Shown here: piece by piece, positions 1 through 64,000 of the stretch
Layout: the number at the start of each line of letters is the position of its first letter
Position numbering within the stretch: position 1 is the stretch's first letter
Source of the DNA: Actinomycetales bacterium
GTDB taxonomy: Bacteria > Actinomycetota > Actinomycetes > Actinomycetales > Microbacteriaceae
Direction of reading: 5' to 3'
Assembly (NCBI GenBank): GCA_015655415.1
Contig: JAATFB010000022.1
Location: 1-64,000 of the forward strand
Length of the DNA: 64,000 bases
Made by a program: the position numbers and the translations under genes
The notes under the pieces: model-generated
What the model was told of the DNA's origin: nothing
Databases searched by the model: none
The model's input: only the letters and a program-made list of their open reading frames with translations

Positions 1-801
1 CAGGTCGCTCGCCACGCGCAGCGCCCGCACCCCGCCGATGCCGAGCAGCAGCTCCTGCAGGAGCCGGTGCTCCCCGCCGCCGCCGTAGAGCCGATCGGTG
101 ACGCTGCGCAGGTCCTCGTCGTTCTCCGGGATGTCGGTGTCGAGCAGGAGCAGGCGCACCCTTCCGACCAGGGTGGTCCAGATGCGGGCGCTCAGCGTGC
201 GTCCGTCGGGCATGGCGAGAGCCACGATCGCCGGCGCGCGGTCGGCGTGCCGCAGCACGGACAGCGGCATGCCGTCGGGGTCGAAGACGGGATAGGACTC
301 CTGCTGCCAGCCGTCGGCCGTCAACGACTGCGCGAAATACCCCGACCGGTAGAACAGGCCGACGCCGGTGAGCGGCACGCCCAGGTCCGACGCGCTCTTC
401 AAGTGGTCGCCGGCGAGGATGCCGAGACCGCCGGAGTACTGCGGCAGCGCCGCGGCGATGCCGAACTCGGGCGAGAAGTAGGCGATCGCGTCCGGGGCGT
501 CCTCCAGGGTCTGGTACCAGCGCGGCTCTCCGATGTACCTGCGCAGGTCGTCGCGCAGCCCATTGGCCCAGCCGACGAACCCCTCGTCGTCCGCGAGCTC
601 CGCGAGCCGGCTGGGACTGACGGCTCCCAGCAGGGCGATCGGGTCGTGGTTCGTGCTGCGCCACAGGCTCTCTGAGACGTGACGGAACAGGTCCCTGGTC
701 GGCTCATGCCATGCCCAGCGCAGGTTGGACGACAGCTCATCGAGCGCGCTCAGCGAGTCCGGGATGACGGCACGGACGGTGAATCGACGGATAGCCTTCA
801 C
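1..801 (-). CDS. glgP: Alpha-glucan phosphorylase, N-terminal part (gene runs off the left edge)
   Basis: Reverse-strand reading from GTG at 801: VKAIRRFTVRAVIPDSLSALDELSSNLRWAWHEPTRDLFRHV...AYFSPEFGIAAALPQYSGGLGILAGDHLKSASDLGVPLTGVGLFYRSGYF, typical of glycogen phosphorylase with a DUF3417 N-terminus. Absent from the ORF track because it is open at the edge. Confidence 0.92.
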   Translation of the reverse strand, partial: MKAIRRFTVRAVIPDSLSALDELSSNLRWAWHEPTRDLFRHVSESLWRSTNHDPIALLGAVSPSRLAELADDEGFVGWANGLRDDLRRYIGEPRWYQTLEDAPDAIAYFSPEFGIAAALPQYSGGLGILAGDHLKSASDLGVPLTGVGLFYRSGYFAQSLTADGWQQESYPVFDPDGMPLSVLRHADRAPAIVALAMPDGRTLSARIWTTLVGRVRLLLLDTDIPENDEDLRSVTDRLYGGGGEHRLLQELLLGIGGVRALRVASDL

Positions 802-907
802 CCGCGCAACCCTACCGATCACGGGTGTCGATCGGGTGAACGGCGCATCGCAGGCGCCGTGCGGCGCCGATCGTGCCCTCGCGCTCCAGGGGCGCTACGG
901 TCGGAGA

Positions 908-2989
908 ATGACGACCACGTCGCGTTCGCCTCGCCCGTCCCGCCGACGCGATGCGCCGAAGGCGCCCGCCGCCGAGCCGTACCGGCCCGTGCTCGGCCGC
1001 ATCCCCATCCTCGGGGTCGGCCCGGTGGTGGAGAACGGGGCGTGGCCGGCTAAGGGATTCCACGGCGAGGTGGTGCCGTTCTCGGCCACCGCCTTCCGCG
1101 AGGGCCACGACCTGATCGGCGTCGGGCTCGTGCTGGGCGCCCCGGACGGCACGACGGTCAGGCGACGGATGACCATGCTGACGCCGGGCACGGACCGCTG
1201 GGGCACCACGGCGCTGCTGGACCAGCCGGGAACTTGGCGCTTCCACATCGAGGCCTGGGCCGACGACGTGGCCACGTGGTGGCACGCCGCCCGCATCAAG
1301 GTGCCGGCCGGGATCGACGCCGAGTCGATGCTGGCCGCGGGTGTCCGGCTGCTCTCCCGTGCGGCGGGCGTGCAGCCGGACGCGTCCGTCGGGGCCCTGC
1401 TGGCGGACGCCGCCCGGCGACTGGGCGACACGGCCTCGCCCGCGACGGACCGCCTGGAGGTGCTCGGGCACAGCGGGCTGGTCGAGAGGCTGACGACGGG
1501 GCCGCTGCGGGGCGGTGTCGAACCGCTGCGCCGCCTCGTCACCGCCTCGCGCGGCTTTGAGGTCCTGGTCGAGCGCGAGCGCTCCGGGGTGGGGTCGTGG
1601 TACGAGTTCTTCCCCCGATCGGTCGGGGCCGTCCGTCACGACGACGGCTCCTGGAGCTCGGGCACGTTCCGCACCGCGGAGTCGAGGCTGCCGGAGATCG
1701 CGCGGATGGGCTTCGACGTGGTCTACCTTCCGCCGATCCACCCGATCGGCCTCGCGTACCGCAAGGGACCCGACAACGCGCTGGAGGCCGGCCCCAACGA
1801 CCCCGGCTCGCCGTGGGCGATCGGCTCCCCGGAGGGCGGTCATGACGCCATCCATCCCGACCTCGGCACCGAGGCGGACTTCCGGCACTTCCTGAGGAGC
1901 GCCGAGGCGGAGGGGCTGGAGGTCGCGCTCGACCTCGCGCTGCAGGCCTCCCCCGACCACCCCTGGGTCGAGGAGCACCCGGAATGGTTCACCCGCCTGC
2001 CGGACGGCTCCATCGCCTACGCGGAGAACCCTCCGAAGAAGTATCAGGACATCTACCCGGTCAACTTCGACGACGACCCCGACGGAATCCGGGCCGAGGT
2101 TCTGCGCATCGTGCGGCACTGGGTGGCAGCGGGCGTACGGATCTTCCGCGTGGACAACCCGCACACCAAGCCGGCGGACTTCTGGGAGTGGCTGATCCAC
2201 ACCGTGAACGCCGAGCATCCCGACGTCGTGTTCCTCGCCGAGGCGTTCACGCGGCCCGCCGTCATGCAGACCCTGGCGAAGGCCGGGTTCCAGCAGTCGT
2301 ACTCCTATTTCACGTGGCGCAACACGAAGCCCGAGCTGGAGGACTTCCTCGACTCGATCTCCCACGAGACCGACGCGTTCATGCGGCCGAACCTGTTCGT
2401 GAACACGCCCGACATCCTCACCACGTACCTGCAGTTCGGGGGCCGGCCGGCGTTCAAGATCCGCGCCGCCATCGCCGCGACCGGAGCACCCCTGTGGGGG
2501 GTCTACTCCGGCTTCGAGCTGTTCGAGTCCGTCGCGCGCTCGGGTGCCGAGGAGTACATCGAGAACGAGAAGTACGAATACCGGCCGCGTGACTTCGCGG
2601 CGGCCGAGGCCGCCGGCGACTCGCTGGCACCGTACCTGACCATGCTGAACGGCGTGCGAAGGCGGCACCCCGCGCTCCGTCAGCTGCGCAACCTGCACGT
2701 GCACGCGAGCGAGGACGACGCGGTGCTGGTCTTCTCCAAGCACCTGGACGCCGAGTTCACCGGCACCGGCGAATCCGACGCCGTGATAGTCGTCGCCAAC
2801 CTCGACCCGCATTCCGTGCGGGAGACGCTGGTGCACCTGGACCTGCCGGCGATCGGCCTCCCGTCCGGCACCCAGATGGAGGTGACGGACGCCGTGAGCG
2901 GCCAGTCGTGGCTCTGGGGCGCCGTGAACTACGTGCGCCTGGACGCGTTCCACGAGCCTGTGCACATTCTGAGCGTGAAGGCGGTCTGA
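908..2989 (+). CDS. glgE: Alpha-1,4-glucan:maltose-1-phosphate maltosyltransferase (GH13_3)
   Basis: LGRIPILGVGPVVENGAWPAKGFHGE...VYLPPIHPIGLAYRKGPDN...FRVDNPHTKP...FLAEAFTRPAVM; divergent from glgP. Confidence 0.93.
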   Translation: MTTTSRSPRPSRRRDAPKAPAAEPYRPVLGRIPILGVGPVVENGAWPAKGFHGEVVPFSATAFREGHDLIGVGLVLGAPDGTTVRRRMTMLTPGTDRWGTTALLDQPGTWRFHIEAWADDVATWWHAARIKVPAGIDAESMLAAGVRLLSRAAGVQPDASVGALLADAARRLGDTASPATDRLEVLGHSGLVERLTTGPLRGGVEPLRRLVTASRGFEVLVERERSGVGSWYEFFPRSVGAVRHDDGSWSSGTFRTAESRLPEIARMGFDVVYLPPIHPIGLAYRKGPDNALEAGPNDPGSPWAIGSPEGGHDAIHPDLGTEADFRHFLRSAEAEGLEVALDLALQASPDHPWVEEHPEWFTRLPDGSIAYAENPPKKYQDIYPVNFDDDPDGIRAEVLRIVRHWVAAGVRIFRVDNPHTKPADFWEWLIHTVNAEHPDVVFLAEAFTRPAVMQTLAKAGFQQSYSYFTWRNTKPELEDFLDSISHETDAFMRPNLFVNTPDILTTYLQFGGRPAFKIRAAIAATGAPLWGVYSGFELFESVARSGAEEYIENEKYEYRPRDFAAAEAAGDSLAPYLTMLNGVRRRHPALRQLRNLHVHASEDDAVLVFSKHLDAEFTGTGESDAVIVVANLDPHSVRETLVHLDLPAIGLPSGTQMEVTDAVSGQSWLWGAVNYVRLDAFHEPVHILSVKAV

Positions 2990-5262
2990 TGTCCGAGAAC
3001 GAGATTCCCGAGCCTCCGGCGGCCGGCGGAGACGTGGATTCCGCGGCGCGGCCGGAGTCCGTGCAGCACGCGGACGGCTCGGCGGCTATGCGCCTGCACC
3101 GCCCCGACGACGGGCTGCTGGCAGCGATCGCCGAGGGGCGCCACCACGACCCGCACTCGGTGCTCGGCCAGCACCTCGTGGCGGCACCGGGCGTGGCGGA
3201 TCGCGTGACGGTGATCCGTGCGCTGCGGCCGCTGGCGACCTCGGTCACCGCCGTGCTCGCGACCGGTGCACGGGTCTCCCTCTGACACCTCGCACACGGC
3301 GTCTGGCAGGGCGTGAGCGTGCTCGGCCCCGAGCCCTACGCGATCGAGGCACGCTACGACGACGGCTCGGTGTGGACCGCCGATGACCCCTACCGCTTCG
3401 CGCCCACCATCGGCGAGCTCGACCTCCACCTGATCGGCGAGGGCAGGCATGAGCGTCTCTGGGACGCGCTGGGCGCCCACCATCGAAAGCACGAGGGCGT
3501 CCTCGGCACCGCGTTCACCGTCTGGGCGCCGAACGCCACGGCGGTGCGCGTCGTCGGAGACTTCACCGGCTGGAACGGTCTGGGCACGGCAATGCGCTCG
3601 ATGGGTGCCAGCGGCGTGTGGGAGCTCTTCGTTCCCGGGGCATCGCCGGGCGCAGTCTACAAGTTCGAGCTGCGCGGCAGGGACGGCACCTGGCGGCTGA
3701 AGGCCGACCCGCTCGCACGCTTCACCGAGGTGCCGCCGGCCACGGGCTCCGTGGTCGGGGTGAGCAGCCACGAGTGGGGCGACGGCGACTGGATGCGGGA
3801 GCGGGCCGCCCGCGACCCGCACACCGGTCCGATGAGCGTCTACGAGCTCCACCTCGGGTCGTGGCGGCCGGGCCTGGGCTATCGCGAGGCGGCGGACGCC
3901 CTCATCGACTACCTGCTCCCGCTCGGCTACACGCACGTGGAGTTCCTGCCGTTGGCCGAGCATCCGTTCGGCGGCTCGTGGGGCTACCAGGTCACCGGCT
4001 ACTATGCCCCGACCAGCCGGTTCGGACATCCGGACGACCTGCGCCACCTGATCGACCGGCTTCACCAGGCCGGCATCGGGGTGTTCATGGACTGGGTGCC
4101 CGGGCACTTCCCTAAAGACGACTGGGCGCTGGCGCGGTTCGACGGCGAGCCGCTCTACGAGCACCCGGATCCCCGTCGCGGCGAGCAGCGCGACTGGGGC
4201 ACCTACGTGTTCGACTTCGGCCGCACCGAGGTGCGCAACTTCCTCGTCGCCAACGCGCTGTACTGGCTCGAGGAGTTCCACGTCGACGGGCTTCGGGTGG
4301 ACGCGGTCGCCTCGATGCTGTATCTGGACTACTCGCGCGAGGAGGGCGAATGGGACCCCAACGTGCACGGGGGTCGGGAGAACCTGGAGGCGATCGCGTT
4401 CCTGCAGGAGGCCACCGCGACCGCGTACAAACGCAATCCGGGCATCGTGATGATCGCCGAGGAGTCGACCGCCTACCCCGGTGTGACCGCGCCGACGAGT
4501 GCCGGCGGACTCGGCTTCGGCCTGAAATGGAACATGGGCTGGATGCACGACTCGCTGCAGTACATGCGCGAGGACCCGATGTACCGCTCGTACCACCACG
4601 GCGAGATCACGTTCTCGTTCGTCTACGCGTTCAGCGAGCACTTCCTGCTGCCGATCAGCCACGACGAGGTGGTGCACGGCAAAGGGTCGCTGCTGTCGAA
4701 GATGCCCGGCGACCACTGGCAACAGCTCGCCAACGTGCGCGCGTATCTGGCGTTCATGTGGGCGCACCCGGGCAAGCAGCTGCTGTTCATGGGCCAGGAG
4801 TTCGGACAGCTCAGCGAATGGAGCGAGGAGCGCGGACTGGACTGGTGGATGTTCGACCAGCCGGCGCATCGCGGCCTGTTCGAGCTCGTGTGCGCGCTCA
4901 ACGCGATCTACCGGCGGCAGCCGGCGCTGTGGCGCTACGACCACGAGCCGAAGGGCTTCCAGTGGCTCGACGGCGGCGACGCGGCGCGGAACGTGGTGGC
5001 GTTCGCGCGGATAGCGGACGGCGAGACAGTGGTCTGCGTGGCGAACTTCGCAGGCGTACCGCACGAGGGATACCGGTTGCCGATGCCGTTCTCCGGCGAG
5101 TGGGAGGAGCTGCTCAACACGGACGCCGCCGACTACGGCGGCTCAGGGGTCGGCAACCTCGGAACCGTGCACGCGACGGATGCCCCTTGGAGCGGCCTCC
5201 AGGCCTCCGCCGTGCTCACACTTCCCCCGCTGGGCGTGCTCTGGCTGCGCCCACGCCGCTGA
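2989..5262 (+). pseudogene. glgB: 1,4-alpha-glucan branching enzyme, interrupted by an in-frame TGA at 3283-3285
   Basis: ATG at 2989 overlaps the glgE stop (TGATG). ...[38 protein letters not shown]... continues in the same frame through GlgB motifs ([48 protein letters not shown]) to the stop at 5262. Confidence 0.85.
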
Positions 5263-5298
5263 GGCCGGGCCCGCCGGCATCGCGCCGCGCCGGACGTC

Positions 5299-6228
5299 TC
5301 AGTACAGCAGCGACGCCAGCCGCCCGCGGGCACGGACGACGCGCGCGTCGGTGACGCCGACGATCTCGAAGTAGTCGACGAGCCGGGTCCTGATCCGCTC
5401 GCGCGTCTCGGGGTCCGCCGTGGCGAACAGGTCGAGTAGGCGCGTGAACGCGTCCTCGACGTGGCCTCCGGAGAGATCGAGGTCCGCGACCGCCAGCGCG
5501 GCGTCCACATCGCGCGGTGCCGCCGCCGCGGCTGCGCGCACGGCACCCGCGTCGACGGCCGCCAGCCGTTTGAGCAGGCTCGCCTGGGCGAGGCCCGCAA
5601 CGGCGAGGTCGTCTCCGGGGTTCTGCGCGATCGCCAACCGGTACTCCGCGATGGCGCCGTCGTAGTCGCCGCGCTCGATGGCGTCGTACGCCTCCTGGTG
5701 GTGGGGCGGAAGCGGTTCCGGGACCGGCTCGGACGTCTCGGCGTCGGCGTCAGCCTCGACGGTTCCGGTGACGCCGTTCTGCGCCGCGACCTGCAGCACC
5801 TGCTCGAACACCTCGCGCACCTGCTGCTCAGGGATGGCGCCGACGAAGAGGGGTGCGGGACGGCCGCCGATGATCGCCACGACCGCCGGGATCGACTGCG
5901 CCTGGAACGCCTGCGCCAGCTGCGGGTTCGCGTCGACGTCGACCTTCACGAGCACGAGGCGACCGCCGTAGTCGTTGACGGCGCGCTCGAGGGCGGGCGA
6001 GAGCTGTTTGCACGGTCCGCACCACTCGGCCCAGAGGTCGACGATCACCGGAACGGTGTTGGACAGCTCGATGAACCGGGAAAAGTTCTGATCGGTGCCA
6101 TCGTGGATCAGGCCGGACAGGCCCTGCTGCGATGGCTCGCCGCTGTCGGCCTGCGTGGCCGACCGGTTCGCGAGAGCAGACAGGTCGACCGCACCGCGGA
6201 ACGATGCGGCATCAGGGGTGTTGGTCAT
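5299..6228 (-). CDS. Thioredoxin/TPR protein (CnoX-like)
   Basis: VDLWAEWCGPCKQLSPALERAV active site followed by a TPR-type C-terminus (AIERGDYDGAIAEYRLAIAQNPGDDLA). Confidence 0.88.
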   Translation of the reverse strand: MTNTPDAASFRGAVDLSALANRSATQADSGEPSQQGLSGLIHDGTDQNFSRFIELSNTVPVIVDLWAEWCGPCKQLSPALERAVNDYGGRLVLVKVDVDANPQLAQAFQAQSIPAVVAIIGGRPAPLFVGAIPEQQVREVFEQVLQVAAQNGVTGTVEADADAETSEPVPEPLPPHHQEAYDAIERGDYDGAIAEYRLAIAQNPGDDLAVAGLAQASLLKRLAAVDAGAVRAAAAAAPRDVDAALAVADLDLSGGHVEDAFTRLLDLFATADPETRERIRTRLVDYFEIVGVTDARVVRARGRLASLLY

Positions 6229-8129
6229 CCGAGTTCCTTCGCGCCGAGCAGCGCCTGCGTGAAGCCGAGCATCACGATCTTGTGCTTCGACTCCGCCGGC
6301 GGCACATAAAACAGTAGCTGGTATCCGTAGGTCGTCTGCAGCCCCTTCGTGCTCTCGCTCACGCCCGTGAGCGCCTGCACGTTCGGATTGCTGGTCGAGA
6401 CGGTCGCGCCCGCCTCGACGGGTTTCAGGGTGGAGGTCTCCTCGAGACTGGTGGCCACTATCGCACCGGAATCGTTGGTGGCCATCGCGATCGCACCGTC
6501 CTTCGCGGGCTCGTTGCTGAACTGCAGTGACGCCGTCTTGGGGAGGTTCGCGATCTGCTGCGCCTTGTACGCCGCACCCACCTGCGGGGCGAGCTTGTCG
6601 GACTTGGCGTCGAACAGGTCGTAGTACTTGCTCTTCTCCCCGTTCTGCAGCACGTCGCCGTACTCGGTGGCGAGCTTGTTCGGGGCTACGAGCAGCAGCT
6701 TCGAGTCGGGGGGCACGATCGAGGTGCCGATGTTGGCGGGCGGTAGATCCGGCACGTCGGCGTTGGCCTCCAGCGCGATGGCGTACTCGACCGTGTAGTT
6801 CTCCCGGGGCGACCCCTGGACCAGAACCAGGTCGAGCGGGGCCGCCTTGGCGTCCTTCGGGTCGTGCACCACGGCGCTGACCACGCGCGGCCAGTCGTCG
6901 GTGGCCTCCGGAAGGGCGAGCGACACCGAGCCGCTGGGGATCGCCTGCACCGCCGGCGCGTCGGGCTTCTTCGACCGCAGCGCGTAGTCACCGGTGCGGG
7001 CCTCGAGCGCCGGCCCGCTGAAACGCGTCGCGGCGAGCGTCGCGTCCCGCGCCGCGTCCGCCTTCCTCGCGGTCTTCGCGATCGAGTCGACGATGTTGTC
7101 CAGCTGCGGACCGGTGACCGCCGGCGGCGGGGTGTCCTTGCCCTGTCCGGGGAGATCGGTCGCGATCGGGGTCGAGGTGGGGGTCGCAGTGGGCCCGCCG
7201 AAGTGCGGCCAGTAGTCGGCGGAGCATCCGCTCAACGCCAGCGCACCGACGAGGACCACCGGCACAGCCACGGACGCCCGACCGATCGACCGTCGACCAC
7301 GCCCGCCGAGCTCCGGCGTCGACTCCCCGTCGCCGAGGGCCGGCTCCGGCGCCCGCCGCCCGCGCGGAAGCCTCGGCGGCCGGCCGCCGCCGCGACGCGG
7401 CCCCCGCGACCGTCGCAGGTGACGGATGGCGAGCGCGTACATGACGACGCCGAACGCGGCGACCACGAGGCCGCCGACGATGAGCGGTCCTGCCCAGGGC
7501 GTGCGGCTGTCCAGCGGCCAGCTGATCGTGACCCGGTCGGGCGCCGGTCGGGTGCCGTCGCTGGCGATGATCACGCTCACCGTGTCGGGCACGTTCATCT
7601 TGGTGACCGCGGCGTCGGTGCCACGGAACTGCTCCAGCCACAGGTCGGAACCGGCGGGGTCGGGGCCCTTCCGCGCCTTCGCGCCCGCGTCCGCCCCGGA
7701 GTCCGCCCCGGAGGTCGCCGTGGCCTCGGGGGTCGTCGTGGGAACCGGGGTCGTCGTGGGAACCGGGGTCGGGGTCGCCTCGGATGCCGACGCCTTGCCT
7801 CCGCGGGCCGTCACGATCTTCGACGACAGCCTTCCCGTGGCCTTGTCGTAGCCCACCTTCGCGTACCTCTGGTGGCCGAGCCACGCGAGCACGTCGACGG
7901 TGCGGCCGTAGGCGACGAAGGGCCGCTCGCCCCCCGAGACGGTCAAGGTCTGCTGACCGGGACGCGCCCGCAGCACGGATCCCTCGATCACGGTGAAGGG
8001 CGCCCCGCCCTTCACGACCGTGCCGGCGACGACGTTCGCCGGCGGCATCCAGATGGTCCGCTGGGCGATGCCCAGGCCGATCATCACGGCCGCGGCGATG
8101 AACGCCACGATGGCGATCAGGAATCGCAC
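6225..8129 (-). CDS. Conserved actinobacterial membrane/secreted protein of unknown function
   Basis: N-terminal TM segment, internal TM and lipobox-like VGALALSGCSAD; 4-bp overlap with the downstream thioredoxin-like gene. Confidence 0.7.
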   Translation of the reverse strand: MRFLIAIVAFIAAAVMIGLGIAQRTIWMPPANVVAGTVVKGGAPFTVIEGSVLRARPGQQTLTVSGGERPFVAYGRTVDVLAWLGHQRYAKVGYDKATGRLSSKIVTARGGKASASEATPTPVPTTTPVPTTTPEATATSGADSGADAGAKARKGPDPAGSDLWLEQFRGTDAAVTKMNVPDTVSVIIASDGTRPAPDRVTISWPLDSRTPWAGPLIVGGLVVAAFGVVMYALAIRHLRRSRGPRRGGGRPPRLPRGRRAPEPALGDGESTPELGGRGRRSIGRASVAVPVVLVGALALSGCSADYWPHFGGPTATPTSTPIATDLPGQGKDTPPPAVTGPQLDNIVDSIAKTARKADAARDATLAATRFSGPALEARTGDYALRSKKPDAPAVQAIPSGSVSLALPEATDDWPRVVSAVVHDPKDAKAAPLDLVLVQGSPRENYTVEYAIALEANADVPDLPPANIGTSIVPPDSKLLLVAPNKLATEYGDVLQNGEKSKYYDLFDAKSDKLAPQVGAAYKAQQIANLPKTASLQFSNEPAKDGAIAMATNDSGAIVATSLEETSTLKPVEAGATVSTSNPNVQALTGVSESTKGLQTTYGYQLLFYVPPAESKHKIVMLGFTQALLGAKELG

Positions 8130-8490
8130 GAACTCTCCTTCATCGTCGGGCGCGCATCATCGGGCGCCCATGCCCGTCCCCGCGTGCGGGGGACGGCGGG
8201 CGCCCTCGAGCCCGGGCTTCCACGTCTTCGTCGGGGGCGGTCGCCGCCCGCGGCGCTCGGCAGGCATACCACGATACCGAAACAGCCCTGGGAACCGGCT
8301 CCCAGCGCGCTGGAGACACGTCCGCGACGCCCGGCCCGCGGATGCCGGCGGCTCGCGCCCGGGCCGGCCGGGCGCTACGCATGCCTGCGCGGCTACACTC
8401 GTAACGCCCGGCGCCAGACGCGGCATACCGCGCGCGTCCGCGACTGGACACGACCACCACCCGATCCATCCGGAGAGAAGAGACACCCCC

Positions 8491-9939
8491 GTGGCCCCCG
8501 AAGCGAGCGAGTTCACTCAAGTCTTCCGCGGTTATGACAAGGACGAGGTCGACAGGGCGATCCAGGACCTGCGCCGCGAGCTGATCCAGGCGAACGCGCA
8601 GAACGCCGACTCCGCGAAGGAGATCAAGCGACTCAACGCGCGCATCGACGAGCTGACCGCCGAGATCGAGGAGGTGGGCAGCCCGACCTTCTCCGGGCTC
8701 GGCACGAAGCTGGAGAACACCCTGCGTGTCGCCGAGGAGCAGTCCACCCGGATGATCGCCCAGGCCGACATCGACGCCGAGAAGCTGCGCGCCGCCGTCG
8801 CCGCCGAGACCGAGAGGGCTCGTCGCAGCGCCGAGGAGCAGGCGCAACGGATCATCGCCGAGGCGCACGCCCAGGCCGACACGACGCTTCAGGATGCCGT
8901 CATCGAGGCGAACGAGCTGGTGCACGACGCCACCACGAAGGCCGAGACGACCACGCACGAGGCACAGCGGGAGGCGGCCGCGTTGCGCGGCTCGGTCGCG
9001 ACCGAGGTCGCGGAGCTCAGGGCCACCGCCAGGCGGGAGGCCGCGGCCGTGCTGGCGGAGGCGGAGCACGAGGCCGCCGAGATCACCGCCGCGGCGGCGC
9101 GAGAGGCCGCCGCCGCCCGGGCCGACGCGGACGGGCTCAACCGCGAGGTCGAGGAGACGCGAGCGGCGCTCGCCCGGGAGATCGAGGCACGGCGCGACGA
9201 GGTCGAGGCGGAGCTCGCCGACCGTCGCACGGCCGTGCAGGGCTAGATCGCCCAGGCACAACGGGAGCTCGCCGCCGACACGCGGCAGGCCAGGATCGAC
9301 CTGGCGGACGAGATCGAGCAGGGCCGGGCCGCTCTCGCCCGCGAGCTGGAGCAGCGCAGGGCCGAGGCCGACGCCGAGACGGAGGCGGCGCGCACGGCGT
9401 TCCAGCGCGAGGCAGACGCCGCCCGCAAGGCGCTCGAGGAGGAGCTCGCCGGAATCCGGTCGCAGATCGCGGCCGAGACGGAGCGCCTGGCGCACGCGGC
9501 GGAGACCGCCCGCGTCGAGCTCGAGGTCGAGCTGAAGGCGCGACGCGACGAGTCCGAGCGGGAACATCTCGCCCGCCACCAGGAGGCGGTCGCCCAGACA
9601 CAGCGGTATCTGGATGAGGCCAACGCCGAACTGGCCGAGGTGACCAGGCGCACCAACGAGGTGCGTTCCGAGGGCGAGGCGATCGAGAAGGAGATGCGCT
9701 CCGAGGTGAAGGCTGCCCGCAAGGAGGCCGAGACGGCCGCCCGCGACATCGTGCGCGCCGCCGAGGAGCGCGCGCACGCGATCGTCGAGGATGCCGAGGA
9801 GCGCACCCGCAGGCTCGTCGCCGACGCCGAGGAGCGCCTCTCTCAGATTAGAATCGAGCGCGAGGCCGTGGCCGGCTACTTCGAGAGCCTGCGCAGCGTG
9901 CTGCAGCAGGCGGAAGAGATCACCGCCGACGACGACTGA
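8491..9939 (+). pseudogene. DivIVA-like long coiled-coil protein, interrupted by an in-frame TAG at 9244-9246
   Basis: GTG start 8491: VAPEASEFTQVFRGYDKDEVDRAIQDLRREL...RRTAVQG*IAQAQRELAADTRQARIDLADEIEQG...RIEREAVAGYFESLRSVLQQAEEI; the same frame continues to the stop at 9939. Confidence 0.82.
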
Positions 9940-9980
9940 ATCCGGTACGCGGAAATCCGGTGCACGCCAGGGGGGGCGAC

Positions 9981-11021
9981 GTGAAGGTTCAGAACGCATT
10001 CCGGGTCGGGTTGGTCGGCACCCTCGGTGTCGGCCTTGGCATCCTGATCCTCACCTCGATCGTCTCGCTGTCGACGATCCTGACGTACATCGGCGCCGCG
10101 CTCTTCGTCGCGCTCGGCCTCGAGCCGATCATCGGGTTCCTCGAACGGCGGAAGCTGCCGAGGTGGGCCGCGATCCTGATCGTCTTCGTCGCCCTGCTGG
10201 TTCTGCTGGGCCTGCTGGTGTGGGCACTGATCCCGGTGATCTCCACACAGGCCACGAGCCTGGTGAGCAAGATCACCGACTTCGTGAAGAAGGGCACCTA
10301 CCAGGACTGGTACGCCGGGCTCAAGCACCAGTTCCCGGCCATCGACTTCGACAAGACGCTGCAGGACGTCTGGTCGAACATCCAGCACTCCGCCGGTGAC
10401 ATCGGAGCGGGCATCCTCTCCGTGGGGCTCGGGATCATCTCCGGCGTGTTCGGCGTGCTCATCGTGCTGATCCTCACGATCTACTTCACGGCATCGCTAC
10501 CGAACATGAAGCGGGCGGCGTACGAGCTCGTTCCCGCCAGCAAGCGCGCCAGGTTCGCCGACATCGCCGAGCAGATCAGCGACTCCGTGGGCAAGTACGT
10601 GATGGGCCAGGTGGGACTGGCGCTCGTCAACGGCATCCTCAGCGCCGTGTTCCTGACGATCATCGGCGCGCCCTTCCCCCTGCTCCTGGCCGCGATCGCG
10701 TTCCTCTTCTCGCTGATACCGCTCATCGGCACCCTGTCGGGCTCCGTCATCATCGTGCTGCTGTCGCTGCTGCTCGCATCGCCGCTGACCGCCCTCGTCG
10801 CCGCGATCTACTACGTCGTATACATGCAGGTCGAGGCATATGTGTTGAGCCCGCGCATCATGAACCGCGCCGTGTCCGTGCCCGGAGCGGTCGTGGTGGT
10901 CGCAGCGCTCGCGGGCGGCTCCCTGCTGGGCATCCTGGGGGCACTCATCGCCATCCCGGTCGCGGCATCGATCCTGCTCGTCATCAAGCAGGTGGTCGTG
11001 CCCCGGCAGAACGAGCTCTGA
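9981..11021 (+). CDS. AI-2E family transporter (UPF0118/PerM-like)
   Basis: Multi-TM protein with GAALFVALGLEPIIGFLERRKLPRWAAILIVF and QVEAYVLSPRIMNRAVSVPGAVVVVAALAGGSLLGILGALIAIPVAA. Confidence 0.88.
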   Translation: MKVQNAFRVGLVGTLGVGLGILILTSIVSLSTILTYIGAALFVALGLEPIIGFLERRKLPRWAAILIVFVALLVLLGLLVWALIPVISTQATSLVSKITDFVKKGTYQDWYAGLKHQFPAIDFDKTLQDVWSNIQHSAGDIGAGILSVGLGIISGVFGVLIVLILTIYFTASLPNMKRAAYELVPASKRARFADIAEQISDSVGKYVMGQVGLALVNGILSAVFLTIIGAPFPLLLAAIAFLFSLIPLIGTLSGSVIIVLLSLLLASPLTALVAAIYYVVYMQVEAYVLSPRIMNRAVSVPGAVVVVAALAGGSLLGILGALIAIPVAASILLVIKQVVVPRQNEL

Positions 11022-11054
11022 GCGGACCGTGCCGCTTCGCCGGCCGGCGCGCCC

Positions 11055-11354
11055 TCAGGCGATCCGCCAGCATCCGGTGTGCCAGTGCCGGCGCGACTCC
11101 AGGTCGGCCGCGTCGCCGAGCACGCCGTCCGCACGCCACACGACGACGTGCGCCACCCCGGGCTCGATGGTGCCGCCGCATCCGGGACACGTGTAGCTCT
11201 TCCCGGCGGCGGACGGGCCGATCGGCCGCACGTTCCACTCCCGCCCGTGACGGACCTCGGTGCGCCGCCAGCCGGTCATCAGGCGGCTCAGGTCGTCTCG
11301 TGGCGCGTCGCGCACGGGGCCGCGACGCCGACGGGGTCGGTTGCTGCGCGGCAT
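11055..11354 (-). CDS. Small conserved actinobacterial protein with a CxxC zinc-binding motif
   Basis: MPRSNRPRRRRGPVRDAPRDDLSRLMTGWRRTEVRHGREWNVRPI...YTCPGCGGTIEPGVAHVVVW...HWHTGCWRIA. Confidence 0.72.
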   Translation of the reverse strand: MPRSNRPRRRRGPVRDAPRDDLSRLMTGWRRTEVRHGREWNVRPIGPSAAGKSYTCPGCGGTIEPGVAHVVVWRADGVLGDAADLESRRHWHTGCWRIA

Positions 11355-11396
11355 CCGCCCAGTCTACGATCCACGCCTGCGCGGCGGCCGGCGACG

Positions 11397-13133
11397 TCAC
11401 CCGTCGGCCGAGCGACGTTCGAGCCTGGCCTCCTCCTGATCCAGCAGCTCCTGAGCGCGCCGAAGCACGCGCGAGGGGTAATCTCCCCTCGACCGCGCGT
11501 CGAGCAACGCCTCCCGCTCGGCATCGATCGCCACCCGCAGCAGCATGCCGTACTGCGCGTGCGGCCCGACCTGCTGCTCCCCCTGGCGGGTCGCGGCTTG
11601 CTCCCACGCCGACTCCGCCATCATGCCGACGTCGTTGCGCACACGATCGACGACGGCGGGATCGACCCCTTGCCCCTCGGGAAGGTCGATCACGGGATCG
11701 GCGAGGGCCCGCTCCGCGGCATCCGCGACCTCGTCCAGCAACGAGGCCAGCTCCCTGGCGTCGGCGGCTGCGTCGCTCCCCCGGATTCGCGTCAGCCGGA
11801 TGAGCAGCGGAAGGGTCCCGCCCTGCGCGAGCAACGACACGATCGCCACCACGAACGCGACCAGGACGAGCTGCGGGCGGTACGGCGTGTGCTCAGGGAG
11901 CGACTGCGCCGCGGCGAGCGTGACCACGCCGCGCATCCCCGCCCAGCTCAGCACCACGCCGTCCCGCCAGCCGACGCTGTTCTTCTGCAGGTCGACCATG
12001 TCCGCGTCGCGTCGATCGATCCTCTGCTCCGCTCGCTGTGCGCGCTCCCGCACCCTGCCGTCGCCCAACCGCTCGCGCCACGCGCTCATTCGCTCGCGCA
12101 TCGAGGAGAGCCGCTCCCTGTCGTCGTCCGCGCGGCGCGCGGCACGCCGGATGCGCACGAGCACGGGCGCCACCACCAGGGCACGAACGACCAGCAGCAC
12201 GACCACGACGAGGAGGCCGAGGGCAAGCGTCCCGGGCAGCGCGATCTCCGGATGCCGAACCGACTCCTGCACGAGACCGGCCAGCTGGCCGCCCATGATG
12301 AGGAACACGCCGTTCTCGATGACGAACGCGATCACCCGCCAGTTCACGCGCTCGCTGATGCGCGATTGCACGGAGAAGCGCCGCGCGGACTGATGCCCGG
12401 CATAGAGCCCGGCGACGACGACGGAGAGCGCACCCGATGCCCCCAGCGCCTCGGCCGGGATGAAGGCGAGGAACGGCACGACGAACGAGATCACCGTGTC
12501 GAGCACCGGATCGGAGAACCTGGAGCGCACCCGCACGGTGACGAAGCCGACGACGAGGCCGATCGCGGCGGCGACCAGCACCGATCGCAGGAAGCCCCCG
12601 GCGACGTCCCACACGCTGACCGATGCCGCTGTCGCCGCGATCGCCGATTTCAGCAGCACCAGCGCCGTCGCGTCGTTGACGAGGCTCTCACCCTCCAGCA
12701 GGGTGACGTCCCTCGCCGGGAGGCCCAGTCGTTTCGCAATGGCCGTCGCCGCCACCGCGTCGGTCGGGCTGACCACCGCTCCGAGCGCTATCGCGGCGGC
12801 GAGGTCGAGCTGCGGCAGGAGCATGAACAGGATGAACCCGATCACCACCGCCGAGACGACGACGAGCACCACCGAGAGCATCGTGATGCCGCCGAGGTTG
12901 CGCCGGAAGTCCACCAGCGGCACCTGCACGGCCGCGGCGTAGAGCAGAAGCGGAAGCAGCACGTCGAGCACCACCTCGGGATCCAGCGCGAGATGAGGGG
13001 CCCCGGGGATGAACGAGTAACCGATACCGGCGATCACCAGCAGGATCGGAGCCGCGATGCCGAGCCGCTTGGAGAACGCGGCCGCCGCGACGAGCACGAG
13101 CATGCCCGCCACGATGAGAAGCGCGTACTCCAT
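11397..13133 (-). CDS. Na+/H+ antiporter (CPA1 family)
   Basis: AIALGAVVSPTDAVAATAIAKRLGLP, LLEGESLVNDATALVL, WAGMRGVVTLAAAQSLP. Confidence 0.92.
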   Translation of the reverse strand: MEYALLIVAGMLVLVAAAAFSKRLGIAAPILLVIAGIGYSFIPGAPHLALDPEVVLDVLLPLLLYAAAVQVPLVDFRRNLGGITMLSVVLVVVSAVVIGFILFMLLPQLDLAAAIALGAVVSPTDAVAATAIAKRLGLPARDVTLLEGESLVNDATALVLLKSAIAATAASVSVWDVAGGFLRSVLVAAAIGLVVGFVTVRVRSRFSDPVLDTVISFVVPFLAFIPAEALGASGALSVVVAGLYAGHQSARRFSVQSRISERVNWRVIAFVIENGVFLIMGGQLAGLVQESVRHPEIALPGTLALGLLVVVVLLVVRALVVAPVLVRIRRAARRADDDRERLSSMRERMSAWRERLGDGRVRERAQRAEQRIDRRDADMVDLQKNSVGWRDGVVLSWAGMRGVVTLAAAQSLPEHTPYRPQLVLVAFVVAIVSLLAQGGTLPLLIRLTRIRGSDAAADARELASLLDEVADAAERALADPVIDLPEGQGVDPAVVDRVRNDVGMMAESAWEQAATRQGEQQVGPHAQYGMLLRVAIDAEREALLDARSRGDYPSRVLRRAQELLDQEEARLERRSADG

Positions 13134-13189
13134 GCGGTCAGCCTAGGGTCTGCCGGATGCCCTCACCGCGGGGCTCGGCGGGACCGCGG

Positions 13190-13888
13190 TCAGTACCAGC
13201 CGGTCGACTCCGAATGGGCCCACGCCCCGCACGGGGTGCCGTAGCGGCCGTCGACGTAGCCAAGGCCCCAGTTCACCTGGGTCTGGAAGTTCGTGGCCCA
13301 GTCTGCGCCCGCCGACGCCATCTTGCTTCCGGGGAGCGCCTGCGGAATGCCGTACGCCCCCGTGCTGGCGTTGTACGCGTAGACGTTCCAGTGCGACTCC
13401 CGGTTCCACAGCGCCACGAGGCAGTTGAACTGGTCATCGCCCATGCCCTGCGCCGCGAGCACGCTCTGCGCGTACGCCTGCGCGCTGCCGGGGTCCGGCG
13501 TGCCGGCAGCCGGGGCGCCGTGATCGTCGTCGGAGGACGAGTCGCCCGAGGACACCGACACCGTCGGAGCCGGCGGCGGCGGCTTGGGCGCCTCCTTCGA
13601 GCCGAACGTGTCCACGCTGATGGCGCCCCCGTCCGCGGTCGTGGAGACAGCGAGCTCCTGCACGCGCTGACCGAGGAAGCGCGAATGGGCCGCCGCGAAC
13701 TCCGGAGACGCCGTGGCACCGGAATACGGGTCGACGATGTTCACGAGGAAGAAACCGATGGCGGCGAGGAAGGCGACGGCCACGACCACCGGCCGAGCCC
13801 CCCGGGGTCGGCGAGCGACCACCCCCACCGTGCGTCGTACCGGTGCCGGAGGCTCTGCTAGATGTCGTACTCGCCTGCCCACGATCAC
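13190..13888 (-). CDS. Secreted lytic-transglycosylase-like protein
   Basis: TM anchor, then NCLVALWNRESHWNVYAYNASTGAYGIPQALPGSKMASAGADWATNFQTQVNWGLGYVDGRYGTPCGAWAH; GTG start at 13888 inferred. Confidence 0.8.
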   Translation of the reverse strand: MIVGRRVRHLAEPPAPVRRTVGVVARRPRGARPVVVAVAFLAAIGFFLVNIVDPYSGATASPEFAAAHSRFLGQRVQELAVSTTADGGAISVDTFGSKEAPKPPPPAPTVSVSSGDSSSDDDHGAPAAGTPDPGSAQAYAQSVLAAQGMGDDQFNCLVALWNRESHWNVYAYNASTGAYGIPQALPGSKMASAGADWATNFQTQVNWGLGYVDGRYGTPCGAWAHSESTGWY

Positions 13889-13985
13889 ACAACGATAACG
13901 AAGATGCGCCGCGCGTCCAAAGCGGACGACGCCCGATTCAGGCAACGACCAGGCTCGGAGGGGTCGCGGCGGCCCGAGCGGCGCC

Positions 13986-14528
13986 TCAGCGCACCGCCAG
14001 CATGACGTCGACGACGGCATCCAGCAGCAGGTCCACCTGCGCCTCCCGGTACCCGTGCCGCTGCTGACGGAACACGATCGTGCGCACCTCCTCGACCGAC
14101 ATCGGCATGCCGTCGCGGAAGTACCGCGTGAGGCGCCTCGCGAAGCGGTCGACCTCCCGCGTGTTGTATCCGATCGTGAAGATGCTGACGCGGTCGAAGC
14201 GATGCCCGTCCGGCCTGCCCAGCCGGTTGAGGATCACCTGCGCGGTGGCACGTGCCTGCTCCATCCAGCGACGCTCGCCCATCTCCTGACGTGCCTCGGC
14301 CCGTTCACGCGCGGCGAAGGCATCCTCCAGCCGCTCCAGGGCGCCGTCGACGACGTCGGGCTGGTATCCGCCGCGCTGCAGGGCGAAGCCCGTGCGACGG
14401 ATGTCCTCCGCCTTCAGCGGCACTTCGGGATCGCCCTCGTACGCCCGCCGGGCCAGTCGCAGGAAGCGGTCGACCTCCTCGGGGTCGTATCCGCGTTTGC
14501 CGCGCGCGACGGTCGGAAAGGTTGGCAC
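13986..14528 (-). CDS. DivIVA domain-containing protein
   Basis: FPTVARGKRGYDPEEVDRFLRLARRAYEG... and IFTIGYNTREVDRFARRLTRYF. Confidence 0.8.
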   Translation of the reverse strand: MPTFPTVARGKRGYDPEEVDRFLRLARRAYEGDPEVPLKAEDIRRTGFALQRGGYQPDVVDGALERLEDAFAARERAEARQEMGERRWMEQARATAQVILNRLGRPDGHRFDRVSIFTIGYNTREVDRFARRLTRYFRDGMPMSVEEVRTIVFRQQRHGYREAQVDLLLDAVVDVMLAVR

Positions 14529-14618
14529 GGGCCCATTCTCTCAGAGGCGCTCTGCACGACGAGGCCGCACCACGGCAAGTCCGTCGTCGGATGTGCGCAC
14601 GGCGGCCTCGCGTGGCGC

Positions 14619-15614
14619 TCAGCGGAACATCGGCTCGAAGACGACGTAGAGCACGTACGCGAGCGCGGCGGAGGGCAGGATCGAGTCCAGACGGTCGAGG
14701 AACCCGCCGTGGCCGGGCAGCCACGAGCTCATGTCCTTGATGCCGATGTCACGTTTGATGAGCGACTCGGTGAGGTCGCCCATCGTCGCGGTGACCAGCA
14801 CCAGCGCACCGAAGACGAGGCCGAACCACCAGGGGGCGTGCAGCATGAACACCGCAAGGACGACGCCGGCGACGAGCGCGGTGACCGCCGCGCCCGCGAA
14901 GCCCTCCCACGTCTTCTTGGGGCTGATCGTGGGCGCCATCGGATGCCTGCCGAACGACAGACCCGCGGCGTAGGCGCCGGTGTCGACGACCACGACCAGT
15001 ATCAGCGTCGCGAGGGTCCACCATTGGCCGTCCGGCTGCGCCACCAGCAGCACCGAGAAGCACGCCAGGAAGGGCACGTAGAGGAAGGCGAGCGTGGAGG
15101 CGGTCAGGTCGCGAAGCAACACCCCGCCGGGAGCCCGGCGTGCGACCGGGATGCCCTCCGCCAGCCGCCACAGCCACAGGAGCACGATCGCGGCGATCGC
15201 GACCAGCCACTCCCCCGAGGCGTGCAGATAGTAGGCGGCGGGAACGAGCAGGACGCCCACGACGGCCAGCGCGACCCGCGGAACCCGGAGTCCGGCGATC
15301 CGCAGCGCCGTGGCGAACTCGAACCCGGTGAATCCGGCGATGGCCGCCGCGAACACCATGAAGATCTCCTTCACGAAGATCAGGCTGACCAGCAGCAGAG
15401 CACCGCCGACGAGGCCGATCAGGACGGCGAACACCAGGTTGCGGCCGGTGCGCTGCCGGATCCTCTCGTTGGTGGCCTCCAGCTGGGCCTTCGTCGCCTG
15501 CACCTGCCGTTCGAGATCCGCCCGGCGCTCGCGCATGCGACGGCCGAACCGGCCGCCGTCCCGGCGCGCGCCATCGTCCGGTGCCCCGGGCGATTCGTCG
15601 GACCTCGGCGTCAT
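14619..15614 (-). CDS. cdsA: Phosphatidate cytidylyltransferase
   Basis: VVVDTGAYAAGLSFGRHPMAPTISPKKTWEGFAGA...MGDLTESLIKRDIGIKDMSSWLPGHGGFLDRLDS. Confidence 0.95.
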   Translation of the reverse strand: MTPRSDESPGAPDDGARRDGGRFGRRMRERRADLERQVQATKAQLEATNERIRQRTGRNLVFAVLIGLVGGALLLVSLIFVKEIFMVFAAAIAGFTGFEFATALRIAGLRVPRVALAVVGVLLVPAAYYLHASGEWLVAIAAIVLLWLWRLAEGIPVARRAPGGVLLRDLTASTLAFLYVPFLACFSVLLVAQPDGQWWTLATLILVVVVDTGAYAAGLSFGRHPMAPTISPKKTWEGFAGAAVTALVAGVVLAVFMLHAPWWFGLVFGALVLVTATMGDLTESLIKRDIGIKDMSSWLPGHGGFLDRLDSILPSAALAYVLYVVFEPMFR

Positions 15615-15620
15615 CTGCGT

Positions 15621-16175
15621 CTAGACCTCGAGGAGTTCCGCTTCCTTGCGCGCGAGAGCCTCGTCGACCTGGTCGATGTGCTTCTTCGTGATCGCCTCGA
15701 GCTCCTTCTCGGCGCGAGCCACGTCGTCGTCGCCCACCTCGGACTTCAGCGCGTCCAGCTCGTCCTTCGCCTTGCGCCGGATGTTGCGGATGGACACGCG
15801 GGCGTCCTCGGCCTTGGCGCGAACCAGCTTCACATACTCCCTACGACGTTCCTCGTTCAGCTCCGGCATGGTCACGCGGATGATCTGCCCGTCGTTGTTG
15901 GGGGTGGCGCCGAGGTTGGGCGTGTTGACGATCGCCTTCTCGATCTCCTTCAGCGCCGACTTGTCGTAGGGGGTGATCACCAGCGTGCGCGCCTCCGGGT
16001 TCTGCAGCGAGGCGAGCTGGCCAAGCGGCGTAGGGGTGCCGTAGTACTCCACGAGGATGCGCTGGAACAGCTGAGGGTTGGCGCGCCCGGTCCGCACGGT
16101 CGAGAAGTCGTCCTTGGCCACCTCGACGGCCTTGGTCATGCGCTCCGTTGCTGCGGCCAGTGAGTCGGCGATCAC
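15621..16175 (-). CDS. frr: Ribosome recycling factor
   Basis: [57 protein letters not shown]. Confidence 0.97.
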
Positions 16176-16224
16176 GTTGCGGCTCCTTCGTTCGTTCGGT
16201 CAGCTCAAGCTTAGGGGTCGGGGT

Positions 16225-16938
16225 TCACGCGCCGACGACGGTGCCGATCTCTCCGCCGAGGATCGCCTCGGTGACGCTGCCCTCCGGCTCGATGCCGAAG
16301 ATCTGCATCGGCATCGAATTGTCGCGGCACAGACTCAGCGCGGTGGCGTCGATCGCCCTCAGGTCGCGCACCAGGGCGTCCTGGTAGCTGATGCGCTCCA
16401 GCTTGACGGCATCCGGGTTCGTGCGCGGGTCGTCGCTGTAGAGACCGTCGACGCCGTTCTTCGCCATCAGCACGATGTCCGCTCCGATTTCCAGGGCGCG
16501 CTGCACGGCGACGGTGTCGGTGGAGAAGTAGGGCAGGCCTGCGCCCGCGCCGAAGATGACGACGCGACCCTTCTCCAGGTGCCGCTCGGCACGGCGCGGG
16601 ATGTACGGCTCGGCGACCTGGGTCATGCTGATCGCGGACTGCACCCGGGTCGCCGCACCCGCCTGCTCCAGGAAGTCCTGCAGCGCGAGCGCGTTCATCA
16701 CCGTGCCGAGCATGCCCATGTAGTCGGCGCGGGCTCGGTCCATGCCACGCTGGCTGAGCTCCGCGCCGCGGAAGAAGTTCCCTCCGCCGACCACGACGGC
16801 CACCTCGACGTGCTCCGCCGCACGGGCGATCTCGCGCGCCAACGAGCTCACGATGTCGGGATTCACGCCGAGCGCGCCGCCGCCGAAGGCCTCGCCCGAC
16901 AGTTTGAGAAGGACTCTGCGTCTGGTGGAAGCTGGCAT
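16225..16938 (-). CDS. pyrH: UMP kinase
   Basis: [33 protein letters not shown]...[37 protein letters not shown]. Confidence 0.97.
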
Positions 16939-17076
16939 CTGGCGAGTCCCTTCTGAGGTGTGTCGGAATCTAACGTAACGGCCACCCGCCGTCGCGGTCA
17001 TCCCCGGTGACACGTCGCAGCCGTGCCGCCGACGACACGGACGTGGCGCGACGTCGGCGCGTCCGAGGGCGTACAG

Positions 17077-17108
17077 AAAAGGAGTCCGGATCGCTCGATC
17101 CGGACTCC
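17077..17108 (-). terminator. Intrinsic terminator downstream of tsf
   Basis: Perfect 13-bp inverted repeat GGAGTCCGGATCG-CT-CGATCCGGACTCC (17081-17108), followed on the minus strand by TTTTCTGT; lies just past the tsf stop at 17120. Confidence 0.8.
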
Positions 17109-17119
17109 CCTCCTCGCCG

Positions 17120-17947
17120 CTAGGCGCCCACCTTGAACCGGGCGAAGCCGGTGATGGTGATGCCGGCGTCGGCCGCGACCTTGCCGACGGTCAGCTTGTT
17201 GTCCTTGGCGTAGTCCTGGTCGAGCAGGGCGACCTGCTTGAAGTAGCCGTTCAGCCGTCCCTCGATGATCTTCGGCAGGGCCGCCTCGGGCTTGCCCTCG
17301 TTGCGCGAGATCTCCTCGACGATGCGACGCTCGTTCTCCACCTTGTCGGCCGGCACGTCCTCGCGGGTGAGATACTCGGGGTTCGCGAACGAGATGTGCT
17401 GGGCGATGCCCCGCGCCGTCTCCGCGTCCTCGCCCGAGTAGGCGAGGATGACGCCCACCTGCGGCGGCAGGTCTTTCGACGTCTTGTGCAGATAGATCGA
17501 GAAACGGTCTCCGTCGAGGCTGACGAAGCGACGCAGCTGGATCCTCTCGCCGAGGATCGCGGCGGCGTCGGAGATCACCTCTGCGACGGTCTTCGTCGCC
17601 GCCGGGGCGGCCAGCGCCTCCTCCAGGGTCGTGGCGCCGGCCTCGATCACGGCCTCCTCCACGCCCCCGGCCAGGGCGATGAACCTGTCGCTCTTCGCGA
17701 CGAAATCGGTCTCGCAGTTGAGCTCGAGCATGTAGGCACGGCCGCCGTGCTCACGTGCAGTCACGAGGCCCTCGCTCGTGGAGCGATCGGCACGCTTCGC
17801 GTTGCCCTTCGCCCCCTTCAGGCGGAGGATCTCCGTGGCCTTCTCGATGTCGCCGCCCGCCTCTTCGAGCGCCTTCTTGGTGTCGACCATTCCGGTGCCG
17901 AGCTGCTCGCGCAGCGCCTTGATGTCGGCGATGCTGACACTTGCCAT
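17120..17947 (-). CDS. tsf: Elongation factor Ts
   Basis: [41 protein letters not shown]. Confidence 0.97.
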
Positions 17948-17982
17948 GTGGGGTGAACTCCTCGGTTCGATGAAAAGACGGG

Positions 17983-18954
17983 TTACTCGGCCTCGGCCGC
18001 CGCACCCTCGGCGATCTTGTCGGCCTCGACGACGGCCGGCGCCTGGCTCGCGGCGCCCTCGGCGTCGGAGTCGGATTCGGTCGCCTCGACCTGCTCGGCC
18101 TCCTCGTCCACCACCGCGGCGGCCTCCGCCTCGGCCTCGGCCAGGTCGGCATCCGCCGCCTTGGCCGTCTCGGCGCCGGACTGAACACCGCCATCGCCGG
18201 CCTCCAGGAGCTCACGCTCCCACTCGGCCAGGGGCTCGGCGCCCTCCTCGCCCTCCTCGGGCTTCTGGTGACGCTGGATGAGGCCCTCGGCCGCGGCGTC
18301 CGCCACGATGCGGGTCAGCAGGCTGACGGAGCGGATCGCGTCGTCGTTGCCCGGGATCGGGTACTGCACCTCGTCGGGGTCGCAGTTCGTGTCGAGGATG
18401 GCGATGACCGGGATGCCGAGCTTGCGGGCCTCGTCGATCGCCAGGTGCTCCTTCTTGGTGTCGACGACCCAGAGCGCGCTCGGAGTCTTGGTGAGGTTGC
18501 GGATGCCCCCGAGCGACTTGTGCAGCTTGTCGAGCTCGCGCTTCTTGATGAGCAGCTCCTTCTTGGTGAGGCCGCTCGTCGTGCCCTCGAAGTCGAGCTC
18601 CTCGAGCTCTTTCATGCGCGCCAGCCGCTTCGACACGGTCTGGAAGTTGGTGAGCAGACCACCCAGCCAACGCTGGTTCACATACGGCTGGCCGACGCGC
18701 TGCGCCTGCTCGGCGATCGCGTTCTGCGCCTGCTTCTTCGTGCCGACGAAGAGGATGGTCCCGCCGTGGGCGACCGTCTCCTTGACGAAGTCGTACGCCT
18801 TGTCGATGTAGGCCAACGACTGCTGGAGGTCGATGATGTAGCTGCCGGAGCGCTCGGTGAGGATGAAGCGCTTCATCTTCGGGTTCCACCGGCGGGTCTG
18901 GTGTCCGAAGTGCACGCCGCTGTCGAGCAGCTGCCGCATGGTGACGACGGCCAT
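17983..18954 (-). CDS. rpsB: 30S ribosomal protein S2 with acidic C-terminal extension
   Basis: [31 protein letters not shown]...[37 protein letters not shown]. Confidence 0.97.
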
Positions 18955-19296
18955 GGCCGTTCTCCTTTTCTCGGCGTTCCGGCGCACGTGTCGTGGCGGA
19001 TCGCCTGCTCGGTTGTCTCGCGGAGACCGGATGGCCCCCGCGCCTGGCGCCCGACGGGCATCCGCTTCGGTGTGAGCCGAAGACCGGGGATGCCTGTGCC
19101 GTGGTCGTCCGAAGCCTCGGACGAAGTCCCGACGAGCGGGCGCGCGTAGTCACCCCGACGAGCGGGGCGCTCCACGATCATATCAGGCGGCGACCTGGCG
19201 GGCGGCGACCTCAGGCGGCGAGCGTCGTCCGGCCCGAATCGGCCCCGTGCCCGATACAGGCATCGCGGGGGCCGCCGTCGGCGTGCCGAGGAGCGT

Positions 19297-20787
19297 TCAG
19301 GCGCTCGCCCGTTCCCGCCGGACCCGCTCCAGCTTGGACTTGTCCTCCAGCTCCAGCCCGGTCACCTCGGGCAGGGCGGCGAGCACGAACCAGAACGACA
19401 GCGCCGCGAAGAGGGCGAAGCCCGCGTACACCCAGCCGAGTCCCACCGCCTGGCTGAGGACGGGGAAGAGCAGGGTGACCAGGAAGTTGAAGATCCAGTT
19501 GAAGGCCGCCGCGATGCCCAGGCCGAGCCCGCGGATCTTGTTCGGGAAGACCTCGCCGAGCACCACCCACATGACCGGGCCCCAAGTGGCGGCGAAGAAG
19601 ATCACGAAGAGGTTGGCCCCGATGAGCGCGATCACGCCCCACGGGTTGGGCAGGGTCACCGAGCCGTGCGCGGTGTGCGCCTGCGAGAACGAGATCGCCG
19701 CGAGCACGAGGCCGACGAACATCCCGGCCGATCCCCACAGGAGCAGCGCCTTCCGCCCGACACGGTCGACGAAGAGGATCGCCACGAACGTGAGGACCAC
19801 GTTGATCACCGAGGTGATCACCGAGGTCACGAAGGAGTCGCTGGCGCTGAAGCCGACCGACTTCCAGAGTGTGGTCGAGTAGTAGAAGATCGCGTTGATG
19901 CCCACCAGCTGCTGGAAGGCGGCCATGCCCAGGCCCACCCACAGGATCGGCTGCAGTCCTAGTGCCGTGCCGCGCAGGTCGCGGTAGCGCGCGCGGCGTT
20001 CGTTCTCGAGACTGTCCTCGATCTCGTCCATGCGGCGGTCGATGTCGATGGCGCCGGTGACATCGCGCACGACCTCACGTGCGTCATCCCGCCGTCCGCT
20101 GCGCAGCAGGTATTGCGGCGACTCCGGGATCGACAGCGACAGGATGCCGTACACCAGCGCGGGAACGACGCCGACCAGAAGCATCCAGCGCCAGGCGGGA
20201 AGCCCGAACCAGAGCTCCCGCATGGCGTCGCCCTTCGAGCCGGCGAGGGCCGCGTCGGAGAGCAGTGCGAGGAAGATGCCCAGCGTGATCGCCAGCTGCT
20301 GCAGCGAGCTCAGGCCTCCGCGCAGCTTGGCCGGCGCGATCTCGCCGATGTACGCGGGGGCGATCACGGAGGCGATGCCGATGGCGAGTCCGCCGATGAA
20401 CCGCCATGACATCAGGAACCAGTCGGCGAAGGCGAGACCGGATGCCACCGAGCTGGCGACGAAGAGGATCGCCGCCAGCAGCATGACGGCCTTGCGCCCC
20501 CACACATCGGCGAGCTGGCCGGCGAACCAGGCGCCCACCGCACAGCCGATCAAGGTGATCGCCACGGTGAAGCCGATCGCAGCCGAACCGAGGTGGAAGG
20601 TGTCCTGGATCGAGTCGACCGCCCCGTTGATCACCGACGTGTCGAACCCGAAAAGCAGGCCGCCCAGGGCCGCCGAGATCGTCACGCCGAGCACCTTGCC
20701 GCGGTGCGCGGTGCCCATGGCCGACTTCTCGCCACCCCTTGGGTTGTGGCCTGCTTCGTCGCGTCCGTTCGACCGCGTGTCGGACAT
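19297..20787 (-). CDS. MFS sugar:proton symporter (sugar porter family)
   Basis: GLLFGFDTSVINGAVDSI, DVWGRKAVMLLAAILF, SWRFIGGLAIGIASVIAPAYIGEIAPAKLRGGLSSLQQLAITLGI, VGRKALLLWGSAGM. Confidence 0.92.
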   Translation of the reverse strand: MSDTRSNGRDEAGHNPRGGEKSAMGTAHRGKVLGVTISAALGGLLFGFDTSVINGAVDSIQDTFHLGSAAIGFTVAITLIGCAVGAWFAGQLADVWGRKAVMLLAAILFVASSVASGLAFADWFLMSWRFIGGLAIGIASVIAPAYIGEIAPAKLRGGLSSLQQLAITLGIFLALLSDAALAGSKGDAMRELWFGLPAWRWMLLVGVVPALVYGILSLSIPESPQYLLRSGRRDDAREVVRDVTGAIDIDRRMDEIEDSLENERRARYRDLRGTALGLQPILWVGLGMAAFQQLVGINAIFYYSTTLWKSVGFSASDSFVTSVITSVINVVLTFVAILFVDRVGRKALLLWGSAGMFVGLVLAAISFSQAHTAHGSVTLPNPWGVIALIGANLFVIFFAATWGPVMWVVLGEVFPNKIRGLGLGIAAAFNWIFNFLVTLLFPVLSQAVGLGWVYAGFALFAALSFWFVLAALPEVTGLELEDKSKLERVRRERASA

Positions 20788-20953
20788 CGAGATCGCCCCC
20801 CTCGCCTCTGCACAGCACGCTAACACCACGACGCCCCAGCGATGCAGGCGCTTGACAGGACGGCCGCCGCGACGCACGCCCACGCCATCCTCGGCGGTAC
20901 ACCGGCCCGATCGCCCCTGCCAGAACCCACGGTCCTCCGTCCGGCGGCCGGTA

Positions 20954-21027
20954 CTTCCCGTCCCACCACCGTGGCTTCCCGTCCCACGATCGGGGCTTCC
21001 CGTCCCACCCCGGTCTTCCCGTCCCAC
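20954..21027. repeat. Four-copy short tandem repeat CTTCCCGTCCCAC (reverse GTGGGACGGGAAG)
   Basis: Copies start at 20954, 20975, 20996 and 21015 (spacing 21, 21, 19) between the divergent MFS and M23 peptidase genes. Confidence 0.9.
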
Positions 21028-21104
21028 GCCCGAGTCCGAGGCCGCCCCTCCACATTCGGCTCCCTGCCCTCCGCGGCGGCGGCCTCGGACGCCAGGCTCG
21101 AGGC

Positions 21105-21719
21105 ATGCCGTCGCCGCGATCCCCCTCCGCAACCCGAGCAGTCGGTGCCGTCGCGGCGGCGGCGCTCGCTCTCGCGCTCTCCGGTGCGCCCCATGCGGCC
21201 AATGCGAGCGGTCGCCCTGGATCCGGCACCCATCAACGCCACGATGCCCACGACGATGGCCGAAGGGCCGAGCGGGCGCATCTCCGATCCGACCGGCCCT
21301 CGGCCGAAGACGACGGCTGGTCTTGGCCGGTCGAGGGCGCGCGGGTCGTCGTGCGCGGCTTCGAGGCGCCGTCCACCCGATACTCCGCCGGCCACAGGGG
21401 CATCGACGTGCCCGCCGCCCCGGGCACGTCGGTGCTCGCCCCGCAGGACGGCGTCGTCCGGTTCGCCGGGGTCGTCGTCGATCGTGCGACGATCACGATC
21501 GAGACGACGCAGGGCGTCCTGATCAGCATGGAGCCCGTCGCGAGCCCGCTCGTCCGGGGCGACCCCGCGCACAAGGGAGGCCAGGTCGGCGCGGTGGCCG
21601 CCGGCGGGCACTGCGACCGCGGATGTCTGCACCTCGGCGTGCGCGTCCACGGCGACTACGTGTCGCCGCTTCGGTTCTTCGGCGGTGTCCGGCGCGCCGT
21701 GCTGTTGCCGATCCGCTGA
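21105..21719 (+). CDS. Secreted M23-family peptidase-like protein
   Basis: Signal peptide followed by STRYSAGHRGIDVPAAPGTSVLAPQDGVVRFAGVVVDRATITIE...HLGVRVHGDYVSPLRF. Confidence 0.85.
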   Translation: MPSPRSPSATRAVGAVAAAALALALSGAPHAANASGRPGSGTHQRHDAHDDGRRAERAHLRSDRPSAEDDGWSWPVEGARVVVRGFEAPSTRYSAGHRGIDVPAAPGTSVLAPQDGVVRFAGVVVDRATITIETTQGVLISMEPVASPLVRGDPAHKGGQVGAVAAGGHCDRGCLHLGVRVHGDYVSPLRFFGGVRRAVLLPIR

Positions 21720-21970
21720 CGGCCGACGCGGGCGTCAGCGGTGACAGGTGCCGCCGCGACCGCCAGCACCTCGATCGGGACCGCTTCCCATCCCTCACGC
21801 GGATGCGTTCCCATCCCTCGTCCCTCGCGCGGACACGCACGGAGACCGGCCGGTGGGTGCGCGCGCCCGGAGCCGGCACGCGCACGAGCGCTGTGGTCGG
21901 GCATGCGAGTGCGCACCGTGGTCGGACAGTGGTCGGGCAGCAATCGAGCAGCGGGTGCGCGCAGCGATGG

Positions 21971-22900
21971 TCAGGCGCGTGGGTGCGCGCGCCGATAGGT
22001 CTCCTTGAGCCGTTCGGCGGAGACGTGGGTGTAGATCTGGGTGGTCCCCAGGCTGGCGTGTCCCAGAAGCTCCTGCACCGCTCTGAGGTCGGCACCACCG
22101 TCCAGCAGATGTGTCGCGGCGGAATGCCGCAGCGTGTGAGGCCCGGACGGCCCGGAACCGGGCAGTTCGCCCAGCAGCGCGGAGACCAGGCGGTAGACGG
22201 TGCGAGTGTTCAGTCGCCGGCCCCGCGCGCCGAGGAACAACGCCCTGGAGTCCTCCTGCGCTCCGGCGCTCCCGTCGTGTCGCGCCGCGAGTTCCGGACG
22301 TGCCGTTCTGAGGTAGTCGACGAGAGCGTTCAGCGCCGGAACGCCGAACGGCACGACGCGCTCCTTCGAGCCCTTCCCCATGACGCGGACGGTGAGCCGA
22401 TCGAGGTCAACGTCGTCCGCGTCGATGCCGACGAGCTCCGACACCCGGAGGCCGGACGCGTAGAGCAGCTCGACGACCGCGTGATCGCGCATCGCGATGG
22501 GATCTCCACCGCGCGCGCGGACGGCCAGCCCCTCGAGCAACGCGGAGGCCTGATCCCGACTGACCACTCGCGGCAGACGGCGATCCGCCTTCGGTGCCCT
22601 CAGCCGGCGCCCGGCGTCCGCCGGAGCCGCCCCGATGCGCTCCAGCCAACCGGTGAGGCCTCGTGCCGCAGCTGCCCTGCGGGCGATCGACGCCCTGGCG
22701 AGTCCCTGCTGCTGGGCGTGCCAGAGCCAATCCCTGAGGAGGGCGAGGGTCGCCTGAGCGGGGTCGGCGGCGCCCGCCCCCTCGGCGAAGTCGGCGAGCG
22801 AGCGCAGATCGGCGCCATACGCCCGCACCGTTGCCGGCGAGTAGCCTCGCTCGGCGCGCAGGTGGGACTCGAACAGTGCGATCGCCTCGTCCCAAGACAT
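21971..22900 (-). CDS. xerC: Tyrosine recombinase XerC
   Basis: LLYASGLRVSELVGIDADDVDLD...GKGSKERVVPFG...GPHTLRHSAATHLLDGGADLRAVQELLGHASLGTTQIYTHVSAERL. Confidence 0.95.
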   Translation of the reverse strand: MSWDEAIALFESHLRAERGYSPATVRAYGADLRSLADFAEGAGAADPAQATLALLRDWLWHAQQQGLARASIARRAAAARGLTGWLERIGAAPADAGRRLRAPKADRRLPRVVSRDQASALLEGLAVRARGGDPIAMRDHAVVELLYASGLRVSELVGIDADDVDLDRLTVRVMGKGSKERVVPFGVPALNALVDYLRTARPELAARHDGSAGAQEDSRALFLGARGRRLNTRTVYRLVSALLGELPGSGPSGPHTLRHSAATHLLDGGADLRAVQELLGHASLGTTQIYTHVSAERLKETYRRAHPRA

Positions 22901-23054
22901 GACTCCAGCTTGTCCTGAATGGGGCGGAAGGGTGACCCGACACCCTGGCGGTTCTCACGGGACATGCCGTGGGCCGTCCCGTGGACGGTCGATCCCGTGG
23001 CCGGCGGCGCAGAACGCGTCACGCCGGCCTTCGGGAGAGCGCGGGCGGGACGAG

Positions 23055-24326
23055 TCATGCCGAGCGGGCTGCGGATTCTGCGCCACGGCGTGGCACCGCC
23101 TGCCAGCCGGCGGCGTCGCCCCGTGCCCTGCCCTCGACCTCAAGGGCGGCGAGCACCGCCAGCACACTGCGCAGCGACAGCCCGGCCCGCGACGCGATAT
23201 CGGCGGGCGTGCGCGGTGCACGCGTGCTCAGGGCGTCCAGCACCCGCACCGTTTCCGCGCCGTCACGTGCCGTGGGCGCGTGTTCGTCGGCCGACTCCGA
23301 CGCCCCGCCCCAGGGTCTCACGAGCTCGGCGGCCTCTGCCGCGTTCGTGACGCAGACGGCGTCGTATTCGCGCAGCAGCCGGTGGCACCCCGCCGACGTC
23401 GGTGAGGTCACCGGTCCCGGAACGGCCCCGAGCGGTCGGCCGAGAGCCGCGGCGTGGCCCGCGGTGTTGAGGGAACCGGATCGTGCGCCCGCCTCGACGA
23501 CGACGGTCGCGGCGCTGCAGGCGGCGATAAGCCTGTTACGTTGCAGAAACCGCCATCGTGTGGGTGCGGCACCGCACGGGAGCTCGGAGACGACGAGGCC
23601 ACGATCGCTCACCCGGTGCAACAGCTCGTCGTGACCGGCAGGGTAGAACCTGTCGACGCCGCCGGCGAGAAAGGCGACGGTCAGGCCGCCCGACGCCAGG
23701 GCGGCGCGATGAGCCATGCCGTCGATCCCGTACGCGGCACCCGAGACGACCGCGAGTTCCAGTCCCACGAGACCCGCGGAGACCTCGCCCGTCACGTGCT
23801 CCCCGTATCCGGTCGCCGCCCGCGCGCCGACCAGCGCGATGCCGGCGGAGCCGGCGCGGAGCCGCTCGGGATCGCCACGGGCCCAGAGCGTGATCGGCGC
23901 GTGGTCGCCCAGATCGTCGGTGCCCGACGGCCACGGGAGATCCGGCTCGCGCTCGGACGGCGGCACCAGCAGCCGGGCCGCCACGCGTGCCGCCAGCAGC
24001 AACGCACGCTCCACCTCGCCGGACCTCAGCCGTGGACGCCAGCGTTCCATCGCGGCCGTCAACTCCTCCTCGGGCAGGCCGGTGCCGGCCCCCTGGGCGT
24101 CCTGCGCCCCGGAACGGTCCCCGTCGCGGAGCACGAGGCGCAGCGCGTCCGCGGCCCCTCGCTCGGCGACGAGGCGGCCTGCGGTGGCATCGCCGGGCTC
24201 AACCAGGACCGACCACGCCGCACGGGCGAACCGGTCCGCGATCGCGCTATCATCCAGCTCGCCAGAGGGGCTGACCGTCTCCACGAGTCCCCTGACGTGC
24301 CTCTCGTCGAGTCCGAAGACCGTCAT
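23055..24326 (-). CDS. dprA: DNA-processing protein DprA
   Basis: GIALVGARAATGYGEHVTGEVSAGLVGLELAVVSGAAYGIDGMAHRAALASGGLTVAFLAGGVDRFYPAGHDELLHRV...LQRNRLIAACSAATVVVEAGARSGSLNTAGHAAALGR. Confidence 0.95.
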   Translation of the reverse strand: MTVFGLDERHVRGLVETVSPSGELDDSAIADRFARAAWSVLVEPGDATAGRLVAERGAADALRLVLRDGDRSGAQDAQGAGTGLPEEELTAAMERWRPRLRSGEVERALLLAARVAARLLVPPSEREPDLPWPSGTDDLGDHAPITLWARGDPERLRAGSAGIALVGARAATGYGEHVTGEVSAGLVGLELAVVSGAAYGIDGMAHRAALASGGLTVAFLAGGVDRFYPAGHDELLHRVSDRGLVVSELPCGAAPTRWRFLQRNRLIAACSAATVVVEAGARSGSLNTAGHAAALGRPLGAVPGPVTSPTSAGCHRLLREYDAVCVTNAAEAAELVRPWGGASESADEHAPTARDGAETVRVLDALSTRAPRTPADIASRAGLSLRSVLAVLAALEVEGRARGDAAGWQAVPRRGAESAARSA

Positions 24327-24328
24327 GC

Positions 24329-24970
24329 TCACACCCCTCTCCTGAGATAGAGGGCGGCACCAAGCTGCTCGGCGCTGGGACGATCGTCGCCCGCGACGTC
24401 GGCGATCGTCCATGCCAGCCGGAGCGAGCGGTCGTATCCGCGCATCGTGAGGGCTCCGCGTTCCAATGCGCGGTCGAGCACCGCCGTGCTTCCGCGCGGG
24501 AGGCCTCTGGCCTGCTCGCGGAGCCAGGGGCCGGGCAGCTGCGCGTTGATGCGCCAGGGCGTGCCGCAGAGCCGCCGCGCGGCGACCTGACGCGCCCGGA
24601 CGACGATCGCGCGCGCCTCCGCGGTGCTGGTGCGAGCCGCTGTGGCTCCGATGGCCAGCTGTGCGGGCGTGATCCGCCGCACCGACAGCCTGATGTCGAT
24701 CCTGTCCAGCAGGGGGCCGGATATCTTCGCCAGGTACCGACGACGCACGGACGGGGCGCACGTGCACTCCGCGTCGAGCACGCCGTACTGCCCGCACGGG
24801 CACGGGTTGGCGGCCATGATCAGCTGGAACCTGCCGGGAAAGGTCGCACTCGCATTCGCGCGATGGATGCGGATCTCACCCGACTCCAGAGGCTGTCGCA
24901 ACACGTCGAGGACCGCCGAGGGGAACTCGGGCGCCTCCTCAAGGAAAAGCACACCAAGAGCCGGGCTCAC
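24329..24970 (-). pseudogene. comM: ComM (Mg-chelatase-like AAA ATPase) C-terminal fragment, separated from its N-terminal half by the inserted element
   Basis: GVLFLEEAPEFPSAVLDVLRQPLESGEIRIHRANASATFPGRFQLIMAANPCPCGQYG...RRRYLAKISGPLLDRIDIRLSVRR; its first codons derive from the element. Confidence 0.93.
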
Positions 24971-25235
24971 TCCCTACCTTTCACGGCCTCCGAGCCGTCT
25001 GGGACCCCAGATCAGGCCCGCATCTCTGCCAGTTCGCTGGCTCCGAAATCGTGTCTGGAAAGAACTTCCTTGCATTGGTCCAGTGCCCCGGATCGCACCA
25101 CGACCCTTGGAAGAGACCGAAACGCCCGACCGGGCTGCCGCTCTCGACCAGGCGACTAGACCTCGGGCCGGCGATCGTCAGGGAGCCCTGTGGACAACTT
25201 CTGCAGCGATTTCCCGATGAGGAGATACTCGTGCG

Positions 25236-25457
25236 ATGGACCTCGATGATGACTTCGACCCAATGGAACCTTTGTTGCACGCCGCGGCCGGACCTATCAC
25301 GATCCGCGGCGATGTCATTCGTTGGCTTGAAGAATCTAGCTCCTGGCCGGACCTGATGGACGGCGCGGAGAACGTCGTACCTGAAGCGCCGTCGGGTCGG
25401 AGTCACCACGACAATGTGTTCGATCTCGATACCTACCGGCGACGCCGTCCGAGCTGA
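25236..25457 (+). CDS. Small acidic protein of unknown function in the element
   Basis: ATG 25236 with GAGGAG upstream; MDLDDDFDPMEPLLHAAAGPITIRGDVIRWLEESSSWPDLMDGAENVVPEAPSGRSHHDNVFDLDTYRRRRPS. Confidence 0.5.
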   Translation: MDLDDDFDPMEPLLHAAAGPITIRGDVIRWLEESSSWPDLMDGAENVVPEAPSGRSHHDNVFDLDTYRRRRPS

Positions 25458-25478
25458 TTGCCGGGCCTGAACGATTCG

Positions 25479-28187
25479 TCAGCTACTTGCGATTGGTGCG
25501 AGAGCGCGGCGCCTCGACAGGAGCGCGACATCCTTTGAGATGACGTGGCGTTGGAGGTGAGCGAGAACGGCCTGCTGGGTCTCCGGAGTCCAGAAGATCT
25601 GGAGGCGTTCTCGAGCTCTTGTGACCGCGGTGTAGAAAATGGCGTGCGAGATGTCCTCTTCGTTGGCGTCGGTGATCACGATCTTGACCGAGTCGTACTC
25701 GAGGCCCTGTGCCTTGTGAATCGACACGGCGTATGCGATCTGGAATGGCACGTTCGTGTTGAGCGAGTCGTCGTCGGCGTCACTCGTGTCACGCTCGTAG
25801 ACGTTGAATCGGACTGTTGCGTCTCCGAGCCATTCAAGCTCTTCGCCATCTACGTCGAACGCACTGATGGTGCGGTCGAGTTCGACGTCGAACTGCACCC
25901 GGTCGGGATATGGCTGGATCCCGACGATCTTGCCTTTCAGGTTGTTGTAGATGACCCGCCCGAATCGTTCGGTCTCGTTGAAGAGGATGGGGTCGCCCAC
26001 TTTGTAGGTCGTGACGCCCCAGGTGATGCCATCCCCGGGGTTGCTGCTTTGAAGGAATCGGTTGATGTTGTTGATGCCGTAGAGGCCGTCATAGTTCAGG
26101 CAGAGGATGATCTCGTCCTCGCGTTGCGGCTCGAACAGCGACTCGTCGAGTGTTGTGGAGTAGCCGTTGTGTGCGATGACCTCGGCGATGTCGTCCTCGA
26201 GGTTGCGCACTTTGTCCCAGAACGCGAGGAGTGCCTGGTTCTTCGTGCGAAATGGTGTGGTGAGTTCGAACACCGAGTCCTTCGGGATGAAGGAGCGGAT
26301 TGCGTTGAACCAGTTGCCGAACTGGATCGACTCGATCTGGTAGACATCGCCGACGAGCACGAGCAGTTTGAATGAGGTCTTGTCCAGCACCTTGATGAGG
26401 TCGGCGTTGCTGACCGTGCTGCACTCGTCGATGACCAATAGGTCGTATTCCGGGTCTGTGGCCATGCGGTAGATCTGGCTGCTGATCGTTCGAAAGGTGG
26501 AGTCCTGGGCGGTGACTCGACGCTTGAGGTTGTCGACTGCCGGGTTGGTGTGTGCCAGGAAGAGCTTTTGCTTGTCGTTGAAGTAGCTGGCGATGTGGTT
26601 GACCATGGTCGACTTGCCCGTGCCGGCCGCACCGTAGATCAGGGCGATGCGGGACTGGTCGAAGAGACTCTTCAGCGCGTCGCGCTTGGCGTCGTCGTCG
26701 ATGCCGCGGGGCACCTCGTCCAGCCACCGCTGGACGGCCGTGGAGTATCCGTCGATGCCAGACGACGCGGATTCCTGCAGCTTTTCGATGATCGTGACGG
26801 TGTCATTTTCGTAGCCGCGGATGAAGACGTGGCCCATGTCCTTTTCAAGGCCCCGCCAGGCTCTGTGTTTGTAGTAGAGCGCCGCGTTGTAGGTAGCAAT
26901 CAGCTGATCGAGGTCGCCCAGCTCCTCGAGGTCCTCTACGGGCGTGTAGAGGATGCCGTGGCTCTCGACGTTGTTCTTCACACGCCGGGCGAGCAGCTCA
27001 TGGGCGCGCCCCGTCACGTCGAGGCTCTCGACCAGGTCCCAGTACCTGGGATTGTGAGCTCGGAGCGACGTGCAGAACGGCATGGTGTCGAACGGGATGC
27101 ACCCGTAGTCCAGCCTCAGGTTGGAGAGACGCTCACACCCGTCTCGGTTGTACTGCGGCTTGAGGAACTGGTTGTGCATCGCCAGCATGAGGTAGCGAAT
27201 GACGTTGTATCCCGGAGCCTTCCTCCGGATGATCTGACGCGCCTGATCCAACGCAGGAAAGATCTGGGGCCTAGTGACTCTGGCCGTCCCGGCTTCCCGC
27301 ACTTCGGCATATCGTTCGTCCGACATTTCCATCAGATCGAGCAGGCTGCCCCCGCTCGTGGTGAGTCCCTGCATGACATATCGATACTCGGGGGTTCCGG
27401 TTCGCACGTCGGTGGACAAGCCGAAGAGGCGAGCGAAGTTGTCGAACTCACAGGGGCGAACGGAGACCTCCCAGTCCCGAACGATGGTGATCGGCATACT
27501 GCGCCCGAGCACGTTGATCGAGTCGCCCTGCAGCGTCAGCATTGCCGCGTACTTGTCGGTGAGGTCGATGTCGGTGAAGCCGATGATGCGATCGAACTTG
27601 CTGACCTTGTTGACTGCGCGGTAGAAGGTGACCTCGTAGTAAATCCGGCCGCCGACGAAGAACGGCCGCGTCTTGTGGATGTAGTACCGCCGACCTCCTC
27701 CCTCTTGTGAGGCCAGTCGGCCCGTCGCTTGTATCCGCTCGGCGATCTTCTCGTGATATTCGCGGAGCGACGGGTCGAGGTCGATCGGGAAGGACTCCAG
27801 GTTGGCGAGCACGTCGATTCCGCATACATCGCGAAGTAGCGTGCGCACACGCAGGAAGTATTCGTAGTACTTCAGCATCAGACGTTCTGAGGCGTCGCCG
27901 TCCATGGTGTAATGCGAGGCACTGATCTGAATGAGCCTGTGGAACCGGTGCAGAAAGTTGATCTGCTTGTTGGCGGAGCCGACCCAAGCCAAGGCAGGTT
28001 TCGTCGCCTCGTAGGTGAACTCGATCGCTCCATCAGCGCTTTGAAGGCGAACCGCGACCGCCTCGATCAGGTTGCGTGCCTGCGAGAGGAGGTTTTGCGA
28101 CAAGAGCGCGCGGTCGTCCCCCAGCGCGGCAATGTTGTCACAGATCGCCTGATCGGAATTCCGTATCTGCTCATCGACGGTGGGCAC
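25479..28187 (-). CDS. Superfamily 1 (RecD/UvrD-like) helicase with ~520-aa N-terminal extension
   Basis: Walker A IALIYGAAGTGKSTMVNHIA; Walker B YDLLVIDECSTVSNADLI; motif III VLVGDVYQIESI; motif V/VI AYAVSIHKAQGLEYDSVKIVITD...FYTAVTRARERLQIFW. Confidence 0.85.
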   Translation of the reverse strand: MPTVDEQIRNSDQAICDNIAALGDDRALLSQNLLSQARNLIEAVAVRLQSADGAIEFTYEATKPALAWVGSANKQINFLHRFHRLIQISASHYTMDGDASERLMLKYYEYFLRVRTLLRDVCGIDVLANLESFPIDLDPSLREYHEKIAERIQATGRLASQEGGGRRYYIHKTRPFFVGGRIYYEVTFYRAVNKVSKFDRIIGFTDIDLTDKYAAMLTLQGDSINVLGRSMPITIVRDWEVSVRPCEFDNFARLFGLSTDVRTGTPEYRYVMQGLTTSGGSLLDLMEMSDERYAEVREAGTARVTRPQIFPALDQARQIIRRKAPGYNVIRYLMLAMHNQFLKPQYNRDGCERLSNLRLDYGCIPFDTMPFCTSLRAHNPRYWDLVESLDVTGRAHELLARRVKNNVESHGILYTPVEDLEELGDLDQLIATYNAALYYKHRAWRGLEKDMGHVFIRGYENDTVTIIEKLQESASSGIDGYSTAVQRWLDEVPRGIDDDAKRDALKSLFDQSRIALIYGAAGTGKSTMVNHIASYFNDKQKLFLAHTNPAVDNLKRRVTAQDSTFRTISSQIYRMATDPEYDLLVIDECSTVSNADLIKVLDKTSFKLLVLVGDVYQIESIQFGNWFNAIRSFIPKDSVFELTTPFRTKNQALLAFWDKVRNLEDDIAEVIAHNGYSTTLDESLFEPQREDEIILCLNYDGLYGINNINRFLQSSNPGDGITWGVTTYKVGDPILFNETERFGRVIYNNLKGKIVGIQPYPDRVQFDVELDRTISAFDVDGEELEWLGDATVRFNVYERDTSDADDDSLNTNVPFQIAYAVSIHKAQGLEYDSVKIVITDANEEDISHAIFYTAVTRARERLQIFWTPETQQAVLAHLQRHVISKDVALLSRRRALAPIASS

Positions 28188-28353
28188 GTGGGCTCCACCC
28201 GTCAGAACACGACCACCTATCAGGACATGAGCAGCATCTCTCGACGCCTGACACGCTCCATTTCATAACTGCATTCTGCCGCTCACTAGTCACTGTCGGA
28301 GGCTTCTGGGATCGTTGCTGCGAGTCGCCCCACCACGACAAAAGGAGCTCGGC

Positions 28354-29082
28354 ATGTTTGAGCGTGCGCGGGAATACCCCAGAGCGGTGACAGGCAATGG
28401 CGCGAACGACCCCGAAGGGTCTCAGCGGGCCGCCATCGAGTGGATTGCCGCGCAGCAGAAGGCGGTCGGGGGTCAGGTACTACTGTTCGTGCCTCAGAAG
28501 AGCACCCTGAATCACTCGGGCGATCTCATCGCCCAGCTCGCGAAAGTGCCCGGCGTCGCAGTCGGGACATGGCGAGGTTACGTATCGGGATGGTCAGGCG
28601 GGCCGGTACTCGCTGCCTGGCCGTCACGCGAGAAGCTCGCCGAGATCGCAGATGATCGCCGAACCCGAGCGCTTTGCGTCATTCCTTGGGTCGACGAGGA
28701 CACTACTCCGTGGGAACAGGCGTCACAGCCGGAACTACTCGCCGGCGCGCTCGCCAAGACCAGCGCACCAAGTCTGGATCCGGTTGTCATCGTCGGGCTC
28801 ACCCACCTGACCCGGATGGTCAATCACGCCAACAACCTCGCTGGCGCGCTCGACCACAGAGATGCCGTAGCGGTCCTCCGGGTGCTGCACCGCGGAAGGT
28901 ACGCGCTTCCCGCTGATGAGGTGTACGCCTGGGCGCTCGCAAACGGGTGGCCCGCGCGCGGAGCGGAGCGACTGCGGGAAATGGCGGAAAAGATCGATGC
29001 CGGCCGAACCGTTCAGATGAAGGGCCCGTCTCCGTTGCGCCCCGAGGTACTGAGCATGTGGAAAGCCGAGGCTAACCAGTAG
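28354..29082 (+). CDS. Hypothetical protein (242 aa) divergent from the helicase
   Basis: ATG 28354 preceded by AAAGGAG; MFERAREYPRAVTGNGANDPEGSQRAAIEWIAAQQKAVGGQVLLFVPQKSTLNHSGDLIAQLAKVPGVAVGTWRGYVSGWSGGPVLAAWP...; no recognised catalytic motif. Confidence 0.75.
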   Translation: MFERAREYPRAVTGNGANDPEGSQRAAIEWIAAQQKAVGGQVLLFVPQKSTLNHSGDLIAQLAKVPGVAVGTWRGYVSGWSGGPVLAAWPSREKLAEIADDRRTRALCVIPWVDEDTTPWEQASQPELLAGALAKTSAPSLDPVVIVGLTHLTRMVNHANNLAGALDHRDAVAVLRVLHRGRYALPADEVYAWALANGWPARGAERLREMAEKIDAGRTVQMKGPSPLRPEVLSMWKAEANQ

Positions 29083-29276
29083 CCGAATACCGCCAGGCCC
29101 CGATGGTCAACAAAGCACTCATCGCGCGGGCTTTGCTCGGGCCTGACTTTCGGCACGACTGATAGCTGAGAAGGCCTTGGCGATTCGTGTGCTGCGTCGT
29201 CAGGGGTCGGTGTGAGACTCAAGAAAGCGCAAGGCTCGCCGCACTGGTGACAGAGAGATGACGGGAGGCTAGGCCG

Positions 29277-30377
29277 ATGGCTCACCGCTCACTCAATTCG
29301 AGCGATCGCGAATACTTCCTCCCTCCGCTCATCTGGCCGACCGAGTTGAGAATGCCGGCGCGCCCCCCACTGCTGATTCACCTCGATCTCGCGCAATGGA
29401 TCCGCTTTGGCCGGGTTGTCCAAGGACAGGGTGAGCCCGCATACGCCGACCTCTTGGAGGCCCTCCGACAGGCGATTCAAGCGGGACAAGTCCGCATCGT
29501 CCTGACCGGTGCGCAATACAGCGAGGTCACGAAGATCAAGGATCCGGCTCAGCGTCGCGCGTTGGCTTCAGTCATCGAGGAGCTGACGGACTTCACCTAT
29601 CTCGTTAGCCATGTCGATGTCCTGCGGCTAGAACTCCAGACCACCCTCGACAACCTGACGGGAACACGCGGCCTCGGCTGGACGCCGACCGATTTGTTAG
29701 GTAAGTCAGCGTTAAACGTTGTGGGAAGAGTCGGCGGCTTGCAGATCATTCAAGAAGGCGAGGACGTGACCGCCAAGATGCTTGCCGCAGACCCTTCGTG
29801 GGCTGAGCGCCTAGCGACGATGAATCGGATGGCTGAGCGAATGCTGCTCCAAGGACCCGACGACCAGGAGGCGGCCGAGATACGCGCGGGCGGCTACCAG
29901 CCAGAGCTGGTTGAGCAGCAGATCGTCGACAACGCAGCCCTGGAGGCCGCGTGGTCGACGCAGATCGAGAAGTACCGCGGAACCTACGTCATGCGCGACC
30001 TGGTGATCGCTCGCTACCTCAACTTGGAGCTCATGGAAATGCTCGTGCATGAGCTGATGGCGCGCGGCATCCAGATCGACGACATCTTCACGACGCCCGA
30101 GGCAGGCACTCGATTCCTGATGAGCATGCCGTCCAGCGCGGTCACCGTGTCGATGAAGGCGCAATACCACCAAGACCCCAATCGACGCTGGTCCGCGAAC
30201 GATCTCTATGACATTGATGCTCTGGCGCTTGCGCTCCCATACTGCGACATCGTCTTCGCTGACGCCTCAGCTCAGGACGCCGCACTGCGACGCGGCCTCG
30301 ACACGCACTTCGACACCATGCTTCCTCGCCGCCCCAAAGAACTGACGTCGCTGCTGCGAACACTGGCGACCGTATGA
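29277..30377 (+). CDS. PIN-like domain protein (putative ribonuclease)
   Basis: ATG 29277 after GGGAGG. Ordered acidic residues: N-terminal LLIHLDLAQWI, then AQYSEVTKI, then C-terminal NDLYDIDALALALPYCDIVFADASAQDAALRR...LDTHFDTMLPRRPKELTSLL. Confidence 0.6.
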   Translation: MAHRSLNSSDREYFLPPLIWPTELRMPARPPLLIHLDLAQWIRFGRVVQGQGEPAYADLLEALRQAIQAGQVRIVLTGAQYSEVTKIKDPAQRRALASVIEELTDFTYLVSHVDVLRLELQTTLDNLTGTRGLGWTPTDLLGKSALNVVGRVGGLQIIQEGEDVTAKMLAADPSWAERLATMNRMAERMLLQGPDDQEAAEIRAGGYQPELVEQQIVDNAALEAAWSTQIEKYRGTYVMRDLVIARYLNLELMEMLVHELMARGIQIDDIFTTPEAGTRFLMSMPSSAVTVSMKAQYHQDPNRRWSANDLYDIDALALALPYCDIVFADASAQDAALRRGLDTHFDTMLPRRPKELTSLLRTLATV

Positions 30378-31975
30378 GCAACTCGAACCCCGACGCCACG
30401 GATCCGCTTGATCCGCAAGAAGCCGATGCGCTGCTTGCGGATTTCCTGGCGCGCGCGGTGGCAATCCCGACCATTCCGAATGCCGCGGCTGAGCTTGACC
30501 AACTCGAACAGGAGATACTCGCTTCGCAGCTGAACTACCCCCACATCGTGCTCGCACTGTTCACCGTGAGCTCGGTGACCGTCAACATCGGCGACGACCT
30601 CGACGACGAGGCGCTCGTCACGACAGGGCTGGAAAGAGCGACAGCCCTGCTGTCCGCGACTCCTGACCTCGTTCTGATCTCCCAGCTGCTGCAGAACATC
30701 GCGAACGCAGAGTCGATCCTCTTCAGACTCGAAGCCAAGGAGTCAGCCGGAGGTGCCACGCCGGATCTGATTGAAAGCGACGTCCGCTTCCGCAGCGATT
30801 CACATGTCGTGACCGCACGTCGACTTTGGTCGTTCGTCTCACGTCCGCCGTCGGCGACACCCGACTCCGTGCGCTCACGCGCACTCTGCAACCTCGCCAA
30901 TGAACTGGATCTCGCAGGCCGCTGGGTCGAGGCATACTCGGCCTACGCGGACGCGCTCGAGGCAGAGCCCACAAACGGAAACGCCGCCGGCAACCGGGCA
31001 ATGCTCCTTCTTCAGCGCCTCAATGCCAGTCCACAGCAGGCCGGCCACATCGCCGCGGTGTATGAGAAGTGGGCCCGAAGGGCGAAAGAGCTTCGGGCCG
31101 AGACCGTCGCGATCGCCGGCGAGCACGCCGCGCAACTCTGGGATGCGCTGCCCCTCAGCGATGAGCCGGTGCTCGGGCACCTCAGCCACGACGGCGACCT
31201 TGACGACCCGTACCAGAGTTGGATCGTCGAGCATCGGCTTGCGCTGGTCCCGACCGTGGAGGGCCTGGGCTCGGACAGTTCACGCTGGGACACCGCCGAC
31301 ATCCTCGCCGCGGCAGCTGACAACGACGAAGGGCTGGCGCCGCGGATCTTTGCCGCAATGAATGTCCTGAAGGCAGAGTTCATCGTGGCCCGCCGCCTGG
31401 CCTTCCGAGGAGAGGTGATGACCTTCACCGAAGACGGGATGCAACACCCCGAAGACACGGGAGCCTATGGAGCAACCGGCGACGGCGCTGTCTACGGCGA
31501 GGGCCCGGCCACCCTGCTTCTCGCACAACGCAGTGCTCTCGATCTGCTCGACAAGATCGCGGTGACCGCGAACGAGCATTTCAAGACCTGTATCCAGCCT
31601 CAGAAGGTCGACTTCGCGTCCTTCTGGCGCGACACGAAGACACATGTTCTCCGACCGGAGGTCAGCACGATGGCTGGTCGACGCGCTCGACTTGCCCTCG
31701 CCGAGCTTCAGCGGGATCTCGCATCCGATGCGCTCTATCCAAACGCTCGCCTTCTTCGCAATGCCGGCACACACCGACTTGTCCACGGCACCTTAGGCGA
31801 GCCGACCGGCCCGACGAAAGAAACATTCAGCACCATCGACCTCATTGACCTGCAGGAGTCGACGATCGAAGCGCTATGGGTGGCGCGCGCCGCGTTCCTC
31901 TACCTCATCGACCTCATCGACGCCGAAACGCCAGAGCTTGATGGCCTGATGGCCGAGCTGCACTCTCAAGCCTGA
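30374..31975 (+). CDS. LA2681-like HEPN domain protein with TPR-like region (putative ribonuclease)
   Basis: TPR-like ALCNLANELDLAGRWVEAYSAYADALEAEPTNGNAAGNRAMLLL; C-terminal helical region with RNAGTHRLVH matching the HEPN R-x4-6-H motif. ATG overlaps the PIN-like stop (ATGA, 30374-30377). Confidence 0.65.
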   Translation: MSNSNPDATDPLDPQEADALLADFLARAVAIPTIPNAAAELDQLEQEILASQLNYPHIVLALFTVSSVTVNIGDDLDDEALVTTGLERATALLSATPDLVLISQLLQNIANAESILFRLEAKESAGGATPDLIESDVRFRSDSHVVTARRLWSFVSRPPSATPDSVRSRALCNLANELDLAGRWVEAYSAYADALEAEPTNGNAAGNRAMLLLQRLNASPQQAGHIAAVYEKWARRAKELRAETVAIAGEHAAQLWDALPLSDEPVLGHLSHDGDLDDPYQSWIVEHRLALVPTVEGLGSDSSRWDTADILAAAADNDEGLAPRIFAAMNVLKAEFIVARRLAFRGEVMTFTEDGMQHPEDTGAYGATGDGAVYGEGPATLLLAQRSALDLLDKIAVTANEHFKTCIQPQKVDFASFWRDTKTHVLRPEVSTMAGRRARLALAELQRDLASDALYPNARLLRNAGTHRLVHGTLGEPTGPTKETFSTIDLIDLQESTIEALWVARAAFLYLIDLIDAETPELDGLMAELHSQA

Positions 31976-32086
31976 GGTCTTTGGTTGCGGACCGGTGTGG
32001 AGAGCAAGTGACCCTCCCAGCCGCGCCTCACATCAACGGCCCCGTCCCCTTGCCACGATGATGGGTGCCCAGACCATCAACGCTCG

Positions 32087-35000
32087 CTAGACCCCGAGTC
32101 CGCGACGACGGGCTTCAGCACGTTGATCCTCCTGAAGGGCACTGCTTTCATACCCGTCAGCCAAACGTCTGAGAAGCGCGGCCGTTCGATCGTCGGCAGC
32201 TAGGGCAGCAGCTTGTTCGCGGTACTTTTTCGCGAGTTCACGCTCGGCGACGCCGCCATCCATGCTTCGCCACTCCACGCCTCGGTCGTTGTAAATGCCG
32301 CGCCCTATGCCTTGCTCAAGTGCTTCAATACGGAGGTCGTTGACGAGCTGGCGGATTGCTGTTGGTGGCCACTTGCCGTCGACCGGATCGTTGCCTGCCC
32401 GGCTTAGTAGCTCTCCGACGGCCCCCCAGGCGAGCGCCTTCTTGTTGTCGTCCCAATCGGCGATGCGCGTCGATACTTCATCGGACCAATCTCTGAGTAT
32501 CGACTCGTCAATCACTCCCGAGTCCTGCTCGCCGGGAATTGTTCTCCAGGATCGAAGAACCTTCCAGCCGCGTGAGACGATCTCGCCGTCTTGGCCCATG
32601 CGCGCCTCGAGCACTTCGACGAAACGTGCTGGCGATGTCGCCATCGAGCGGTGCAGCTCAAGCTGCCGACGGTCGTTTAGCGCGGGGAGGAACGCCCACT
32701 CAAGAAGGATGAGGCGATCCTGCATGGATGCGTCGCCCTGCAGTCTTATGGTCAGCCGATCGATTGAATCTCCCTCGGCCTTTGTACCTCCCGCCTGACC
32801 CGCCAGAAGGCTCTCCAGGGCATCAGCGATGACCTCGTTCGCGACTCCCTCGCCATGAACGTCCAGGGTTGTGACTGCCAACCCGGCCTGGCCACGCTCG
32901 ACGAGAGTTCGTGCGATCGCTTCGATTGTGGGCGCGCCTGCTTGCACAGACCACGGGTTAAATCCCGCCCAGAATGCTGTTTGGACGTCCTCGGTCTCCT
33001 GTCCGAGCTTTTCGGTTGCGCTTTCGATCGCCAAGAACTGGAAAAGGTGGGCTCTCGTCTTTGCGTTTGCGTTGGGCGTGGCGTCTAGTAGACGGACGGG
33101 CAAATCAGCATCGTCCCTGACGCGCCGGGCGAGGTAGCTCATGGCAAACCTTGATCGAGATGGCCCGGCACCGAGCAACGTCACAAGGGTTGTGTCATTC
33201 AGCGGAGTTCCTCGAGAAGCGAGTGCCCAGGTCAGAGTGCTCACGTCGGGGAGCTGTTCGGCGAACTCGAGGACCGACTCGAAACCCGAGCCCGATTCGA
33301 TCTCGTCGATGGCGGCTACCCGCAGTCGCTGTACTTCGGCGGTCTGGGCGGCCCAGTCTTCACCTCGTGGGAAGTCAATCAGCCGTGGGTATCCCGTGTG
33401 GAACAGCCATTCGTTCTTGTGTCGGGGATCAGTCGGGGTTAGGTCGTCCAAGAGTGCTCGGAGCGGCAAGAGATCCTCAGCGGGTAGCGACCAGTCGGCA
33501 GCGTCGAACTCGGTGTGGTCGGCGATCAGACTTCTCAGCTCTTCGTAGGGGACTTGCGTCTCCGCGTCGGACCATCCCGCCACGAGTTCGGCCAGCCGTT
33601 CGAGGACAAGCGCCCGCCCGTCCGAGCTGAGCTGCGGAAGCCAGCCGATCGCGGCCTTGGCATGCTCCGGGCTGGTTGCCCTGGGCAGTAGCACTGACAC
33701 AAGCTCAAACCTTCGGTCTGCCAGCTCCCCAGATGTCATGCCAGTAAGCCGGGGGCCCCACTGACGATAACGGGGTCCAGGTTCGATGACTCCGAAGCCG
33801 TCGTCGTCCACAAGGCCAGCGAAGGCATCCCAACTCGCGCCGCCATCGCTGTCAAGCTGCTCGGCAATCACTGCAAGTCTTCGGTCCCAGGGAACGGACG
33901 TGTTCCAGGTCACCGGCGACAGTGCTTTTCGGAGAGAGTCAAGCGGCCGATTGGACCAGGTCCCGCCTGGATCGATCGCGTGAAGTCGAAGCAAGACCGA
34001 CACCACCCGAGGAAGCGCAGCGGTCGACCATGAAAGGACATCGGCGGCGTGCACCAACTCGAGATGGGGCGACGAAGGCCCGAAGGTCACCGCCCCGCGT
34101 TCGCGCGAGTCCGTAAAGATCTGTTCGGGTGGCATTGCGGCGACGGCGTCTAGATAGTCGAGAACGGCGTCCGGTGCCGCTTCAGCAAGCAGCGACAGCG
34201 AGAACGGTCGTCCGACAAGAGCGGAGACTTCGAGCGGTTGAGCAGGAAGACCGAGTGCGTTGCGCACCACTCGAGCTGCGCTCGCGGAGGTCTTTGTTGC
34301 GGTGCGGGCGACATCTTCGTCGGCGCCCATGAGTGCCAGGACCATGCCGATGCCATCCGCGATGTCCCGCGAGTGCTGAGGTCCTACACCTTGTATCTGC
34401 GCCCGGATGCGTTCCGTGCCGTCCAGTTCGGCCAGCGGGTTTGCGGTTCCCAACACGGTTGCGACCTCGGACTCAAACACTGCGAGGTCCTCATCCGTGA
34501 TCGAATGCGACAGCAACCGCCAGGTGTCCGTCGGACTGACCAAATATCGATGCGCCTCAAACTCTGCGGTGGGTCGACCTTCGTTCTTCAGAATCGACGC
34601 CCAGGTTTCTGATGCATCAGCAGCATCTCCCCCGAGAAGCGCGGCGACAAATCGTCGATCACCTTCAAACTCGGCATTCCAACGAGCGACAAGTGCAAGT
34701 CGTCGCTCTCGCGCGTCTAGATCACGTGCTGCCCAGGAAGGCGTGAACAACGCCGGCTGAATTGCAAGCTCTCGGCGCAGGGTGGTGATGTCTCGACGTG
34801 CCAAGTAGCCCAATTCGTAAGCCCGATGAAACTCGACTCCTTGCGTTTCCAGAGCCTTTGCGGCGCCCTCGCTGTCGGTCGCCGGAATCTCGAGGGTGGA
34901 CATGTGGGCAGGATGCGTGAACACAAATACATGCGCGAGCGAGTTGTCGGGTATTGCGGTGACCCAAGAAGCGTTCGGGATCAGCGCCACGAGTGGACGT

Positions 35001-35791
35001 CCTGAGCTGAGGGCGGCGACGAACGCCGCCTCCTGTTCGAAAATGACCAGGCGTGCTGGGAGCGCCGAGAAGCGATCGTTATCAAGCGCGCGTTGCGCCA
35101 CCGCAGCAAACGTCGCTACCGCCGCCTCCCACTGCAATCCACCGCCACCAACGCTGGTAACTCCGGGGCTTGCCGAAAGGTCCGCGATCTGATCAACGAG
35201 CTCCTCTCGACCAGCAAGCAACACGGTGGCATCAAGCGAAACGTTCGTACTCTCGAGCCAGCGTTTCCACCACGCGGACCAGTGGATTTGACCGACTATC
35301 GGGATTCCCATGACCGACCGCATCCACGCCGAGGTGCCCGGCGCGATTGCGAGCCAACTGACGAGGCTTTCCACATTCAGCCCACGAACGGACTTCCAGA
35401 TCCCATCAGTCGTGTGCTTGTCGAACTCCTTACGCTTCGTCCACTTCTGCGTTGAGACAGCACGGTAGTGCACGTCCTTGCGGAGCATTCCCAAGGGGCC
35501 GTCGGTCCGCTTGAGGTAGTCGGACTCTGCCTTTCCATGGGCGCCTGTCTGCACTGAGGTTTCCCAGACCAACACGCCCTTGGGTACATAAAGCGATTCA
35601 CCGTTGGCCTCCACGACGAGGTCGAACCCCCCGGTACTCACTCCCGTCCCCGCGGGTGCGTCGAGAAAGACGATCTCTTCACCCGTCTCGACAATCAGGC
35701 GCGCGATCAATTCGGGAAGAACACCGTCGGAGTCGACAGCTTCAGTGCTCCAGCGAAGGATGTCATCACGAGAGATGGACTCCCAGGTCAT
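32087..35791 (-). CDS. 1234-aa protein with N-terminal PD-(D/E)xK-like nuclease motif and large uncharacterised body
   Basis: GGAGG RBS; N-terminus GTGVSTGGFDLVVEANGESLYVPKGVLVWETSVQTGAHGKAESDYLKRT; no canonical GxxxxGK[ST] found in the translation. Confidence 0.6.
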   Translation of the reverse strand: MTWESISRDDILRWSTEAVDSDGVLPELIARLIVETGEEIVFLDAPAGTGVSTGGFDLVVEANGESLYVPKGVLVWETSVQTGAHGKAESDYLKRTDGPLGMLRKDVHYRAVSTQKWTKRKEFDKHTTDGIWKSVRGLNVESLVSWLAIAPGTSAWMRSVMGIPIVGQIHWSAWWKRWLESTNVSLDATVLLAGREELVDQIADLSASPGVTSVGGGGLQWEAAVATFAAVAQRALDNDRFSALPARLVIFEQEAAFVAALSSGRPLVALIPNASWVTAIPDNSLAHVFVFTHPAHMSTLEIPATDSEGAAKALETQGVEFHRAYELGYLARRDITTLRRELAIQPALFTPSWAARDLDARERRLALVARWNAEFEGDRRFVAALLGGDAADASETWASILKNEGRPTAEFEAHRYLVSPTDTWRLLSHSITDEDLAVFESEVATVLGTANPLAELDGTERIRAQIQGVGPQHSRDIADGIGMVLALMGADEDVARTATKTSASAARVVRNALGLPAQPLEVSALVGRPFSLSLLAEAAPDAVLDYLDAVAAMPPEQIFTDSRERGAVTFGPSSPHLELVHAADVLSWSTAALPRVVSVLLRLHAIDPGGTWSNRPLDSLRKALSPVTWNTSVPWDRRLAVIAEQLDSDGGASWDAFAGLVDDDGFGVIEPGPRYRQWGPRLTGMTSGELADRRFELVSVLLPRATSPEHAKAAIGWLPQLSSDGRALVLERLAELVAGWSDAETQVPYEELRSLIADHTEFDAADWSLPAEDLLPLRALLDDLTPTDPRHKNEWLFHTGYPRLIDFPRGEDWAAQTAEVQRLRVAAIDEIESGSGFESVLEFAEQLPDVSTLTWALASRGTPLNDTTLVTLLGAGPSRSRFAMSYLARRVRDDADLPVRLLDATPNANAKTRAHLFQFLAIESATEKLGQETEDVQTAFWAGFNPWSVQAGAPTIEAIARTLVERGQAGLAVTTLDVHGEGVANEVIADALESLLAGQAGGTKAEGDSIDRLTIRLQGDASMQDRLILLEWAFLPALNDRRQLELHRSMATSPARFVEVLEARMGQDGEIVSRGWKVLRSWRTIPGEQDSGVIDESILRDWSDEVSTRIADWDDNKKALAWGAVGELLSRAGNDPVDGKWPPTAIRQLVNDLRIEALEQGIGRGIYNDRGVEWRSMDGGVAERELAKKYREQAAALAADDRTAALLRRLADGYESSALQEDQRAEARRRGLGV

Positions 35792-35883
35792 GTGTCCTCC
35801 TCAGTGTGCTCGCTCAGCACACGCTATCGCTCCAGCACCGGATGGTCGCCACCCTTCAGGTGTGCGACCTGCAGAGCGACCTG

Positions 35884-35936
35884 TGTTCCGTAAATCGGGT
35901 GTTTCACACGATGTGTAACGCCCGATTTACGGAACA
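35884..35936. promoter_or_regulatory. 53-bp near-perfect palindrome, possible operator, recombination or structured site
   Basis: TGTTCCGTAAATCGGG (35884-35899) is the exact reverse complement of CCCGATTTACGGAACA (35921-35936); the 21-nt centre TGTTTCACACGATGTGTAACG is itself nearly palindromic. Confidence 0.85.
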
Positions 35937-35953
35937 GGCGCCCCGCCGAGCCG

Positions 35954-37600
35954 TCACCATGTTGAACGCACGACAAGGCGTGCCTCGGTAGGAGCCTTTC
36001 CGGGCAGCGCGTCGATGCGGCGCACGAGGTGCCGCAGATACCGGCGCCGCTCGAGGATGTCCAGCTCTGCCCACCGGTCGGGCAGGGCCAGCTGCGGGCC
36101 GATCGGAGTGGACTGGAGCTCGATGGTGTCCAGTTCGCGCTCCAGCGTCTCGATACGCGCCTGAACATCGCCGATCATGCTCAACAGCACCTGCACCATC
36201 GCGCCCTGGAACCCGGCGGTGCCCTGCTTGTCGACCAGCGCTGTGCGCTCGGCGCGGGCGTGGCGCAGCTGCTCCATCACCGCGTCGAAGTCGGGCCGAC
36301 TACCGGCCGCGGCACGGCGCTGGCGGGCGGTCTCGAGCGCTTCCGGGGTGATCTGCGAGAAGAACCAGCCGAGCACGAACGCCTCGCCCTTGACCGCGTC
36401 GATCGTGCACCCACCCGAGCAGTTCCCCGGCCCCCGCAGCCGGTTGGCCATGCACCGGTAGGCGTGGGCGGGATACGTGGTGCCGTCCGGCGCCCTGCGG
36501 GTCTTGCTGTGGCCGTAAAGCCGCGCACCGCACTGGCAGTAGAGCAGCCCCGTCAGCAGCCATTGGTGCGTCCCCCAGGGGCGGATGGTGCGATTGTTGC
36601 TCGCCTCCGACAGCAGGTGCCGCACCCGCAGCCAGGTAGTCCAGTCACACGCCGGCTCCTGCGCGATCACCGGCTCACCCTGAGCGTCGCGGGCGACATA
36701 GTCCAGCAGGTCGATCTTCACCCCGCGTCGGTGCTCAGGGACCTGGAACATCCGATACCCGACCATCCGCGGCGAGCACAGCGAACGGTAGATCGTCGCC
36801 TCGTACACGTAGGCGCCGTCCGCCGTGGTGATGCCGTAGGCGTCCTTCCAGTGCCGGGCGATCTGCCCCAGGCTGCGCCCCTGCAGCACCATGTCCACCG
36901 CGTCCTTCAGCGCCTGGTGCTCCACCGGGTGCGGGACCAGCCGGATCCCGGTGCGCCCGAACTCGTCGGTCACCCGCGGTCCCGGCTGCCACCCGAACGG
37001 ACGGGTGCCGCCGTGATGGAACCCGGCCTCGGCCAGATGCCGCTTCGCCGCCAGCTGCCGCTCGCTCATCGAGTCCGTCTCGACCTCGGCCAGCAGCGCC
37101 TTGATCCCGGTCACGATCTTCGCGCCCGCCGTAGCAGTGTTCAGCTCCTCCGCCGAGTCCTGATGCGAGACGAGGTAGACGCTCGCGCGCTGGCACTCCG
37201 CGATCCACTCGATGCACTTCGTCGCGATGCGATTGGTGCGGTCCAGCTTCCAGAACGCGATCGCCTTCACCGTGCCGGACGCGATGCCCTCGTTCAGCTG
37301 CTTCCAGCCCTTGCGGCTGCGCGCGGCCGAAGAGCTCGCGGAGTCGTTGTCGATGAACTCCCCCATCACCGTCCACCCACCCTCGGCCGCCAGCTTCCGC
37401 ACCAGGTCGAGACGCTGCCGCTCGATCGCGTCGGCCTTGTCCTTGTGATACTTCGAGAGCCGCAGGTAGAGATAGATCGGCCGAGTACCCGGAAGGGGCT
37501 CACTCGGCCCCGTCCTGGCATAGGCCGGATAGACAACCGCCCGCATCGGACGGCTCGGTCGAGCATTACGACCTGGGATCTTCTGTTCGTTGGACTGCAT
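35954..37600 (-). CDS. Large serine recombinase / site-specific integrase
   Basis: N-terminal IYLYLRLSKYHKDKADAIERQRLDLVRKL, WKLDRTNR; zinc-ribbon LLYCQCGARLYGHSKTRR...YRCMANRLRGPGNCSGG; C-terminal coiled coil. Confidence 0.93.
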   Translation of the reverse strand: MQSNEQKIPGRNARPSRPMRAVVYPAYARTGPSEPLPGTRPIYLYLRLSKYHKDKADAIERQRLDLVRKLAAEGGWTVMGEFIDNDSASSSAARSRKGWKQLNEGIASGTVKAIAFWKLDRTNRIATKCIEWIAECQRASVYLVSHQDSAEELNTATAGAKIVTGIKALLAEVETDSMSERQLAAKRHLAEAGFHHGGTRPFGWQPGPRVTDEFGRTGIRLVPHPVEHQALKDAVDMVLQGRSLGQIARHWKDAYGITTADGAYVYEATIYRSLCSPRMVGYRMFQVPEHRRGVKIDLLDYVARDAQGEPVIAQEPACDWTTWLRVRHLLSEASNNRTIRPWGTHQWLLTGLLYCQCGARLYGHSKTRRAPDGTTYPAHAYRCMANRLRGPGNCSGGCTIDAVKGEAFVLGWFFSQITPEALETARQRRAAAGSRPDFDAVMEQLRHARAERTALVDKQGTAGFQGAMVQVLLSMIGDVQARIETLERELDTIELQSTPIGPQLALPDRWAELDILERRRYLRHLVRRIDALPGKAPTEARLVVRSTW

Positions 37601-37620
37601 TTGGAACCTCCTTTAGGAAC

Positions 37621-38568
37621 CTAGGTGTGAGGCCCGGATGGTGCCTCGTCCAGGAACAGCACGCCGTGCGAGGCGCGCACGGCCGCACCGGGACGGATCT
37701 GCCCGCTGCCGCCCCCGATGACGGCGGCAGCGGTCGCGGTGTGGTGGGGCGCCTCGAAGGGAGGCCTCGTCACCAGATCGGTGACGACGTGACCGGTCAG
37801 CGACCTGATCGCCGTCGCCTCCAGTGACGCGTCGGCGTCGAGGTCGGGAAGCAGCCCGGGAAGGCGTTCGGCCAGCATCGTCTTGCCGGCACCCGGAGGA
37901 CCGAGCAGGAACATGTGATGGCCCCCGGCGGCGGCGAGGATGAGGGCGTCCACGGCCTCCTCGTTGCCGACGACATCGGCCAGGTCCAGTGGACGCCCAG
38001 GGTCGCTCTCCCGCTCCCCGGCCGCCGGCCAGGCCTCCACGGGCACGGGGTCGAGCTCGGCTCCGTGCCGGATGGCTGCCTCGCGCAGCGAGGACACCGC
38101 CACGATCTCCGATCCCGGCACGAGGCGCGCCTCCTGCGCATTCGCAGCCGGCACCATGACCCGCGCGTGACCGGCGCGCACCGCCCCTATCACCGATGGC
38201 AGCACCCCCGGGGTGGGACGGACCCGCCCGTCGAGACCGAGCTCGCCGACGTGCACCATCGACGCCACCGACTCGGCCGGCACATCCCCGGCGGCGGCCA
38301 GCGCCGCCAGGGCGATCGCCAGATCGAATCCGCCGCCGTGCTTGGGCAGCGCGGCCGGAGACAGGCTCACCGTGAGCTTGCGCGAGGTCACCGGCAGCCC
38401 GGAGTTCGAGGCGGCGGCCCGCACCCGGCCCCGGGACTCGCCGAGCGCGGCATCCGGCAGCCCGATGACCCAGAAGCCGGGAAGACCCGGGGAGATGTCG
38501 GCCTCCACGTCGACGACGCTCGGCGTGAGCCCGACCAGAGCCACCGCGCTCGTCCGTGCGACGGCCAT
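37621..38568 (-). pseudogene. comM: ComM N-terminal fragment, truncated at the Walker B region by the inserted element
   Basis: MAVARTSAVALVGLTPSVVDVEADISPGLPGFWVIGLPDAALGESRGRVRAAASNSG...MFLLGPPGAGKTMLAERLPGLLP...ASHGVLFLDEAP|SGPHT*. Confidence 0.95.
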
Positions 38569-38933
38569 CAGCACACCCCCGTGAGGTGTTCGATCACGAC
38601 GTCGCGGTCCGATACTCCGGGCGGAGCCAGCACGGCGATCGCGTCGATCCGCAACGACCGGGGAGCGGAGTCGGACTCCTGGTACCAGAGCGAAGCCAGA
38701 CGGCGCAGCCGCGCGACCTTCGCCGGGGTTATCGCCTCGAACGGATGGCCGAACGCGGTCGGCGAGCGCGTCTTCACCTCCACGGCGACGATCGCTCCCT
38801 CGCGTTCCGCGACGATGTCGATCTCGCCCTGTGCACAACGCCAGTTGCGCGCCCTGATGCGGTAGCCGCGAGCGACCAGGTACCGCGCCGCGAGCCCCTC
38901 ACCGCGCTTTCCCAGCTCGTCCTTCTTCGCCAT
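38568..38933 (-). CDS. YraN family (UPF0102) putative endonuclease
   Basis: GKRGEGLAARYLVARGYRIRARNWRCAQGEIDIVAEREGAIVAVEVKTRS; overlaps the comM start. Confidence 0.93.
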   Translation of the reverse strand: MAKKDELGKRGEGLAARYLVARGYRIRARNWRCAQGEIDIVAEREGAIVAVEVKTRSPTAFGHPFEAITPAKVARLRRLASLWYQESDSAPRSLRIDAIAVLAPPGVSDRDVVIEHLTGVC

Positions 38934-39054
38934 CGATGCCTCCCGCAGAAATCCTGCAAGGGCACCGTGGATGGCGGGGGGCAGGTCACGTCTGATGTGG
39001 GGGGATTCGCTCCCGGGACGCCTGGGGACGCAGGGATGTCCCCCGCTGAGGACT

Positions 39055-39256
39055 CGGTTTCGACAGGCTCAACCAGCGGTCGAGCAGCCGGTTTCGACGA
39101 GCTCAAGCGGCGGTGACGGGAGCGGTTTCGGCAGGCTCGACCGGCGACGGCGGGACCGGTTTCGACAGGCTCAACCGGCGACGGCGGGACCGGTTTCGAC
39201 AGGCTCAACCGGCGACGAGGGGCCGGTTTCGACAGGCTCGACCGGCGGTGACGGGG
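39055..39256. repeat. Six-copy 34-bp tandem repeat (CGGTTTCGACAGGCTCAACCGGCGACGGCGGGAC)
   Basis: Units start at 39055, 39089, 39123, 39157, 39191 and 39224 (34,34,34,34,33 bp), ending at the DUF2469 stop codon. Confidence 0.95.
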
Positions 39257-39580
39257 TCACTCGTCGAGCGCGAGCTCCTTCGGAAGCTCGAACTCCTTGG
39301 TGGAGAGCTCCTCGATGTTCACGTCCTTGAACGTCAGGACGCGAACCGACTTGACGAAGCGGTCGGCCCGATAGACGTCCCAGACCCACACGTCGTGCAT
39401 GGTGATCTCGAAGTAGAAGTCGTTCGCCGTGTCACGGCGCACGAACTCCACCTCGTTGGCGAGATAGAACCGACGCTCCGTCTCGATCACGTACTTGAAC
39501 TGCGAGACGATGTCGCGGTATTCGCGGTACAGCGCCAGCTCGACCTCGCGGTCGTAGTCGTCGAATTCGTCTTCGTCCAT
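39257..39580 (-). CDS. DUF2469 family protein
   Basis: MDEDEFDDYDREVELALYREYRDIVSQFKYVIETERRFYLANEVEFVRRD. Confidence 0.92.
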   Translation of the reverse strand: MDEDEFDDYDREVELALYREYRDIVSQFKYVIETERRFYLANEVEFVRRDTANDFYFEITMHDVWVWDVYRADRFVKSVRVLTFKDVNIEELSTKEFELPKELALDE

Positions 39581-39610
39581 TTGCCGAGAGTCTACGCTGT
39601 GACCCGCGGA

Positions 39611-40453
39611 TCACGCCGCGCGCTCGGGCCCGGAGCGTACGCCGGCCCCACCGCCACCGAGCCCGCGCATGGCCGCCCCGTCCAGCTCGAGCTGGACCGA
39701 CGTGCCCTCGGACCGCAGCCACGTGCGCCGGTGCAGCGCGCTGGGTCCCAGCCGCTCGATCGCCTCGATGTGCGCTCGGCTCGCATAGCCCTTGTTGCTG
39801 GCCCAGGAGTACCCCGGGTGCACGGCGTCGTCCCGGATCATCAGCGCGTCCCTGTGCACCTTCGCGATGACGGACGCCGCCGCCACCGACGCGCACGACT
39901 GGTCCGCCTTGACGCGGGTCACGACGGGGACTCGGGCCGGGAGCGCCCTGCTCAGGTAGTCGTGGTTGCCGTCGAGGATGATCACCGCGTCCTCCAGCGC
40001 CGCCCCGCCCGCCCGCAGCGCGGAGAGGGCACGGGCTCCCGCCATGCTCAGGCAGGCCATGATGCCGTGGGCGTCGATCTCCTCCGCGGAGGCGAGCCCC
40101 ACAGCATGATGCCGTACCCACGACATGCACAGCGGTGCCAGCTGCTCCCGCTGCGGCTCCGGCACGAGCTTGGAGTCCCGAAGCCCCTTCGGCCAGCGGC
40201 CGACCCGGGCGTCGACCACGACCATCCCGACGGCCACGGGTCCGGCCAGCGCACCCCGGCCGACCTCGTCGCAGCCCACGACCACGGTGTGACCGGCAGC
40301 GTGCAACTCCGCCTCGAACCGGTAGTTCGGCGTTGCGGGACGCCTGCGCGCTCGTGCCGGTGCGGCTCGCCCCGCGCGGGCTCCGTCGCGGAGTCGATCT
40401 GCTGCCACGCCCTCGACGTTACCGCTTGTCGTCCTCGGCGCCGCGGAAGACAT
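39611..40453 (-). CDS. rnhB: Ribonuclease HII
   Basis: VVVGCDEVGRGALAGPVAVGMVVVDARVG...LRDSKLVPEPQREQL...VKADQSCASVAAASVIAKVHRDALM; exact start uncertain. Confidence 0.95.
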   Translation of the reverse strand: MSSAAPRTTSGNVEGVAADRLRDGARAGRAAPARARRRPATPNYRFEAELHAAGHTVVVGCDEVGRGALAGPVAVGMVVVDARVGRWPKGLRDSKLVPEPQREQLAPLCMSWVRHHAVGLASAEEIDAHGIMACLSMAGARALSALRAGGAALEDAVIILDGNHDYLSRALPARVPVVTRVKADQSCASVAAASVIAKVHRDALMIRDDAVHPGYSWASNKGYASRAHIEAIERLGPSALHRRTWLRSEGTSVQLELDGAAMRGLGGGGAGVRSGPERAA

Positions 40454-41165
40454 CCGGGTAGTTGGACAGCCAGCTCCAGTGGCTGATCGGCCAGCTGATC
40501 AGGATGGCACGGCCCACGACGTCCTTCTCGGGCACGAAACCCTTGCCCGGGAGGTTCTGGTTGCGCGAGGAGTCCTGGGAGTCCCAACGGTTGTCACCCA
40601 TCACCCACAGGTCGCCACGGGGAACGGTGACGTCGAAGTGCACCGACGCCGCCTCCTGCTCACCGGGGGGGAGCTTGACGTACGGCTCGGCCAGCGGCGA
40701 GCCGTTCACGCTCAGCTGTCCGAGCGCGTTGCAGCACGACACCCGGTCGCCGGGAAGGCCGATCACCCGCTTCACCAGATGGTCGTCGCTGTCCGGGGCG
40801 GCGAGTCCCACGATGGACAGCGCCCACTCGATGCCGGACGCGACGGGGTTCTTGGTGGTCGGCGGAGACGGCGGCAGCCATCCGCCCGGATCCGTGAACA
40901 CCACGACGTCGCCACGCTGCACGGGCATCAGATGTGGCTCCAGCTCGTTGACGATGATCAGGTCGTTGATCTGGAGCGTGTCCTCCATCGACCCGGACGG
41001 GATGTAGAAGGACCGGACCAGGAACGTCTTGATCAGGAACGAGACGAGGACGGCGACGACGAAGATGATCAGAAGATCACGCAGGAACAGCTTGGTGCTG
41101 CGCTGCCGGGTCTTCCTTCGGGAGGCCACGAGATCGGAGCGGCTGGGCAGTGATTCGTCTGTCAT
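40419..41165 (-). CDS. lepB: Signal peptidase I
   Basis: VRSFYIPSGSMEDTLQINDLIIVNEL...DDHLVKRVIGLPGDRVSCC...LWVMGDNRWDSQDSS. Confidence 0.96.
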   Translation of the reverse strand: MTDESLPSRSDLVASRRKTRQRSTKLFLRDLLIIFVVAVLVSFLIKTFLVRSFYIPSGSMEDTLQINDLIIVNELEPHLMPVQRGDVVVFTDPGGWLPPSPPTTKNPVASGIEWALSIVGLAAPDSDDHLVKRVIGLPGDRVSCCNALGQLSVNGSPLAEPYVKLPPGEQEAASVHFDVTVPRGDLWVMGDNRWDSQDSSRNQNLPGKGFVPEKDVVGRAILISWPISHWSWLSNYPDVFRGAEDDKR

Positions 41166-41273
41166 CTGTCCCCGAAGTCCTGCCCCTCAACCGCCCGAGC
41201 CCCCGCATCAGTGTAGGGGATCGGGAGCCTGCGGTCGGATGCGCCCGAGACCGCGGGACCCGGCCGCCCGGGA

Positions 41274-41621
41274 CTACGCCTCGCGCTTCTCCTTGATCTT
41301 CGCCTTCTTGCCGCGGAGTCCCCGCAGGTAGTACAGCTTCGCGAGGCGCACGTCGCCGCGGGTGACGACCTCGATGTGGTCGATGACCGGCGAGTGCACC
41401 GGGAACGTGCGCTCCACCCCGACCTGGAAGCTCACCTTGCGCACGGTGAACGTCTCACGGACGCCCTCACCGCTGCGAGCGATGACGACGCCCTGGAAGA
41501 CCTGGATGCGGGAGCGGTTGCCCTCCGTGATGTTGACGTGCACCTTGACGGTGTCACCCGGGCGGAACTCGGGAATGTCGCCGCGCAGCGAGGCGGCGTC
41601 GACGGCGTCGAGGATGTGCAT
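41274..41621 (-). CDS. rplS: 50S ribosomal protein L19
   Basis: [67 protein letters not shown]. Confidence 0.97.
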
Positions 41622-41818
41622 GATGATTCGCTCTCTGTGCCCGCCACCGGTCGAGCACGGATCAAGTGGTGAAGTCAGGGGTGGCGTGCCGCTCGCGCCC
41701 CGTCTCCACAGGGCCGGCGCGCAGTGCGTGACTCCCCGGAGGCAGAGCACGTGCCGCGGCACAGCTTTCTATTCTGCCACGAAGAGAGGAGCCGTCCAAA
41801 TGGATGTGTGCGGGCGCC

Positions 41819-42298
41819 TCAGCGCCTCGGCTCGCGGACGACGACGATCTCTCCGTCGTCCAGCGCACCGCGTGCCGTGGTGGCGAACCCGCTGCCGGCG
41901 GATGCCCTCGCCACGGCGCCGACGACACGGCCGCGCCATTCGCGCACCAGGCCCCCGACCGTCAGCCAGAACGTGCAGAGGCCGAACACCACCGCCGCGA
42001 TGCCGAACGCGGGGCCGAACGCACCGAAGAAGCCAAGGCCCACCACAGCGAGATGGAACGCCATCGTCGCCGCGGCATCCCAGCCTCCCAGGGCCCTCGT
42101 CTCCCGCACCGCGGGACGGAGCCGGGTGAGGCCGGCCAGTGCACCGAGGAAGACGAACAGGACGACGGCGCCGAAGAACACCAGGAAGAAGGCGCCCGCG
42201 CCCGAGCCGAACAGGCCGAACCCGACCAGCAGCCACAACGGCAGAACCGGAACGGCGAACAGCTGCCACCTGAAAAGTGCCCTGCGGAGCGTCGTCAT
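41819..42298 (-). CDS. Hypothetical membrane protein
   Basis: MTTLRRALFRWQLFAVPVLPLWLLVGFGLFGSGAGAFFLVFFGAVVLFVFLGALAGL; several TM segments. Confidence 0.65.
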   Translation of the reverse strand: MTTLRRALFRWQLFAVPVLPLWLLVGFGLFGSGAGAFFLVFFGAVVLFVFLGALAGLTRLRPAVRETRALGGWDAAATMAFHLAVVGLGFFGAFGPAFGIAAVVFGLCTFWLTVGGLVREWRGRVVGAVARASAGSGFATTARGALDDGEIVVVREPRR

Positions 42299-42398
42299 GC
42301 CGCCAGACTAGGCGCGTCCGGGTGCGGATCGGCTGAGAGAACGGTGCCGTTCGCCCTGGGCGTCATCGACCCGGCTCGCACCCGGCGGGCGTCGAACG

Positions 42399-43085
42399 TC
42401 ACTCCCCCGCGAGCAGGTCGGGACGCACCCGGCGCGTGAGCTCCAGCTGTCGTTCCCGCCGCCATCGCGCGATCGCCGCGTGGTTGCCGCTGAGCAGGAC
42501 CGCCGGCACCTCCCGGCCACGCCACACCGGAGGCTTCGTGTAGCTCGGATACTCCAGGAGGCCTCCCTCGTGGGACTCCTCGACGAGGCTGAGCGGATTG
42601 CCCACCACACCCGGCACCAGCCGGGCGATCGCCTCGATCATCGCCATCGCTGCGACCTCTCCCCCGTTCACCACGTAGTCGCCGAGACTGACCAGCCGCA
42701 CGCGCGCACGATCGGCGGTGTCGTCGAGCACACGCTGGTCGATGCCCTCGTATCGACCGCAGCCGAAGACGATGTGCCGCTCGGCGGAGAGCTCTCGCGC
42801 CATCCGCTGGCTGAAGACCTCGCCCGCCGGGGAGGGGAAGACGACCAGGGGATCCCCGTCGCCGAGCACGTCGTCCAGGGCCTCGCCCCACGGCTCCGGC
42901 CTCATCACCATGCCGGCCCCGCCGCCGTACGGCGTGTCGTCGACGGTGCGGTGCCTGTCGTGCGTGTAGTCACGCAGATCCTTCACGCGCAGGTCGATGA
43001 TGCCGTTGCGCCGTGCCTTCCCGAGCAGCGAGACGTCGAGGGCGTCGAAGATCGCCGGGAAGATCGTCACGATGTCGATGCGCAC
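42399..43085 (-). CDS. trmD: tRNA (guanine-N1)-methyltransferase
   Basis: [24 protein letters not shown]...[20 protein letters not shown]...[12 protein letters not shown]...[30 protein letters not shown]. Confidence 0.96.
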
Positions 43086-43177
43086 ATCGTGAAGTCTAGG
43101 CAGCGACGACCCGGGCGCGACGTGGATCCGAGGCGGTCGGGGCCGACCTCTCCGCGGCCGGCGTGCTGGGCCTCCTG

Positions 43178-44815
43178 TCAGGCGCGGGCGAGCACGCCGT
43201 CCACGTCGAGACCACCGGGCAGCGCGCCGTACAGTGCACCGCGATCCTCGCCCAGACGGGAGGCGCAGAACGCGTCGGCCACGGCGCTCGACGCTCCGGC
43301 GAGCAGCACCGCCGCCTGGAGAGCGACCGCGAGATCCTCGGTGAGGCGTCTGGCCTCGAAGGCGAGGTCGTCGAGGTCGCGGCCCAACGCACGCACGAGC
43401 CGCGCGTCGAGCGAGCGCAGCAGTGCCGACAGCGGCCGGCTCGTCTCTGCCGCCACGGCGATCTCGTCGCGCACCGCGGCCACGGCGTCCGGCTGACGGG
43501 TCAGCGCACGCACGACGTCGAGGGCGATCACGTTGCCGCTGCCCTCCCACACCGCCATCACCGGCTGTTCGCGGTAGCGTCGCGCCAGCGGATACTCCTC
43601 GGTGTAGCCGTTGCCGCCCAGGCATTCCAGAGCCTCGACCGCGTGGCCTGGCCCGCGCTTGCAGATCCAGTACTTCGCCACGGCCGTGGCGAGCCGACGA
43701 CACGCCGCCTCCGAGTCCGGCACGTCCTCGTCGTGCGCCCGAGCGAGCCGGAGGGCCAGGGCGGTCGCCGCCTCCGACTCGATCGCCAGGTCGGCGACCA
43801 CGTTGCGCATGAGCGGCTGGTCGACGAGCGCGCGGCCGAACGCCCGCCGGTGGCGCACGTGCCACGCAGCCTCCGCGACGCACTGCCGCATTCCGGCAGC
43901 CGTGCCCAGCACGCAGTCCAGGCGGGTGCGCGCGACCATCTCGATGATGGTGCGCACGCCACGGCCCGGGTCCCCCACCGGGTATCCGACCGTGCCGTCG
44001 AACTCCACCTCGCATGAGGCGTTCGACCGGTTGCCGAGCTTGTCCTTCAGCCGCTGGATGCGGAAGGGGTTCCGGCCGCCGTCGCCGAGCACACGCGGCA
44101 CGAGGAAGCAGCCCATGCCGGCGTCCGTACGGGCGAGAACGAGGAAGGCGTCGCTCATCGGAGCCGAGCAGAACCACTTGTGACCGGTGATCAGCCAGCC
44201 GCCGTCGGCGGGGACCGCCCGAGTCGTGTTGGCGCGCACGTCGCTGCCGCCCTGCTTCTCGGTCATCGCCATGCCGAAGAGCGCCCCCGCCTTGCCGGGC
44301 CCGAGGCGTCGCTCGTATTCGCGGCTCAGCACACTGGGGATCCAGTCCTTCGCGAGATCCGGCTGCTGCCGGAGGGCGGGAACGACCGCGTGCGTCATGG
44401 AGACCGGACACGCGTGACCGGGCTCGACCTGGGCGAACAGCATGAACGCCGCCGCACGGGCGACATTCGCCCCGGGCCGGGGATCGGCCCAGGCCGACGT
44501 GTGGGCCCCGTGCGCCACGGCGGCCCCGATGACGCGGTGATACGACTCGTCGTACTCGACCTCGTCGATGCGGTTGCCGTGCCGGTCGAACGAGCGCAGC
44601 TGCGGCTCGCGGACGTTCGCCAGCTCGGCATCCCGCTGGAACGCCGCCCCGCCCACGAGCCGGCCGATCCTCGACAGCTCGTCGACGCCCCACGCGGCGT
44701 CGAAGCGCGCGACGCCCTCGACGAGGGCGGGGCTCGCCGCGAACTCGTCGACGTCGACGCGATCGGGCACCTGGTTCGCGACGACGTGCGTGGAGTGGGG
44801 AGCCGGTTTCGCCAT
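43178..44815 (-). CDS. Acyl-CoA dehydrogenase, AidB-like
   Basis: [21 protein letters not shown]...[35 protein letters not shown]...[42 protein letters not shown]. Confidence 0.9.
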
Positions 44816-44879
44816 CGAGACCCGTCCTTTCGGCCGCGGGGAGGAGTGGAATCCGCTCCATCCTCGCGCATCGGGACCG

Positions 44880-45521
44880 CTACGCGTCCCCGGTGGATCC
44901 GGGTGCCCCGCCGCCACGGGGCGTGTCCGCTTCCTCGGCCGCGCGCTTCTCGGGAACCGCCGGGTCATCGTCCGGCGGCTCCTCGAACAGGCCGAGAGGC
45001 GGCGTCACGGTGACCGTGCCGGCGCGGACGTCGACCTCGGGGACTATCTGGGACACGAACGGCACGAGAACCTCGCCGTTCGGCGTCCGCACGGCCAGCA
45101 GGTCCTGCGCCGGAAGGTGGTCGACACGGGCCACGGCGCCGACCTCCCGCCCGTCGCGCAGGACGCGCAGGCCCACCAGCTGGTGGTCGTACCAGGCGTC
45201 CGGCTCGACCGTGTCGTCCTGATCCGCCCAGAGGATCGCCTTCAGGAGGCTCTCCGCCTCGGTGCGGTCGGTGACACCCTCGAAGAACCCGACCGGATGC
45301 CCGTTGTACCAGCGCAACTCAGAGAGCGTGAGCGTCTTGCCATGCCACTTCGAGTCGCTCGGCACCTGCAGCGTGAACTCCGCACCCGGAACGAGACGCC
45401 GTTCCGGGTCGTCCGTGTAGAGCTCTAGCTTGATGGCCCCCTTGAGACCGTGGGCCTTGGTCAGTCGGCCGATGCGAAGCTGCTGCCTCGGCTGTCTCGG
45501 CGCAGGCGCCCTCCCGCTCAC
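44880..45521 (-). CDS. rimM: Ribosome maturation factor RimM
   Basis: LRIGRLTKAHGLKGAIKLELYTDDPERRL...LLAVRTPNGEVLVPFVSQIVPEVDVRAGTVTVTPPLGLFE. Confidence 0.94.
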   Translation of the reverse strand: MSGRAPAPRQPRQQLRIGRLTKAHGLKGAIKLELYTDDPERRLVPGAEFTLQVPSDSKWHGKTLTLSELRWYNGHPVGFFEGVTDRTEAESLLKAILWADQDDTVEPDAWYDHQLVGLRVLRDGREVGAVARVDHLPAQDLLAVRTPNGEVLVPFVSQIVPEVDVRAGTVTVTPPLGLFEEPPDDDPAVPEKRAAEEADTPRGGGAPGSTGDA

Positions 45522-45526
45522 TGTGG

Positions 45527-45757
45527 TCAGTCGTCGATGACGTCGACGCGGACGCGTCGGCCGCCTGCCAGGGCGCTCACCACGGTGCGCAGCGCCTTCG
45601 CGGTGCGCCCGGAGCGGCCGATGACCCGGCCGAGGTCCTCGGGGTTCACACGAACCTCGAGGACCTCACCGCGTGGAGAGTCCTTCGCCACGACGTGCAC
45701 ATCCTCGGGGTGGTCGACGATCCCGGCCACCAGGTGCTGCAGAGCGGGACCGATCAA
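45527..45757 (-). CDS. RNA-binding KH domain protein (KhpA-like)
   Basis: LQHLVAGIVDHPEDVHVVAKDSPRGEVLEVRVNPEDLGRVIGRSGRTAKALRTVVSAL. Confidence 0.93.
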   Translation of the reverse strand: MIGPALQHLVAGIVDHPEDVHVVAKDSPRGEVLEVRVNPEDLGRVIGRSGRTAKALRTVVSALAGGRRVRVDVIDD

Positions 45758-45761
45758 GGCA

Positions 45762-46175
45762 CTACGCCTCGGTCGGCTCGGTCTCGGAGCCGGCCGCGGG
45801 GCTCTGCCCCGGCTCGGAACGACGCTCCGTCTTCGGCCTCAGCACCGGCTTCTTCTTCTCGTCGGCGACGAACGCCGCCCTGGCCTCGGGCGTCTTGACG
45901 GTGCTCGTCGCGTTCTTGTCGCCCGTGAACCTGCCCCAGTCTCCCGTCAGCTTGAGGATCGCCAGAACCTGCTCCGTCGGCTGAGCGCCGACGCCGAGCC
46001 AGTACTGGGCGCGGTCGGAGTCCACCTCGATGAGGGAGGGCTCTTCGGTGGGGTGGTACTTGCCGATCTCTTCGATCACGCGGCCGTCGCGCTTGGTGCG
46101 CGAGTCGGCGACGACGATGCGGTAGTAGGGGGCACGGATCTTTCCGAGCCGCTTGAGGCGGATCTTGACAGCCAC
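45762..46175 (-). CDS. rpsP: 30S ribosomal protein S16
   Basis: [45 protein letters not shown] start 46175. Confidence 0.96.
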
Positions 46176-46357
46176 AATTCTCCGTAAGTGTTGGATGGTT
46201 CGCGCGAACTGACCGCCGGGGCGTGGGGCACACCGGCAGGAGGTCTGATGGAGAGCTTCCGCACGGTCTGATAGAGGGTCGTCCCGTGATTGCTCGACTG
46301 ACCATTCTTGCAGATCCGGCCGGGAAGGCGGAAATCGGAAGGATGCCCGCCCTCGGG

Positions 46358-48487
46358 TCAGCGCGCGACCCGGCGCGCCGCCGCCAGGCCCTCGGCGGTC
46401 GCGCGCACGGCATCCACCGCCGTGGCGTCCCTCGCACCCCCCACCAGCTCGAAACGGATGCCGGCGTCGGCCAGCTCCGCAGCGAGGGGCGCGTGGCGCT
46501 CCTGGCCGGCACACACGACGACGGTGGCGGCCGGCAGCAGCGACGGCTCTCCGTCGCGTTCGATCAGCACGCCGTCGGGGGTGATCCGCCGGTAGCGCAC
46601 GCCGGAGATCATCGAGACGCCGGCGTCTCGCAGGGCCCCGAGCACCACCCAGCGGGCCGTGATGCCGATCCCCGTGCCGAACTTGCCGGAACGGCGAAGC
46701 ACCGTGACCTCCGCCCCCGGGAACAGCCTTCGCCCCCTCGTGCGGTTCGCCCACGCCGCCCGCTCCGACTCCAGCAGATCGGAGCGCCAGGGCAGGCCGA
46801 AACGCTCGCCGAACCGCGCGGCGCGCTCGACGGCGTCCGCGGGCTCGACCAGCATCGTGGCCACGTCCACGCCGATGCCGCCGCCGCCGACGATCACCAC
46901 TGGGCCCGCGGGGACGCCGTGGCGGATCGCGGTCTCGTAGTCCAGCACGTGGGGCAGGTCGGCGCCGGGGACCTCGAGGGGCCGGGGGCGCACGCCGGAG
47001 GCGAGGATCACCCCGTCGAAGCCCGCCAGGTCCCGTGCGGTCGCCGTCGTTCCCAGCAGCACGCGCGCACCCAGCCGGTCCAGCTCGATCGCGGCGGCGC
47101 GCGGCGTGGCGGCGTAGTCCTCCTTGCCGGGGATGCGGGCGGCGAGCGCGAACTGGCCGCCCAGCGCCGGCGCAGACTCGAAGAGCGTCACCGCGTGTCC
47201 GCGGCGCGCGAGGTCGAGCGCCGCGGACATGCCCGCCGGGCCGCCGCCGACGACCGCCACCGCCGAACGGACGCCGACGGTGCCGAACGGATGCTCCGCC
47301 TCGCGGCCGGCCCGCGGGTTGACGAGGCAGGAGACCGGCAGCGAGACCAGCGAGCGGTCGATGCACGCCTGATCGCATCCGATGCACGTGTTCACCGCGG
47401 CGAAGTCCGCCCGCCGGGAGCGCGCGAGGATGCGCGGGTCGGCGAGGAACGGCCGGGCGAGAGCGACCGCGTCGAGGGTGCCGCGGCCGAGCGCGAGCTC
47501 CACGTCGCGCAGGTCGGTGAACCGGTTGCTCGCGATCACGGCGGCCGGCGACCCGACGGCGCGCAGCGCGGCCGAGATGCGCTCAGCGGCCGCCAGCCAC
47601 GCCCCGTGCGGCACGGATGCCTGCACCGTGGGCACCCGCGACTCGTGCCAGCCGATCCCCACGCTGATCGCGTCGGCGCCGCAGCCGGCCAGCCGGGCCG
47701 CCAGACGTGCGTACTCGGCGGGTTCGGGCGCGCCGGGCATCAGGTCGTCGCCGGAGATCCGCACGATGAGCGGCAGCGTGCCCACCGACGCCCGCACCGC
47801 GCGCACGACCTCGACGGCGAACTGCGAACGCCGTTCGGCGTCGCCGCCCCACTCGTCCTCGCGCAGATTGGTCACCGGGGAGCAGAACTGGTTGATGAGG
47901 TAGCCCTCGGAGGCCATCACCTCGACGGCGTCGAAGCCCAGCCCCGCTGCGCTGGACGCCGCGTCGGCGAAGGCGGCGACTGTCTGCGACACCTCCTCCG
48001 AGGTGAGAGCGCGCGGCACGGCGCCGCGCGCCGCCGCCCATGGCACCGCCGAGGGCGCGACCGGCTGCAGGGCGGCGCCGTCGGCATCCACGAGGCCGTC
48101 CAGCAGTGCGTACCGGCCGGCATGGAACAGCTGGGCGCAGATACGCCCACCCGCATCGTGCACGGCGTCCACGGCGGCGCGCAGCCGCCGGAGCACCGTG
48201 GGCTCGGTGAGCACGGCGTAGTCGGGGCCGCCCCTGCCGGCCGAGGTCACGGCGAGGCCGCCCGTGACGATCAGCGCCGCACCGCCCTGCACCCGCTCGC
48301 GATAGAACGCGGCGAGCGCCTCCCCCCCGTCGTCCCGCATCTCCAGGCCGGTGTGCATGCTGCCGACGACGACTCGGTGCGGCAGTCGCAGCGTGCCCAG
48401 CGACCAGGGCGAGAACGTGCGGGGAAGGCCGGGCGAGGCCACCGGCGGTCCGCTGCCCCAGCCCGTTCCGCGTGGCTCGGCGGTCAC
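46358..48487 (-). CDS. 2,4-dienoyl-CoA reductase-like flavoenzyme (Old Yellow Enzyme/FeS/FAD type)
   Basis: [20 protein letters not shown]...[31 protein letters not shown] (FeS cysteines), [45 protein letters not shown]. Confidence 0.9.
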
Positions 48488-49317
48488 TCGCTCTTCGCGG
48501 CCGGTCCGTAGACCGCCTGCCGCAGCTCTCCGCTGGTGTCGGACCAGAACGGCGGAGCGACCACCGTGAGCCCGCCGTCGACGGTGATGGTCTGACCGGT
48601 GATGTAGCCGGCGTTCTCCCCGAGCAGGAACTCCACGGCCGATGCCATGTCGTCCGCCGTGCCGGGGCGGCCGAGCGGGATCTTCTCGACGACGCTGCCC
48701 ATCGGCGCCATCCCCGGGACTCGCTGGTAGAAGTACTCCAGCGAGTCGGTGTCGATCAGGCCGCCGTTCACCGCGTTGACCGTGATGTCGCGGGGACCGA
48801 ACTCCGTCGCCATGAACTTCACATAGGTCTCCACGGCGGCCTTCGCGGCACCCAGCGAGGCGTATGTCGGAAACGCCCGCAACGAGCCGTAGCTCGTCAC
48901 GGCGACGATGCGCCCGCCTCGGTCGCCCATCAGGTCGACGGCGCGTTGCGCCCCGAGCACGAAGGAGCGCACGTTCATGGCCCAGTTGCGGTCGAGGTGG
49001 TGCAGCCTCAGGCCCGAGATCGGCTTGAACGCGCTCGCCGCGGCGTTGGCGACGAACGCGTCCAGTCGTCCGTAGCTGGCGTTGATGGCCTCGAACAGCG
49101 CGTCGATGTCGGCCGGCTCCTCGATGTCGGCCTGCACGGCGATCCCGCCGCCGCCGGCCTCGCGCATCTGGCGCACCACCTCCTCCGCGAGCTCCGCGTT
49201 TTTCTTGTAGTTGACGACGACGTGCTCGCCCTTGCGGGCGAGCTTCATCGCCAGGACGCGCCCGATGCCGCGCGAGCTGCCGGTGATCAGGGTGACACGG
49301 GGGGTGTCGGAGGTCAT
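48484..49317 (-). CDS. SDR-family enoyl-reductase-like oxidoreductase (ChcA/FabL-like)
   Basis: VTLITGSSRGIGRVLAMKLARKGEHVVVNYKKN...FVANAAASAF...TSYGSLRAFPTYASLGAAKAAVETYVKFMATEFGPRDITVNAVNGG; 4-bp overlap with the reductase. Confidence 0.85.
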   Translation of the reverse strand: MTSDTPRVTLITGSSRGIGRVLAMKLARKGEHVVVNYKKNAELAEEVVRQMREAGGGGIAVQADIEEPADIDALFEAINASYGRLDAFVANAAASAFKPISGLRLHHLDRNWAMNVRSFVLGAQRAVDLMGDRGGRIVAVTSYGSLRAFPTYASLGAAKAAVETYVKFMATEFGPRDITVNAVNGGLIDTDSLEYFYQRVPGMAPMGSVVEKIPLGRPGTADDMASAVEFLLGENAGYITGQTITVDGGLTVVAPPFWSDTSGELRQAVYGPAAKSE

Positions 49318-49361
49318 GGGGGTCTGTGCTCCTGTCGTGCTCGGATGCTGGTCGTCGGCGG

Positions 49362-50513
49362 TCAGACTCGTCCGGTGAGGACGGCGCGGGCGACGACGAG
49401 CTTCTGGATCTCGTTCGTGCCCTCCTCGAACCGCTGGGCACGGGCGTCGCGGTAGACGCGCTCGATGGGATTGCGCTTCCAGTAGCCCTGGCCGCCGTGG
49501 ATCTGCAACGCCTTGTCGGTGACGCGGGTCAGCATGTCGACCGCCACCATCTTCGACGCGCTGGAGAGCACGTCGGCGTGGGGCGCACCGTCCTCGTACG
49601 CCCTGGCGGCCTCCAGCACGAGGGCCCTGGCGGCCTGGATGTCCGCGTAGTTCTCGGCGAGGAAGAACTGGATGGCCTGTCGTTCGGCGATCTTCCTGCC
49701 GAACGTCTCCCTGCGCTGCGCGTACTGCACGGCGAGCTCTTGCGCCCGCTCGGCGAGCCCCACGCAGCTCATCGCCACGGAGACCCGGCTCGGCAGCAGG
49801 AACCCGCCCAGCAGCACCTCCAGTCCCTGGCCCTCCTCGCCGACGCGGTTCGGGACCGGCACGGGGGTGTCGTGGAAGCGCAGGATCGCGTGGTCCGTGC
49901 CGTGCACGCCCATCGTCTGGGAGTCGTCGATCACCTCGGCGCCGGGCAGACCGGTGTTGGGCACCATGATGGCGAGCGTGCCCTCCTTGCCGCTGCTGCC
50001 CTCCAGCCTGGCCCCGAGCAGCCACCAGTCGCACGTGACGCCGAACGTGATCAGATGCTTCTCGCCGTTCAGGTAGTACGTGTCGCCCTCGCGACGCACC
50101 GTCGTGCGCAGGTCCGCGCCGGTGCCCGCCGTGGCCTCCGTGAGAGTGAAGGCGACGAGCTTCTCCCCCTTCACCGACGGTACGACGAACCTCTCGCGCT
50201 GCTCGTCGGTCATGAACGGGTCCATGGCGCGCCAGGTGCCGTTGATGACGTGCACGAGCATGCGGATCGACGCGTGCGAGCGGGAGAAGATCTCCATCAG
50301 CTCCAGGTAGCGGGAGAACGGTATCCCCCGGCCGCCGAGCCTCTCCGGGGCGGCCAGGCTCAGGTATCCGCGGTCCCGCAGCTCGCCGAACAGCTCGCCC
50401 GGCACGGAGCCCGTGTCCTCGATCCGTTGCGCGTAGTCCTCTCCGGGGCCGGCGACCCACGCGGCGATCTCGCTCCTGAGCGCCTCGAACCCCTCGTCGA
50501 CGGGCTGCGTCAT
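49362..50513 (-). CDS. Acyl-CoA dehydrogenase
   Basis: AFTLTEATAGTGADLRTTVRREGDTYYLNGEKHLITFG...YAQRRETFGRKIAERQAIQFFLAE...QIHGGQGYWKRNPIERVYRDARAQRFEEGTNEIQKLVVAR. Confidence 0.9.
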   Translation of the reverse strand: MTQPVDEGFEALRSEIAAWVAGPGEDYAQRIEDTGSVPGELFGELRDRGYLSLAAPERLGGRGIPFSRYLELMEIFSRSHASIRMLVHVINGTWRAMDPFMTDEQRERFVVPSVKGEKLVAFTLTEATAGTGADLRTTVRREGDTYYLNGEKHLITFGVTCDWWLLGARLEGSSGKEGTLAIMVPNTGLPGAEVIDDSQTMGVHGTDHAILRFHDTPVPVPNRVGEEGQGLEVLLGGFLLPSRVSVAMSCVGLAERAQELAVQYAQRRETFGRKIAERQAIQFFLAENYADIQAARALVLEAARAYEDGAPHADVLSSASKMVAVDMLTRVTDKALQIHGGQGYWKRNPIERVYRDARAQRFEEGTNEIQKLVVARAVLTGRV

Positions 50514-53500
50514 GCGTTCTCCTTCTTGCCCGCGGAGCCGGCCTCCACCAAGGCTGCGGCGCGCTCGCGCAGGATGTTCTTCTGGATCTTCCCCACCACG
50601 TTGCGCGGCAGTGCGTCGACGAGCTCGACGCGTTCCGGCCAGTAGTACTTCGACGTTCCGTGGCGGCCGAGATAATCCTGCACCTCGGCGAGCGTCAGGG
50701 GCGAATCGGCCAGCGCGGGGACGACGAAGGCGCAGGCGCGCTCGCCGAGCCGCGGGTCGGGCATGGCCACGATGGCGACATCGGTCACCTTCGGGTGCTG
50801 GTAGAGCAGGTTCTCGATCTCGACCACAGGGATCTTCTCGCCCCCGCGGTTGATGACGTCCTTCACCCGTCCCGTGAGGTGCAGGAACCCGGCCTCGTCC
50901 AGGTACGCGAGGTCGCCGGTGCGATACCAGCCGTCCTCGGTGAAGACGTCCGCGGTGAGGTCGGGGCGCTCCAGGTAGCCGCGGAACACGGTGGGCGAGC
51001 GCAGCTCGTAGTTGCCCTCGACGCCCACTCCTACCTCGATCCCGTCGTCGTCCACGATGCGGATGTCCACGCCCGGCAGCGCGCGGCCGTCGCTGCCCCA
51101 GGCGTCCTCCGGGCGGTCGTCGGGCGAGGCCAGCGTTCCCAGGCAGGTCTCGGTGGTGCCGAACGCGCCCAGCACGCACGTGCCCAGCACGCGTGTGGCG
51201 CGCTCCGCCAGCGCACGCGGCACGGCGGCCCCGGTGGCGACGAAGATGCGCAGGCTCTCCGGCGCCGAGGCGCCGCCCTCGACACGGTCGACGAGGTCGG
51301 AGAGGAACGGGGTGGCCGCCTGGACGAACGTGGCACCGGCCTGGCCGAACGCCCGCCGCAGCGCCACGTCGGGGTCCCAGACCGGCTGGATGACGACCGC
51401 CACCCCGAGCCGCCATGCCAGCAGCATCCCGTAGAGGAACCCGGTCTGATGGGCGAGCGGCGAGGGCACGTAGATGCGATCGCGTTCGCCCAGCCCGAGG
51501 TGGCGCGCCTCCATGGCGGTGGCCAGCCCCAGACTGCGGTAGGTGTGCTGCACGCCCTTGGGCTCGCCGGTCGTGCCGGAGGTGAAGAGCAGCTGGCAGT
51601 TGTCGTCGGGTCCCGGCGACGCGGCGGCGATGGCGTCCCGGTCGACGGTCACCGCTGCCAGCGCCACGTCATAGTACCGCCACGTCCACTCGGTGGCACG
51701 GGCGTTCTCCACCGCGTCGCGCGGGATGGGCGGGATCACCACCGATGCGTCGGCACCGTGCCGGTGGTCGCTGCGGATCACCACGACGTGCTCGATCGCA
51801 AGCCGCCGACCCTGCACGTCGGCCTCGTCGATCGCCGCGAGCAGCTCGACGACGGGCTGCCTGCTGCGGAAGTAGTTCGGCAGGAACATCACCCGCGCAC
51901 GCGACCGCGCCAGGGTCATCGCCGTCTCCCGCGGACCGAACACCGGCATGATCGGGGTGACGACGGCTCCGACCCGCATGACGCCCAGGGCGATCGCGAT
52001 GAACTCGCTCCAGTTGGGCAGCTGGACGGCGACCGCCTCGCCACGCCGCACGCCGAGGTCGAGCAGCAGCGCGGCCACCTTGTCCGCCTCCTCGTCCAAC
52101 TCGCGCCAGGACAGCGCCGTCGTCGCATGACCGTCGACCTCCAGCACGGCCGGCTCCTGCGGCGCGCGCGCCACGCTGGCCGCGACGGCCTCGGTGAGCA
52201 TCAGCGGGGCCGCCGCATCGGTGAGCACGGCCTGCACCTCGTCGGCGGAGGTGGCAGGCACCTCCGGCTCCTCCTCGACCGCGGCGGACCCGACGCTCAT
52301 GCTCAGGCCGATGCCGTTCATCTCGTCGAGGAACATGGGGTAGGAGATGCGGTAGGCACGTGGGTAGGTCAGGGTCGAGGTCCCGGACGCGCGCGTGGCC
52401 GCGACCGCCAGCGCCATGAGCACGCGGTGGTCGTTGAACGACGACATCGTCGCTCCCGTCAGCGCGTCGACGCCGGTGATCCGCAGCTCGTCGGGATCCT
52501 GCTCAAGCCGTCCGCCCATCCGGTTGAGCTGCAGCATCGCCGCCACGCGGTCCGACTCCTTCAGCCGGATGTGCCGCACGTTGTACAGCCGCGAGGTCCC
52601 CTCGGCGAACGTCGCCAACGTGGACAGCACCGGGAGCAGGTCGGGAATCGGCCCGCAGTCCACATCTAGCGGCGCGAGGGCCAGTCCCTCGTGCGCGATG
52701 CGCACGAAGCCGGTCGACTCGTCCCGGGTCATGGGCACGCCCATCCTGGCGGCAAGATCCAGGAACTCGGCCTCCGGGTGATCCGTCTCCGCGGCCCGTG
52801 TGGCGGACAGGCCGCGGAACAGCACGTCTCCGGGATGTATGGCCGCGGCCGCGATGCCGAACGCCGCGGAGCCGATGTCGGGAGGGATGCGGTAGTCGGC
52901 CGCGCTCGCCGTCTGTCCCGCAGGCACGTGATAGGTGAGCCAGTCGTCGGAGACGTCGACGCGGAGTCCGAACATGCGCATCATCCGCACGGTGAGGTCG
53001 ACGTAGGGCTGCTCGTTGAGGGCGCCGCCGGTGACGTGGATGGTGGTGTCCGTCTGCGCGAACGGAGCGAGCAGCAGCAGGCCGCTGACCCACTGCGAGA
53101 GGGTTCCGGCGATCGAGACGTCGCCACCGCGCGGCCGCCGCGGCTGGACGGTGATCGGCGGACAGTCGTCGGTGCTCTCCAGCTCGACGCCCAGCTGTCG
53201 CAGCGAGTCGAGGAGGGCCTTGATCGGCCGGCGGCGGAAGTACTTCATGCCGGTCAGCGTGATCGGCCTGTCGGCGAGCGCCGCCAGACCGGTCATGAAG
53301 TAGAGGGTGGTGCCGCTGGATCCCACGTTCAACAGCCCGTCGGGGCCGCTCGAGCCGCGTTCGACCACGTCGGAGGCACGATAGCGGCCACCGACGCCTT
53401 CCACGACGTAGCTGTCGCCGACGACGTCGATCCGCGCACCGAGCGCGCGCAGCACGCTCACGGTCCACTCGATCTGCCTCGTCGACGAGAGGCCGGAGAT

Positions 53501-53620
53501 CACGCTCGTGCCCTCGGCCAGCGACGCCAGCACCAGGGCGCGATGGGCGTGGTACTTGGAGACCGGGATGTCGAGCTCGCCGTACAGCCGGTCCTGGGTT
53601 CCTTCAACGATCAGTCGCAT
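50510..53620 (-). CDS. Fusion protein: EPSP-synthase-like domain plus AMP-forming acyl-CoA ligase domain
   Basis: N-terminal ~440 aa: VSKYHAHRALVLASLAEG, LLNVGSSGTTLYFMTGLAAL, RHIRLKESDRVAAMLQLNRMGG (EPSPS fold). C-terminal: CQLLFTSGTTGEPKGVQHTYRSL, GNYELRSPTVFRGYLERPDLTADVFTEDGWYRTGDLAYLDEAGFLHLTGRVKDVINRGGEKIPVVEIE (ANL). 4-bp overlap with the ACAD gene. Confidence 0.92.
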   Translation of the reverse strand: MRLIVEGTQDRLYGELDIPVSKYHAHRALVLASLAEGTSVISGLSSTRQIEWTVSVLRALGARIDVVGDSYVVEGVGGRYRASDVVERGSSGPDGLLNVGSSGTTLYFMTGLAALADRPITLTGMKYFRRRPIKALLDSLRQLGVELESTDDCPPITVQPRRPRGGDVSIAGTLSQWVSGLLLLAPFAQTDTTIHVTGGALNEQPYVDLTVRMMRMFGLRVDVSDDWLTYHVPAGQTASAADYRIPPDIGSAAFGIAAAAIHPGDVLFRGLSATRAAETDHPEAEFLDLAARMGVPMTRDESTGFVRIAHEGLALAPLDVDCGPIPDLLPVLSTLATFAEGTSRLYNVRHIRLKESDRVAAMLQLNRMGGRLEQDPDELRITGVDALTGATMSSFNDHRVLMALAVAATRASGTSTLTYPRAYRISYPMFLDEMNGIGLSMSVGSAAVEEEPEVPATSADEVQAVLTDAAAPLMLTEAVAASVARAPQEPAVLEVDGHATTALSWRELDEEADKVAALLLDLGVRRGEAVAVQLPNWSEFIAIALGVMRVGAVVTPIMPVFGPRETAMTLARSRARVMFLPNYFRSRQPVVELLAAIDEADVQGRRLAIEHVVVIRSDHRHGADASVVIPPIPRDAVENARATEWTWRYYDVALAAVTVDRDAIAAASPGPDDNCQLLFTSGTTGEPKGVQHTYRSLGLATAMEARHLGLGERDRIYVPSPLAHQTGFLYGMLLAWRLGVAVVIQPVWDPDVALRRAFGQAGATFVQAATPFLSDLVDRVEGGASAPESLRIFVATGAAVPRALAERATRVLGTCVLGAFGTTETCLGTLASPDDRPEDAWGSDGRALPGVDIRIVDDDGIEVGVGVEGNYELRSPTVFRGYLERPDLTADVFTEDGWYRTGDLAYLDEAGFLHLTGRVKDVINRGGEKIPVVEIENLLYQHPKVTDVAIVAMPDPRLGERACAFVVPALADSPLTLAEVQDYLGRHGTSKYYWPERVELVDALPRNVVGKIQKNILRERAAALVEAGSAGKKENA

Positions 53621-53856
53621 AGATCACTTTCGCCTGTGTCCGCCCGGCCGACGCGCCCTCGGTCACATGCGACGTGGGGTCATCGGTCGTGGCGTGTGTG
53701 CCTCGCCGCGGAGTGGGCCTGCCCGGATCGCGCCTGCGTGTCCCGGACCGCCCCCGTGGCGAACGCTAGGCTAGCGGGCGGAGACCGATTAGGTGGACCA
53801 TTCCGCGGAATTCCGTTGGGGTCGCACGGCCGCGACGGCGCATGGAGGGGGCGAAC

Positions 53857-54990
53857 ATGCGAATCGAGTTCGCGGAGTCCGCACGTTCCACGGTGGGCGT
53901 CGAGTGGGAGATCGCGCTCGTCGACCGCGACACGGGCGATCTCGTGCAGTCGGCCGACACGGTGCTCGCCGCGCTCGGACCGGGCGACGGCAGCGAGCAT
54001 CCTCAGATCACGCACGAGCTGCTGCTGAACACGGTGGAGCTCGTCAGCGGCGTGCACGAGCGGGTGCCGGACGCCGTCGCCGACCTGTCCGGCCTCATCG
54101 ATCTGGTGCGCAGCGTGACCGACCCGATGGGAGTCGAGCTGATGTGCGCGGGCACACATCCGTTCGCCCAGTGGTTCGACCAGAGGCCGACGCCCTCCGA
54201 ACGATACGACCACCTGCTCGAGCGCACCCAGTGGTGGGGCAGGCAGATGCTGATCTGGGGCGTGCACGTGCACGTCGGCGTCGAGAGACGCGACAAGGTG
54301 CTGCCCATCCTGAACGGCCTGCTCACCTACTACCCGCACCTGCAGGCGCTGAGCGCGTCCAGTCCGTTCTGGGCGGGCGTCGCGACCGGGTATGCGTCGA
54401 ACCGCGCGCTGATGTTCCAGCAGCTGCCGACGGCCGGCCTGCCCTGGCAGCTGCGGCGGTGGGAGGACTACGAGGGATACGTCGATGACCTCATCACGAC
54501 TGAGGTGATCCGCGACTACACCGAGGTGCGGTGGGACGTGCGACCGTCGCCGCACTGGGGCACCGTGGAGATGCGGGCCTGCGACGGCGTCTCCACGACG
54601 ACGGAGCTCGGGGCGCTGGCCGCGCTCATCCACTGCCTGGTGGAACGGATGTCGTCCCAGCTCGATCGCGGAGAGGTGCCGCTCGTGCTGCAGCCGTGGT
54701 TCGTGCGCGAGAACAAGTGGCGTGCGGCCCGATACGGGATAGACGCCGACATCATCCTGGGCCCGCAGGGCGCGCAGGGAAATGTGGCGGACGGCATCCG
54801 TTCGCTCGTGACCGAGCTCGCCCCGATCGCGGATCGACTCGGATGCCCTGAGGAGCTGGCCGACGTGGAGAGGATCCTCGACGCCGGAGTCAGCTACCAG
54901 CGCCAGCTCGCCGTCGCCGAGGCCAACGGCGGCAGCCTGCCCGCCGTCGTCTCATCGCTGGCGAAGGAGCTGCGCAACGGGCTTCGCTGA
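53857..54990 (+). CDS. Carboxylate-amine ligase / glutamate-cysteine ligase 2 (YbdK-like)
   Basis: MRIEFAESARSTVGVEWEIALVDRDTGDLVQSAD...TLRSVTDPMGVELMCAGTHPFAQW...WGRQMLIWGVHVHVGV...VEMRACDGVSTTTELGALAALIHCLVER. Confidence 0.92.
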   Translation: MRIEFAESARSTVGVEWEIALVDRDTGDLVQSADTVLAALGPGDGSEHPQITHELLLNTVELVSGVHERVPDAVADLSGLIDLVRSVTDPMGVELMCAGTHPFAQWFDQRPTPSERYDHLLERTQWWGRQMLIWGVHVHVGVERRDKVLPILNGLLTYYPHLQALSASSPFWAGVATGYASNRALMFQQLPTAGLPWQLRRWEDYEGYVDDLITTEVIRDYTEVRWDVRPSPHWGTVEMRACDGVSTTTELGALAALIHCLVERMSSQLDRGEVPLVLQPWFVRENKWRAARYGIDADIILGPQGAQGNVADGIRSLVTELAPIADRLGCPEELADVERILDAGVSYQRQLAVAEANGGSLPAVVSSLAKELRNGLR

Positions 54991-55044
54991 GTGCCGCTCG
55001 CATGTCCGGGCCGGGTCGCCGCCGCCCCGGCGGCCGCCCGGGAG

Positions 55045-55538
55045 CACGACGAGTCGCCGCGTCCGTGTCGAGTTGTCCGGCACGTCGCGATCCGTCCAGC
55101 ACGTCGCGAGTCGTCGACCACACGACGAGACGTCCGGCACGCCGCGATCCGTCGACCACACGACGAAGCCCCGAGCGCACAGGGAATCGTCGACCACACA
55201 GGGAACGGACACCCGTTCGATGTGCACTCGACGACTCGATGAGGATCCGACGACGCGATGACGACCCGACGACTCGACGGGGACCCGACCACTCGATGAG
55301 GGCTCGAGCGGACGACGAGTCATCGACCACACGGCGAGTCGTCGAGCGCACAGGGAATCGTCGACCACACAGAGAACGGACACCCGTTCGATGTGCACTC
55401 GACGACTCGATAAGGATCCGACGACGCGACGGGGACTCGACGACTCGATGACGATTCGACCACACAACGCGGACTCGACGACTCGATGACGACTCGACCG
55501 CTCGATGACGACTCGACCACTCGATGCGGACTCGACGG
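55045..55538. repeat. 26-unit degenerate 19-bp tandem repeat array in the convergent ybdK/ffh intergenic region
   Basis: Whole interval parses into exact 19-mers, e.g. CACGACGAGTCGCCGCGTC (55045), CTCGATGACGATTCGACCA (55444), CTCGATGACGACTCGACCG (55482), CTCGATGACGACTCGACCA (55501). An 87-bp segment (55172-55258) recurs at 55343-55429, offset 171 = 9x19, with 2 mismatches. Confidence 0.95.
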
Positions 55539-55569
55539 GCGGGACCGGGGCCGGGGCGAGCGGAGGCGG

Positions 55570-57126
55570 TCAGCGCCGCCCGAAGAGCTTCTGCACCGCT
55601 GCCAGGTCGTCGGCGGGCGCCTTCTGGTCGCCCAGCCCGAAGCCGGCCCCGCCACCCGACGCCTCCCCGGACGCCGGCTTCACGCCCGCGGCGAGCGCGG
55701 CGTTCTCCGCGGCACGCTTGCCCGGGTTTCCGGACCGCGACGACTTGCCCTTCTTCTGCTGCTTGCGCCCCCCGTGGCCGGCGCCCGGGATCGGCCCCAT
55801 GCCCGGGACGTTCGGCACGCCGCCCTTGGCGACCGTCTTCATCATCTTCGACGCCTGTTCGAAGCGCGTCATCAGCTGATTGACATCGGTCACCGTCATT
55901 CCGGATCCCTTCGCTATGCGCAGTCGCCTGGACCCGTTCAGCAGCTTGGGGTTGCGGCGCTCGCCGGGCGTCATCGACTGGATGATCGCCTCCGTGCGCA
56001 CGATCTCCCGCTCGTCGAACTGGTCGAGCTGCTGCCTCATCTGGCCCGCCCCCGGCAGCATGCCGATCATCTTCTTGATCGAGCCCATGTTCTTGAGCTG
56101 CTGCATCTGCTTGAGGAAGTCCTCGAGCGTGAAGCTGTCGGTCGCGAACTTCTCGGCGACCTTGCGCGCCTCCTCCTCGTCGAACGCCTGCTGCGCCTGC
56201 TCGATCAGGGTGAGTACGTCGCCGAGGTCGAGGATGCGGCTCGCCATTCGGTCGGGATGGAACGGCTCGAAGTCGTCCAGGCCCTCGCCGGTCGAGGCGA
56301 AGATGATCGGACGCCCGGTCACCGACGCGACGGACAGCGCGGCGCCGCCGCGGGCGTCGCCGTCGAGCTTGGTGAGCACGACCCCGGTGAAGTCCACGCC
56401 CTCCTGGAACGCCTTGGCGGTGTTGACCGCGTCCTGGCCGATCATCGCGTCGATGACGAACAGCACCTCGTCGGGATCCGTCGCCTTGCGGATGTCCGCC
56501 GCCTGCCTCATGAGCTCGGCGTCGATGCCGAGCCGGCCGGCCGTGTCGATCACGACCACGTCGTACTGCTGCCGCTCGGCCTGCCTCACGGCATCCTTCG
56601 CGACGCGGACCGGGTCGCCCACGCCGTTGCCCGGCTCGGGTGCGAAGACCGCGACCCCGGCCTGCTCACCCACGACCTGCAGCTGGGTGACCGCGTTCGG
56701 CCGCTGGAGGTCGGCGGCCACCAGCATGGGCGTGTGGCCGTCCTTCTTGAACCACTTCGCGAGCTTGCCCGCCAGCGTCGTCTTGCCGGCGCCCTGCAGC
56801 CCGGCGAGCATGATGACCGTCGGAGGCGTCTTGGCGAACTGCAGCCGTCGCTGCTGGCCGCCGAGGATGGCGACCAGCTCCTCGTTGACGATCTGGACGA
56901 CCTGTTGCGCCGGGTTCAGCGCCTGGTTGACCTCGTCTCCGAGCGCACGCTCCCGCACGGTCGAGGTGAACCGCCTGACGACCTCGAGCGAGACATCCGC
57001 GTCGAGCAGCGCCCGCCTGATCTCGCGTACGGTGCCGTCGACGTCCGACGCGGACAGCCTGCCCTTGGTGCGGAGGTTCCGGAAGGTCTCGGTGAGCCGG
57101 TCGGAGAGGGTGCCGAAGGTAGCCAT
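55570..57126 (-). CDS. ffh: Signal recognition particle protein
   Basis: MLAGLQGAGKTTLAGKLAKWFKKDGHTPMLVAADLQRPNAVTQLQVVGEQAGVAVF...DVVVIDTAGRLGIDAELMRQ...TKLDGDARGGAALSV. Confidence 0.97.
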   Translation of the reverse strand: MATFGTLSDRLTETFRNLRTKGRLSASDVDGTVREIRRALLDADVSLEVVRRFTSTVRERALGDEVNQALNPAQQVVQIVNEELVAILGGQQRRLQFAKTPPTVIMLAGLQGAGKTTLAGKLAKWFKKDGHTPMLVAADLQRPNAVTQLQVVGEQAGVAVFAPEPGNGVGDPVRVAKDAVRQAERQQYDVVVIDTAGRLGIDAELMRQAADIRKATDPDEVLFVIDAMIGQDAVNTAKAFQEGVDFTGVVLTKLDGDARGGAALSVASVTGRPIIFASTGEGLDDFEPFHPDRMASRILDLGDVLTLIEQAQQAFDEEEARKVAEKFATDSFTLEDFLKQMQQLKNMGSIKKMIGMLPGAGQMRQQLDQFDEREIVRTEAIIQSMTPGERRNPKLLNGSRRLRIAKGSGMTVTDVNQLMTRFEQASKMMKTVAKGGVPNVPGMGPIPGAGHGGRKQQKKGKSSRSGNPGKRAAENAALAAGVKPASGEASGGGAGFGLGDQKAPADDLAAVQKLFGRR

Positions 57127-57231
57127 GGTGGGCTCAATGGTACTGGAGCGGGCCGACGGGTAGCCCCGGCCTCCCTCTGTGTCCCAGTGGAGCAGAGGAT
57201 GTCCCAGGAGGGCGGCGGGCTCCGTCGCGGG

Positions 57232-57729
57232 TCAGTCGTCGATCACGACCACGTCGCCGCGGTCGTCGAAGCCGACCTGGAGCACGGCGTCGGTCTCGTC
57301 CGGATCGATCGAGTAGGTGAAGATCGCGAACGGCTCGTCGTCGGCGATGCGGTCGGGGTGCAACGACACCGCCAGCAGCTGCAGCGAGCGCAGGACGTCC
57401 ATGGCGATGTCGCCCGAGTTGTGCACCAGCAGGTCGAGCAGGGTCTCGCCCATGTCGTCGACGCGCTGGTCGATGTATTGCGTGGTGACTGAGCCGCGCT
57501 GGCTGAGCTCGGCGATGAGCGCGTCACGGGCTCGCGAGTCCAGTCCCTCGAGCGAGCGGATGACGAGCGCCGCAGCGTCCAGCCCGGCCTCGGAGACCCC
57601 GGCGGGGTCCTCGGCGACGAGCTCGACGTGCACTGCCTGGTCGCCCAGATCGATCGTCTCGCTCCAGCGCAGGCCGCCCGAGTCCGACTCCACGAGGCCG
57701 AAGAAGTCGTGTTCGATCGCCATCGTCAT
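57232..57729 (-). CDS. DUF2004-like conserved protein
   Basis: MAIEHDFFGLVESDSGGLRWSETIDLGDQAVHVELVAEDPAGVSEAGLDAAALVIRSLEGLD. Confidence 0.75.
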   Translation of the reverse strand: MTMAIEHDFFGLVESDSGGLRWSETIDLGDQAVHVELVAEDPAGVSEAGLDAAALVIRSLEGLDSRARDALIAELSQRGSVTTQYIDQRVDDMGETLLDLLVHNSGDIAMDVLRSLQLLAVSLHPDRIADDEPFAIFTYSIDPDETDAVLQVGFDDRGDVVVIDD

Positions 57730-58598
57730 CCCACCAGCTGCTGCGCGAACACGTGCGGCGTGAAGCCGGTGAGGTCTCCGATGCCCTCGCCCTGGCCCAC
57801 GAGCTTGATCGGCAGGCCGGTACGCTCCTGCACCGACAGCACGAACCCGCCCTTGGCCGAGCCGTCGAGCTTGGTCAACACCAGCCCGGTGACCCCGGCG
57901 TGCTCGATGAACGCCTGGGCCTGAGCGAGCCCGTTCTGGCCGGTCGTCGCGTCGAGCACGAGCAGCACCTCCGCGATCGGCACCTGCTTCTCGACCACGC
58001 GCCTGATCTTCGACAGCTCGTCCATCAGGCCGCCCTTGGTGTGCAGCCGGCCGGCGGTGTCGATGATGACGATCTCGGTTCCGGTGTTCCTGGCGTGCTC
58101 GACGGTCTGGAACGCCACGGATGCCGGGTCCTGCCGCTCCTGCTGCGGCCGGACGATCTGCGCCCCCGCGCGTTGCGCCCAGGTGGCAAGCTGCTCCACC
58201 GCGGCGGCCCGGAACGTGTCCGCGGCACCGACCACCACCGAGCGGTCGAAGTTGCGCAGGAACCTCGCGAACTTCCCGATCGTGGTCGTCTTCCCCACGC
58301 CGTTCACCCCGACGACGAGCACCACGGCGGGGCGCTCGGTGAGATGCAGCGTGGGGTCGAAGCGCGCGAGCCGCTCCTCGATGGTCTCGCGGAGCATCCG
58401 CTGCAGGTCTGCGGGGTCGGTGGTGCGGTAACGGTCGACCTTCTGGTGCAGCTCCTCGACGATCTCGTCAGTGACCGCCGGACCGAAGTCGGCGGTGATG
58501 AGCGCGGTCTCCAGGTCGTCCCAGGTCTGCTCGTCGATGGTGCGCCTCGCGAACATGCCGCGGAGGGCGCCCGAGAGGGACCAGGAGCGTTCTGCCAT
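57726..58598 (-). CDS. ftsY: Signal recognition particle receptor FtsY
   Basis: VLVVGVNGVGKTTTIGKFARFLRNFDRSVVVGAADTFRAAAVEQLATWAQRAGAQIVR...VIIDTAGRLHTKGGLMDELSKI...LTKLDGSAKGGFVLSVQ. Confidence 0.97.
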   Translation of the reverse strand: MAERSWSLSGALRGMFARRTIDEQTWDDLETALITADFGPAVTDEIVEELHQKVDRYRTTDPADLQRMLRETIEERLARFDPTLHLTERPAVVLVVGVNGVGKTTTIGKFARFLRNFDRSVVVGAADTFRAAAVEQLATWAQRAGAQIVRPQQERQDPASVAFQTVEHARNTGTEIVIIDTAGRLHTKGGLMDELSKIRRVVEKQVPIAEVLLVLDATTGQNGLAQAQAFIEHAGVTGLVLTKLDGSAKGGFVLSVQERTGLPIKLVGQGEGIGDLTGFTPHVFAQQLVG

Positions 58599-58700
58599 GC
58601 CCCCAGCGTAAGGGCGCAAGGCGGCAGACGCGCACCGTCGGCGGCGCCGTCCGGCTCAGTGCACCGGATGCGAGCATCGCGGCGGCGGGCGGGCCGTATG

Positions 58701-61700
58701 TCAGGCGGACCTGAGCTCGTGCCCTCGGGCGGTCGCGTCGCGGTCGGCCACGCGTTGACCGACCACGGCCGAGACGCCGTCCTGCCGCATCGAGACGCCG
58801 TACAGGGCGTCGGCGATCTCCATGGTGCGCTTCTGGTGGGTGATGACGATGAGCTGGCTCTCGGCCCTCAGCTCCTGGAACGTGTTCAGCAGGCGGCCGA
58901 GGTTGGCGTCGTCGAGCGCGGCCTCGACCTCGTCCATGATGTAGAACGGGCTCGGCCTGGCCTTGAAGATCGCGAGAAGGAAGGCGACGGCCGCCAGCGA
59001 TCGCTCGCCGCCGGAGAGCAGCGAGAGCCGTTCGATCTTCTTGCCCGCCGGCCGCACCGACACCTCGACGCCCGTCGTGAGCAGGTCGTCGGGGTCCGTG
59101 AGCCGGATGCTCCCGCTTCCGCCCGGGAAGAGCACGGGGAACACCTCGGCGAACGCGCGCCTGGTGTCCTCGAACGCGTCGGCGAAGATGCCCTGCATCC
59201 GTTCGTCGAGATCCGCGATGATCGTCAAGAGATCCTTGCGCGTGTTCGTCAGGTCGGTGAGCTGCTCGGTGAGGAATCTGTGGCGCTGCTCCAGCGCGGC
59301 GAACTCCTCCAGGGCGAGGGGGTTGACCCGTCCGAGACGAGCCAGCTTGCGTTCGGCGTCCTGCAGCCGCTGCTCCTGCTCGGCCCGCACGAACGGGTGT
59401 TCGTCGCCGTCCGCCGCGTCGGCGGGGATCGGCACCTGCGGCCCGTACTCGGCGACGAGCACATCTTCGACGAGTCCGAGCTCGCTGCCCGCCCGCTCCA
59501 GCAGACCGGAGAGATGCAGTCTCTTCTCGTAGATCTGCAGTTCGAGGCCGTGCACGCTCTCGCTCACCGCCTGCAGGCGGTCGCGCAGCAGAGCCTCGTC
59601 CCTGCGCAGCGCGAGGAGCTCCTCGTTCTGGCCCGCCCTGGCGGCCTCCGCAGCCGCGAGCTCGGTGCGCGCCCGGCTCACGGAACGGTCCACGGAGTCG
59701 AGCACCTCCGGGAGGGCGACGACGACTCGCTCGGCCGCCTCCACCTGATGCCGGCGCAGGACCGCGCGACGGGCCGCCGCCGCTGCGGCCGTCCTCTCCT
59801 CCTCCAGCCTCCTGATCAGCGACGCCGTGCGGGCGTCCTCGGCCCGCAGCCGCTCTCGTGCCGTCTCGGCGGCCAGCCGTGCCTGCACCTCGGCCTCACG
59901 GCAGGATTCGAGCTCGGCGAGCAGCCCGTCACGCGCCGAGACGTCGAGGATGGGCCGAGGCCGTGCCGCGGCCTCCTCCAGCGCGTGCGTGGCGCGCTCG
60001 GCATCCGCCTGCGCCCTCGACACCTGCTCCTGGGATGCCTGGCGCGCCGCCGTGAGCCGCTCCAGCTCCGCCGCCGCCGCCTCCATCCGCACCCGCAGCC
60101 TGTTGAGCGCCTCGGTGCGCGCGGCGGTGCGCGCGTCGTGCTCGCGAAGCCGGGCGAGGGCGTCCGTCGACCTCTGCCTGGCGGCCGCGGCCCGGTTCCG
60201 CGACTCCGCGAGCGCCGTCAGCGCCGCCTCGAGCTCCACCGTCACCGTCTCGACGCGCGCCGCCGCCGCATCACGGTCCGCCACGAGCTCGATCCTGCTG
60301 GGCGTGCCGCCGGAGCCGCCGCGGAGCACGTGGTCTCCGAGCACGTCGCCGTCGCGGGTGATCACCGTGGCACCCGGCGCCAGCGACGGCCACGCCGCCC
60401 GTGCGGCGTCGAGGTCGTCCACGATCACCGCGCCGGCGAGCACCGCACGGACTCCGGCGGGAGCATCCACGACGTCCGTCGCCGCGACGACACCGGCTGG
60501 GAGCGACGGCGACGGGGAGATGTCGCCGGAGTCCGCGATCGCCAGCTCGACGCGTCCCAGCTCCGACTCTCTGGCGTGCACCAGCGCCTCGATCGCCGCG
60601 TCACGGTCGTCGGCGAGCACGGCTTCGGCGAGCGATCCCAGGGCGGCCGCGACGGCCGCCTCGTAGCCCGGCTCCACCCGGAGGTTGTCGGCGACCAGAC
60701 CGCGCAGGCCGCGCAGGCCCGCGGAGGCGAGCATCGCCGAGCCGTCCTTCTGGTCCAGAGCCAGCGACAGCGCGCCGATCCGAGCCTGCAGCGCGTCACG
60801 CTCCCGTTCCCACGCGTGCGTCTGCTCACGCAGCCGTTCGATCTCGCTCTCGACCTCCGCGACCTCCGACTGCGCCAGCTCGTACTCCTCGTCGAGGTCC
60901 GCGCCCGGCTCGTGCTCGTCGGCGTCCGCTTCCGCCTCCTCCAGCGCCGCGGCCGCCTCGTCGCGTCGGCGCGTCGCCGCGTCGATGGCGTTCTGCTGAC
61001 GCAGCGCCTCGCCCCGGGCGGCGGCGAGGCGGGACGCCGCCACCTCCGCCGCGCCGCGGAGGGCGGACAGCTCCAGGTCGTGCCGGGAGACCAGGGCGCT
61101 CTGCGCGGCGATCTGCTCGTCGAGGGCGTCGAGCCGCGTACGCGCCGCCCGGGTGGCCGCCTGGGCGGAGGCGACGGCGGCGTCCGCCTCCGCCACCCCC
61201 TGGCCCAGCAGCGCCGCCTCGGCTCGGGACGCCTCGATCATCTCGGGTGTCACGGTGCGGGCGGACTCGGACAGCTCTCCCTGGGAGCCGAGGAGCGCCA
61301 GTCGCTGGTTCGCGAGCGTGAACAGCGATCGCAGCCGTTCCTGTGCCGACTCCAGGGCGAATGCGGTGCGCCGCGCCGTGTCGACCGCGTCGCCCGCCTG
61401 CTCCTGCTCGATGCGGGCGATGCGCAGCCGCTTCTGCTCCAGCTGCTCCTGCAGCACGATCCGTTCGCCGTGCCGTTGCGACTCGTCGCGGGAGTGGTCG
61501 TCGAGCGCCGCACGCAGGGCCACCACCTCGTCGGCGAGCAGCCGGGCACGGGCATCGCGGACGACCGCTGCGATGGTCTGCGCCTCCCGTGCGACCTCGG
61601 CCTGGGCGCCGAGCGGCTTCAACTGCCTCCTGATCTCCCCGGCGAGGTCGCTCAGGCGCGTCAGATTCGTCTGCATCGCCTCCAGCTTGCGCAGCGTCTT

Positions 61701-62225
61701 CTCCTTGCGCCTGCGATGCTTCAGGATGCCTGCGGCCTCCTCGATGAAGCCGCGGCGCTCGTCGGGGCTGGCATGCAGCACGGCATCCAGCTGTCCCTGC
61801 CCGACGATGACGTGCATCTCCCGGCCGAGGCCCGTGTCGCTGAGCAGCTCCTGCACGTCGAGCAGCCGGCACTGCTTGCCGTTGATCGCGTACTCGCTGC
61901 CGCCGTTGCGGAACAGCGTGCGGCTGATCGTGACCTCGGTGTACTCGATGGGCAGCGCGCCGTCCGAGTTGTCGATCGTGAGGGAGACCTCGGCGCGGCC
62001 GAGCGGGCCACGAGTGGAGGTGCCGGCGAAGATGACGTCCTCCATCTTGCCGCCGCGCAGGGTCTTGACGCCCTGCTCGCCCATCACCCAGGCGAGCGCG
62101 TCGACGACGTTGGACTTGCCGGAGCCGTTGGGCCCCACGATGCACGTGACGCCGGGCTCGAAGGCGAAGGTCGTCGGCTGGGCGAAGGACTTGAAGCCCT
62201 TGAGGGTCAAGCTCTTCAGGTGCAA
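58701..62225 (-). CDS. smc: Chromosome segregation protein SMC
   Basis: MHLKSLTLKGFKSFAQPTTFAFEPGVTCIVGPNGSGKSNVVDALAWVMGEQGVKTLRGGKMEDVIFAGT; C-terminal LSLLSGGERSLAAVAFLLAIFKARPSPFYIMDEVEAALDDANLGRL. Confidence 0.97.
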   Translation of the reverse strand: MHLKSLTLKGFKSFAQPTTFAFEPGVTCIVGPNGSGKSNVVDALAWVMGEQGVKTLRGGKMEDVIFAGTSTRGPLGRAEVSLTIDNSDGALPIEYTEVTISRTLFRNGGSEYAINGKQCRLLDVQELLSDTGLGREMHVIVGQGQLDAVLHASPDERRGFIEEAAGILKHRRRKEKTLRKLEAMQTNLTRLSDLAGEIRRQLKPLGAQAEVAREAQTIAAVVRDARARLLADEVVALRAALDDHSRDESQRHGERIVLQEQLEQKRLRIARIEQEQAGDAVDTARRTAFALESAQERLRSLFTLANQRLALLGSQGELSESARTVTPEMIEASRAEAALLGQGVAEADAAVASAQAATRAARTRLDALDEQIAAQSALVSRHDLELSALRGAAEVAASRLAAARGEALRQQNAIDAATRRRDEAAAALEEAEADADEHEPGADLDEEYELAQSEVAEVESEIERLREQTHAWERERDALQARIGALSLALDQKDGSAMLASAGLRGLRGLVADNLRVEPGYEAAVAAALGSLAEAVLADDRDAAIEALVHARESELGRVELAIADSGDISPSPSLPAGVVAATDVVDAPAGVRAVLAGAVIVDDLDAARAAWPSLAPGATVITRDGDVLGDHVLRGGSGGTPSRIELVADRDAAAARVETVTVELEAALTALAESRNRAAAARQRSTDALARLREHDARTAARTEALNRLRVRMEAAAAELERLTAARQASQEQVSRAQADAERATHALEEAAARPRPILDVSARDGLLAELESCREAEVQARLAAETARERLRAEDARTASLIRRLEEERTAAAAAARRAVLRRHQVEAAERVVVALPEVLDSVDRSVSRARTELAAAEAARAGQNEELLALRRDEALLRDRLQAVSESVHGLELQIYEKRLHLSGLLERAGSELGLVEDVLVAEYGPQVPIPADAADGDEHPFVRAEQEQRLQDAERKLARLGRVNPLALEEFAALEQRHRFLTEQLTDLTNTRKDLLTIIADLDERMQGIFADAFEDTRRAFAEVFPVLFPGGSGSIRLTDPDDLLTTGVEVSVRPAGKKIERLSLLSGGERSLAAVAFLLAIFKARPSPFYIMDEVEAALDDANLGRLLNTFQELRAESQLIVITHQKRTMEIADALYGVSMRQDGVSAVVGQRVADRDATARGHELRSA

Positions 62226-62354
62226 CCGGCGCCCCTCTCGTCGCGCTCTGGCATGAAGCCGTCTCTAAGGTACCCGACGCCGGCCGCCGGGCACGGCAGG
62301 GCGGCAGGCCCGTCGAGGGATCCCCGTCACCGGCGGATCGGTCGCCCGCAGGGC

Positions 62355-63311
62355 TCAGCGTGCGAGGGGACGCGCCGGTGCGGCTCGCACACGCTGGCAG
62401 CGGGGACAGTAGTGCGAGGAGCGGTTCATGAACGACGAGCGCACCATCGGCGTTCCGCACCTGGCGCACGGCAGCCCCTGGCGCCCGTACGCGTTGAGGC
62501 TGTGCGCGAAATAGCCCGAGGCGCCGTTCACGTTCACGTACTGGGCGTCGAAGCTGGTCCCGCCCTCCGCGAGCGCCCTCAGCAGAACGGCACGCACCTC
62601 CCTCAGCAACGCGCGCCCCGCGCGGCCCGTCAGCGTCGCAGTGGGCTGTGCGAAGTGGACGCGGGCCGCCCACAGCGCCTCGTCGGCGTAGATGTTGCCG
62701 ACGCCGCTGATCACCGTCTGGTCCAGCAACGCACGCTTGATCGTGGTGCGTCGTGTCGCCAACGCCCTCAGGAACCGCTCGTCGTCGAACGCCGGGTCGA
62801 GCGGATCCCTGGCGATGTGCGCGACCTGTGTCGGCACGCTCGGCAGCGGGACTCCGCGGCCGCCGGGTGCGCCGTCCGGGGTCGGCACCAGGGCGTCCAC
62901 GGCGAGCGACCCGAAGGTGCGCTGGTCGACGAAGTGCACCGCCAGCTCTCCGTGCATCGGATGCTCGAGGACGAGCCTGACGCGCGCGTGGCGCTGGAGG
63001 GCGTCGTCGGCGCGACGCAGCAGCACCTGGCCGCTCATGCCCAGATGGAGCAGGAGTGCGTCGTCCACCTCGGCGCATCCCGATCCCGCCGTGGCGGGAT
63101 CGGGATGCCGCAGCGGCAGCCAGAGGAACTTGCCCCGGCGCGCTGAGCCGAGGATCCGCCGTCCGGTGAGCAGCCGGGCGACGTCCCCGCGGGCGCGATC
63201 GTGCCGGGTGATGCCGCGATCGTCCAGGACCTCAACGGACACGACGGTCGCCCCCGTCACCGCCGGCTCGAGACCGGCCCTGACCACCTCAACCTCGGGC
63301 AGCTCTGGCAC
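62355..63311 (-). CDS. mutM: Formamidopyrimidine-DNA glycosylase
   Basis: GTG start gives (M)[22 protein letters not shown] with the catalytic N-terminal Pro; C-terminal zinc finger [26 protein letters not shown]. Confidence 0.95.
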
Positions 63312-63981
63312 GGCTCTCACGGGCGTTCACGGCGGTCCAGGCATGCAGGGCGGCCGCCATCTCGGCATTCTTCTTGCTGCTGCCCTCGCCGCTGGCGGTG
63401 ACCAGTCCCTCGACGGTGACCGTGGCGTGGAAGGTCTTGCTGTGGTCGGGGCCCGTGTCGGTGACCTCGTACTGGGGCGGCGGCGCCGCGTTGCGCGCCG
63501 CGAGCTCCTGGAGACTCGTCTTGGGGTCCATCGCGGCACCGAACCGGTCGGGGCTCTCGAGCAGGGGCTCGATGAGCCGGAGCACCAGGGCTGTCGCGGC
63601 GTCGCCACCGGCATCCAGGTACACGGCCCCGATGATCGCCTCCACGGTGTCGGCGAGGATCGAGGACTTGTCGGCGCCGCCGCTGGCTGCCTCCCCTCGC
63701 CCGAGCAGCACGAACTCGCCGAGCCCGATCCCCCTGGCCACCTCGGCGAGCGCCACGCTGCTGACCAGTGACGCCCTCCGCTTGGCGAGGCCCCCCTCGT
63801 CCAGATGCGGATTCTCCCGGTACAGCTTGACGGTGACGGCCTGGCCGAGGATCGAGTCGCCGAGGAACTCCAGGCGCTCGTTGTTCGGCACGCCACCGTG
63901 CTCGTATGCGTAGGAACGGTGCGTGAGGGCGAGGGTGAGCAGGCCCGGATCGATGTCGACGCCGAGCCTGGCCTTCAGCAC
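63289..63981 (-). CDS. rnc: Ribonuclease III
   Basis: [37 protein letters not shown]...[23 protein letters not shown]; ds[21 protein letters not shown]. Confidence 0.95.
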
Positions 63982-64000
63982 CGCGACGTCGGGCCTCTCG

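Follow-up and report, generated by a model that had tools for sequence, protein, structure and literature searches.

The comM (yifB) gene of the Humibacter genome examined here is in two parts, which raises the question of what lies between them and how it arrived there. Within the window (the whole stretch of 64,000 nucleotides that was analysed), comM is located on the minus strand and is split by an element of 12,710 bp. The cut falls at the Glu codon of the ComM Walker B motif (VLFLD/E/AP). The 5' part (37621..38838, minus strand) encodes ChlI and the first half of Mg_chelatase (Pfam), covers positions 5-305 of TIGR00368, and ends in SGPHT and a stop codon; the tail beyond DEAP is encoded by the element (VLFLDEAP/SGPHT). 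The 3' part (24329..24970, minus strand) encodes Mg_chelatase positions 107-205 and Mg_chelatase_C (Pfam), and its reading frame begins as MSPALGVLFLEEAPEF within an arm of the element. The two parts are complementary on the Mg_chelatase profile (1-116 in the 5' part vs. 107-205 in the 3' part), and joining the flanks at the common GA yields a single unbroken ComM frame with VLFLDEAPEFPSAVLDVL. The GC content of the element is 62.4% vs. 70-71% in the flanks.

A first-pass annotation of this DNA had placed the element inside the Walker B/DEAP codons of comM, which is borne out by the split gene and by the frame that is restored on joining the flanks. It had also suggested looking for the empty site in relatives. 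We compared four other Humibacter genomes; comM is uncut (VLFLDEAPEF) in G001, G002, and G003, and G004 contains an element of another type (B, see below). The presence of an uninterrupted comM elsewhere in the genome had been named as contrary evidence. No second comM was found in the 3.16 Mb draft genome, in which the only other ChlI match covers 56 residues with 30 bits on a different contig. We concluded that the insertion is real, precise, and absent from these congeners because the frame is restored, the genome has no other comM, and three congeners are uncut. Since the insertion interrupts the ATPase domain at Walker B, ComM function was presumably lost.

The element encodes a large serine recombinase of 548 aa (35954..37600, minus strand), hereafter referred to as A. 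Its resolvase domain, recombinase domain, and zinc ribbon (PF00239, PF07508, and PF13408) all score above the Pfam cut-offs. The best match among solved structures is 9iu2, a 500-aa integrase, and the protein also matches the integrase family phrog_95. The residues R47-L-S49 and D120-R121 are invariant across eight aligned recombinases. Judged from these features, A is a large serine recombinase with an intact frame and conserved catalytic-motif residues. Its start codon was previously described as lying approximately 20 bp inside the junction; the ATG (37600) is instead approximately 46 bp inside the core, and the figure of 20 bp is the distance from this ATG to the comM stop codon (37621).

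A contig scan with A as a single sequence returned no relatives, and an alignment-based scan returned 25. No relatives were detected on plasmids at 1e-30. Phage relatives are all less than 60% identical to A (approximately 26-27% among the matches listed), and those on viral contigs are only 22-25% identical. The family is uncommon; at 1e-60, the genomes with a relative number 6 among 299 sampled from the same taxonomic family and 5 among 396 from the order, with the window genome counted.

When other genomes were searched for homologous recombinases beside comM, as the first-pass annotation recommended, 15 further loci, representing at least eight genera, were found in which a recombinase 64-77% identical to A adjoins comM at the same codon. 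The hosts are Metallococcus, Brevibacterium, Homoserinimonas, Leucobacter, Microbacterium rhizomatis, Lacisediminihabitans, Gulosibacter, and Knoellia; L081 and several metagenome bins account for the rest of the 15. In the 15 loci, A starts a few tens of bases past the truncated comM, and the comM insertions occupy one codon in one orientation throughout. Together with the intact comM of the congeners, these loci support the earlier proposal that a large serine recombinase integrated the element site-specifically. In four other loci (L036, L039, L059, and L084), A adjoins other DNA rather than comM, with the usual right arm present. Therefore, comM is the preferred, not obligatory, target of A, and secondary integration sites exist.

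We consider it very likely (probability of approximately 0.85) that the window contains a site-specific integrative element that was inserted by its own recombinase A, belongs to a comM-targeting family, and carries host-protective cargo. Recombinase A would join a circular attP with the comM attB at the GA within the Glu codon of Walker B; this recombination would leave hybrid junctions on either side and inactivate ComM. The cargo would then shield the host, and hence the element, against phages and mobile DNA of other kinds. The family in Micrococcales would comprise conjugative elements, small recombinase-bearing cassettes, and recombinase-less cassettes, which share one att core and stack in tandem, with the window copy as a small, non-conjugative member. 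Its transfer may depend on conjugative relatives acting in trans because the window element lacks type IV secretion system (T4SS) genes and 14 of 15 comparable A loci have them. The loss of ComM may also limit removal of the element by natural transformation. In Acinetobacter, disabling ComM has been proposed to help elements persist against transformation (PMC11472951).

The extent of approximately 12.7 kb given previously for the element stands, whereas its edges (24933-37647) were refined. The crossover is best placed at 37646-37647 on the comM N-side, where comM identity overlaps from both sides, and at 24936-24937 on the C-side, as indicated by a comparison with relatives (both GA in the comM orientation and TC on the plus strand). 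The sequence GCCTC is common to both junctions, as previously noted. In relatives, the two junctions have only GA or GAG in common, and the crossover dinucleotide is, by this comparison, best placed as GA. The attP of relatives appears as an inverted repeat around GA with the arms GGTGTACTTTCC and GGAAAGTACACC; in G045, the left arm is GGTGTACTTTCCATTCCTTGCT and the right arm GTTGGGGGCTGGAAAGTACACC. The contribution of comM to the site is TTCCTCGAC-GA-GGCGCC.

Both arms of the window element were assigned by comparison with relatives. The arm at the recombinase end, GGCACCATCCGGGCCTCACACCTAGG (37605..37645, minus strand), retains CACACC, the spacing of which from the core matches that in relatives; the remainder has diverged and has no recognisable match to the consensus. 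The att sites of the window element have thus diverged, and recombination activity cannot be assumed. The distal arm, GGTGTGCTTTTCCTTGAG (24938..24960, minus strand), is comM-like; it is 4 bp shorter than the consensus of relatives and reads GGTGTGCTTTTCCTTGAGGA. Compared with comM half-sites over 20 bases, it agrees at 15.6 on average, vs. 8.6-12.6 for the distal arms of six relatives, 16.8 for comM sites compared among themselves, and 12.8 for the best other 20-mer ending in GA within the element. The earlier statement that the attP mimics ComM is correct for this arm, which is unusual in this respect among its relatives. Together with the adjacent GGCGCCCGAGTTC, it forms an almost complete attB. 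The arm may have arisen by shortening of an attP arm or by capture of part of comM, and either route would require about four changes. Two features lead us to favour an attP origin, namely the D-to-E difference at Walker B and the T-rich wobble positions. The element was also scanned for internal att junctions, which would mark a hidden second cassette; none rose above chance, and it is one cassette only.

The cargo was previously described as lacking phage structural, replication, and conjugation genes. PHROGs identified only the integrase, the helicase, and one unknown family in the element, and no phage structural, packaging, or lysis genes. A T4SS coupling protein and a conjugation ATPase were also sought in the element, with no match and no T4SS fragments, and no excised circle, recombination directionality factor (RDF) gene, relaxase, or oriT was identified for it. 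Although the statement on conjugation genes is correct for the window, most A-type relatives are elements of 36-68 kb with type IV secretion genes. Apart from the window, 15 loci have a full-length A and several kb of sequence after it; in 14 of them (L049 is the exception), a coupling-protein gene lies within approximately 4 kb after A.

The element encodes a 902-aa SF1 helicase (25479..28187, minus strand), which scores 1365.9 bits against PDC-S53 (PADLOC PDLC05035), a single-gene defence candidate. The match spans residues 1-895 of 902 and profile positions 1-895 of 900, and by this full-length agreement the helicase is a member of the candidate family. Knoellia remsis has a copy with 61% identity in its comM element, in the interval from recombinase A (119067) to the comM 3' part (approximately 155040). 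Divergent from the helicase gene is a gene for a 255-aa protein (28315..29082, plus strand), a partial relative of which (32% identity) is encoded close to one PDC-S53 homologue. A 366-aa protein (29277..30377, plus strand) follows, and its gene overlaps by 4 bp with that of a 533-aa TPR protein with an LA2681-type HEPN domain (30374..31975, plus strand; PF18733, 100.9 bits). The family alignment of the 366-aa protein has conserved LD, E, and NDxxD...YCDxVF motifs, and these motifs alone suggest a PIN-like nuclease. It has no Pfam or PDB profile match, and its AlphaFold model, with a pLDDT of 36.7, is unusable. Relatives of the 366-aa protein and the helicase were sought on viral contigs, and none were found. 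Another gene encodes a 1234-aa protein of a broad uncharacterised family (32087..35791, minus strand; phrog_18693). Its homologues occur on rhizobial and Arthrobacter plasmids, one of them adjoining an AbiE toxin-antitoxin pair, and a PDB profile search with the family gave nothing convincing. Several longer homologues (approximately 1320-1350 aa) are annotated with an N-terminal HTH, which the window protein lacks. The PDC-S53 helicase, the HEPN/PIN-like pair, and the 1234-aa protein most likely protect the host from phages or mobile DNA. This proposed role is based on homology, and several of the cargo genes lack an assigned domain. The full-length PDC-S53, its recurrence in Knoellia, and the defence systems of the sibling cassettes described below argue for the earlier interpretation as a compact defence or cargo island.

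An alternative that we regard as possible but doubtful is that the window element is an immobile remnant of a conjugative A-type ICE in comM, from which the T4SS was lost and in which the att arms decayed, leaving the recombinase and cargo. The coupling-protein gene that follows A in 14 of 15 other loci is absent from the window, both att arms depart from the consensus, and in Knoellia a comM element with T4SS genes carries PDC-S53. However, the frame of A is intact with conserved catalytic-motif residues, and the element contains no T4SS fragments. Moreover, the other Humibacter element, of the B type, is small and complete, which indicates that small size is a recurring state.

This B-type element contains a recombinase of a second lineage, B, which is approximately 50% identical to A and forms a separate clade with full support. 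In Humibacter sp. RRB41 (G004, L053), B is located at the same comM codon with Gabija and a Dsr1-like SIR2 protein. No remnants of recombinase B were found in the window. Five relatives of the window element (G045, G192, G683, G684, and G687) have internal junctions at which the common left arm and GA are followed by the right arm of another element. These junctions are direct evidence that comM elements form tandem arrays in five genomes because the left arm-GA meets another element's right arm, not comM. In G192, an A element (191211-136926) is followed by a B element (136926-118084). In G045, an A element is followed by a 7.7 kb type I restriction-modification (R-M) cassette without a recombinase and then by a B cassette of 8.0 kb. 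A single internal junction is present in each of G683, G684, and G687. We considered whether A and B are two recombinases of one element, and rejected this, as internal junctions lie between them in G045 and G192. A third right-arm type (approximately GAGGCWCGCGAGATMACAA) was seen after the common left arm in Nesterenkonia (L104 and L109) and at the G045 R-M cassette (C1:199563).

The sibling cassettes carry Gabija and a Tmn-like protein in G192, Lamassu-like genes in G045 (with the type I R-M system in its separate cassette), Hachiman in G687, and a PD-T4-6-like kinase and PDC-M36A in G684. The block containing Gabija and recombinase B is 95% identical over 6.2 kb between G004 and G192, which belong to two genera; this identity indicates that the module probably moved recently between genera. 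The distal cassette of G683 (M. rhizomatis; L113:1268-5117) is 3.85 kb in length and contains a SecA2-like translocase gene and an HTH regulator without a recombinase. No recognised defence system was found in this cassette.

SCC elements use a Ccr large serine recombinase and one fixed site, form tandem arrays that include recombinase-less cassettes, and carry defence or resistance cargo. The comM family resembles them in its large serine recombinase, fixed site, tandem and recombinase-less cassettes, and putative defence cargo; these arrays were observed in relatives, and the window holds a single cassette. However, the SCC target is rlmH rather than comM, and some members of the comM family are conjugative. 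Recombinase A scores only 30.7, 33.7, and 17.3 bits against the CcrA, CcrB, and CcrC models, the cut-offs of which are 700-900, and is thus far below them (33.7 bits vs. a cut-off of 900). We tentatively speculate, without regarding it as probable, that comM in Micrococcales is a dedicated docking site of an SCC-like system with two recombinase lineages, one core, and stacking cassettes. The distal arm of the window element would then be attB-like, and integration would rebuild a usable attB (GVLFLEEAPEF) at the far end, such that the site stays open for a further cassette.

A reversible switch, in which precise excision under competence conditions restores ComM, appears improbable. The comK prophages of Listeria are reported to excise as such a switch, the joined flanks give the exact ComM frame, and the comM insertions are constant in codon and orientation; however, no recognisable RDF gene is present, and any large serine recombinase insertion allows precise restoration. 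A Tn7/AbaR-kind transposon, as AbaR elements insert in Acinetobacter comM (PMC11472951), or a small prophage is contradicted by the gene content, which includes a large serine integrase and no Tn7 transposition, phage structural, lysis, or replication-initiation genes, and we give these options almost no weight.

The integrative element proposed here belongs to a known kind, as comM-type genes have already been published as targets of large serine recombinases. According to Durrant et al. 2022, 12.4% of site-specific large serine recombinases target Mg-chelatase (ComM-type) genes, and competence genes are enriched as targets (PMC10083194). Those elements likewise place a site-specific large serine recombinase inside a comM-type gene. 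In contrast, that study is a statistical target survey, and its available text does not describe tandem arrays, a core common to two recombinase lineages, or the present cargo (PMC10083194). The Acinetobacter AbaR islands also interrupt comM, and some carry the defence systems CBASS and Zorya; however, AbaR is Tn7-like, and its recombination chemistry and host phylum differ from those of the window element (PMC11472951). The A-type relatives resemble actinobacterial ICEs in having coupling-protein and conjugation ATPase genes after the recombinase (PMC3218068), whereas the window element lacks conjugation genes and no comM or chelatase target was found in that paper. In the open-licence papers searched, neither tandem SCC-like arrays at comM nor comM/Mg-chelatase islands were found to be described for Micrococcales. 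Two features look new, namely the SCC-like stacking seen in Micrococcales and the resemblance of the window element's distal end to attB.

Evidence from other phyla already points to competence genes as preferred targets for the insertion of mobile DNA. The present results add to it and provide a clear system for asking whether elements benefit from disabling transformation. The common core, tandem arrays, and apparent recent movement of a defence module make comM a place to seek new actinobacterial defence genes, with the HEPN/PIN-like pair and the 1234-aa family as candidates. Genetic tools for these bacteria might also use the attB/attP pairs as sites.

Among the A-type loci, L044 and L046 are in bins labelled Microthrixaceae and Acidobacteria, and have a Micrococcales-type junction between comM and recombinase A; they are probably mis-binned contigs. 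The A-type conjugative elements L043, L040, L041, and L042, from the group Leucobacter/Homoserinimonas/Microbacterium, carry their own dprA (PF02481; 18591-19616 in L043), and the chromosomal dprA is also located directly after the comM 3' part in this group.

Follow-up and report, generated by a model that had tools for sequence, protein, structure and literature searches.

Predicted split-PIN and TPR-HEPN ribonucleases as neighbouring candidate solo effectors in a serine-recombinase island of Microbacteriaceae

Results

The two genes studied here lie in a lower-GC island of ~12.7 kb that is inserted in yifB/comM (24950..37645, unstranded, ends approximate) within the window, by which we mean the whole 64,000-nucleotide stretch of DNA that was analysed. 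The island is mostly 60–63% GC, against about 68–74% outside, and interrupts that gene within the Walker B motif (LFLDEAP); the N-terminal half of the split gene is found at 37621..38838 and the C-terminal half at 24329..24970, both on the minus strand. On the side of the N-terminal half the island encodes a large serine recombinase (35954..37600, minus strand). Further minus-strand genes encode a 902-aa candidate defence protein with a superfamily 1 helicase domain (25479..28187), which matches the PADLOC candidate family PDC-S53 over its full length with 1366 bits, and a 1234-aa protein (32087..35791) with a full-length match to phrog_18693, of unassigned function, and no match in Pfam or the PDB. 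On the plus strand, the gene for a 255-aa protein without an assigned function (28315..29082) lies 194 nt before that of a predicted split-PIN nuclease of 366 aa (29277..30377), which is followed by the gene for a TPR-HEPN protein of 533 aa (30374..31975). Distant relatives of the 255-aa protein occur on 25 plasmids, some of them haloarchaeal and annotated as DUF1889. The PIN and HEPN genes are cargo of this mobile serine-recombinase island.

Three species of the genus have both halves of yifB next to each other, without interruption. A fourth species of the same genus (G004, locus L117) carries a different island at this yifB site, with other cargo and a related, 50% identical recombinase, and the site is therefore one of recurrent integration, at which the cargo changes. 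In another genome (G486), a 67% identical recombinase borders the N-terminal half of yifB (L118) and another lies near the C-terminal half (L119), the two being about 72 kb apart.

The stop codon of the PIN gene and the start codon of the HEPN gene overlap in the plus-strand sequence ATGA (30374..30377); the lengths and positions of both reading frames and of this overlap had been given exactly by an earlier sequence-only reading of the locus. Such an overlap is ordinary. Rough gene calls in the window and in fourteen segments of family genomes gave 133 co-directional neighbours, of which 18 allow a 4-bp NTGA overlap. A Shine-Dalgarno sequence, GGGAGG (29263..29268, plus strand), stands 8 nt before the PIN start, and none is matched in the 20 nt upstream of the HEPN start codon, which makes reinitiation after the PIN stop plausible. 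The missing HEPN signal hints at a real dependence of this gene on the PIN gene, and to that extent counts against two effectors that act on their own. Promoter and terminator scans gave nothing above shuffled sequences.

The 366-aa protein is likely, although not proven, to contain a PIN domain that a helical insert interrupts. Its acidic active-site residues stand in PIN order in an alignment of 23 members, in which D37 (29385-29387), E83 (29523-29525) and D312 do not vary and conservation at D314 reaches at least 90% (the codons of the latter two within 30210-30218); D329 (30261-30263) is a further listed acidic residue, and all are encoded on the plus strand. In an AlphaFold model with a mean pLDDT of 89.3 the elements follow a PIN-like order: a strand at residues 32-36, helices, a strand at 72-76, helices, the inserted helices (about residues 130-284, ~150 residues), a helix at 307-322 and a strand at 325-327. 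We compared the PIN profile, with the insert removed, to a profile of VapC PIN domains drawn from the searched genomes, and obtained a score of 30.4 with an E-value of 1.4e-4 as a single comparison, against 15.3 for the best of 100 column shuffles and 16.2 for the reversed profile. The alignment pairs D37 and E83 with VapC residues and spans only the N-terminal half of the protein.

Could the protein instead adopt a non-PIN fold with similarly placed acidic residues, leaving the HEPN protein as the sole RNase of the pair? Such a fold would be consistent with the partial extent of the VapC alignment and with the library searches, in which the protein found no identifying match in Pfam, NCBIfam, PADLOC, PHROG or the PDB sequences, no Pfam family at E-values up to 1, and no match of any Pfam PIN family to the 23 aligned members. 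Foldseek likewise returned nothing significant for the model in the PDB or BFVD. However, the order of strands and helices and the positions of the acidic residues agree with PIN, the VapC score is twice that of the best of 100 shuffles, and the weak, non-significant Foldseek matches include RNA-free RNase P, Exo1 and FEN1, all of the PIN fold. We therefore consider a non-PIN fold unlikely. The PIN-like placement of acidic residues that had been read from the sequence is thus right in outline, in conserved residues, profile match and modelled topology, but it is backed neither by a family library nor by a significant structural match.

The 533-aa protein is an LA2681-type HEPN protein by Pfam, with a HEPN_LA2681 domain (PF18733, residues 322-517, 31337..31924, plus strand) matched at an E-value of 7.9e-29 and with 100.9 bits, where the curated cut-off is 27. 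The R462-x4-H467 motif (RNAGTHR; 31757-31774, plus strand) is intact, and R462 and H467 are invariant in five aligned relatives, among them distant ones from Rhodococcus, Paraburkholderia and Alteromonas, which bears out the earlier assignment to this type; the protein is a predicted RNase. The TPR-like block that had also been proposed is found at residues 169-214 (30878..31015, plus strand), by weak matches below the Pfam cut-offs. An AlphaFold model built from two sequences (pLDDT 42) was too poor for use. One relative of the HEPN protein is found among viral contigs and none in the phage records searched. Although the LA2681-type HEPN family has been known since 2013, we found no paper that tests the function of a member.

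Is the pair of genes conserved? Using a pattern built from three PIN sequences, we found 25 relatives of the PIN protein, 27–75% identical, in GTDB species genomes, and none of these 25 loci has a HEPN gene within 8 kb or up to the end of the contig, including the closest (L012, 75% identical). Conversely, no PIN neighbour is present at the HEPN loci examined, which lie on plasmids of Rhodococcus, Paraburkholderia and Alteromonas, in five family genomes and on one viral contig. Among 399 family genomes the PIN protein has matches in 11 and the HEPN protein in 6, and the only genome common to both is the source of the queries, that of the window itself (G000). A search of the 25 PIN-bearing genomes with PF18733 also found nothing, which is weak evidence, as the silence extends to all of them; the same query matched G000 and G907.

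These results bear on the proposal of the sequence-only reading that the two genes may form a two-nuclease defence or toxin module, for which a lack of conserved linkage in other genomes had been named as one of two refuting outcomes. In such a module the PIN and HEPN proteins would cooperate, one RNase for instance activating or completing the other, and translational coupling would set their ratio, as the ATGA overlap and the Shine-Dalgarno sequence before the first gene only might suggest. NTGA overlaps are common, however, and the genes are unlinked at all PIN and HEPN loci examined and do not co-occur in the family genomes beyond the query genome. For the genomes searched, the module is therefore refuted as a conserved unit, and we regard cooperation of this kind as improbable; rarer linked copies may exist in metagenomes. 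What stands is that two different predicted RNases are adjacent, probably co-expressed and located in a defence-type island. None of the relatives found in other bacteria has the two genes side by side, so the locus looks like a pair of defence candidates of one gene each. A toxin-antitoxin arrangement, with one partner held in check by the other as when a PIN-like protein without activity restrains the HEPN RNase, is very unlikely and was rejected: the overlap is of toxin-antitoxin style, but each gene is found on its own elsewhere, and both proteins keep predicted catalytic residues that a mere antitoxin would not need.

The predicted split-PIN family is unnamed and missing from the libraries searched. 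Its members come mainly from Actinomycetota and Acidobacteriota, and in the relatives the gene usually stands by itself. Within the 399 family genomes the window protein matches ten other genomes at E-values up to 0.001, some of them weakly; two further relatives sit on plasmids, and none is found among viral contigs or in the phage records searched. Several relatives adjoin known defence genes, neighbours that were hand-picked by eye and hence give no rate. A gene for a Hypoth_Ymh protein lies downstream of the PIN relative in L032 (9172-10005), with a like gene in L035 (9173-10006), and the mycobacterial relatives in L023 and L029 share a downstream 258-aa protein of no assigned function (9159-9935 in each). 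In L062 (6459-8105), a PIN relative of 64% identity lies some 10 bp downstream of an NYN gene, and in L012 (8001-10063) a convergent neighbour of the PIN relative has a partial PIN_8 match. The three closest known members of the PIN clade thus have different RNase-like neighbours, HEPN in the window, NYN in L062 and a partial PIN_8 in L012, a pattern that is not seen beside more distant relatives. Possibly this clade works with exchangeable second ribonucleases, to which we give a slim chance.

Discussion

We consider it probable that the PIN and HEPN genes encode two independent solo RNase effectors, which stand side by side in the island, would here be co-expressed and are probably directed against phages. 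We favour this reading because each gene is found on its own in every relative examined, because the HEPN domain and its motif are intact, and because the PIN-like model, the conserved residues and the profile match support a PIN nuclease. Further support comes from the island itself, which carries a recombinase and the PDC-S53 candidate, by the changing cargo at the same site in G004 and by the hand-picked PIN relatives near defence genes.

What would the two proteins do in the cell? The N- and C-terminal parts of the PIN protein would form a metal-dependent RNase active site around the helical insert, and the insert probably senses a trigger or keeps the enzyme inactive, as has been suggested for the PIN defence protein DS-3. 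The TPR-HEPN protein is predicted to be a dimeric, metal-independent RNase. Its N-terminal repeats probably bind a trigger, upon which the protein would dimerise and cut RNA in the manner of the HEPN protein Tha. Each of the two most likely acts alone, cutting RNA after phage infection. The genes are probably on one transcript, on which ribosomes that terminate at the PIN stop would reinitiate at the HEPN start, and their partnership would be recent and local.

The closest described analogues are DS-3 for the split PIN domain and Tha for the solo HEPN domain. VapC toxins (PF01850) share the PIN active-site pattern with the window protein, but the VapC domains that it matched span about 120 aa and have no insert, whereas the window protein has one and lacks a Pfam PIN match. 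VapC toxins normally come with a VapB antitoxin. A small antitoxin gene of the VapBC type is absent beside the PIN gene, whose upstream neighbour encodes 255 aa and whose downstream neighbour is the 533-aa HEPN gene. DS-3, from the DefensePredictor work, is an E. coli defence system that consists of a single PIN protein; its split PIN domain is needed for phage defence, and it has no antitoxin (PMC13092281). Compared by layout, not by sequence, the window protein resembles it as a single protein with predicted PIN parts divided between the N and C terminus; the phage phenotype of DS-3 has been measured (PMC13092281), whereas for the window protein we infer a defence role.

For the second gene, LA2681 HEPN proteins have been described with a conserved motif, TPR fusions and operons with TPR genes (Anantharaman et al. 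2013, PMC3710099). The window protein shares the intact R-x4-H motif and a fused TPR, but it adjoins a PIN gene, and none is reported for the operons of that survey. The Staphylococcus prophage protein Tha is a solo HEPN RNase that acts against phages and is activated by phage tail proteins (PMC11087260). Like the window protein it is a single protein with a C-terminal HEPN domain, an R-N-x3-H motif and no antitoxin partner; it differs in that it has 301 aa and no reported TPR block, is prophage-encoded and, as far as tested, does not belong to the LA2681 family. PIN and HEPN domains are also used together in the eukaryotic Swt1, in which a PIN domain is fused to a HEPN domain whose dyad is probably inactive (PMC3710099). 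Swt1 is one fused protein, however, and there is no evidence of kinship with the window pair.

In conclusion, one candidate two-nuclease system is lost and two better-posed candidates are gained, the split-PIN family and the solo TPR-HEPN proteins. In this bacterial family, yifB/comM appears to receive serine-recombinase islands recurrently, with changing cargo, and is a place in which to seek more defence genes.
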